From Hellea sp. (GTDB lineage: Bacteria > Pseudomonadota > Alphaproteobacteria > Caulobacterales > Maricaulaceae): DNA of 33,527 nucleotides. The stretch lies in assembly GCA_020629195.1 (NCBI GenBank), contig JAHDDT010000012.1:1-33527 (forward strand), in the 5' to 3' direction. Made by a program: the position numbers and the translations under genes. The notes under the pieces are model-generated. The model worked only from the letters and a program-made list of their open reading frames with translations, had not been told where the DNA came from and searched no databases. Positions 1-33,527 of this stretch are shown here, piece by piece; within the stretch, counting starts at the first letter, position 1, and every line of letters begins with the position of its first letter.

Positions 1-1241
1 AGGCTGATGTCGAGACCTTCATATTCTTGCTCTTCCGTGACGCGAAGGCCGAGCGTGAATTTCAGCACAGCAAGGATGATCGCGCTGGCAATGGCTGACC
101 ATGCCACAACTGCGGCTGTGCCTGTAAGCTGCACCATAAAGTCCCCGTCGCCTGTGCCGCCAAGAGCCGTAGATGACAGGAATGGGAGGAGTAAGATACC
201 AAGGATACCGCCCACGCCGTGAACCGCAAAGACGTCCAGACTGTCATCAATCTTAAGCTTGACGCGGATAAGGTGAACGGCGGCGTAGCAGAGAAGTCCA
301 CCCGCAAGGCCCATAAGTAAAGCGCCGCCCGGTCCAAGCACGCCTGCAGCGGGGGTGACGGTTGCAAGGCCAGCAATCGTTCCAGTTGCCGCGCCGACAA
401 GTGTTGGCTTCTTATTTGTAATCGCTTCGATTGCGACCCAGACTAATGTACCGACCGAGGCAGAGATATGGGTGACGAGAAGCGCCATGCCAGCTCCGCC
501 ATCCGCCGCGAGTTGTGAGCCGCCATTAAAGCCGAACCAACCCACCCAGAGCATAGACGCGCCGATCATAACAACGGCAGGACGATGCGGAACGGCAAGC
601 TCATGGGGGAAGCCTTTACGCTTACCGAGCATCATAACATAAACGAGGGCCGAGATACCCGCCGTAGCGTGAACGACTAAGCCGCCCGCGAAATCAACAA
701 CACCTTTTTCAGCCAGCCAGCCGCCGCCCCAAATCCAATTTGTCACGGGCGCATAGACAATAAGTAGCCAAAGCGCCGTAAAAATGAGGACCGGCAGAAA
801 TTTAACACGCTCCACAAAGGCGCCGACAATCAGGCCAGGTGTAATCACCGCAAAGGTCATTTGAAAGGCAAGGAAAACAGATTCAGGTATCGTGCCGCTA
901 ACAGCGTCGCGTCCAAGGCTTTTGAGGAACAGATTATCCAATCCGCCCCACCAGCCATTACCCGCCCCAAAGGCGATGGAATAGCCTGCGATAACCCACA
1001 CAATAGAGGCGAGGGCCGCAATGGCGTAAATTTTCATAAGGACGGAGAGATAGTTCTTCGCCCGAACAAGACCGCCATAAAACAGAGCCAAACCAGGAAG
1101 CGACATAAAGAGCACGAGCGCTGTCGCGGTTAAGATCCAAGCGGTGTCACCTGAGTTAACAGCAGCGTCTTGCGCTGCGGCTGTGGATGATGCGGCCATG
1201 GCCGCTGATAAGCCGATTAAGGCCTTTGATATTTTGTGCAT
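1..1241 (-). CDS. amt: Ammonium transporter, Amt family (C-terminus truncated by window edge)
   Basis: Own translation of the reverse strand from the ATG at 1241: MHKISKALIGLSAAMAASSTAAAQDAAVNSGDTAWILTATALVLFMSLPGLALFYGGLVRAKNYLSVLMK...WVGWFGFNGGSQLAADGG...VFAVHGVGGILG. Amt motifs FYGGLVRAKN, WFGFNGGS and the twin His (VVHATAG, AVHGVGG) are present. Not in the ORF track because it has no stop inside the window. Confidence 0.95.
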   Translation of the reverse strand, partial: MHKISKALIGLSAAMAASSTAAAQDAAVNSGDTAWILTATALVLFMSLPGLALFYGGLVRAKNYLSVLMKIYAIAALASIVWVIAGYSIAFGAGNGWWGGLDNLFLKSLGRDAVSGTIPESVFLAFQMTFAVITPGLIVGAFVERVKFLPVLIFTALWLLIVYAPVTNWIWGGGWLAEKGVVDFAGGLVVHATAGISALVYVMMLGKRKGFPHELAVPHRPAVVMIGASMLWVGWFGFNGGSQLAADGGAGMALLVTHISASVGTLVWVAIEAITNKKPTLVGAATGTIAGLATVTPAAGVLGPGGALLMGLAGGLLCYAAVHLIRVKLKIDDSLDVFAVHGVGGILGILLLPFLSSTALGGTGDGDFMVQLTGTAAVVAWSAIASAIILAVLKFTLGLRVTEEQEYEGLDIS

Positions 1242-1294
1242 AGCGATTCCCCTCGCATAATTATGTGTTGAAAATCCGTTAATATATGGGTGAC

Positions 1295-1310
1295 CCCGAC
1301 GGGAGTCGGG
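1295..1310. repeat. Short perfect inverted repeat CCCGAC-GGGA-GTCGGG in the leader of the first amt gene
   Basis: 6-bp perfect stem with a 4-nt loop, about 55 nt upstream of the amt start at 1241. Confidence 0.4.
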
Positions 1311-1352
1311 CGGTTAATGCCCTTGGGGATGATAGTGCTGCGCCCAATAATT

Positions 1353-1398
1353 AAACAAAAAAACCCCGACTTTGCACATATGCTGTGCAAGGCCGGGG
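1353..1398 (-). terminator. Rho-independent terminator downstream of the second amt gene (1491-2789)
   Basis: Minus-strand reading: CCCCGGCCTTGCACAGCATATGTGCAAAGTCGGGG followed by TTTTTTTGTTT. Confidence 0.85.
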
Positions 1399-1490
1399 AA
1401 GGTAATCGCTACTCTTTAGACAGAGCGCGAGGGGGAAAGATTGTGCGGCGGGGCTAAGATAGCCCCGGCCAAGTTCTGTGCATGAAGGGC

Positions 1491-2789
1491 TTAGCCGTTC
1501 ACAAATTCAGGGTAGGACGCGATACCGACTTCGTGGCTATCCAGTCCGTCATATTCTTCTTCGTCACTGACGCGGATGCCCATTGTGACTTTCAAGACCG
1601 TCCAGATGATGGCTGAGACGATGGAGACAAAGACACCAACCATGATGACGCCGACCAATTGTCCAACAAAGCTCGCATCGCCATTCGTCGCGGGAACAAT
1701 AAGTGTCCCGAAGATACCTGCCACCAAGTGTACAGGGATAGCGCCGACCACATCATCAATCTTAAGCTTGTCGAGAAGCGGAACTGTAAGACAGGCGAGA
1801 AGTGACCCTGCACCGCCGATTAAAAGCGCCGCTGGCACACTAGGTGTCAAAGGTTCAGCTGTAATCGCAACAAGACCTGCAAGCGCGCCATTCAAAGCCA
1901 TGGTTAAGTCAATCTTCTTATAACGTAGCTGCGTGTAAAGAACGGCGACCAAGACACCGGCAACAGCTGCCATATTCGTATTAACGAAAATCTTAGCAAT
2001 AGAGTCAGCATCAGAGATGGTGCCCATGGCGAGTTGTGACGCGCCGTTAAAGCCAAACCAACCCAGCCACAGAATAAAGACACCGAGCGTGGCAAGCGGC
2101 ATATTAGACCCCGGGATCGGATTTACCTTACCGTCAACATATTTGCCCTTACGTGCGCCAAGAATGATGGCACCGATGAGCGCGGCCCAGCCGCCTGTTG
2201 AGTGAACAAGGGTAGAGCCTGCAAAGTCAGAGAAGCCCCATTTGCTGTCGAGATAGCCTCCGCCCCATTCCCATGACCCGACGATAGGATAGATAATGCC
2301 TGTCAAAAAGACTGTGAATATAATGAAGGGCCAAAATTTAATACGCTCAGCAACTGTACCAGACACAATAGAGGCTGTTGTGGCGCAAAAGACCATTTGG
2401 AAAAACCAATCGGAATAAGATGAGTAGCCTGTTGCGGCATCTTCGGGGGTGAAGCTCATCACACCTATTGTGCCGAAAAATGTTCCGCCGCCATACATAA
2501 GGTTATACCCGACGACCCAAAACATGAGGCCGGCCACTGAATAAAGGCTAATATTTTTAAGGCACTGCATGGAGACGTTTTTCGTGCGGACGAGACCCGC
2601 TTCGAGCATAGCAAAGCCAGCCGCCATCCACATGACCAAAAAACCGCCAATCAAAAATAGCAAGGTGTTAAAGACAAAAGCGTCATTAGCCGCGAGGCTT
2701 TCAAGTGTGGGAGCATCTTGGCCCCAAGCGAGAGCCGGAATAGCGGCAATTGCCGCCGCTCCGCCCATTATTTTTGCGATCTTACGCAT
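1491..2789 (-). CDS. amt: Ammonium transporter, Amt family
   Basis: 432 aa with signal-like N-terminus; MLEAGLVRTKN, WLGWFGFNGAS, twin His in TLVHSTGG and IPVHLVAG. Confidence 0.96.
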   Translation of the reverse strand: MRKIAKIMGGAAAIAAIPALAWGQDAPTLESLAANDAFVFNTLLFLIGGFLVMWMAAGFAMLEAGLVRTKNVSMQCLKNISLYSVAGLMFWVVGYNLMYGGGTFFGTIGVMSFTPEDAATGYSSYSDWFFQMVFCATTASIVSGTVAERIKFWPFIIFTVFLTGIIYPIVGSWEWGGGYLDSKWGFSDFAGSTLVHSTGGWAALIGAIILGARKGKYVDGKVNPIPGSNMPLATLGVFILWLGWFGFNGASQLAMGTISDADSIAKIFVNTNMAAVAGVLVAVLYTQLRYKKIDLTMALNGALAGLVAITAEPLTPSVPAALLIGGAGSLLACLTVPLLDKLKIDDVVGAIPVHLVAGIFGTLIVPATNGDASFVGQLVGVIMVGVFVSIVSAIIWTVLKVTMGIRVSDEEEYDGLDSHEVGIASYPEFVNG

Positions 2790-2956
2790 AGGATTTCCCT
2801 TCCTTTAATTATTCGTAAAGCTGTTCTGTAAGCGCGAAGAGAAATGCGCGAGTCGTTGCAGGCTCTGTTCTAAAAAAGGGAGAGCTAAGGTTATTTTATG
2901 TGCGCGATAATTTCGAATCTGCTCTATTGTTGTGCAATCAGCTAAGAGAGACTTAT

Positions 2957-3310
2957 ATGCGCGGCGCTATCATTTATAAAATTCTTCGCCAATCCGAATG
3001 GGCGAAGCTAGAACGCCATGGCCGCTTTGACGGCAGTGAACATGATATCCGCGATGGATTCATTCATATGTCCACCGCTTCTCAATTACAGGGCACATTG
3101 GATAAGCACTACACACAAGGTGATGTTGTCATATTAGCAGCGGTACGACTGGCGGATGTGGAAGAGGGCGTGAAATGGGAAATTTCGCGCGGCGGGGAAA
3201 AGTTTCCGCATATTTATGGGGCGCTGCCTTTCAGCGCGGTCAAAGCACACTGGCCCTTGTCACCAGACCCCGAAGGACGATATGCGGTGGCTGATTTAAT
3301 AACGGAATAA
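2957..3310 (+). CDS. DUF952 family protein
   Basis: ORF 2900-3310; internal ATG at 2957 (MRGAIIYKILRQSEW...DGFIHMSTASQL...) preferred because it matches the usual DUF952 start (IYKI...FIHxS motifs). Followed directly by pyrD. Confidence 0.85.
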   Translation: MRGAIIYKILRQSEWAKLERHGRFDGSEHDIRDGFIHMSTASQLQGTLDKHYTQGDVVILAAVRLADVEEGVKWEISRGGEKFPHIYGALPFSAVKAHWPLSPDPEGRYAVADLITE

Positions 3311-3323
3311 GGTTGGGCCCAAT

Positions 3324-4382
3324 ATGTCACTTTTTTACAAAATGGGTACGGCTGGGATGCGGATGCTCCCCGCCGAAGCCGCGCATAAGACAACGATAAA
3401 AGCGCTGCGGGCGGGCTTGGGGCCCGTCGCAATTAAAACGGCTTCACCCGAACTCGTGACACATATTGGCGGTTTGACGCTGCCTAATCCTGTCGGTCTT
3501 GCTGCGGGGTTTGATAAAGACTGCCAAGTGCCAGACGCCATGCTCGCGGCTGGGTTTGGTTTTGTCGAATGCGGAACGGTCACGCCACGTCCTCAAATCG
3601 GTAATCCCAAGCCGCGCCTCTTTCGCCTCATAGAGGATAAAGCCGTCATCAACCGTATGGGGTTTAATAATGGCGGACTGGAAGATTTCAAATCTCGCCT
3701 GACGGCGCGGCAGGGAAAAGACGGTATTGTCGGCGCGAATTTAGGCGCGAATAAAGACAGCGCGGATAGGGTTGAGGATTATGTGAAGGGGCTGAAATCA
3801 CTTTGGGGTCTCTCGGATTATTTCACCATCAATATTAGCTCGCCTAACACGCCAGGTTTGCGGGACCTTCAAAATGAAAATGCGATGGATGAGCTCTTGG
3901 GCCGCATTGCTGAAGCCCGCGCCGAGCTGACCGGGGATAGGCCAAGCTATCCGATATTTTTAAAAGTCGCACCTGATGTCGATATGGGAGAGATAGAGCG
4001 CATCGTTCAGCAAGCGCGAACCTATGGCATGAATGCGATTATCGTGAGTAATACAACGATTGCGCGGCCTGATACATTGCAAAGCCAGCACAAAGGTGAA
4101 GGCGGAGGCCTCTCTGGGGCGCCGCTTTTCGAAAAATCGACAGAGATTCTAAAAGAGTTTTACGCGGCAGCAGAGGGCAAAATTGATCTCATCGGTGTGG
4201 GCGGGATCAGCAATGGCGCGCAGGCCTATGCGAAAATACGCGCGGGCGCCAAAGCCGTGCAGCTTTATTCCGCGCTCGTCTTTCAAGGGCCAGGGTTAGT
4301 CACAGAGATAAACCGCGATTTAAAAGCGCGATTGAAAGCCGATGGGTTTAAGACGATTGGCGAAGCGGTAGGGCAGCGTTAA
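3324..4382 (+). CDS. pyrD: Dihydroorotate dehydrogenase (quinone), class 2
   Basis: LPNPVGLAAGFDKD, GFVECGTVTPRPQ.GNP.PRLFR, NRMGFNN, NISSPNTPGLRDLQ, LIGVGGIS. Confidence 0.97.
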   Translation: MSLFYKMGTAGMRMLPAEAAHKTTIKALRAGLGPVAIKTASPELVTHIGGLTLPNPVGLAAGFDKDCQVPDAMLAAGFGFVECGTVTPRPQIGNPKPRLFRLIEDKAVINRMGFNNGGLEDFKSRLTARQGKDGIVGANLGANKDSADRVEDYVKGLKSLWGLSDYFTINISSPNTPGLRDLQNENAMDELLGRIAEARAELTGDRPSYPIFLKVAPDVDMGEIERIVQQARTYGMNAIIVSNTTIARPDTLQSQHKGEGGGLSGAPLFEKSTEILKEFYAAAEGKIDLIGVGGISNGAQAYAKIRAGAKAVQLYSALVFQGPGLVTEINRDLKARLKADGFKTIGEAVGQR

Positions 4383-4386
4383 GTGA

Positions 4387-4842
4387 TTAAATCTCTTTCG
4401 TCATAAAGACGGAATACTCGCTGTCTTCATAATTACCAAAGGGGCCGCATTCTTCAAAACCGAAACGCTTATAGAGCTTCAGGGCGGGCGTAAAATATTG
4501 CCCGGGATGCGTTTCAAGAGAGAGGCGTTTATAACCGCGCTGTTCAGCGAATTTCGTCATGTGATAAAGCAAAGCTGCGCTTACGCCGCGGCGACGGAAG
4601 CGGCGATCCGTATGCATAGATTTTATTTCGCCATGTGTCGCATCGAGCTCTCGGACCGCGCCGCAGCCCGTGAGCGTTTCACCCTCCCAGACGGAGAAAA
4701 ATGTGACGTCCTCACTTTGTAGTCCCTCTAAATCAAGGGCATTGGATATGTTTATATTATCATTGGCCACCATTTCATTATGATGTGTCACGACAAGGGC
4801 GCGGACATCGGGGTGTGTCAGATTATCAACTTTAATATCCAT
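4387..4842 (-). CDS. GNAT family N-acetyltransferase
   Basis: 151 aa; acetyl-CoA loop motif RRFRRRGVSAALLYHM, LYKRFGFEECGPFGNY. Confidence 0.88.
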   Translation of the reverse strand: MDIKVDNLTHPDVRALVVTHHNEMVANDNINISNALDLEGLQSEDVTFFSVWEGETLTGCGAVRELDATHGEIKSMHTDRRFRRRGVSAALLYHMTKFAEQRGYKRLSLETHPGQYFTPALKLYKRFGFEECGPFGNYEDSEYSVFMTKEI

Positions 4843-6181
4843 TTTCGTCGTCCATGTGTTTGCGAATCTTTGGAACGTATAAACAAAGTGTTACAGCTCT
4901 TGCTATATAATACGTTAAGAAAGCTAACCAAATACCATCTTTATCGAATTTTGGGGTTAATACGTGATGGGCGGTGATGTAGATGACAACCGCAGCGATA
5001 CCCGCATTGCGCATTTCGCGCGTATGGGTGGTGCCAATAAAAATACCATCGAGCTGCCAAGCCGCAAATCCAACAATGGGCGCGAGGGCGCAATAGGGCA
5101 GATATCTTGTCGCGCTAGAAATGACCTCTGGGTCTTTGGATAGCATAGCGATAAAATAGGGCCCGCCAAAGAAAATAAGCGCGCCTATCAAAATAGCAAA
5201 GGCAGCGGAAAACTCCGTCGTGAGCCGAATGGCTCTATCAAAGCGGGCTTTATTTTTCGCCCCATAAGCGGCGCCTGTGACGGCTTCTGCGGTGTGGGCG
5301 AAGGCATCTAAGACGAGGGCGACCATGGTAATGAATTGCATGAGGATATGGTAACCCGCCAAGAAGACGACACCTTCTGCTGCGGCGGCATTGCCAAAGA
5401 AACTAAAGCCCAACGTCAGGCACATGGTGCGGATAAAAATATTGCTGTTGGTAATGCCAAGTTTTCTTAAGGCAGCCGTATTGAGAAGAGCCGATTTGCT
5501 CAGGGCTTCACGCCTAAAACCGCCGCGTGTTTTGATGGCGGTATAGGCCAGGTAAAGCCCCGCAACTAGCCCGCCCCATTCTGCGATGGCCGAGGCAATC
5601 CCAACACCCCAAAGCCCCCAGCCTAATTGAATAACAAATATCGGGGATAATATAATGTTGATGAGGTTCAGGATGATCTGCATTTTCAGCGCAAGACCCG
5701 AGCGGCTAATCCCCACAAACCATCCCATCAAAGCAATAGAGGCGAGCGTTGCAGGGAGGCCCCAAAGTCTTGCACCAATATAAGTGGCCGCCGCGCTTTC
5801 GACATCTGGCGTGCCCGTAAAGATTTTAAACGCCCCCGCGACAAGCGGTATTTGAGCTGCGAAAATAAGAAGCCCAATGAAAAAGCCTAAGGGCACGGCG
5901 CGAGCCAGATGCGCCTGCACGCCGCCTTCATCTTTTGCGCCGTCGCTTTGGGCAGCGAGGCCCGCTGTGCTCATGCGCAGAAAGCCAAACCCCCAATAAG
6001 CAATGGCATATATAACAGCCCCAAGCCCAATTCCTGCTAAAGCGGTGGTCGTGCTATAGCGCCCAATCACAAATGTATCGACGAGTCCGACAATAGGCGC
6101 AGCCGCATTGGCGAGCATGATCGGCCAGCTCTGTGTGAAGATGTTTTTGCGCGTTAGCGCGATACCGCCTGCGGAGGACAT
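4832..6181 (-). CDS. MATE family efflux transporter (DinF-like)
   Basis: 449 aa polytopic protein; SWPIMLANAAAPIVGLVDTFVIGRYS, GWFVGISRSGLALKMQIILNLINIILSPIFV. Overlaps the downstream GNAT by 11 nt. Confidence 0.93.
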   Translation of the reverse strand: MSSAGGIALTRKNIFTQSWPIMLANAAAPIVGLVDTFVIGRYSTTTALAGIGLGAVIYAIAYWGFGFLRMSTAGLAAQSDGAKDEGGVQAHLARAVPLGFFIGLLIFAAQIPLVAGAFKIFTGTPDVESAAATYIGARLWGLPATLASIALMGWFVGISRSGLALKMQIILNLINIILSPIFVIQLGWGLWGVGIASAIAEWGGLVAGLYLAYTAIKTRGGFRREALSKSALLNTAALRKLGITNSNIFIRTMCLTLGFSFFGNAAAAEGVVFLAGYHILMQFITMVALVLDAFAHTAEAVTGAAYGAKNKARFDRAIRLTTEFSAAFAILIGALIFFGGPYFIAMLSKDPEVISSATRYLPYCALAPIVGFAAWQLDGIFIGTTHTREMRNAGIAAVVIYITAHHVLTPKFDKDGIWLAFLTYYIARAVTLCLYVPKIRKHMDDENGY

Positions 6182-6193
6182 TGAGTTCAGACC

Positions 6194-6610
6194 TTAATCT
6201 TTCTTGGCCATAAGGTAATGACCGTGCATGGCCGCAATAGGTTTATCATAATCGTCTTGCCACGCCTGCACACGGACATTAGCGACGCGGCTGCCTTGTT
6301 TAAAGATAACGGCGCGAGCATAGGTGTCTTTGGGATTACCCTTGCGCAAATAATCAACATTGATGCCGATAGGTTTAGGCAAGCCTTGCCCTTCCTCTTG
6401 CTCAATCATGAGCTGGACAATAGCGGCCATCTCCATAAGCCCGCTAATCGCGCCCCCATGTAAGGCGGGCAGCGTGGGGTTTCCAATATTGCTGTCCACA
6501 TAGGGCATGATCAACGTAAATTCCTCGCCGATAAAAAGAGGCTTAACGCCCAGACTTTGCGCGTAAGGAATACGGAGAAGCGCTTTGGCAATTTTGTCAT
6601 GCCCTACCAT
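6194..6610 (-). CDS. PaaI/hotdog-fold thioesterase family protein
   Basis: 138 aa; LPALHGGAISGLMEMAA hotdog motif, INVDYLRKG. Confidence 0.87.
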   Translation of the reverse strand: MVGHDKIAKALLRIPYAQSLGVKPLFIGEEFTLIMPYVDSNIGNPTLPALHGGAISGLMEMAAIVQLMIEQEEGQGLPKPIGINVDYLRKGNPKDTYARAVIFKQGSRVANVRVQAWQDDYDKPIAAMHGHYLMAKKD

Positions 6611-7065
6611 GACTTTACGCCCTTCTTACGAGCACCAGTGGCCATGAAGGTCGCTTGTGCTGTGGCCACAGGGTCTGTCTCGTCGCCGTCATGCGCAACA
6701 GCTCTGAGGAAAGCGACATGTTTGGTGGCTTTGTAACAATGGGCTTGCGCAATGATGGTTTCGCCTGGTTTGGCGGCGCGCATATAATCAATGGACAGGT
6801 TAAGTGTCGCGCAGGCACTCGGCTCCTCAAAACCTGCAATCGCCGCAAAGCCGCAAGTCTGGTCAAGCAATGTTGTGACAGCGCCGCCATGCATGACGCG
6901 GGTTTCAGGGTCCCCGATTAGCTCAGGGTTATAAGGGAGGCTCATGGTGGCTCGGCCTTTATCAACGGCGACAAATTTAATGCCGAGCTTTTTTCCATGT
7001 GGGGTATGTTCAACGAGGCTTGGCCCCATTTCCCATAATTGTTGTATAAATTCGCTATTCGGCAT
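6604..7065 (-). CDS. PaaI/hotdog-fold thioesterase family protein
   Basis: 153 aa; TRVMHGGAVTTLLDQTCGFAA, LNLSIDYMRAAKPGETI. Overlaps the next hotdog gene by 7 nt. Confidence 0.9.
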   Translation of the reverse strand: MPNSEFIQQLWEMGPSLVEHTPHGKKLGIKFVAVDKGRATMSLPYNPELIGDPETRVMHGGAVTTLLDQTCGFAAIAGFEEPSACATLNLSIDYMRAAKPGETIIAQAHCYKATKHVAFLRAVAHDGDETDPVATAQATFMATGARKKGVKSW

Positions 7066-7086
7066 GTGTCCCTCCCGAGGCTCTGC

Positions 7087-8223
7087 TTAGAGACAATTAT
7101 AGAGCGCGTCTATCATGCGGCGAGGTCTCATGTCGCCCAATAAGGTGTTTTCTTGACGGTTCATAACATAAGCGCCGTGAAGGCCCGTTACAGGATCTGC
7201 GAAAACACAAGATCCGCCCCAGCCGCTATGACCCACGGTCTGCGCATTGGGGCCGTAAAAATAATTAGGCGCGTTACGCATCACGCCTGCGGCAAAGTCT
7301 ATATCAAATGGCAAAACAAGATTACGGCCTGAGATACGGGATTTGCTCAGGGCAAGCACAATATCTTCGGACAGATATTTTGTATCGCCAATATTTCCGT
7401 CCACAGCTAGCTGCATGACGCGCGCGAGGCCTTTGGCGGTGGCTTGGCAATTGCTGCCCGCAAATTCAGCTTCTCGCCATTCGCTCTCGGGTCGACCACC
7501 GGGTGCGGCGCTTTTGCTCATAAAGGCGGCTTTGGTCGCGGCGTTCATCTCGCCTAAATCCGCCAGAGCTTTGGGTTTAATCATTTGAGCGCAGCGCTCA
7601 TGTTCGGAAAGGGGTAAACCAATCCAGACATCAATCTCATTGGGCGCGCAAATATCTTCTCGCAAGATACGGCCCAAGCTGCGCATGTCTTTGTCAGCGC
7701 GGCGTGCAATCTCCCCCGCTAAGAATCCATAAGTGACAGGATGATAGCCGCTGGTTGAAGCAGGCGGAAAGATGGGCTCTTGCGCGGCAAGCTCTGCGCA
7801 GGTCTTATCCCAGTCATACCAATCTTCTTTCATCCAATCTGGATTCGTAATTCCCGATAGTCCAGCCTGATGTGACATGACTTGCGCAATTGTTAGCTCA
7901 CCTTTGCCGTTAGCCGCAAATTCCGGCCAAAGGGTTGCGACAAGCTGATTATAGCCCAGACGGTCTTGATCCGCGAGATGCGCAATAACCATAGCGGCCA
8001 TAGCTTTGCCAGATGAGAACACTGAAAAAAGTGTCTTTGATGTAACAGCGCGTGTCTCTTTTCGATCCGCCCACCCGCCTTTCATGTCGATGAGAGGCTT
8101 TCCATTTTGAAAAACATAAAATTGAGCGCCATGTTCTAAGCCGTCTTCGAAATTGGCTTTAAAGGCATCCGCTACGACTTCGAAGCCAGACGCGGCAAAT
8201 ATATCAAAGGGAATTGAGGTCAT
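7087..8223 (-). CDS. Serine hydrolase of beta-lactamase/esterase EstB type
   Basis: 378 aa; SxxK motif FSVFSSGKAMAAM, MSHQAGL, PVTYGFLAGEIARR, GHSGWGGS. Confidence 0.92.
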   Translation of the reverse strand: MTSIPFDIFAASGFEVVADAFKANFEDGLEHGAQFYVFQNGKPLIDMKGGWADRKETRAVTSKTLFSVFSSGKAMAAMVIAHLADQDRLGYNQLVATLWPEFAANGKGELTIAQVMSHQAGLSGITNPDWMKEDWYDWDKTCAELAAQEPIFPPASTSGYHPVTYGFLAGEIARRADKDMRSLGRILREDICAPNEIDVWIGLPLSEHERCAQMIKPKALADLGEMNAATKAAFMSKSAAPGGRPESEWREAEFAGSNCQATAKGLARVMQLAVDGNIGDTKYLSEDIVLALSKSRISGRNLVLPFDIDFAAGVMRNAPNYFYGPNAQTVGHSGWGGSCVFADPVTGLHGAYVMNRQENTLLGDMRPRRMIDALYNCL

Positions 8224-9065
8224 AATATTTTAATCGGTAAAGGTTTGGCTATGATCAAAGCATCTTGTTCTTTCACGAGCGGAAGCTCTTGGCACGAGTC
8301 AGAGACTGCCGTTGACAAAATGCTAAAAATACTGGCGACGGACTTGGCTAAAGCGTCGCGCCGCAAGTCTCCAAGCAGTAAATGCGCTAAGAATGTTGCT
8401 GCGAGACTGTCCCCGCCGCCATGCGGAACAGATGAAAAGGTGTCATGATAAACAAAATACCGAGCAGGTCCGTCAATAAAGAGGGCGCCGATTTTATTGC
8501 CATGAGGGACTGACGTTACAAGACACGCCGCGGTGATATCTGAGGCGCTGCCTAAAATATCTTTTACTGAGTTTGCAGGGCGGCCTGATATATATGACAG
8601 TTCCCAAGCATTTGGGGTCGTAACTGTGGCTAGAGGCAGTAAGTGCGTTTTAATAGCTTCGGCGCGGCTTTCTGGAATATACAAGGCTCCATTGTCCCCC
8701 ATAACAGGGTCCACTAATATAATAGCCGCAGGATTTGCGGTTTTTATATCTGCGATAATATCCGCCGCGACGCCGATATGACTGTCATCTGCAAGATAAC
8801 CTGTCATCACCGCATGAAATTTTATGTTTTGGGCTTTTATAACGTCCCACATATCACGCAAATGCGCGGCTGAAAGGGCTTGTCCGCCTGGCGGCCCCCA
8901 TCCGGGGTGACGTCCCAACACGGTTGTTGGGATAAGAACGGTTTCTATGCCTAATCTGCGCAGACAAAAAGCGCTTGCGGTTGCGCCGACTTGGCTTGAG
9001 GCGACCAGCGAGGATATGACTAAAGCGGTTTTCACGTGAGTTATGTGACGATATACACGGCTCAA
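8220..9065 (-). CDS. pdxY: Pyridoxal kinase (PdxY-like, PfkB superfamily)
   Basis: 281 aa; SSLVASSQVGATASAFCLRRLGIETVLIPTTVLGRHPGWG, VDPVMGDNGALYI, TPNAWELSYISG, HGGGDSLAATFLAHLL. Stop overlaps the serine hydrolase start by 4 nt. Exact start uncertain; it may lie slightly downstream of 9065. Confidence 0.88.
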   Translation of the reverse strand: MSRVYRHITHVKTALVISSLVASSQVGATASAFCLRRLGIETVLIPTTVLGRHPGWGPPGGQALSAAHLRDMWDVIKAQNIKFHAVMTGYLADDSHIGVAADIIADIKTANPAAIILVDPVMGDNGALYIPESRAEAIKTHLLPLATVTTPNAWELSYISGRPANSVKDILGSASDITAACLVTSVPHGNKIGALFIDGPARYFVYHDTFSSVPHGGGDSLAATFLAHLLLGDLRRDALAKSVASIFSILSTAVSDSCQELPLVKEQDALIIAKPLPIKIL

Positions 9066-9083
9066 ATCAATCGGAGTTTCGCT

Positions 9084-9431
9084 ATGGCGTTAAAAATCTA
9101 CCACAATCCGCGATGTTCCAAGTCTCGCCAGACATTAAAGTTGATTGAAGAGGCGGGAGAGCTGGCTGAGATTATATTATATCTCAATGAGCCATTATCT
9201 TCGGCTGAAATAACAGAGCTTCTTGGGAAATTAGGCTTCGCAGACGCTAGAGCGCTGATGCGGACGGGTGAGGCCCTCTATAAAGAGCTTGGATTAAAGA
9301 CTGAGGCCGATCAAGCGGCCCTCATTGAGGCTATGAGTAAGCACCCCAAGCTCATTGAACGCCCTATCGTGGTTAAAGGAAATGCCGCAATATTGGGCCG
9401 TCCACCAGAAAATGTGCAAAAATTCCTCTAA
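9084..9431 (+). CDS. arsC: ArsC family (glutaredoxin-dependent) arsenate reductase
   Basis: ORF 9036-9431; ATG at 9084 gives MALKIYHNPRCSKSRQTLKLIEE, with conserved Arg residues in LMRTGE, IERPIVV and LGRPPE. Confidence 0.93.
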   Translation: MALKIYHNPRCSKSRQTLKLIEEAGELAEIILYLNEPLSSAEITELLGKLGFADARALMRTGEALYKELGLKTEADQAALIEAMSKHPKLIERPIVVKGNAAILGRPPENVQKFL

Positions 9432-9502
9432 ATCCTAAAAAAAACCAACATATAAACGCCTTGTTAAGCAAACCGCGTCATTTCTCTCGTTAACCATAGT
9501 TT

Positions 9503-9519
9503 TCCTGCGCTCTGCAGGA
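9503..9519 (+). promoter_or_regulatory. Stem-loop TCCTGC-GCTCT-GCAGGA in the leader of the first lipoprotein/barrel gene
   Basis: Perfect 6-bp stem followed by TGACTTTTTC and the GGAGG ribosome-binding site of the 9541 gene. Confidence 0.35.
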
Positions 9520-9540
9520 TGACTTTTTCGGAGGAACGAG

Positions 9541-10923
9541 ATGCGCTTAGCTGTCTGCACTTTATCAGCGGTATTACTCTCAGGCTGTTCTTGGCTTGGT
9601 GGTGTTGGCAATGTCTTTAATGGCGGCGGCCAAGGTCATCATGCTAAATCTTCGCACTATCAATATGGCGGTGGACATCACCGGCAGCACCAATATCAAG
9701 CTCAGCGTGACCCTTGCCAAGTTTTCTCGCCAAAAGCGCCGATTCCGCAAGGCTGTCACCCCTCTCAGGTCACGCTTGGTACTGCGGGCGGTTTTCCGCA
9801 ACAGCCTAGCTTCGGCGTGCCAGCGCAGGGCCGCGGCCAATATGCGAGCCAAGGTTATGGCTCTCACGCAGGTGTTGCGCATCAACAAGCTGCACATTAT
9901 GGTCCGCGTAAGAGTAAAAAGCGCAAGCCGCGTTTTCGTGGGGCGTTATCTCTAGGGGCTGAGAAAAGTATCTCTGGAGGATTACTGGATTACACAAAAC
10001 TTCCGACAATTGACCCTGTGGCTGGATATAACCCGCAGGATTACCGTGAAGCCAGAACGACAGGTAGCGAAGCTACAGGCAATATAACGACCGTTACATG
10101 GACTGCGAATCAGCAGGAGCTTTCCGGAACAGCGGTCTTAACGCCGCCAGGAACTGGCTTTTTAGGTTACGAACGCGCAAGGAACCCTGAAATTTCTTTC
10201 GATGATGTTTACAGCACGCCCACACGGCTCGCTGGCGGATTTGAATATATTGTGAATCCAAAAACCACTTTCTTTGCAAATGCCGGATATTCTCAAGCCG
10301 AAGGTAAGAGCGGCCAAGTTGCCTCTATTGATGCCACGCTTTACCGTTTGACGGAATCTCAAGATTATCAACCAGAGGATCCGGGTGTTGACGCCATGGG
10401 TAACCCAAACCCTCCGACAGGAAATTTTGTTACCGCGGGCGGCCTTCAACGTTCAACATCATTTATTCCAAATGAAGAAATTGCCCGGTTCAATTATGAT
10501 TTTACGGATATGAAGCGCCTCGATTTAGAAGCTGGTGGGCGTTATTACTTTAACCCTCTTGTCAAAAGCCAAGGTTATAAAACCTTGACGCCTTTTGTCG
10601 GGGCCGCCGTTGGCGCGTCACATTACAACGCTGTCTCTTACGATTCATCTCAGACACAGCGTTTTTACGAGCGCGCCTTTGAGAGTGGTGAAAATGATTA
10701 CTACGAAATTGTAGGCCCTAACACACGTGTTGATCTCTATGATAGTCAATGGGTTCCATCAGGTCAGTTAAACGCCGGTATGGAGTGGCAAGTTACGCCC
10801 AAATCAGCTCTCGCATTTGAAACAGGTGTCCGTGTTGAAGGCGCTCGCAAATATAGCAACGGTGAACGTGGCGATAAAAATATAGCAATTCCGATGACAA
10901 TCAGAGGAAGTTACAACTTTTAA
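9541..10923 (+). CDS. Putative outer-membrane lipoprotein with His/Gln-rich N-terminal segment and C-terminal beta-barrel-like domain (paralog 1)
   Basis: 460 aa; lipobox LSGC at Cys16; low-complexity GGGQGHHAKSSHYQYGGGHHRQHQYQ; alternating C-terminal strands ending IPMTIRGSYNF. GGAGGAACGAG RBS upstream. Confidence 0.85.
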   Translation: MRLAVCTLSAVLLSGCSWLGGVGNVFNGGGQGHHAKSSHYQYGGGHHRQHQYQAQRDPCQVFSPKAPIPQGCHPSQVTLGTAGGFPQQPSFGVPAQGRGQYASQGYGSHAGVAHQQAAHYGPRKSKKRKPRFRGALSLGAEKSISGGLLDYTKLPTIDPVAGYNPQDYREARTTGSEATGNITTVTWTANQQELSGTAVLTPPGTGFLGYERARNPEISFDDVYSTPTRLAGGFEYIVNPKTTFFANAGYSQAEGKSGQVASIDATLYRLTESQDYQPEDPGVDAMGNPNPPTGNFVTAGGLQRSTSFIPNEEIARFNYDFTDMKRLDLEAGGRYYFNPLVKSQGYKTLTPFVGAAVGASHYNAVSYDSSQTQRFYERAFESGENDYYEIVGPNTRVDLYDSQWVPSGQLNAGMEWQVTPKSALAFETGVRVEGARKYSNGERGDKNIAIPMTIRGSYNF

Positions 10924-10933
10924 CTAAATAACT

Positions 10934-10956
10934 GGAAACCTTAAGGTTTTGTTTCC
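10934..10956. repeat. Inverted repeat in the gap between paralogs 1 and 2 (GGAAACCTTAAGGTTTTGTTTCC)
   Basis: Contains the perfect palindrome AAACCTTAAGGTTT (10936-10949) and an alternative GGAAAC/GTTTCC pairing. At best a weak terminator or attenuator. Confidence 0.3.
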
Positions 10957-11034
10957 GATTTAGAAACGAAATTTTAAGCATACAGTGTTTTAAATTGGGA
11001 CAGTTAGTCTTTTAACGAGAAAAGGGAGGCCGAT

Positions 11035-12417
11035 ATGCGGCTTGCAGTTTGCGCTTTATCAGCGGTTTTATTGTCAGGGTGTTCCTGGCTGGGTATGGGC
11101 GGTCACGGATCTGCAGGCGGGGCCTATGGTGTAAACTGTGCTCCCACTGGAACGGGATATTACGCTGGCGGCGGAAGCGCGGGAGCATGTGGCGTTGGCG
11201 GCGGTTACGGCGTCGCAGGTAACGGTTATGGCGCGGGCGCAGGTTATGGTGCTGGTGCAGGCTACGGTGCAGGCGGTGCTGGATATGGCACAGCAGGCTA
11301 CGGAGCGGGCGCGGGTTACGGGGCTGCGGGTTACGGCTCAGGTGCTGGCGCTGGATATGGGGCCGCTGGTTACGGTACAGGCGCTGGATACGGTGCAGGC
11401 GGATATGGCGCGGGTGCTGGTTTTGGCGGCGTAGGCGCTGGCTTAGCGGCGAATGGCGTCGGCGCAGGTTACGGCGTTAACGGATATAATCTTCAAGGCT
11501 TCCAAGGTGCGTATGGCGCAAATGGCGGCGTAACAACACTTGGCGCGAATGCAGGATATGGATCTGCTGTTTACGGACAAAATGTTGTCGGCACGCAATA
11601 TGGCAATGGTCAATATGTCCAAGGTGCTGGCGTACAAACAATACAAGGCGCGCCTTATTATGTGCCGCAGCCTTATCCCGCTTATTACGGCGTTCCGCAG
11701 CTTCGCGGCGTTGGTGCGGCTCTTCCATTCGCTTTTGAAACAGGCATCGGGACAGAATTTGACATTGGCGGCGATGTCTTTGGCGGCAAAGAAGAAAGCC
11801 CTAACGGTGCTGATTTCGCCAGCTCAACAGCGCGTATTGGTGAACTTGATGCGATTAGCTATGACGATGCCTTTAAGAAAGGCATCAGCCTCGGCGGTAA
11901 TCTAGCCTATGACGTGTCACGCAATACAACACTGATTGGTGGCTTGGGTTATTCTAAGCGTAAAGGCCAGACACTTGAAAATGGTACATTTGAGCCGGGT
12001 TCCTATGACTCAGCAGGTAACTTTACATCAAGCGGCCCTGTTGAAACAGTAACAGCTGAATATTCAGACCTTGAAGAGTGGAAACTCGAAGGCGGCGTAC
12101 GTCAATATATGGGTTATAATCCAGTATTCCGTCCTTATGTCGGCGCCACAGGCGGCTTCACACATAATAATGGTGTCGATGTCACACAGACATCGTCTGG
12201 CGGAACTTTGACAGCTGCAGCCAATACGCAAGAATTTATCGATAGCGGATGGCGTCCAACAGCAGCAGGCGTAATAGGCGCAGAGATGGCTGTAGGGTCA
12301 CGTGCGGCGCTGGGTGTTGAGACAGGTATTCGCTGGCGCGATAATCTTGACACAAATACGAAGTCTGATGACCGTTGGTCTATCCCAGTCTCTCTACGTG
12401 GCCGGGTTGCCTTTTAA
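11035..12417 (+). CDS. Putative outer-membrane lipoprotein with Gly-Tyr-Ala repeat segment and C-terminal beta-barrel-like domain (paralog 2)
   Basis: 460 aa; N-terminus MRLAVCALSAVLLSGCSWLG nearly identical to paralog 1; GYGAGAG-type repeats; C-terminal domain aligns with paralogs 1 and 3 and ends IPVSLRGRVAF. Confidence 0.85.
   Translation: MRLAVCALSAVLLSGCSWLGMGGHGSAGGAYGVNCAPTGTGYYAGGGSAGACGVGGGYGVAGNGYGAGAGYGAGAGYGAGGAGYGTAGYGAGAGYGAAGYGSGAGAGYGAAGYGTGAGYGAGGYGAGAGFGGVGAGLAANGVGAGYGVNGYNLQGFQGAYGANGGVTTLGANAGYGSAVYGQNVVGTQYGNGQYVQGAGVQTIQGAPYYVPQPYPAYYGVPQLRGVGAALPFAFETGIGTEFDIGGDVFGGKEESPNGADFASSTARIGELDAISYDDAFKKGISLGGNLAYDVSRNTTLIGGLGYSKRKGQTLENGTFEPGSYDSAGNFTSSGPVETVTAEYSDLEEWKLEGGVRQYMGYNPVFRPYVGATGGFTHNNGVDVTQTSSGGTLTAAANTQEFIDSGWRPTAAGVIGAEMAVGSRAALGVETGIRWRDNLDTNTKSDDRWSIPVSLRGRVAF
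11199..11478 (+). repeat. Degenerate Gly-Tyr-Gly-Ala repeat tract inside paralog 2
   Basis: Encodes GYGVAGNGYGAGAGYGAGAGYGAGGAGYGTAGYGAGAGYGAAGYGSGAGAGYGAAGYGTGAGYGAGGYGAGAGFGGVGAG, with Tyr (or Phe) spaced by short Gly/Ala runs. Confidence 0.92.
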
Positions 12418-12442
12418 TTAACCCAAAAATAACTATGAATAC

Positions 12443-12472
12443 AAAAGCCCGGGTCAAACGCCCGGGCTTTTT
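12443..12472 (+). terminator. Strong rho-independent terminator after paralog 2
   Basis: AAAAGCCCGGG-TCAAACG-CCCGGGCTTTTT perfect stem, 25 nt after the stop codon. Confidence 0.93.
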
Positions 12473-12602
12473 GCATTTTCTTTAAGACTTTTCCCTATGG
12501 AGCCGTCCCATAAATATGAATTGGCCTTTTCTTTGCAACGTTCCGTTTCAAATCTGAAGTTCAAGGCAATTGTGCCAATTCGTAACAACAGGGAATGGAT
12601 TT

Positions 12603-13457
12603 ATGCGTATTTTATTAGCAGGTGCGGCAGCTATCGCACTTTCAGGGTGTTCTTTTTTAGGATTAGGTGGAAACAAAGACTATAAGAACTACGGTTACAA
12701 CGCACAGACTGGCAATTACGGCTATCAAGCTGATAAAGTTGCGCCTAAGGGCTGTCATAGCGGTCAATGTTTAAGCCGTTGGAATCTCGAAGGCGCCATA
12801 GGCCCATCATTCGCTGTTGGTGGCCATGCTGTGACTGGCGATAAAATGAATGCGGCGCCTCGCACTTCGGTTCGCAATCTTGATAATAGCGACATCTTCG
12901 ATACGGGTTATCGTGCCGAACTTGGCGGGTCTTACGCTCTAAGTCCAAATCGTAAGATCACGGGTAACGCATTTGTTGAAAATGCCAATGGCGGCGATGT
13001 TGTAGATTGGGGCACGCTTAATGGAGCGTCACTCCAAGGCGGTTTATCTGATTATCAGACATATGGTGCCGAGATCGGTCTTCGTCAGTATTTTGCGCCG
13101 CGTAAAGGACTGATTCTTAAGTCTGTTCGCCCATATGTAGAAGGTAAACTCGGTGCAGCGCATTTGGACGATATCACTTTAAACAACGTCACCACTACAG
13201 CTGGCACAACGGTGAATAATGTTGCTGATCTTCCTTTTTACGAAGGAGGTTGGGTTCCAACGGCAGCGGGTATGATTGGTTTTGAAACGCCTGTCGCTAA
13301 ATATACAACAATAGGTCTTGAGACAGGTCTGCGTTATACAGGTGTACCAAAAACGGATACATCAGCAATTCGTCCAGGAACAGCCTTGTCAGGTGCAAAT
13401 AATGGCGGCGCGCGTTATTCCGTGCCTGTCATGCTACGGGGCCGCTACCGCTTCTAG
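12603..13457 (+). CDS. Putative outer-membrane lipoprotein with short Asn/Tyr-rich spacer and C-terminal beta-barrel-like domain (paralog 3)
   Basis: ORF 12570-13457; ATG at 12603 gives MRILLAGAAAIALSGCSFLGLGGNKDYKNYGYNAQTGNYGY. Lipobox LSGC; C-terminal GGWVPTAAGMIGFE, GLETGLRY, VPVMLRGRYRF. Confidence 0.85.
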   Translation: MRILLAGAAAIALSGCSFLGLGGNKDYKNYGYNAQTGNYGYQADKVAPKGCHSGQCLSRWNLEGAIGPSFAVGGHAVTGDKMNAAPRTSVRNLDNSDIFDTGYRAELGGSYALSPNRKITGNAFVENANGGDVVDWGTLNGASLQGGLSDYQTYGAEIGLRQYFAPRKGLILKSVRPYVEGKLGAAHLDDITLNNVTTTAGTTVNNVADLPFYEGGWVPTAAGMIGFETPVAKYTTIGLETGLRYTGVPKTDTSAIRPGTALSGANNGGARYSVPVMLRGRYRF

Positions 13458-13473
13458 TTTGACGAAAAATATT

Positions 13474-13545
13474 TCACATAGGTTTTGGTCTATGTGACTG
13501 GGGACACAGCCTCGGCAGGAAACTGCCGAGGTTTTGTTGTTTTTA
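13474..13545 (+). terminator. Terminator region after paralog 3 (two hairpins)
   Basis: TCACATAG...CTATGTGA (13474-13497), then CCTCGGCAG-GAAA-CTGCCGAGG (13510-13531) followed by TTTTGTTGTTTTT. The second is a classic intrinsic terminator. Confidence 0.88.
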
Positions 13546-13549
13546 AACC

Positions 13550-15415
13550 TTACTCTTCGTCCGGTCTGGATTTTTCTGCGAATATCCAGCGGTCGATTTT
13601 ACGTTCCAATAGGTCGAGCGGCATGCCGCCATCCAGTAAGATTGCATCGTGGAATTTGCGGATATCAAATTTATCGCCTAGCTGCGTTTTAGCACGTTTG
13701 CGCAGTTCCAATATCTTAAGTTCCCCGATTTTATAAGCGAGCGCTTGGCCGGGCCAGCTAATATAGCGTTCGACTTCAGTTCTGATATTATGAGGGGCAA
13801 GGGCAGAGTTTTCAAAGAAGCAGGCCTCCGCTTGTTCGCGTGTCCAGCCTTTCCAATGCATACCCGTATCGACCACGAGGCGGCAAGCTCTCCACATTTC
13901 ATAAGTGAGCCGTCCGAAATTTTCATAAGGCGTTTTATAAAGCCCCATTTCTTTTGCGAGTTTTTCTGAATAAAGGCCCCAACCTTCACCAAAAGCATTT
14001 GGATAAAGACTTTGGCGGAAGGGCGGCACATCTTTGAGCTCTTGGCCCAAAGCAATTTGATGATGATGACCGGGAACGCCTTCATGGGCTGTGAGTGCAG
14101 GGAGGTTATAAAGTGGGCGTTGCTTCAAATCATACGTATTGACGACATAATTACCTGCGCGGTGTTGCTCGGGATTACCGCCCCAATAGCGTCCGGTTGT
14201 GTAATTGGGGGCAATCTCCTTGGGAACGGGGATAACACCATAAGAGAGGCGCGGCAGAGTCTCAAAAAACTCCGGCATTTTTCCGTCGATCTGTTTAGCC
14301 ATCCACGCAGCCTCTTTTAAAAGCTGTTCCTCCGAGGTGGCATAGAATTGAGGGTCTGTGCGTAAAAAATCTAAAAACTCAGCAAAGCTACCTTTGAATT
14401 CTAAGTCTTCAATGATGGTGTCCATTTCGCTGCGGATTCGGGCTACCTCTTTCAGACCGATTTCATGAACTTCATCAGGGCTCATATCGAGCGTTGTAAA
14501 GTAGCGTACAAGTGCCCGATAATATTCACGCCCTTCTTCTGTTGTTCCTATACCCACAACTGATCGCGCATGTGGTAAATATTCTTCTTCTAGAAATTTT
14601 GCGAGATCACGATAGGCGGGCATAACCGCATTCATAATGGCGGCTTCACCTAATGATGTCAGGCGGGCTTGTTCATCTTTTGAGATTGCGTCCGGATAGA
14701 TTGTGAAGGGCTTGAAAAAACTATGATCTTTAGCGCTGCCTTCTCCTAGATTTTCAACCATCTCAATAATGCCCGGCATGATTTCCGCAGAGGCAGTCAT
14801 ATTGGTTTGGATGCCGCGTCTGAGGTTAGCTTTATGCTGGCCAAAATAGCGCGGAATTTCTGTCAACCGCGCTGCATAGGCTTCATAATCGTCGATTTTA
14901 GCGAATGTCGTTTGCCGCGAAATATAACTCATTTCATTGAAAAACCCACTATCATTTGTAAATGGGATTCGGGCTTGATCAAATGGTATCATGCGCTGAC
15001 GCTGCTCAAGAACAAAACCAAGCAGCTGATAATTTAGACGTTTTTCTTGAGACATTGGCCGCGCCGACAAGGCCGCGTGGCGCTTGATAAAGTCTGTCGT
15101 AATGCGTTTATAATTTTCAGCAGCCTCGGGACTGACATCGGGCAATTTGCGTAAGGCTTCACGGTCACCCTCTTGTCCAGCAGATATCGGGTTGCCAGAA
15201 ATTTCCATTTGCTCAAAGTCAGCTATTAAAGTCTCTAAGCTGTCATCAATGCGGCATTCTCTCAGGCCATCTACAATAATGACAGTCCCGGCTTTGCAAA
15301 ATTCAGCAGGCTGAATTATGGGGGGGTTAGAGGAATTTCCATTGCTTTGGGCTATGGCTGCAAACGGTAAAGCTGTCGAAAGAGCCAAGAGGGCGAGGCG
15401 GGAGATCACTGTCAT
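13550..15415 (-). CDS. DUF885 family protein (putative metallopeptidase-like)
   Basis: ORF 13550-15436; likely start MTVISRLALLALSTALPFAAIAQ (signal peptide). LPALTAHEGVPGHHHQIAL and EGWGLYSEKLAKEMG are typical of DUF885. Confidence 0.93.
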   Translation of the reverse strand: MTVISRLALLALSTALPFAAIAQSNGNSSNPPIIQPAEFCKAGTVIIVDGLRECRIDDSLETLIADFEQMEISGNPISAGQEGDREALRKLPDVSPEAAENYKRITTDFIKRHAALSARPMSQEKRLNYQLLGFVLEQRQRMIPFDQARIPFTNDSGFFNEMSYISRQTTFAKIDDYEAYAARLTEIPRYFGQHKANLRRGIQTNMTASAEIMPGIIEMVENLGEGSAKDHSFFKPFTIYPDAISKDEQARLTSLGEAAIMNAVMPAYRDLAKFLEEEYLPHARSVVGIGTTEEGREYYRALVRYFTTLDMSPDEVHEIGLKEVARIRSEMDTIIEDLEFKGSFAEFLDFLRTDPQFYATSEEQLLKEAAWMAKQIDGKMPEFFETLPRLSYGVIPVPKEIAPNYTTGRYWGGNPEQHRAGNYVVNTYDLKQRPLYNLPALTAHEGVPGHHHQIALGQELKDVPPFRQSLYPNAFGEGWGLYSEKLAKEMGLYKTPYENFGRLTYEMWRACRLVVDTGMHWKGWTREQAEACFFENSALAPHNIRTEVERYISWPGQALAYKIGELKILELRKRAKTQLGDKFDIRKFHDAILLDGGMPLDLLERKIDRWIFAEKSRPDEE

Positions 15416-15559
15416 TTTTTCACCTAAAATACGCAATACTGTCTGCTTTAGTCTTCTGAGGCTAGGACAACAAGCTAAATTCGTAATAGCTATCGTGGGT
15501 TACGAAGTGTTCACATAAAACGCAACGCTCTCTTAGGACTTATACCCTAGGGCGGAGTT

Positions 15560-16180
15560 ATGTTACTCAGGGCGACTATAACTCTATTTATGATTATCGC
15601 GTTATCTGCTTGCGGTACAACGCCATTGCCGCCTGGGTCTGAGAGCGCCGTCCAAATGCCTCCGCAAATGACACCTATTCCTAAAGGAGGCCTCGCTTTG
15701 CCAGACAGAGCCGCATTTTTGCAAAAAGACCCCCGCTGGGGTCAAGAACGTCTTGGCAATACATCTGACTCAATGGCCAGTGACGGTTGCCTCGTGACGG
15801 CAGCAGCTATGGCGCTCGCAAATCTTGGGTTCACCACTGATCCGTCAGACTTAAATACTAGGCTGACATCAACTCAGAGCTTTACGTCGCGAGGTTGGCT
15901 CATTTGGGACGGCATTCGCAAAGTCACTGAAGGACGCGCCAAAGCCATTTATCATGACGAGGTTTCAGAAGATATTATTGATAGCTGCATGTTGGAGGGA
16001 CAATATCCGCTTGTGCAATTCTATCTTAAAAACGGACGCTCGCATTGGGCTATGATCGTCAAACGTGATCAAAGAGGATATCATATGCGGGACCCCTTAA
16101 GACCCTCAAAAAGCCCGCTTATTTTTCCGCGAAGCAGCGAAGCTTTTAGGGCTGTTCGCTGTATCGGTCTCCACAGCTAG
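15560..16180 (+). CDS. Lipoprotein with C39-like papain-fold peptidase domain
   Basis: 206 aa; lipobox LSAC; DGCLVTAAAMALANLGF (candidate catalytic Cys), GRSHWAMIVKRDQRGYHMRDP (candidate His and Asp). Confidence 0.75.
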   Translation: MLLRATITLFMIIALSACGTTPLPPGSESAVQMPPQMTPIPKGGLALPDRAAFLQKDPRWGQERLGNTSDSMASDGCLVTAAAMALANLGFTTDPSDLNTRLTSTQSFTSRGWLIWDGIRKVTEGRAKAIYHDEVSEDIIDSCMLEGQYPLVQFYLKNGRSHWAMIVKRDQRGYHMRDPLRPSKSPLIFPRSSEAFRAVRCIGLHS

Positions 16181-16238
16181 ATTAAAGTTCTTGATTTGTT
16201 CTAGCCTTCTATGATAACTCATAATATCGGAGGGTATT

Positions 16239-17786
16239 ATGGTTGCACGTATTTACACGGTTGCATTTGACGGCGCGGAAGCGCGGCGTGTTGATGTGCA
16301 GGTTCAGGTCACGTCATCTGGTAAGAATATCTTCAATATTGTTGGACTGGCCGATAAAGCGGTGGCTGAGTCACGTGAGCGCGTCAGAGCCGCATTTGCC
16401 TCCCTTGGAATAGGCTTACCCGGAAAACGAATTATTATAAATCTTGCTCCTGCGGATTTACCCAAAGAAGGCGCGCATTATGACCTCCCCATCGCGCTTG
16501 GGCTAATGGCTGCCATCGGCGTTATTCCAGTAGATGCGATTGAGAGCTTTGTGGCGATCGGCGAATTATCATTGGACGGCACCATCTCTGGTGTTCCAGG
16601 GGCTCTGCCGGCGGCGGTTTTAGCAAATTCAGAAGGTTTAGGCCTCATCTGTCCGCAGCCTAATGGCGCCGAGGCGGCTTGGGCAGGCGATTTACCTTTG
16701 CTTGCACCGCAAAACCTTATTCAATTGATGAACCATTTTAAGGGGAGTCAAATACTGGCTCGTCCCGAACCTGGCCAAATGCTCGAGGATGAAAGCTCAC
16801 TTGATCTGCGGGATGTACGCGGACAGGAAACAGCGAAACGGGCTTTGGAAGTGGCTGCGGCGGGCGGGCATAATCTACTCATGGTTGGGCCGCCTGGATC
16901 GGGCAAGTCCATGCTTGCAGCGCGAATGGCAGGGCTTTTACCTCCGTTGACGGCTAAAGAATTACTCGACGTATCCATGGTTCATTCTGTTGCGGGGCTG
17001 TTAGAACGTGGACAGCTCTCAAGGGTACGTCCATTTCGAGCGCCGCATCATTCCGCGTCAATGGCGGCGATGGTCGGCGGTGGTACAAAGGCGAAGCCCG
17101 GCGAAGCCTCTTTGGCACATCGCGGCGTTTTATTTTTGGATGAATTGCCCGAATTTACACCGCAAGTCTTGGATAGTCTGCGCCAACCTCTTGAAACAGG
17201 CGAAATTGCTGTCGCCCGCGTTAATGCTCACGTGACTTATCCCGCACGCTTTCAGCTAATTGCCGCCATGAATCCTTGTCGCTGCGGAAGCGGAGGCGCA
17301 GATGGAATTGCTTGCCGCCGGGGTGAGCGCTGTGCCGCAGATTATCAAGCTCGCGTGTCTGGGCCATTTATGGACAGGCTGGATATCCAAATTGATGTCC
17401 CTGCTGTAACGCCTGCTGATCTCGCTCTACCGCCAAGTCAAGAAGGCACAGCGGAGGTCGCAACAAGGGTGGCGCGTGCTAGGGCGGTGCAGCTTGAACG
17501 CAATGGCGGGCGCACTAATGCTGAGCTTTCACAAGATATGCTTGATCATGTCGCCGCTCCAGATAAGGAAGGCCAAACACTCTTAATTCAGGCGGCTGAA
17601 ACTTTGGGCTTAACAGCAAGAGGATATCACCGTGTGCTGAAAGTGGCGCGAACATTAGCTGACTTGGCTGGATCCGAAAACATACACAGATTACACATTG
17701 CCGAAAGTTTGTCTCATCGCCGTGCGCGTAAGGGGATAGCGCAACATAAAAAACTGCAACCCACTTCCCGTCAGCGTCGATATTAG
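16239..17786 (+). CDS. comM: YifB/ComM family Mg-chelatase-like AAA+ ATPase
   Basis: 515 aa; Walker A VGPPGSGKSMLAARMAGLLPP, FLDELPEF, RPFRAPHHSAS, AAMNPCRCG, GPFMDRLDIQIDV. Confidence 0.96.
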   Translation: MVARIYTVAFDGAEARRVDVQVQVTSSGKNIFNIVGLADKAVAESRERVRAAFASLGIGLPGKRIIINLAPADLPKEGAHYDLPIALGLMAAIGVIPVDAIESFVAIGELSLDGTISGVPGALPAAVLANSEGLGLICPQPNGAEAAWAGDLPLLAPQNLIQLMNHFKGSQILARPEPGQMLEDESSLDLRDVRGQETAKRALEVAAAGGHNLLMVGPPGSGKSMLAARMAGLLPPLTAKELLDVSMVHSVAGLLERGQLSRVRPFRAPHHSASMAAMVGGGTKAKPGEASLAHRGVLFLDELPEFTPQVLDSLRQPLETGEIAVARVNAHVTYPARFQLIAAMNPCRCGSGGADGIACRRGERCAADYQARVSGPFMDRLDIQIDVPAVTPADLALPPSQEGTAEVATRVARARAVQLERNGGRTNAELSQDMLDHVAAPDKEGQTLLIQAAETLGLTARGYHRVLKVARTLADLAGSENIHRLHIAESLSHRRARKGIAQHKKLQPTSRQRRY

Positions 17787-17944
17787 CCATATATTCGGCT
17801 TAAAATATAAAGCTTAAGCGTGAAGTTTTTAAAAAATAAATCTAATAAACCCAATTTTTAACCGTTTTGGTAAGACATTTTTTAGATTAAGTGTTCACAA
17901 ACAAGGTTAAGATTCACCCGTTTGTGGGATTTGAGGGGATATGC

Positions 17945-19279
17945 ATGTCACCTGACGACATTTTTGCGGCACAGATTTGGCCTTGGCCGGACCCCGCTCT
18001 TAAACGTGACCCCATGGGCCGAGTGCTTTTTGTCAATGCAGCCTTTCTCCAAATGTACGGGGGACAAGTTGATGATTGGCGCGGTAATGTGGTTACAGGT
18101 TGGCCCGTTCCGCAGCCTCCGGGGCTGCCTTATCGGTTTGAAACGCGCTTGCCGTCAGATGATGGAGAGCAAGTCTTTGACTGGATGGAATTTACCATGG
18201 CCGATGGGAATGCTTTTGCCATGGCACGAAATGTAACCTATCTTATGCATACGCCTGACCCTGATCCCGGAGCTCTGCAACCTCCTGCTGAAGCTCAGTC
18301 TGTACCAAGCGCGGGGCAAGATAACAGTTACGTCGCCACGACACAAAACCAATCGGTAGATACGCCGCTTCCTGCCTTTTCTCAGAACACGGATACTGCT
18401 CCCGTGGCTGAAGTTCAAATTGCAGACGCGCCGAGTTATCAAGAACAACCTCCTCAAGAGCCGTTGCAGAATCAGGTTACAGAAACGGCCAGTGTTGAAT
18501 CCTATGTTACCGAAAGTCATCAAGCAGCAGATTCTATTATCGCAGATGTTGCTACTGACCCTTCATTTGAGTCGTCCTCTTATGATAATCTAACGACCCC
18601 ACAAGTGACCCCAGACTCAGAGCCAGAGTCTGTAAATGCCGAGCCCATTTTAACGCATCAAGATACGCAATCATTGCAAGACCCCATGCCAGTTCAAGAG
18701 ACCGCTTCGCAAGAGCGAGAATACGAACGTCGGGCTTTGCCATTAGAGAGTGAGAATACTGTTCTTGGAAATAATTGGCGGGATGCCGTTATTGCAAAAG
18801 CTGTTGGCGTAGAGACGTCGACAGAGGAAGAAACGTCGGAAGCCGAAACAGTTGATGCGCCTAAAGCGAGTCAAGTTGAGGGTGATGGCCCGATAAGGAT
18901 TCTTCTCGCTGAGGATAATGCGATAAATGCTTTATTGACCCGTACGCTTTTAGAAGCCGAAGGGCATACTGTCGAAACTGTTGAAGATGGTGCGTTAGCT
19001 GTAGAGGCAATGAAGTCCTCTTCCTATGATTTGATCTTTATGGATATGAGAATGCCCAATATGGACGGGCTCGAAGCGACAAGAAAAATTCGCGCCATGG
19101 ACAATGTATCCAAAGGCTTGCCGATTATTGCCCTGACGGCCAACGCTTTTGATGATGACCGTAATGCCTGTTTCGACAGCGGAATGAATGACTTTATGAC
19201 AAAGCCAGTCTCTGCAGAAGAGCTCTCTGAAATGGTTCGGACTTGGACAAAAAATAAGGCTCAGAGAGAAGCCGCGTAA
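17945..19279 (+). CDS. PAS-like domain / long low-complexity linker / response-regulator receiver protein
   Basis: ORF 17891-19279; ATG at 17945 (MSPDDIFAAQIWPWPDP...) preferred. C-terminal REC: RILLAEDNAINALLTRTLLEAEGHTVETVEDG...DLIFMDMRMPNMDGLEATRKIR...PIIALTANAF...DFMTKPVS. No HisKA or HATPase motifs seen. Confidence 0.85.
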   Translation: MSPDDIFAAQIWPWPDPALKRDPMGRVLFVNAAFLQMYGGQVDDWRGNVVTGWPVPQPPGLPYRFETRLPSDDGEQVFDWMEFTMADGNAFAMARNVTYLMHTPDPDPGALQPPAEAQSVPSAGQDNSYVATTQNQSVDTPLPAFSQNTDTAPVAEVQIADAPSYQEQPPQEPLQNQVTETASVESYVTESHQAADSIIADVATDPSFESSSYDNLTTPQVTPDSEPESVNAEPILTHQDTQSLQDPMPVQETASQEREYERRALPLESENTVLGNNWRDAVIAKAVGVETSTEEETSEAETVDAPKASQVEGDGPIRILLAEDNAINALLTRTLLEAEGHTVETVEDGALAVEAMKSSSYDLIFMDMRMPNMDGLEATRKIRAMDNVSKGLPIIALTANAFDDDRNACFDSGMNDFMTKPVSAEELSEMVRTWTKNKAQREAA

Positions 19280-19318
19280 TGACCAAAATCTTGCCTTGAA
19301 AAGGGACTAAAAGAATTG

Positions 19319-19346
19319 CACCGTGGCTTAATCCTAAGCCGCGGTG
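19319..19346 (+). terminator. Strong stem-loop directly upstream of the MFS transporter start
   Basis: CACCGTGGCTTA-ATCC-TAAGCCGCGGTG, 12-bp stem with one G-T pair, followed by TTCTTAT and the ATG at 19354. Confidence 0.7.
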
Positions 19347-19353
19347 TTCTTAT

Positions 19354-20850
19354 ATGAGTGATGTAAAGACTGAAAAATCCCTTATCCAAAAATTGGATGA
19401 GGCTTTTCTTTTTTCAGAAATATTTGCAAGCCGCAAAATGGCTGCCATGTTGGCTTTGGGCTTTAGCGCCGGCCTTCCCATTATGTTGGTCTACACGACG
19501 CTTTCGGCATGGTTGCGCGAAGTCGGTGTAGATCGCGCCACAATTGGTTTCTTTATTTGGGCCAGTTTTGCTTATTCGCTGAAGTTTCTCTGGGCCCCCT
19601 TAACGGACCGCATAAGAATTCCAGTATTAGCCAATAAAATCGGAAACCGATTGGCTTGGACATTCTTGGCCGTTTTAGGCGTTACGGGGGCGATGGTAGC
19701 AATGGGTTTTCAAGACCCTGCTGAGAATTTGCGTAATGTTGCCATATGCGCCGTTATGATAGGGTTCTTCTCTGCAACATTGGATATTTGCGTTGACGCA
19801 TGGCGCATTGATGCATCCGAAGACAAAGAACAAGCGATGATGGCCGCCGTCTATCAGCTCGGATATCGATTCGGAATGATCATTGCGATTTCAGGTGTAT
19901 TGTGGGTCGCAGAATTAAGTTCATGGCCTATTGCCTATTGGACCGTTGCCTTCATAGCTTTTTTGGGAGCGACAACCCCTTTTTGGGCGAGCCGTCCTGT
20001 TGAAGCAAAACCTAAATCCGTCTCAGAGATTAAATGGTCACGTTTTTTGTTTATTGTGCCAATTATAGCCCTTGTTTTAGGGTTTAAAAAATATGGCGGG
20101 GTAGGCGATCTTTTTTACATTATTCTATTTATCCTATCTCTCCCCTATTTTTTTGCCATAGCGCTTTTAACATTGGGCCGCGAGACGCTGCAGGGACAGG
20201 CCATTTATGATGTTCCTATTGTGGGTGATTTCGCAGATATCGTTCGCCGCTTTGGGTGGCTGTCTCTTCTATTATTACTCATTGTTATGACCTATCGATT
20301 TAGTGATTACACAATGGGTGTTATGGCGATGCCCCTTTATATTGATTTGGGATATAGCAAGGGCACGATAGGACTCGTTAAGGGCGCATTTGGCGTGACC
20401 ATGTTATTAGTTGGCTCTTTTGCGGGCGGCTGGTCTGCGCTTAAATTTGGACTTCCAAAGACACTGATAGTTGGCGCTATATTGACCATTGTGACCAATA
20501 TGGCCTTTGCTTGGCTTGCCCAAGTTGATGCGCCTTTGGCTCAATATTTATTTGTGACCATAGGTGCAGATAACTTAGCGGCAGGCTTTGCAGGCACGGC
20601 CATAATTGCCTTTATGTCGCTTCTTGTGAATAAGGAATTTACCGCGACTCAATATGCATTATTTTCATCTATTGTTGCTTTTTCTGGAAAATCCATAGCC
20701 GGATTTTCTGGCGTTTTGGCGGATATGATTGACTATCAGAATTTCTTTATAGTGACTGCTCTTTTTGGCATTCCGCCTCTCTTAGCTGTGATTGTCAGTT
20801 GGAAGATAAAGTTGCTCGACCGCGGCAAAATGAAATCCACACAGGATTAA
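19354..20850 (+). CDS. AmpG-like MFS permease
   Basis: 498 aa polytopic protein; MLALGFSAGLPIMLVYTTLSAWLREVGVDRATIGFFIW, KFLWAPLTDR, TLDICVDAWRI. Confidence 0.9.
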   Translation: MSDVKTEKSLIQKLDEAFLFSEIFASRKMAAMLALGFSAGLPIMLVYTTLSAWLREVGVDRATIGFFIWASFAYSLKFLWAPLTDRIRIPVLANKIGNRLAWTFLAVLGVTGAMVAMGFQDPAENLRNVAICAVMIGFFSATLDICVDAWRIDASEDKEQAMMAAVYQLGYRFGMIIAISGVLWVAELSSWPIAYWTVAFIAFLGATTPFWASRPVEAKPKSVSEIKWSRFLFIVPIIALVLGFKKYGGVGDLFYIILFILSLPYFFAIALLTLGRETLQGQAIYDVPIVGDFADIVRRFGWLSLLLLLIVMTYRFSDYTMGVMAMPLYIDLGYSKGTIGLVKGAFGVTMLLVGSFAGGWSALKFGLPKTLIVGAILTIVTNMAFAWLAQVDAPLAQYLFVTIGADNLAAGFAGTAIIAFMSLLVNKEFTATQYALFSSIVAFSGKSIAGFSGVLADMIDYQNFFIVTALFGIPPLLAVIVSWKIKLLDRGKMKSTQD

Positions 20851-20900
20851 AGTAGTTAGAGCTTGCGAGTCGCAACCTTTTTCGCCAATTTACGGGCCTG

Positions 20901-23588
20901 ATGAACGCTCCCGTTAATACCGATAAAAAGGCCCATAAGGTGACGCCGATGATGGCGCAGTTCTTGGGCATTAAGGCTGAGGCTGGGCCAGATGTTTTAC
21001 TCTTTTACCGCATGGGTGATTTTTACGAGCTGTTCTTTGACGATGCTGTAAAGGCAGCTGAGGCCCTCGATATTGCGCTGACAAAACGCGGCAAACATGA
21101 AGGCCAAGATATCGCGATGTGCGGCGTGCCCGTCCATTCCTCTGAGACCTATCTACAGCGCCTGATTAAAAAAGGCTTTCGCGTGGCAGTGTGTGAGCAA
21201 ACGGAGAGCCCTGCCGAAGCCAAAAAGCGCGGCTATAAATCTGTCGTCAACCGCGCCATTGTCCGCGTTGTTACGCCTGGAACCTTGACCGAAGACACGC
21301 TGCTAGATGCAAGGGGACGTAATTTAATCCTCGCTATGTCCAAAACCTTGGCAGGAGATTATGCGCTGGCATGGGCTGATATATCCGACGGCTTATTCCA
21401 TGTTTGTGATGTGCCTGCTGCGCGTCTTGCCAGTGAGCTCTCCGCTCTATCACCCCGCGAGATTGTCTTGCCAGAAAGCCTTTACCAATTACCAGAATTC
21501 ATGGCGGGCTTGCCATTATCAGGAACGGCTTTAACGCCACAGCCTTCAACCAAATTTGATGTCCGTTCTGGCGAGCGCCGCCTCAAAGACCGTTTTGATG
21601 TCAAAAGCCTCGACGGTTTTGGCGATTTTTCGAAAGCAGAAATATCTGCGGCAGGCGCATTGCTAGATTATCTTGAGCTCACACAAGCGGGAAATCCCGT
21701 GCAGCTCTCCCCGCCGCAGCGCCGCGTCGCGAGTGGCTATATGGCGATTGATCCGTCCACGCGTATGAGCCTTGAAATAGACCGCACACAAAAAGGCAAG
21801 AAGTCGGGCTCGCTTCTCTCCGTTATCGACAAAACTGTGACAGGGCCAGGCGCGCGTCTTTTGAGCGATAGGCTCGCGCGGCCTTTAGTGGATGTGGCGG
21901 ACATAAATAACCGTTTGGATGCCGTCACGTTTTTTGAAAATCAGAGTGAACTTAGAGGCCAGCTTAGAGCCAAGCTTAAAGAAATTGGCGATATGGCCCG
22001 CGCCATCAGCCGTATCGCGCTGGGTCGCGGCGGCCCAAGGGATATCTCGACACTGGGTAGCGGCCTAAAGCAAGGTGAGCAGCTTTGCGCAATCTTTGCA
22101 CGCTCACCTGATCTTGAGGTGCCTTGCAATACGGGCCAAGCTTTGATGCAACTTAGCCTCGCCGATAAAGGCGAGCTGGCGAAATTTGCATCAGATATCG
22201 CCAAAGCATTTCTTCCAAGCGTTCCGATGATGGCGCGTGACGGAAACTTTATTGCGGCGGGATGGCGTTCTGATTTAGATGAGCTAAAAAAATTACGCGA
22301 TGATAGCCGCCGCATCGTGGCCGGCTTGCAGGCTGATTATGCAAAAGCGGCTGATGTGCCGACGCTAAAAATAAAACACAATAATGTTTTGGGTTATTTT
22401 GTCGAAGTCACGCCCAAATATGCCGATACGATACTCAGTAAAGGGCCCGACAGTCAATTTATTCACCGCCAAACCCTTGGCAGCTGCGTACGTTTTACCA
22501 CGGCAGAGCTTGCAGAATTGGACGCCAAAATTTCAGGGGCAGGGGATAAAGCCCTCGCGCTAGAGCTTGAGATATTCGCAGAATTTGTGGCGCGCGGCGC
22601 CGCTTTCGCAGAACCTATTCGCGCGGCCGCTCAGGCGCTTGCGCAATTAGATGTTCAAACGGCCCTCGCACAATGGGCGGCAGATCACAATGCCGTGCGC
22701 CCCTTGGTCGATGATAGCCTCGCATTCGAAGTTAAAGGCGGGCGTCATCCCGTTGTTGAGGCCGCGCTCAAGAAATCTGGCGAGGCGGGTTTTACGGCCA
22801 ATGATTGTCAGCTTGATGCGAGCATAAAATCCGCACCGCGGCTGACCTTGATTACGGGCCCGAACATGGCGGGTAAATCGACTTATCTGCGTCAAAACGC
22901 GATCATGTTTATATTGGCCCAAGCGGGAAGCTTTGTGCCTGCGGCCTCGGCGCATATTGGCGCGGCGGATAGTCTGTTCTCTCGCGTGGGGGCGTCTGAT
23001 GATCTCTCCCAAGGACGCTCGACATTTATGATTGAGATGATCGAGACGGCCGCAATTCTGAACCAAGCAACCGAGCGTACTTTTGTTATTCTTGACGAAA
23101 TTGGGCGCGGCACAGCGACATTTGACGGCCTCTCAATTGCTTGGGCGGCTGCGGAGCATTTGCATGCCGTGAATAAATCCCGTGCCCTTTTCGCAACGCA
23201 TTATCATGAGCTGACGGACCTTATCGAAAATCTTGATGGGGCCAGCAATGCCAGTCTCCGTGCCAAAGAATGGGACGGCGATCTAGTCTTTTTGCATGAC
23301 GTGCGTCCTGGCGCGGCCGATAAATCTTACGGTGTTCAAGTGGCAAAGCTTGCGGGCCTTCCCCCTGCCGCTGTCGCAAGGGCGCGCGAGGTTCTTAACA
23401 AGTTAGAAGCTGATCATGACGGCCAAAAAGACAGCCTAGGCGCCCTACCTTTATTTACTGCCGCTCCGGTGCCTTTAAAAGCCAAGCCCTCCGAAATTGA
23501 AGACGCCCTTAAAGCGCTGAATGCGGATGAATTATCCCCCCGCGCGGCGCTTGATCTCATTTATGATTTAAAAAAGAAGCTCAAATAA
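20901..23588 (+). CDS. mutS: DNA mismatch repair protein MutS
   Basis: 895 aa; MMAQFLGIKAE...LLFYRMGDFYELFFDDA, ITGPNMAGKSTYLRQNA, DLSQGRSTFMIEMIETAAIL, LDEIGRGTATFDGLSIAWA. Confidence 0.98.
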   Translation: MNAPVNTDKKAHKVTPMMAQFLGIKAEAGPDVLLFYRMGDFYELFFDDAVKAAEALDIALTKRGKHEGQDIAMCGVPVHSSETYLQRLIKKGFRVAVCEQTESPAEAKKRGYKSVVNRAIVRVVTPGTLTEDTLLDARGRNLILAMSKTLAGDYALAWADISDGLFHVCDVPAARLASELSALSPREIVLPESLYQLPEFMAGLPLSGTALTPQPSTKFDVRSGERRLKDRFDVKSLDGFGDFSKAEISAAGALLDYLELTQAGNPVQLSPPQRRVASGYMAIDPSTRMSLEIDRTQKGKKSGSLLSVIDKTVTGPGARLLSDRLARPLVDVADINNRLDAVTFFENQSELRGQLRAKLKEIGDMARAISRIALGRGGPRDISTLGSGLKQGEQLCAIFARSPDLEVPCNTGQALMQLSLADKGELAKFASDIAKAFLPSVPMMARDGNFIAAGWRSDLDELKKLRDDSRRIVAGLQADYAKAADVPTLKIKHNNVLGYFVEVTPKYADTILSKGPDSQFIHRQTLGSCVRFTTAELAELDAKISGAGDKALALELEIFAEFVARGAAFAEPIRAAAQALAQLDVQTALAQWAADHNAVRPLVDDSLAFEVKGGRHPVVEAALKKSGEAGFTANDCQLDASIKSAPRLTLITGPNMAGKSTYLRQNAIMFILAQAGSFVPAASAHIGAADSLFSRVGASDDLSQGRSTFMIEMIETAAILNQATERTFVILDEIGRGTATFDGLSIAWAAAEHLHAVNKSRALFATHYHELTDLIENLDGASNASLRAKEWDGDLVFLHDVRPGAADKSYGVQVAKLAGLPPAAVARAREVLNKLEADHDGQKDSLGALPLFTAAPVPLKAKPSEIEDALKALNADELSPRAALDLIYDLKKKLK

Positions 23589-26393
23589 ATGGCCCTTAGA
23601 GCTAAAAAAACTGAAATTCCTGCAAGGCGTCGATCCCCCGATAGTAAAATTGACGCCCCATCTTTAAAGGCACAGCTAGAACATGCGGCGGCTGATACCA
23701 AAGATGTGCGCGGAGCTGTTCTTGATATCTTAAAATCAACTTTAGAGACAGCGAAACAATCCGCCCAAGATCATTTCGAAGCGGGGCGTCTTGGCGGCCT
23801 AGAGACAGCACGCCTTATTGCGTCCATTCATGATGATATCATCATCGGTTTGTTTGATTTCACAATAACGCATATTTCGCGGGTTTCTAATCCAACAAAG
23901 TCAGAACGCATGTCGCTTTGCGCCGTGGGCGGATATGGCCGCGGAGAAATGGCGCCGCAATCTGATGTCGATTTATTATTTTTAACCGCTAATAAAAAAG
24001 GCTCGCCTCATACAGAACAAGTTACGGAATATATGCTTTATATGCTCTGGGATTTGGGGCTTAAGGTTGGCCATTCAATTAGAACCGTTGAGCAATCTAT
24101 TAAGCTCGCCAAGGAAGATCAAACAATCCTAACGTCCCTGCTGGATGTCAGGTATTTGCGCGGTGATGAAGATCTGGCGAATGATCTTTATACGAAATTC
24201 CGCAAAGATATCACCAAAGGGAAAGGCCGCGCCTATATCGCGGCCAAACTTGCGGAGCGTGATGCGCGCCATGAGCGGGAAGGAAATTCCCGCTATGTTA
24301 TCGAACCCAATGTGAAAGAAGGTAAAGGCGGTCTTCGGGACCTGCATGCCCTCTATTGGATTGCACGTTTTCTGGATAAGGACGGTAAAATTAACGACGC
24401 GCAGCAACCTCAAAGCTACGTAGAAATGGGGCTCTTTGACAAAAGTGCCGCAACACGTTTTGTGCGCGCCGCTGATTTTTTATGGCGTACGCGTATTTGG
24501 CTTCATTATGCGTCAGCACGTCCAACTGAAAGCCTGAGCTTTGACAAACAAACACTCTTGGCTAGAAAAATGGGACATGCCTCTGGCCCTATTGAAATTG
24601 CCGTTGAAAAATTCATGCGGGAATATTTCACCAATGCGAAAGAAGTAGGGGCTTTGACTAGAATAGCTTGCGCAAAGCTCGAAGCTGAAAAAGCTATTTT
24701 ACTGCCTAAAGGCCTAGATGTATTTCTGCCTAATTCTCGGCGAAATATTAAGAATACGGATTTCTTTCTTGATCATGGCAGGCTGATGTTTTCAGACCCG
24801 TTAAAAATTAAAGAGAAGCCGTCAATGATCCTGCAGCTTTTTGAAACAGCAGGCCGCCGCAATTTAGATATTCACCCTAACGCGTTTAGCGCTATCGATT
24901 TTCGCCGTAACCTCATCGATAATGATTTTCGGCGGAGTGCTGAAAACTCAGCGATTTTTCAAAAAATATTGCTAGGCGCCCGCGCGCCATATGCCACCTT
25001 AAAAGCGATGAATGAAGCGGGCGTTTTGGGACGTTATCTGATTGAGTTTGGCGGTATTGTTGCGCGGACTCAATTTAATATGCATCACGCCTATACGGTA
25101 GATGAGCATACACTTAGGCTCGTAAATAATTTTCATAATATTCTCAGCGGGGAAATGGAAAAAGAACACCCCATCTCCACTGAGATTGTGAAAGGGTTTA
25201 CAGCCGAACAAAAACTCATTCTTTATCTGGCATGTTTACTACATGATACGGGCAAAGGGCAGGGCGATCAATGCATAGAGGGCGCACAACTTGGCCGCAG
25301 AGCTTGCCGTCGTTTGGGCGTGAACCAGAATGTGACTGACACTGTGGCTTGGCTTATCCGCCGCCATTTGGATATGAGCGAAACAGCTCAGCGCCGTGAT
25401 ATTTCTGATCCTGAAACCGTAAGAGAATTTGCGGAACTTGTCGGCTCCCAAGACCGTCTGGATATGCTGACCATTTTAACTGCGGTGGATATTCGCGCTG
25501 TGGGACCAGGTATTTGGAATGATTGGAAAGGTGTGCTTTTGCGTAATCTTTATCAATCGACATCAGCTTATTTGGAGGGTCATGCGGAGCTTGCCCCAGT
25601 CTCCCGCGCTAAGGCCGCGCAGGAACAATTCCGCGAAAAGTTATCCTTGGAGATGTCAGAGCGTATCGCGCCAATCACCTCTGATTTAGAAACGAATTAT
25701 TGGCTGAATTTCGATATGACAGATCTTATCCGCCACGCGCGTTTCTTCGATCAAACTCTAGAGTCAGGCCATGATACGGCGGTTCAAACACGGCGGGACC
25801 GACCGCGCGATATTACCGAGCTTTGGGTTCTAACCCGAGATAGAAATGGATTATTTGCGGATGTGACCCGCGCCATTTCGGCTTGCGGTGCGTCCATTAT
25901 TGGCGCCCGGCTTCATACGGGCGAGAATGGCCGCGTCATGAATGTCTTCTATTTGCAAAACCCAGATGGCCATGCCTTTGGACGGCAAAGTGATCATGCG
26001 CTTGAAACACTTCGCCGCCGCGCGCGTAAAGCTGCGGAAGGGGATACGGGAGGTATGAAGATACCTAAGCCTATTAAATCTCGCCGTGCAGGAGCTATTC
26101 CCGTGAAGCCAAAAGTTAGATATCTGGACTCTGCTTCAGGCGACGCTTCCATTATTGAAATTCAAGCGCGTGATCGTCCGGGTTTGTTATGTCATGTGGC
26201 GGAAACTCTGCGCGATGAAGATATTGATGTGCTCTCAGCTCATATCGAAGTTGTGGGCGAAAAAGCCATTGATGCATTTTATGTAAGATGCCGCGGGAGC
26301 GACGGAAATCTGCCTGAAAAACGCCGTAAAGCTTTGCGTAAAAGACTTCTCCAAGTACTTGACAGCAAACGCTTAGAGAAGAAAGCGGCTTAG
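23589..26393 (+). CDS. glnD: [Protein-PII] uridylyltransferase / uridylyl-removing enzyme
   Basis: 934 aa; AVGGYGRGEMAPQSDVDLLFL nucleotidyltransferase motif, HAYTVDEHTLR and HDTGKG HD domain, two C-terminal ACT regions. ATG immediately follows the mutS stop (TAAATG). Confidence 0.97.
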   Translation: MALRAKKTEIPARRRSPDSKIDAPSLKAQLEHAAADTKDVRGAVLDILKSTLETAKQSAQDHFEAGRLGGLETARLIASIHDDIIIGLFDFTITHISRVSNPTKSERMSLCAVGGYGRGEMAPQSDVDLLFLTANKKGSPHTEQVTEYMLYMLWDLGLKVGHSIRTVEQSIKLAKEDQTILTSLLDVRYLRGDEDLANDLYTKFRKDITKGKGRAYIAAKLAERDARHEREGNSRYVIEPNVKEGKGGLRDLHALYWIARFLDKDGKINDAQQPQSYVEMGLFDKSAATRFVRAADFLWRTRIWLHYASARPTESLSFDKQTLLARKMGHASGPIEIAVEKFMREYFTNAKEVGALTRIACAKLEAEKAILLPKGLDVFLPNSRRNIKNTDFFLDHGRLMFSDPLKIKEKPSMILQLFETAGRRNLDIHPNAFSAIDFRRNLIDNDFRRSAENSAIFQKILLGARAPYATLKAMNEAGVLGRYLIEFGGIVARTQFNMHHAYTVDEHTLRLVNNFHNILSGEMEKEHPISTEIVKGFTAEQKLILYLACLLHDTGKGQGDQCIEGAQLGRRACRRLGVNQNVTDTVAWLIRRHLDMSETAQRRDISDPETVREFAELVGSQDRLDMLTILTAVDIRAVGPGIWNDWKGVLLRNLYQSTSAYLEGHAELAPVSRAKAAQEQFREKLSLEMSERIAPITSDLETNYWLNFDMTDLIRHARFFDQTLESGHDTAVQTRRDRPRDITELWVLTRDRNGLFADVTRAISACGASIIGARLHTGENGRVMNVFYLQNPDGHAFGRQSDHALETLRRRARKAAEGDTGGMKIPKPIKSRRAGAIPVKPKVRYLDSASGDASIIEIQARDRPGLLCHVAETLRDEDIDVLSAHIEVVGEKAIDAFYVRCRGSDGNLPEKRRKALRKRLLQVLDSKRLEKKAA

Positions 26394-26399
26394 GACTTT

Positions 26400-27968
26400 A
26401 TGAGGCTCTTAAAATCAACTGCGATTATTGGCTCGTTGACACTCGTTAGCCGTCTCTTGGGCTTAGTGCGCGATGTTTTAATCGCAAGGTTTCTGGGCGC
26501 AGGGTTAGTGTCTGATGCCTTCTTTACCGCTTTTAAGCTTCCCAATGTGTTTCGGCGAATGTTTGCGGAAGGCGCTTTTAATGCCGCTTTCGTCCCGCTT
26601 TATGCAAGGCGCATAGAAGAAGAGGGCGAAGCCTCTGCCGATGAATTTGCGAAGGAAGCCATGGCGGCGCTTTTCGTCTTGGTTGCAGGCATTGTTATTA
26701 TTTTTGAACTGACTATGCCGTGGTCACTCTCGATTATTGGCTACGGGTTGGATAAAGCCGTTGACCCTGAAGCTGGGATTAGCCCCTATTATTTGGCCGT
26801 GGTCTATGCGCAGATAACCATGCCTTATCTGATTTTTATGTCGATGACGGCCTTGTTTTCAGGTGTGCTGAATACGCGTAATCATTTTGCTTTGGCCGCT
26901 GCTGTTCCAATCGTTCTAAATATTTTTATGATTACGGCGCTCTTTGCAGCTGGCCTTGCTGAATGGAGCCAAAAACTTATTGGCTATTTCCTTGCCGGAG
27001 CCATAACTTTGTCTGGCCTTGTGCAGATGGCAATCGTCATTTGGGGCTGCAAGAAAGCTGGGGTGAGAGTCGGCTTTAAACGTCCCCGCCTCACGCCAGG
27101 GGTTAAGCGGCTTGTTGTGCTCGGCGTGCCAGGATTGCTATCGGCGGGCATAACGCAAATTAATCTTCTCGTGAGCCATTCTATTGCGACAATGCAAAAA
27201 AGTGCAGCGTCTTGGCTGACTTATGCGGATAGGCTTTATCAGCTGCCGCTCGGAATGATCGGAATTGCCATGGGCGTAGCTTTACTGCCTGCTTTGTCCC
27301 GCCGCCTACGGGCAGGGGACCAAACGGGCGCGAGAACCACGCTTAACCGCGCGATTGAAATCGCGGCTTTCCTCACATTGCCCGCGGCTTTTGCCTTAGC
27401 TGTCATTCCGCAATTTCTTATCGGCGGATTATTCGAACGCGGGGCTTTTACAGCGGAAACCACAGAGCAGGTGGCGCTCGCGCTGCGTATGTTCGCTTAT
27501 GGCCTCCCGGCCTTTGTGATGCTTAAGATTTTAACCCCCGCTTTCTTTGCGCGTGAGGACACCAAGACCCCGATGATATTTGCGGCCGTGTCGGCGATTA
27601 TTAATGTGTCCTTGGGCGTTTATCTGTTCTTCACTATCGGTTTTTACGGCCTTGCGCTTGCAACTTCTGTTGCGGCTTGGGTGAATGTGATTTGCTTAGG
27701 GTGGCTCTTATTGCAGGATAAAAGCTTTACGCCAGACATGAGACTTATGTCACGCTTACCACGCATTGCGCTTGCGAGCGCTATCATGGCGGCGGCCTTA
27801 ATCGTCATCGCGCCAAGGCTCTCACCCTATTTGACGGGTCATTTTGTAAAAGACTTTGTTGTCTTGGGCGCCGTCTGCGGAGCTGGATTTATCGTCTATG
27901 CCGCAGCGGCCGCCCTCTTGCGGGCGTTTAATATGAGTGATATTCGCGACGCCCTTAAACGGAGCTAA
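26400..27968 (+). CDS. murJ: Lipid II flippase MurJ (MviN)
   Basis: 522 aa; [60 protein letters not shown]. Confidence 0.97.
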
Positions 27969-27973
27969 CCAAC

Positions 27974-29017
27974 GTGTCAGATGAACAAAATAATGGGCAA
28001 AATCAATATCAAGGCCCAAAGCGAGTCTTTTCAGGTATTCAGCCATCAGGTGATATGCACCTTGGGAATTATCTTGGCGCAATCAAAAAATTCGTTGATC
28101 TCCAAGAAGAGAATGAATGCCTCTATTGTATCGTCGATTTGCATGCGATCACAGTGTGGCAAGACCCGAAATTACTGCCTGAGCAAACACGTCATATTGC
28201 GGCGGCTTATTTGGCTTCTGGTGTCGATCCGTCAAAAGCGATTGTTTATAATCAATCTGCCGTGCGTGCCCATACAGAGCTTGCTTGGTATTTTAACTGT
28301 GTTGCGCGGGTGGGATGGCTCAACCGCATGACGCAGTTCAAAGATAAGGCTGGCAAAAATTCTGAGAAGATGTCTGTGGGACTTTATGATTATCCTGTGC
28401 TGCAAGCGGCCGATATTCTCGCCTTTAAAGCGACCCATGTCCCTGTCGGTGAAGACCAAAAACAGCATCTTGAACTCTCGCGCGATATTGCGGCCAAGTT
28501 TAATCATGATTTCAACGTGCCCAACTTTTTCCCACAGCCAGAGCCTATGATTAAAGGCCCAGGTGCGCGCGTAATGTCCTTACGTGACGGAACCGCAAAA
28601 ATGTCAAAATCTGATCCGTCCGATAATTCGCGGATTAACCTCACCGATGATGCGGATAAGATTGCGAAGAAAATTCGTAAAGCCAAAACCGATGCGGGCG
28701 TCATTCCGGAAACGATGGAAGAGCTAGAAGGCCGTCCCGAAGTGGCGAACCTTGTCAGCATCTATGCGGCGCTTTCAGGTATGAGCGATGCGCAGGTTCT
28801 AACCCAATATGCGGGTGAGGGCTTTGGTGTCTTTAAACCTGCGCTTGCTGACCTAACCGTTGAAAAGATGAGCCCGATTACGGACCTTATGAATCGCTAT
28901 TTGGCCGACCCTGAGGAGCTTAACCGTATCCTCGCAAAGGCGGCAGATAAAGCGGCAGAGATTGCCGATCCTATAGTGGCGGATGTGCGTAAAATTATTG
29001 GTTTCTGTGGAGCATAA
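27974..29017 (+). CDS. trpS: Tryptophanyl-tRNA synthetase
   Basis: 347 aa; [21 protein letters not shown] (HIGH-type), [19 protein letters not shown]. Confidence 0.98.
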
Positions 29018-29018
29018 A

Positions 29019-29519
29019 ATGAAAAAATTTCTGACAATTTTGGCGGCTGTGGCGCTTACGGCTTGTTCGGGCGACATGAATCACGGCGAAGGCGGCATGT
29101 CCCATGCCGGTCATCAAATGGACGAAGGTATTGTCATTTCTTCGGCGCGTGTTCTCCCGCCTTTTCCGGGCCGTGATACTGCGGCGGGATATTTTTCAAT
29201 AACCAATCATAGCAAAGTTGATGATACATTAGTCTCTGTGAGTAGCCCGATAAGCGGTGCGGTAGAAATTCATAACCATATCGAAGAAGATGGCGTCATG
29301 AAAATGCGCCAGGTAAAGGGCATTCCTCTAAAAGCAGGCGAAACGGTTGAGCTTAAGCCCGGTAGCTTCCATTTGATGATGTTCAAGGCAAACTTACCTG
29401 AAGGTCAAGAAGATGTGTCACTGACGCTGAATTATGAAAAGGCCCCATCGGTCACGATGATTGTGCCTGTTGAAGGTCGGGGCGAACCATCAAAAATGGA
29501 CGATCATTCAGGGCACTAA
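29019..29519 (+). CDS. PCu(A)C family copper chaperone, lipoprotein
   Basis: ORF 28983-29519; ATG at 29019 gives MKKFLTILAAVALTACSGDMNHGEGGMSHAGHQMD. PCu(A)C signature around EIHNHIEEDGVMKMR...LKPGSFHLMMF. Confidence 0.93.
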   Translation: MKKFLTILAAVALTACSGDMNHGEGGMSHAGHQMDEGIVISSARVLPPFPGRDTAAGYFSITNHSKVDDTLVSVSSPISGAVEIHNHIEEDGVMKMRQVKGIPLKAGETVELKPGSFHLMMFKANLPEGQEDVSLTLNYEKAPSVTMIVPVEGRGEPSKMDDHSGH

Positions 29520-29530
29520 TATGAGACATA

Positions 29531-29558
29531 CGTCCTCCCCCCGCTAATGCGGGGTGAG
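29531..29558. terminator. Hairpin between convergent PCu(A)C and M48 genes
   Basis: CGTCCTCCCCCCGC-TAAT-GCGGGGTGAGGACG followed by CATTTTCT. Confidence 0.8.
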
Positions 29559-29569
29559 GACGCATTTTC

Positions 29570-30475
29570 TCAAAACCTCAATTCATCCCCAGCGGTCTTT
29601 ACCTTCTGAATCCGCCTCTGCTCCTGCCGAAAATTTTCATAGCGTTCCGTAATATTTGGATGCGTTTTTGACGTTTTTTGAAACTCCGCATGGGGGTGAG
29701 CGGCGTCTTTCCAATAGCTTATAGCGCGGTCAATATCATATCCCGCGCGGGACATCATCACGAGGGCCATCCGGTCAGCTTTCAGCTCCAATGCCTTTTC
29801 TTTTCTCTGATGACCTTTAATCGCGTGGGCCATTTCATGGGCGATTATGAGGGCGAGGTTTACATCATCTGGAACCGTTTTCATCAATTCTGAGGTGATA
29901 ATAATTTGCTCACCGTCTGTGTGGCCATTGGCTTTATCATTGAAGAAAACATTGACGGGGTAATCGCATATCGTTTCAGGTTTCACCGTTAGGGTAAGCC
30001 GTTTTTCACCGCGCCGAATGTCAAGCTTAGCGCTTTTGCGCCGATAGGCATTTTGCGTGGCGACTTTAAAAAAGCGCTGCACCGTAAACCCGCCTGGCAT
30101 ATATGCGCCGTTAATGCCCGTGATTACATCTCCCGTTCTAAGCCCACTTTCATCTGCGGGAGACCCTTTACGGACCGTCCGCACGGAGAGACGTTCTGTG
30201 GCGCCCATCAAGACTTCGGCAAAGGGCTGTAAATTAGGTTGATAATCCGAGAGCGTATGGACCGTCATGCCAATATCGCGAGTGGTTTGAGGACAGAGCT
30301 CCATATTAGCTTTGAGGAGCGGCGCGGCAACTTTTTGAAGGCGTGTATTATAGCTTTGATGCTCTTTTAATATGGCTGCGAAAGCGAGCTCATTTTTTGT
30401 GCGGGGGATATAATCTGCGGCCATTACCGGGGCTGTTAAAGCCAGAACAGCCAAACTTAAAACGGCGCGTTTCAT
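29570..30475 (-). CDS. M48 family metalloprotease with PDZ domain
   Basis: 301 aa; signal peptide; PDZ-like VRKGSPADESGLRTGDVITGING; zinc motif IIAHEMAHAIKGHQ; downstream ELKAD. Confidence 0.92.
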   Translation of the reverse strand: MKRAVLSLAVLALTAPVMAADYIPRTKNELAFAAILKEHQSYNTRLQKVAAPLLKANMELCPQTTRDIGMTVHTLSDYQPNLQPFAEVLMGATERLSVRTVRKGSPADESGLRTGDVITGINGAYMPGGFTVQRFFKVATQNAYRRKSAKLDIRRGEKRLTLTVKPETICDYPVNVFFNDKANGHTDGEQIIITSELMKTVPDDVNLALIIAHEMAHAIKGHQRKEKALELKADRMALVMMSRAGYDIDRAISYWKDAAHPHAEFQKTSKTHPNITERYENFRQEQRRIQKVKTAGDELRF

Positions 30476-31446
30476 GACTTATTATCATCTGTTTTGAAAT
30501 TCGGGATGAGGGGCTGCCCCGCCGCTTGTTTTGCCCTAATCTCGGCCCGTGCGGCGGCAATAGAGAGGTAGCGGTTTGGATAGGTTGGGTGGGTTTTGGC
30601 ACGCGCAACATGTTTTGGATTTGTGACCGCTAATCGCCGCCAGAAGTCTTCAACGCCTTCAGGGCTATATCCAGCCCGTACCATGTAATACAGTCCGACA
30701 TAATCCGACTCTGACTCAAAAGGCCGTGTATAACGTGTGCCGCCGAGAGAAAGAATGATATTGCTGACGATTTTGCGGATATGGCCCATCGTATTATGAC
30801 CGAGCTCGTGACCGATAATCAGAGCGAGCTCATCATCATTTTTAACGAAATTCATCATGCCCGTTGTCATGGTGATGTTTCGCCCATCCGCATAAGCATT
30901 AATGGTCGAAGTCTGCGCGAGCCGCACATTATAACCACATACGGTGTCTGATGTGACGGTGATGGGCATTTTGTTATTGCTGCGCTGGATCTGCACAGTC
31001 TCCCCCGCATTAAGCTGCGCCTGAATCGCTTTACTATTTGGCGTAGTGACTTTGCCTTTGCTGGTTAGAAACTGATCCCCTGCTTTCAATCCCGCCGCCT
31101 CTGCCGCTGAGCCTTTTACAACTAACCTTATAGACGGCTCTTCACCTGCGCCGAGCTCACGCTTAGCCGCAGGACGCAAGGCTTTGGGGTAGTTTTTCAG
31201 GCTGTGCATGATCACACCAATATCTTGCCGCGTTTTTGGGCAGAGTTCTGTATTCGCTTTTAGAACGGGTAAAGCGACTTGCATCAGGCGCTGTTGCTGT
31301 CGCTCCAAATCCTCAAAGGCTAAAGCTTCTTGGCGAGTTTGTTCACCAGAAATTTGTGGCGCTGTAATATCAGGGAGCCTTGTGGAGACACTGGCGCATC
31401 CCCCCCAAACGCCCCCTAAAATTAAGGCTGATAAGAAGATTCTCAT
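30472..31446 (-). CDS. M48 family metalloprotease with PDZ domain, lipoprotein
   Basis: 324 aa; lipobox-like GGVWGGC; VVKGSAAEAAGLKAGDQFLTSKGK; zinc motif IIGHELGHNTMGH; ESESD. Overlaps the downstream paralog by 4 nt. Confidence 0.92.
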   Translation of the reverse strand: MRIFLSALILGGVWGGCASVSTRLPDITAPQISGEQTRQEALAFEDLERQQQRLMQVALPVLKANTELCPKTRQDIGVIMHSLKNYPKALRPAAKRELGAGEEPSIRLVVKGSAAEAAGLKAGDQFLTSKGKVTTPNSKAIQAQLNAGETVQIQRSNNKMPITVTSDTVCGYNVRLAQTSTINAYADGRNITMTTGMMNFVKNDDELALIIGHELGHNTMGHIRKIVSNIILSLGGTRYTRPFESESDYVGLYYMVRAGYSPEGVEDFWRRLAVTNPKHVARAKTHPTYPNRYLSIAAARAEIRAKQAAGQPLIPNFKTDDNKS

Positions 31447-31539
31447 AACCTATGATGCAAATCATGACGGGGCACGTCAATGCACCACTTGCACACAGAG
31501 CTGTGAGAGCCCATATGAGCGCAGAAATAGGAGACAGAT

Positions 31540-32118
31540 ATGTTTATCCAAACAGAAGATACGCCAAACCCCGCCACATTGAAATTCCTGCCCGGCAAAG
31601 ATGTGACGGGCGAAGGTCAACCGCCTGTAGAAATTGCGCGCGGTGGTGATGTGTCTGGCGCGCCTTTGGCGGAAATGCTCTTTATGATACCAGATGTGAC
31701 GCGCGTCTTTTTTGGCGCGGATTATATTTCCGTCACCAAAGGCGATGATGCGCAGTGGAAGCACTTAAAACCTGCCGTTCTTGGCGCGATTATGGATTTC
31801 TATGTGGCAGGGGGGCAGCCCCTGATTGACCAATTGCAAGCCGGTGATGTTGAAGAGCGCATCTATGAAGGCGAGACGCTTGAAATCGTCGAGCAGATTA
31901 AAGAGCTTATTGAGCTGCGCGTGCGGCCCGCTGTGGCGCAAGATGGCGGCGATATTGTATTCAAGCATTTCGATGATGAGGATGGCGCGGTCTATTTGGA
32001 AATGCGCGGCGCGTGTGCGGGCTGTCCAAGCTCGACCATGACGCTGAAATCAGGCATTGAAAATCTACTCAAGCATTATGTCCCCGAAGTCACGCGCGTC
32101 GAGCAATACGCTAACTAA
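31540..32118 (+). CDS. nfuA: NifU family Fe-S scaffold/carrier protein (Nfu)
   Basis: 192 aa; Nfu N-terminal MFIQTEDTPNPATLKFLPG; C-terminal RPAVAQDGGDIVF...RGACAGCPSSTMTLKSGIENLL with CxxC. Confidence 0.95.
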   Translation: MFIQTEDTPNPATLKFLPGKDVTGEGQPPVEIARGGDVSGAPLAEMLFMIPDVTRVFFGADYISVTKGDDAQWKHLKPAVLGAIMDFYVAGGQPLIDQLQAGDVEERIYEGETLEIVEQIKELIELRVRPAVAQDGGDIVFKHFDDEDGAVYLEMRGACAGCPSSTMTLKSGIENLLKHYVPEVTRVEQYAN

Positions 32119-32720
32119 TGCGGATTTTAGGTCTGGATACGACAGGGCCGCATTGCTCTGTGGCGCTGGTCGATGAGGCCAAGGTGCTTGCCTATAAATC
32201 GGAAAAGATAAATCGCGGCCATGCCGAACGGCTCGCGCCTATGGTTCAGGAGGTCCTCGCTGAGGCTGGTTTGATGGCGAAAGATGTCGATAAGCTCGCG
32301 GTCTGTACGGGGCCGGGGAGTTTTACCGGGCTGCGCGTAGCGCTGGCCTTTGCCAAAGGTTTTGCTTTGCCGCGTAAGTTGCCTGTTGTCGGATTGTCTT
32401 CTTTGCAGGCCTGGGCTGCGCAGGCTGATCCTGAAGGCGATAAGAAAATCATTTCAATTGCAGATGTAAGGCGGGGGGAGCTGTGCTGGAGCGCTGTATT
32501 TCATGGCCAAGCCGCTGAAGGCTCTATCACGCAAAAGGCCGAGGCCGCGCGGAAGATGATTGCGAAGCTAAACCCTGATATTATTATTGAAGATGATATT
32601 GTCGATGCGCGCAGGCTTGCATGGCTTGGCGCCGACCTCTCGCCCGAAGACTACCCCGCTGCCCCGCTTTATTCGCGCGGGCCGGATGCAAAATTGCCGG
32701 GCGGTATAGACCCCAAATGA
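32118..32720 (+). CDS. tsaB: tRNA threonylcarbamoyladenosine biosynthesis protein TsaB
   Basis: 200 aa; MRILGLDTTGPHCSVAL, GHAERLAPMVQEVL, CTGPGSFTGLRVALAFAKGFAL. Start overlaps the nfuA stop (TAATG). Confidence 0.96.
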   Translation: MRILGLDTTGPHCSVALVDEAKVLAYKSEKINRGHAERLAPMVQEVLAEAGLMAKDVDKLAVCTGPGSFTGLRVALAFAKGFALPRKLPVVGLSSLQAWAAQADPEGDKKIISIADVRRGELCWSAVFHGQAAEGSITQKAEAARKMIAKLNPDIIIEDDIVDARRLAWLGADLSPEDYPAAPLYSRGPDAKLPGGIDPK

Positions 32721-32733
32721 GCTATAAAAAATT

Positions 32734-33180
32734 ATGATAAGGGCTCTGAATATAACGGACTCCATCCGCATGGCGGAAATTCACGCGCAGTCTTTTTTTA
32801 AGGGGTGGGACGATACCGATATGGGCGCGCATATTCAGAAAGATCTCTGCTTTGGGTTTGGGCGGCCTTTGGATGGCTTCATCATTCTCAGCTCTGCCGC
32901 GGACCAAGCGGAAATTCTCACCATCGCTGTTGACCCTGCTGAACGCCGCCGGGGTATTGCGCGGGCCCTGCTTGAAATTACAGAGACCGAGCTCGTTGAT
33001 AATGGCGTCGATACGCTGTTCCTCGAAGTCGCAGAAGATAATAAAGCGGCGATAAAATTCTACAAAGGCGCAGGGTTTGAGCCCATTGGCCGCCGCCCGT
33101 CTTATTATAAACGGGAAATAGGGCGCGTCGCGGCGATTACTTATCGCAAACGCCTTGCCGCCAATGACCGACTCGGTTAG
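32734..33180 (+). CDS. rimI: RimI-like ribosomal-protein-alanine N-acetyltransferase
   Basis: 148 aa GNAT; EILTIAVDPAERRRGIARALLE, LEVAEDNKAAIKFYKGAGFEPIGRRPSYYK; location after tsaB. Confidence 0.92.
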   Translation: MIRALNITDSIRMAEIHAQSFFKGWDDTDMGAHIQKDLCFGFGRPLDGFIILSSAADQAEILTIAVDPAERRRGIARALLEITETELVDNGVDTLFLEVAEDNKAAIKFYKGAGFEPIGRRPSYYKREIGRVAAITYRKRLAANDRLG

Positions 33181-33189
33181 ATAAACCCT

Positions 33190-33527
33190 ATGGGAAGTTG
33201 GATAGCTAAAAAATGCGCCGAACGCGGCCTTAGAATGACAGATCAACGCAAGGTAATTGCGAAGGTGCTCTCGGATGCTGATGATCATCCTGACGCCGAG
33301 GAGCTCTATTCCCGCGCCTCTGCCATTGATCCGAAAATTTCCCTCGCCACAGTGTACCGCACGGTGCGTCTCTTTTCAGAAGCGGGTATTATCGAAACCC
33401 ACGATTTCCGCGATGGCCGCGCGCGTTACGAAACCGCCGATGACGAGCATCACGATCACCTTATCGACGTCACCACAGGCGACGTCATTGAATTCGTCGA
33501 TGACGAGATTGAAGAGCTACAGCATAA
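33190..33527 (+). CDS. fur: Fur family transcriptional regulator (truncated by window edge)
   Basis: Own translation: MGSWIAKKCAERGLRMTDQRKVIAKVLSDADDHPDAEELYSRASAIDPKISLATVYRTVRLFSEAGIIETHDFRDGRARYETADDEHHDHLIDVTTGDVIEFVDDEIEELQH... Fur DNA-binding and HHDH motifs. Confidence 0.95.
   Translation, partial: MGSWIAKKCAERGLRMTDQRKVIAKVLSDADDHPDAEELYSRASAIDPKISLATVYRTVRLFSEAGIIETHDFRDGRARYETADDEHHDHLIDVTTGDVIEFVDDEIEELQH

Follow-up and report, generated by a model that had tools for sequence, protein, structure and literature searches.

What would a barrel that is itself membrane-spanning gain from a lipid anchor? The question is raised, if the lipid is real, by three tandem genes, here called A, B and C, in DNA of Hellea sp., a marine stalked-bacterium relative (GCA_020629195.1, contig JAHDDT010000012.1, positions 1-33,527; this whole stretch of 33,527 nucleotides is referred to as the window). 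The initial annotation had located the genes and quoted motifs from their products, and both coordinates and motifs proved correct, with the start of C moved to the ATG at 12603. The locus is organized as follows.

9036..9431 (+): ArsC-family gene; conserved upstream neighbor, outside the system
9541..10923 (+): gene A; predicted lipoprotein signal, 115-aa tail (residues 16-130, with Cys59 and Cys72) and predicted eight-stranded barrel (approximately residues 131-460)
9910..10920 (+): predicted barrel domain of A, with a basic KSKKRKPRFRG stretch directly ahead of strand 1
11035..12417 (+): gene B; predicted lipoprotein signal, Gly/Ala/Tyr-rich tail of about 213 aa (Cys35 and Cys52) and barrel predicted by homology (approximately residues 229-460)
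12443..12471 (+): terminator-like hairpin in the gap between B and C
12603..13457 (+): gene C; predicted lipoprotein signal, tail of about 42 aa (Cys51 and Cys56) and predicted eight-stranded barrel (residues 60-284)
13508..13533 (+): terminator-like hairpin 3' of C
13550..15436 (-): DUF885 gene; conserved, convergent downstream neighbor, outside the system

Read from 12603, gene C encodes a product of 284 aa, MRILLAGAAAIALSGCS. The upstream TTG at 12570, given by a mechanical ORF call, was rejected as its start, since the orthologs align from the Met at 12603. A stem in the B-C gap was found in 15 of 36 relatives, as against one of 31 A-B gaps.

The LSGC-S lipobox at the end of the short signal is nearly invariant among the aligned orthologs (32 of A, 37 of B and 39 of C), and A, B and C are predicted from sequence to be lipid-anchored at the lipobox cysteine. 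Because the signal peptides of A and B are near-identical in protein, recent gene conversion was considered; differences in the DNA at synonymous positions speak against it. In NCBIfam, the first 71 residues of C gave a weak, sub-threshold match to a lipoprotein model, which we judged to be a signal-peptide resemblance.

The shared C-terminal domain extends beyond the motifs first quoted for it. Profile-profile comparisons of the three ortholog groups covered the whole barrel, with E-values of 9e-39 (A/B), 1.5e-36 (A/C) and 3e-41 (B/C), i.e. roughly 1e-36 to 3e-41 overall. The terminal residue is Phe in all 108 orthologs (32 A, 37 B, 39 C), while position -3 from the end holds Tyr in C, an aliphatic residue in B and, in most cases, Tyr or Phe in A. 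One face of the strands is apolar; the other, slightly the more conserved of the two, carries 13 conserved charged or amide residues. AlphaFold2 was employed for A and C, with alignments of eight rows and with the window and two loci from the genome contig scan as input, and the barrel of B was assigned by profile homology. Both models have eight strands after a disordered tail, with pLDDT below 50 for most of residues 1-127 in A (mean 55) and for residues 1-56 in C (mean 68). Their best structural matches in the PDB are OmpA, NspA, OmpW, OprG and Ail, and a profile search of PDB sequences gave chance-level matches only. We predict that the C-terminal domain of A, B and C, for B by homology, spans the membrane as an OmpA/OMP_b-brl-type barrel with eight strands, no different in size from that of an ordinary OmpA. 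The proposal of a lipobox and a C-terminal barrel in one chain, made in the initial annotation together with structure prediction as a check, is thereby supported by the models of A and C and their PDB matches. The A and C chains end at the last strand, and no C-terminal peptidoglycan-binding OmpA domain was found with Pfam or in the models.

That no named family has this arrangement was confirmed in the libraries searched: Pfam, including OMP_b-brl (PF13505), gave no match for A, B or C, and no NCBIfam family names them, so that the predicted lipidated barrel trio is a set without description in these two libraries. Among homologs, the non-lipidated L077 lies above the PF13505 cut-off and L063 and L083 below it. 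A literature search found no paper on an outer membrane protein or lipoprotein of Robiginitomaculum.

A lipobox, a flexible segment and an eight-stranded barrel are also the gross plan of TbpB and fHbp (PMC5449769), and A, B and C could accordingly be soluble barrels on a flexible anchor, displayed at the surface by Slam. This is very improbable: the best structural matches are transmembrane barrels, the relatives outside the branch are plain secreted barrels, one of them above the PF13505 cut-off, and the terminal Phe is kept in 108/108. Slam itself (PF04575) was not found in seven of nine genomes and was borderline in the other two, and no annotated neighbor in the window had a Slam family match. 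A Slam-dependent surface lipoprotein was rejected on these grounds of fold, homology and Slam absence.

The tails behave differently from the barrels. In the ortholog alignments, tail identity is 0.24-0.29 versus 0.39-0.49 for the barrel, which agrees with the earlier view of a conserved barrel and a diverging N-terminal segment. Segments that were swapped, as also claimed, are not what we found, as the tails are ortholog-specific, each type staying with its own paralog (32 A, 37 B and 39 C aligned). Nor are they wholly unrelated. The types do differ: A always has a C-x12-C pair (spacing fixed at 13 in 32/32) and the conserved motif CQVxSPxxPIPQGC, B is Gly/Ala/Tyr-rich with the conserved motif VQTxQGAPxYVPQPYPAYYG, and C is short, its cysteine pairs being adjacent in many orthologs. 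All three, however, share an even number of cysteines. Across the proteins, the tails comprise 30-260 residues, rich in Gly, Tyr and Gln and almost without acidic ones.

Besides the lipid cysteine, 7 of 115 lipidated proteins have no cysteine, 95 have two, 12 have four and one has six; an odd number occurs in none, although these 115 even counts come from related, non-independent sequences and reflect only a handful of changes. Almost all of the non-lipid cysteines are located within the tail, and tail cysteines occur in every A, B and C. DsbB is present in all seven genomes tested. Because the counts are even per chain, they suggest that the tail cysteines form disulfides. These might instead run between chains, whether between A, B and C or between copies of a single one, and build up a disulfide network in the outer membrane, for which the joint retention and joint loss of the genes and the presence of tail cysteines in every A, B and C could be cited. 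We find such a network unlikely, as even counts in 115/115 chains fit intramolecular pairs better, and as all 32 A tails keep the same spacing of 13 and many C pairs are adjacent. It is quite improbable, too, that the lipid serves mainly for delivery, the lipidated tail keeping the still unfolded barrel at the outer membrane for BAM to fold, with no role thereafter; the barrel of the non-lipidated relatives does manage without lipid and the tail sequence drifts (0.24-0.29 versus 0.39-0.49), but invariant cysteine pairs and conserved motifs in the A and B tails suggest a role of the tail itself.

From the barrel topology we infer that the tail is on the periplasmic side: with an even-stranded barrel and a C-terminal strand ending in Phe, the N-terminal tail is periplasmic unless exported separately. 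The surface tether proposed in the initial annotation is consequently not the default reading, and nothing was found that points to its suggested role in adhesion or matrix, or to holdfast. Lipid and tail could still sit at the cell surface as a tether or adhesin, as in NalP and SphB1 or in the topology proposed for RcsF; lipidated autotransporters show that lipobox and barrel are possible in one chain (PMC8151025), and tails of low complexity, rich in Gly and Tyr, would be apt for a surface coat. We nevertheless doubt this arrangement, given eight strands and not twelve, no autotransporter family match, and an OmpA barrel that offers no open channel for a linker (PMC7553776). Identity with autotransporters was ruled out by strand number and by the family search, which gave no Pfam match.

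The order ArsC-A-B-C-DUF885 is conserved in relatives, as the synteny check suggested at the outset made clear, and the set has stayed together throughout one branch of the bacterial family. The protein family was found in 8 of the 19 genera sampled. A, B and C are absent together from two 1.8-Mb genomes of the same genus, where a remnant was sought and none found; the three genes would seem to have been lost as a unit in these small-genome members, and to be dispensable there. Single-copy relatives with ordinary signal peptides (SPI), without lipobox and without tail, occur in other Caulobacterales families, other Alphaproteobacteria and one other class. In one genus (g7), the lipidated form is single-copy and has a short tail free of cysteine; it lies between DUF885 and BlaC and branches outside A/B/C. 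In a tree rooted on the SPI rows, in which L087, L089, L059_Cx and L064 form long branches, all lipidated rows, the division into SPI and lipoprotein being called by eye from sequence, are on one side of a branch (100/97), i.e. one change of state, and A and B each form one clade. The direction from SPI to lipoprotein we infer from the wider spread of the SPI forms, and not from the tree. In one branch, it would thus appear, a plain OMP_b-brl barrel became a lipoprotein, was triplicated and acquired longer tails. The initial annotation made no mention of cysteine parity, of the conserved locus or of non-lipidated relatives beyond the branch.

Taken together, A, B and C are probably lipid-anchored eight-stranded outer membrane barrels of SPI-barrel ancestry, with periplasmic, disulfide-clipped tails and an envelope-structural role. 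They would leave the cytoplasm through Sec, be cleaved and lipidated at LSG|C and then travel to the outer membrane, where the C-terminal 220-330 residues would fold into the transmembrane barrel with long extracellular loops. The tail between lipid and barrel would form a loop at the periplasmic face, fastened at either end, with one to three disulfides clipping it. The ancestor may have been a plain signal-peptide barrel that gained its lipobox in one branch of the bacterial family around Hellea and Robiginitomaculum, followed by triplication in place, in which every copy retained a tail of its own. Judged by fold and dispensability, the three are most likely a set of monomeric envelope-structural barrels that is inherited together and non-essential. 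They may work roughly like OmpA, with lipid and clipped tail in place of the peptidoglycan-binding domain. It is rather doubtful that they make up a previously undescribed three-part lipid-anchored scaffold of the outer membrane, joined into one unit via the cysteine-paired tails and disulfide-linked or surface-exposed.

If the lipid is real, an ordinary small outer membrane barrel was apparently made a lipoprotein once, and this form was retained, triplicated and further elaborated. Relatives without lipid, with one lipidated copy or with three, together with same-genus members that have lost A, B and C altogether, constitute a natural comparison set, and the even cysteine counts make the disulfide clipping of disordered tails directly and cheaply checkable.

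Among known proteins, those with OMP_b-brl (PF13505) or the OmpA transmembrane domain, OmpW, NspA and Ail resemble A/B/C in the eight-stranded barrel, the long loops and the terminal Phe strand, but OMP_b-brl-type proteins have ordinary signal peptides, whereas A/B/C have a lipobox and a cysteine-paired tail of 30-260 residues. The barrel of E. coli OmpA is the best structural match to A and C, and an envelope-structural role is proposed for A/B/C likewise; OmpA, however, bears no lipid and continues into a C-terminal peptidoglycan-binding domain, while the A/B/C chain stops at the barrel. Autotransporters have a twelve-stranded translocator and a folded passenger. NalP and SphB1 are lipidated members of this group, and each combines a lipobox and a C-terminal barrel in a single chain (PMC8151025). 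A/B/C differ in having eight strands and a disordered tail, and in lacking an autotransporter family match. The outer-membrane factors OprM, CusC and CmeC assemble as trimers into composite channels that have a periplasmic tunnel. They likewise carry an N-terminal lipidated cysteine on a protein contributing to a transmembrane barrel (PMC4486845), but in A/B/C each barrel is made by a single chain, and there is no domain for a tunnel. The Slam-dependent TbpB, fHbp and HpuA combine lipobox, flexible segment and eight-stranded barrel (PMC5449769); their barrels are soluble and surface-displayed, whereas those of A/B/C are transmembrane as judged by fold match and homology. Lastly, RcsF has a lipid and a disordered linker and associates with the OmpA barrel (PMC7553776), but RcsF and its barrel partner are two different proteins, and RcsF has a globular signaling domain, while in A/B/C the predicted lipid, the tail and the barrel are all part of one chain.

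As the initial annotation had it, three tandem genes lie on the plus strand, here called A, B and C, each encoding a predicted lipobox (LSGC-S), a low-complexity tail and a homologous C-terminal barrel domain:

9541-10923, plus strand: gene A, 460 aa
11035-12417, plus strand: gene B, 460 aa
12603-13457, plus strand: gene C, 284 aa, starting at ATG 12603

For C, this ATG was preferred to the mechanically called TTG at 12570, which adds eleven residues missing from the orthologues. The contig (C75) belongs to a 2.18 Mb, 76.5% complete assembly. Among named relatives, Hellea balneolensis DSM 19091 is closest, having a 96% identical C; a Robiginitomaculum MAG comes next. The signal peptides (9541-9588, 11035-11082 and 12603-12650) look unusually conserved for lipoproteins, most strongly in B, where pairwise identity is 0.78 over residues 1-15 vs 0.49 for the barrel.

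Searches of Pfam and NCBIfam assigned no family to A, B or C, and a simple protein search gave only weak similarity among them. Profiles of the orthologues of each gene (32 for A, 37 for B and 39 for C) matched one another over the entire C-terminal domain (E of 9e-39 for A/B, 1.5e-36 for A/C and 3e-41 for B/C); the three are tandem paralogues.

AlphaFold2 models cover A and C, while B is known by profile homology. The C model, made from an eight-row alignment of the window and two related loci alone, has eight long strands (residues 60-78, 102-114, 117-128, 151-163, 176-188, 216-232, 235-246 and 271-283) with short additional strands within loops, and A has eight matching strands spanning 132-459. 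Residues 1-56 of C, and most of residues 1-127 of A, fall below pLDDT 50; with mean pLDDT at 68 (C) and 55 (A), topology is more reliable than detail. Foldseek matched the C model to OmpA, NspA, OmpW, OprG and Ail, and the A model to OmpA and OmpW. The C strands have an apolar face, with a mean hydropathy of 0.92, and an opposite face bearing 13 conserved residues that are charged or carry an amide; the latter is slightly more conserved (0.76 vs 0.70). Such a pattern would be expected if the barrel spans the membrane and has a polar interior.

The tails span 89-136 residues in A, 180-261 in B and 30-111 in C, are Gly-rich with Gln, Ala, Ser, Asn or Tyr, contain 0.6-2.8% acidic residues and are less alike than the barrels (pairwise identity 0.24-0.29 vs 0.39-0.49). 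Short conserved stretches occur in A (CQVxSPxxPIPQGC) and B (VQTVQGAPxYVPQPYPAYYG). The tails had been described as swapped between the proteins, but every tail type is tied to its own paralogue, and swapping is thus not supported. Not counting the lipid cysteine, exactly two cysteines are found in all 32 A (spacing always 13) and all 39 C proteins, while among the B proteins 24 have two, 12 have four and a single one has six; a further seven lipidated copies lack them altogether. None of the 115 predicted lipidated proteins has an odd count, although, the sequences being related, this reflects few changes rather than 115 independent events. Barrel domains are cysteine-free except for two residues in one B, and a second B pair, if present, mostly lies immediately before the barrel, at the position of the C pair. 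The simplest reading is that the tail cysteines would form intramolecular disulfides. DsbB was found in 7/7 genomes tested.

Among 99 sampled genomes of the family, matches were found in 46-47, representing 8 of 19 genera, and the order ArsC-A-B-C-DUF885 is conserved in nearly all loci examined. In five loci (L024, L043, L044, L050 and L059) C is adjoined by a further C-like gene whose tail lacks cysteines; in L043 and L044 this tail is much longer. Two same-genus 1.8-Mb genomes, 97% and 92% complete (L106 and L107), gave no A, B or C match; there DUF885 adjoins ArsC or BlaC with no remnant detected between, indicating that the set is dispensable and is lost as a whole. The B-C gap of the window contains a terminator-like hairpin, and stems occur in 15/36 B-C gaps of relatives vs 1/31 A-B gaps, so C may be transcribed separately from A-B. 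One genome of genus g9 carries an additional divergent, long-branched lipidated barrel off the main locus (L064:6335-7102), with a neighboring second copy. The window also holds two adjacent 4HBT thioesterase genes (6194-7065), kept near the locus in several relatives, and, on the minus strand at 29570-31446, a pair of neighboring M48 peptidase genes, one of which encodes a PDZ domain.

Beyond the family, profile searches covering 248 genomes of the order, 290 of the class and 299 of the phylum found relatives that are almost always single-copy; those whose sequences were read have an ordinary signal peptide (SPI) and neither lipobox nor tail. One non-lipidated relative scores above the PF13505 cut-off. 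Another family's genome, G389, has two such non-lipidated relatives (L085 and L091), so the lipidated branch is not alone in having undergone duplication. In a 77-row tree rooted on the SPI rows, every lipidated row falls on one side of a single branch (support 100/97), i.e. one change of state, whose direction from SPI to lipoprotein rests on the wider spread of the SPI rows. A and B each form one clade, as does C with the extra C-like copies. Outside these branches lies a single-copy lipidated form from genus g7, with a short cysteine-free tail, located between DUF885 and BlaC, which fits a series from plain barrel through lipidated single copy to triplet.

The final residue is Phe in 108/108 A, B and C orthologues. 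In barrels whose strand number is even and whose last strand terminates in Phe, both ends lie in the periplasm; a lipid seated in the inner leaflet would then make the tail a loop on the periplasmic side, clipped by disulfides. We favor an envelope-structural, OmpA-like role. Surface exposure in the manner of lipidated autotransporters (PMC8151025) is a less likely alternative, while display of the Slam type (PMC5449769) is argued against by the fold, the homology and the absence of Slam from most of the genomes examined. Lipid and barrel in one chain are already known from OprM and CusC (PMC4486845) and from NalP and SphB1 (PMC8151025). A, B and C are a real, conserved and unnamed set, and what is new in them is that an eight-stranded barrel, predicted to be lipidated, carries a disordered tail with paired cysteines and has been triplicated and inherited together.

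What the first reader, a model, noticed from the sequence alone, without database searches (positions are those of the whole stretch)
11199..11478. Silk-fibroin-like Gly-Tyr-Ala repeat in a bacterial outer-membrane lipoprotein
Seen directly: GYGAGAGYGAGAGYGAGGAGYGTAGYGAGAGYGAAGYGSGAGAGYGAAGYGTGAGYGAGGYGAGAGFGG, with Tyr roughly every 5-9 residues separated by Gly/Ala. Synonymous codons vary between repeats (GGT TAT GGC, GGC TAC GGT, GGA TAT GGC, GGT TAC GGG). This argues that the protein repeat is maintained rather than being fresh DNA slippage. Established: GAGAGY units resemble Bombyx fibroin heavy chain, and Gly/Tyr-rich segments can self-associate or be oxidatively cross-linked. Inference: a self-assembling or adhesive surface segment tethered to a barrel.
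Basis: partly seen in the sequence, partly recalled or inferred. Interest (0 to 1): 0.72.

Follow-up and report, generated by a model that had tools for sequence, protein, structure and literature searches.

The report
Disordered Gly-Tyr linker, lipidated outer-membrane barrel
In Hellea and related marine bacteria, a protein held in the outer membrane by both a fatty anchor and a small barrel has a long, floppy, silk-like glycine-tyrosine stretch between the two; its even spacing of sticky aromatic residues is kept across species while its sequence is not, and it most likely lies inside the cell envelope rather than on the surface.

Summary
The repeat is real: the quoted peptide is exact at 11224-11430, inside a 460-aa lipoprotein (11035-12417, "B") with lipobox LSGC and a C-terminal eight-stranded OmpA/NspA/Ail-type barrel. 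B is the middle gene of a tandem cluster of three homologous lipidated barrels (A-B-C) kept in many species of one family (Hellea, Robiginitomaculaceae). Across 29 B orthologues, GAGAGY occurs in only 9 and strict (Gly-X)n alternation is not conserved. What is conserved is segment length (74-127 aa), near absence of charge (27 of 2978 residues), Gly (median 43%), about 14% aromatics with unusually even spacing, and paired cysteines: in 74 A/B/C proteins the extra Cys count is always 0, 2 or 4. That is the signature of a prion-like sticker-and-spacer disordered region, not of silk. The barrel topology puts the linker on the periplasmic side, and an eight-stranded barrel has no channel for threading. 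The surface-adhesin reading is therefore unlikely, although self-association remains plausible. Best model: a double-anchored, disulfide-looped periplasmic linker making multivalent weak aromatic contacts with itself, its paralogues or peptidoglycan. No function has been shown. New variant of a known kind, of moderate interest.

The parts
9541..10923 (+). Gene A: paralogous lipoprotein (460 aa), lipobox LSGC, ~115-aa Gly/Gln/His/Tyr linker with Cys pair (C59, C72) and basic stretch before an eight-stranded barrel
11035..12417 (+). Gene B: 460-aa lipidated barrel protein that holds the repeat
11035..11082 (+). Lipoprotein signal MRLAVCALSAVLLSG with lipidation Cys16; Ser17 follows
   Evidence: sequence; SGC invariant in 16 orthologues
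11137..11190 (+). Conserved cysteine pair C35 and C52 (codons 11137-11139 and 11188-11190), probable disulfide loop
   Evidence: C35 invariant, C52 nearly so; extra Cys always even in 74 proteins
11224..11430 (+). Gly/Ala/Tyr repeat (residues 64-132), predicted disordered, no charged residue
11632..11709 (+). Conserved box VQTIQGAPYYVPQPYPAYYGVPQLRG between repeat and barrel
   Evidence: P213, Y214 invariant; P207, Y209, V210, Q212, P215 nearly so
11728..12414 (+). Eight-stranded OmpA/NspA/Ail-like beta-barrel, C-terminal strand WSIPVSLRGRVAF
   Evidence: AlphaFold, Foldseek
12443..12471 (+). Terminator-like hairpin AAAAGCCCGGGTCAAACGCCCGGGCTTTT; suggests A-B and C are separate transcripts
12603..13457 (+). 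Gene C: paralogous lipoprotein (284 aa), ~40-aa Tyr/Asn/Gly linker with Cys pair, same barrel family

Best explanation
B is an outer-membrane protein anchored twice in the same membrane, by an N-terminal lipid in the inner leaflet and by a C-terminal eight-stranded barrel, so that its ~200-residue uncharged linker forms a loop in the periplasm. A disulfide near the lipid closes a small sub-loop. The linker is a prion-like, sticker-and-spacer disordered region: Tyr/Phe every ~5-7 residues on a Gly/Ala/Gln spacer. It most likely makes many weak contacts, with other copies, with the linkers of A and C, or with peptidoglycan sugars, and so clusters these barrels and couples the outer membrane flexibly to the wall. 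Shown by computation: gene anatomy, lipobox, barrel fold, disorder, conserved composition and spacing, paired Cys, family-wide synteny. Inferred: periplasmic side (from barrel topology), disulfide, multivalent contacts, clustering or wall coupling.
For: Lipobox and C-terminal barrel in every complete orthologue examined. Predicted strands 232-249, 283-295, 298-324, 337-358, 365-387, 398-420, 424-435, 447-459, with short turns at 295-298, 358-365 and 420-424, so both termini are on the short-turn (periplasmic) side. Best solved matches include OmpA, NspA, Ail and OmpX, target TM 0.46-0.70. Linker pLDDT about 30. Among 29 orthologues the repeat segment is 74-127 aa with 27 charged of 2978 residues; aromatic gap variance is below shuffles at p<0.05 in 21 of 29 and close aromatic pairs are depleted in 28 of 29. 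Extra Cys even in 74 of 74 proteins, while W, H, M and K are of mixed parity. Conserved composition and aromatic spacing with changing sequence is the stated hallmark of prion-like domains (PMC9748015). OM-associated CsgF, with aromatic stickers in its prion-like N-terminus, phase-separates (PMC10133297).
Against: No experiment. Tandem duplication by itself yields even spacing, and orthologues are not independent, so the combined p-values overstate. A linker whose only job is length and flexibility would also be Gly-rich and charge-free. The periplasmic side is deduced from topology alone. Three same-genus genomes (G001, G002, G005; 88-97% complete) lack the gene, so it is dispensable.
Confidence: 0.42

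Rival explanations
1. Passive spacer: the linker only separates lipid and barrel. Any flexible, uncharged, protease-poor sequence would do, and Gly/Ala/Tyr runs arise by repeat expansion under weak constraint.
For: Sequence turns over fast: repeat segment 74% identical with 13 gap columns against 94% and no gaps in the barrel for the nearest species. 18- and 36-bp duplications in arrays. Paralogues manage with ~40 and ~115 aa linkers of other composition.
Against: Even aromatic spacing and near-constant ~14% aromatics in sequences that no longer share the repeat unit; pN/pS 0.12-0.46 between units in Hellea-genus arrays.
Confidence: 0.3
2. One reading: surface-exposed, self-assembling or adhesive silk-like segment tethered to the barrel. 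The lipid and linker would have to reach the outer leaflet, as proposed for RcsF or known for lipidated autotransporters.
For: Surface lipoproteins exist; RcsF-type threading was proposed. G008 has nine GAGAGY units and a 64-residue strict (GX)n run.
Against: Eight-stranded barrel with N-terminus on the short-turn side; the OmpA barrel domain has no open channel for a linker (PMC7553776). GAGAGY and (GX)n are not conserved.
Confidence: 0.13
3. Contingency or antigen-variation locus: in-frame 18/36-bp repeat changes tune linker length between strains.
For: In-frame unit duplications with exact copies in L007, L009, L010, L011.
Against: Window units all differ in DNA and total length is held at 74-127 aa over genera. 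Within-species variation could not be examined.
Confidence: 0.08

Closest known systems
OmpA transmembrane domain / NspA / Ail / OmpX (eight-stranded outer-membrane barrels; Pfam OMP_b-brl PF13505)
   Same: Barrel fold, Foldseek E 5e-7 to 9e-4
   Different: Here N-terminally lipidated, with a ~190-aa low-complexity linker before the barrel; no Pfam hit for the window's own proteins
Prion-like low-complexity domains (FUS, hnRNPA1) and CsgF N-terminus
   Same: Conserved composition and even aromatic spacing without conserved sequence
   Different: Gly/Ala-rich instead of Gly/Ser/Gln/Asn-rich, practically no charge, anchored at both ends to a membrane
Bombyx fibroin heavy chain
   Same: GAGAGY hexapeptides in 9 of 29 orthologues
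   Different: No GAGAGS, alternation broken by GG and AA in most, not conserved, bacterial, membrane-bound (fibroin features from general knowledge)
Alphaproteobacterial OMPs cross-linked to peptidoglycan by L,D-transpeptidases (Brucella; Godessart 2021, via PMC10787603)
   Same: Outer-membrane barrels with an N-terminal extension on the periplasmic side in Alphaproteobacteria
   Different: There an Ala-Asp N-terminal motif is joined to the wall; here the N-terminus is a lipobox Cys and cannot be joined that way
RcsF (lipoprotein with disordered linker and disulfides)
   Same: N-terminal lipid, disordered linker, Cys pairs
   Different: RcsF has a soluble signalling domain, not its own barrel

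Membership tests
Eight-stranded OmpA/OmpX-type outer-membrane barrel | Eight antiparallel strands, short turns on one side, long loops on the other, C-terminal aromatic | tested here: met
   paralogue A also
Eight-stranded OmpA/OmpX-type outer-membrane barrel | Sequence match to Pfam OMP_b-brl (PF13505) | tested here: inconclusive
   none for the three window proteins; 2 of 21 homologues, best E 6.9e-5
Bacterial lipoprotein | Signal peptide with lipobox and invariant Cys | tested here: met
   LSGC at residues 13-16, SGC invariant in the alignment; lipidation itself not assayed
Silk fibroin-like protein | Long conserved (Gly-X)n alternation with GAGAGS/GAGAGY blocks | tested here: not met
   longest strict run 18 residues in the window and 4-18 in most orthologues; GAGAGS in none
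Prion-like low-complexity domain | Disordered, low complexity, ~15-20% aromatics evenly spaced, composition conserved rather than sequence | tested here: met
   window aromatics 15%, median 14%, at the low edge of the range
Prion-like low-complexity domain | Phase separation or reversible self-association | not testable with these tools
   needs purified protein
Surface-exposed lipoprotein of RcsF type or lipidated autotransporter of NalP type | Barrel wide enough to pass the N-terminal segment (12 or more strands) or partner porin | tested here: not met
   own barrel is eight-stranded; a partner porin was not tested
LDT-cross-linked barrel | Free mature Ala-Asp N-terminus | tested here: not met
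   N-terminus is the lipobox Cys

The most novel reading that the evidence does not exclude
The A, B and C linkers together form a condensate-like or gel-like layer on the inner face of the outer membrane of prosthecate Alphaproteobacteria: a bacterial, membrane-tethered analogue of prion-like domains that clusters outer-membrane proteins or glues the membrane to the wall.
Probability: 0.12. Interest if true: 0.8.

Novelty: new variant of a known kind. Interest (0 to 1): 0.5.

Why it matters
Low-complexity aromatic sticker regions are well studied in eukaryotes but hardly described in bacterial envelopes; the literature search combining these terms found one paper, on CsgF. A cluster of three tandem lipidated barrels whose linkers keep composition, aromatic spacing and Cys pairing while the sequence turns over is a clean natural experiment, partly in a type strain with a sequenced genome (Hellea balneolensis DSM 19091). 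If the linker self-associates, it would give a direct way to test whether bacteria organise outer-membrane proteins or couple membrane to wall through multivalent disordered contacts.

Tried and rejected
Pfam and NCBIfam: nothing for B (one sub-threshold NCBIfam lipoprotein match for C at E 0.0079, below cut-off). PDB by sequence: only a low-complexity match, 3oun, E 0.16, rejected. Fresh slippage as the sole explanation: rejected for the window (units differ in DNA), but recent duplications are clear in relatives. Silk assembly as the conserved property: rejected. Lipidated autotransporter: rejected because the barrel has eight strands. CtrA full site (TTAA-N7-TTAA): in the 220 bases upstream of A in 0 of 16, B in 1 of 28, C in 9 of 30; not seen upstream of the window's C and not pursued. 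Literature on silk-like or Gly-Tyr outer-membrane repeats: nothing relevant.

Full report
OBSERVATION. The quoted peptide is exact at residues 64-132 of ORF 11035-12417 (+), DNA 11224-11430. TRF finds 18-, 39- and 72-bp periods there. The protein starts MRLAVCALSAVLLSGC-S, a short lipoprotein signal with lipobox, and ends DDRWSIPVSLRGRVAF, a typical outer-membrane barrel end.

SURROUNDINGS. The gene (B) lies between two homologues in the same orientation: A (9541-10923) and C (12603-13457). All three have the lipobox, a low-complexity linker and a C-terminal barrel. A terminator-like hairpin follows B (12443-12471), so A-B may be one transcript and C another (inference).

DISTRIBUTION. A relative from a named genome collection, Hellea balneolensis DSM 19091 (L035), carries a B identical over the compared N-terminal 250 residues to that of G006, the nearest genome (91% identity to B). 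The window is therefore a Hellea MAG, Robiginitomaculaceae. In that family 63 of 137 genomes have a match to the B profile, most as complete B genes with neighbours from the cluster. Three genomes of the same genus (G001, G002, G005) have none. Homologous barrels occur in two other families of the order (f3, f4); those whose N-termini were read (f4) have an ordinary Sec signal, no lipobox and no linker. Another genus of the same family (g7) has a single lipidated copy with a short linker, next to the same DUF885-type and beta-lactamase-type neighbours as in the window. On a barrel tree A, B and C each form one clade with full support; the deep branching order is weakly supported. A likely history (inference): an unlipidated barrel gained a lipobox and a short linker, was triplicated at this locus, and B extended its linker.

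STRUCTURE. AlphaFold with 16 orthologues gives a mostly confident barrel from residue 232 (many blocks above 80) and disorder for residues 1-228 (pLDDT about 30). Strands group into eight, with turns of 2-6 residues alternating with longer loops, so N- and C-termini share the short-turn side, which is periplasmic in outer-membrane barrels (established for the class). Foldseek against the PDB returns OmpA, NspA, Ail, OmpX and OmpW. Paralogue A is also an eight-stranded barrel; its Cys-pair segment is modelled with moderate confidence.

WHAT IS CONSERVED IN THE LINKER. In 29 B orthologues the segment between the second Cys and the TTLG motif is 74-127 aa with 27 charged residues of 2978 in all. 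Gly is 14-51% (median 43%) and aromatics 8-17% (median 14%). Aromatic spacing is more even than in shuffles at p<0.05 in 21 of 29, and aromatics within 3 residues of each other are depleted in 28 of 29. Caveat: tandem duplication by itself gives even spacing and the sequences are related, so the combined p-values (1e-25 and below) are not to be taken at face value. The strongest argument is that species with quite different units (GQAGYGQ, GFGQQ, GMYGAG, NQGF) show the same spacing. GAGAGY occurs in 9 of 29, GAGAGS in none; the strict (GX)n run is 64 residues in G008 and 56 in G007 but 4-18 in most others. The silk likeness is thus a local elaboration.

SELECTION AND TURNOVER. Between 6-codon units, pN/pS is 0.25 in the window and 0.12-0.46 in the other Hellea-genus genomes measured. 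The unit choice is simple and includes some non-repeat units, so these are rough. G008 and G007 contain 36-bp two-unit blocks repeated with few or no changes. The array therefore grows by duplication and is then held at the protein level.

CYSTEINES. After the lipid Cys, 74 A, B and C proteins have 0 (2 proteins), 2 (65) or 4 (7) cysteines and never an odd number; W, H, M and K counts are mixed. This is the footprint of disulfides in an oxidising compartment. It was not in the finding.

MECHANISM. See the best explanation. Two membrane anchors on one chain make the linker a loop. Barrel topology puts the loop in the periplasm; the OmpA-type barrel has no open channel for threading (PMC7553776). 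Prion-like domains are described as keeping composition and aromatic patterning without conserved sequence (PMC9748015), which is what is found here. A bacterial precedent for aromatic stickers at the outer membrane is CsgF (PMC10133297). Alphaproteobacteria such as Brucella attach barrels to peptidoglycan through an N-terminal Ala-Asp motif (PMC10787603); a lipidated N-terminus cannot do that, so if B couples membrane to wall it must do so non-covalently (inference).

VERDICT. The surface-silk interpretation is only partly supported. The anatomy is solid; the function is inferred.

Noticed in passing
window 11137-11190; A, B and C genes of all loci: Extra cysteines are always even (0, 2 or 4) in 74 lipoproteins of three paralogous families; G028 has lost the pair in both A and C but keeps it in B.
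   Followed up: partly
window 12418-12602, upstream of gene C, and orthologues: The 5' region of C holds a GGCAATTGTGCCAA element with inverted-repeat ends (8-mers shared by 9-11 of 30 orthologues), and a CtrA full-site match (TTAA-N7-TTAA) occurs upstream of C in 9 of 30 orthologues but not in the window.
   Followed up: partly
window 10938-10957, between A and B: The A-B intergenic region carries CTTAAGGTTTTGTTT-like sequence; its 8-mers are shared by up to 17 of 28 orthologues.
   Followed up: no
P0002 residues ~122-134 (window ~9904-9942): Protein A has a strongly basic stretch RKSKKRKPRFRG directly before its first barrel strand, largely kept in orthologues; possible contact with lipid head groups or the wall.
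   Followed up: no
window 29570-31446: Two adjacent PDZ/M48-type metalloprotease-like genes in tandem on the minus strand, both with putative signal sequences (named from the sequence only).
   Followed up: no
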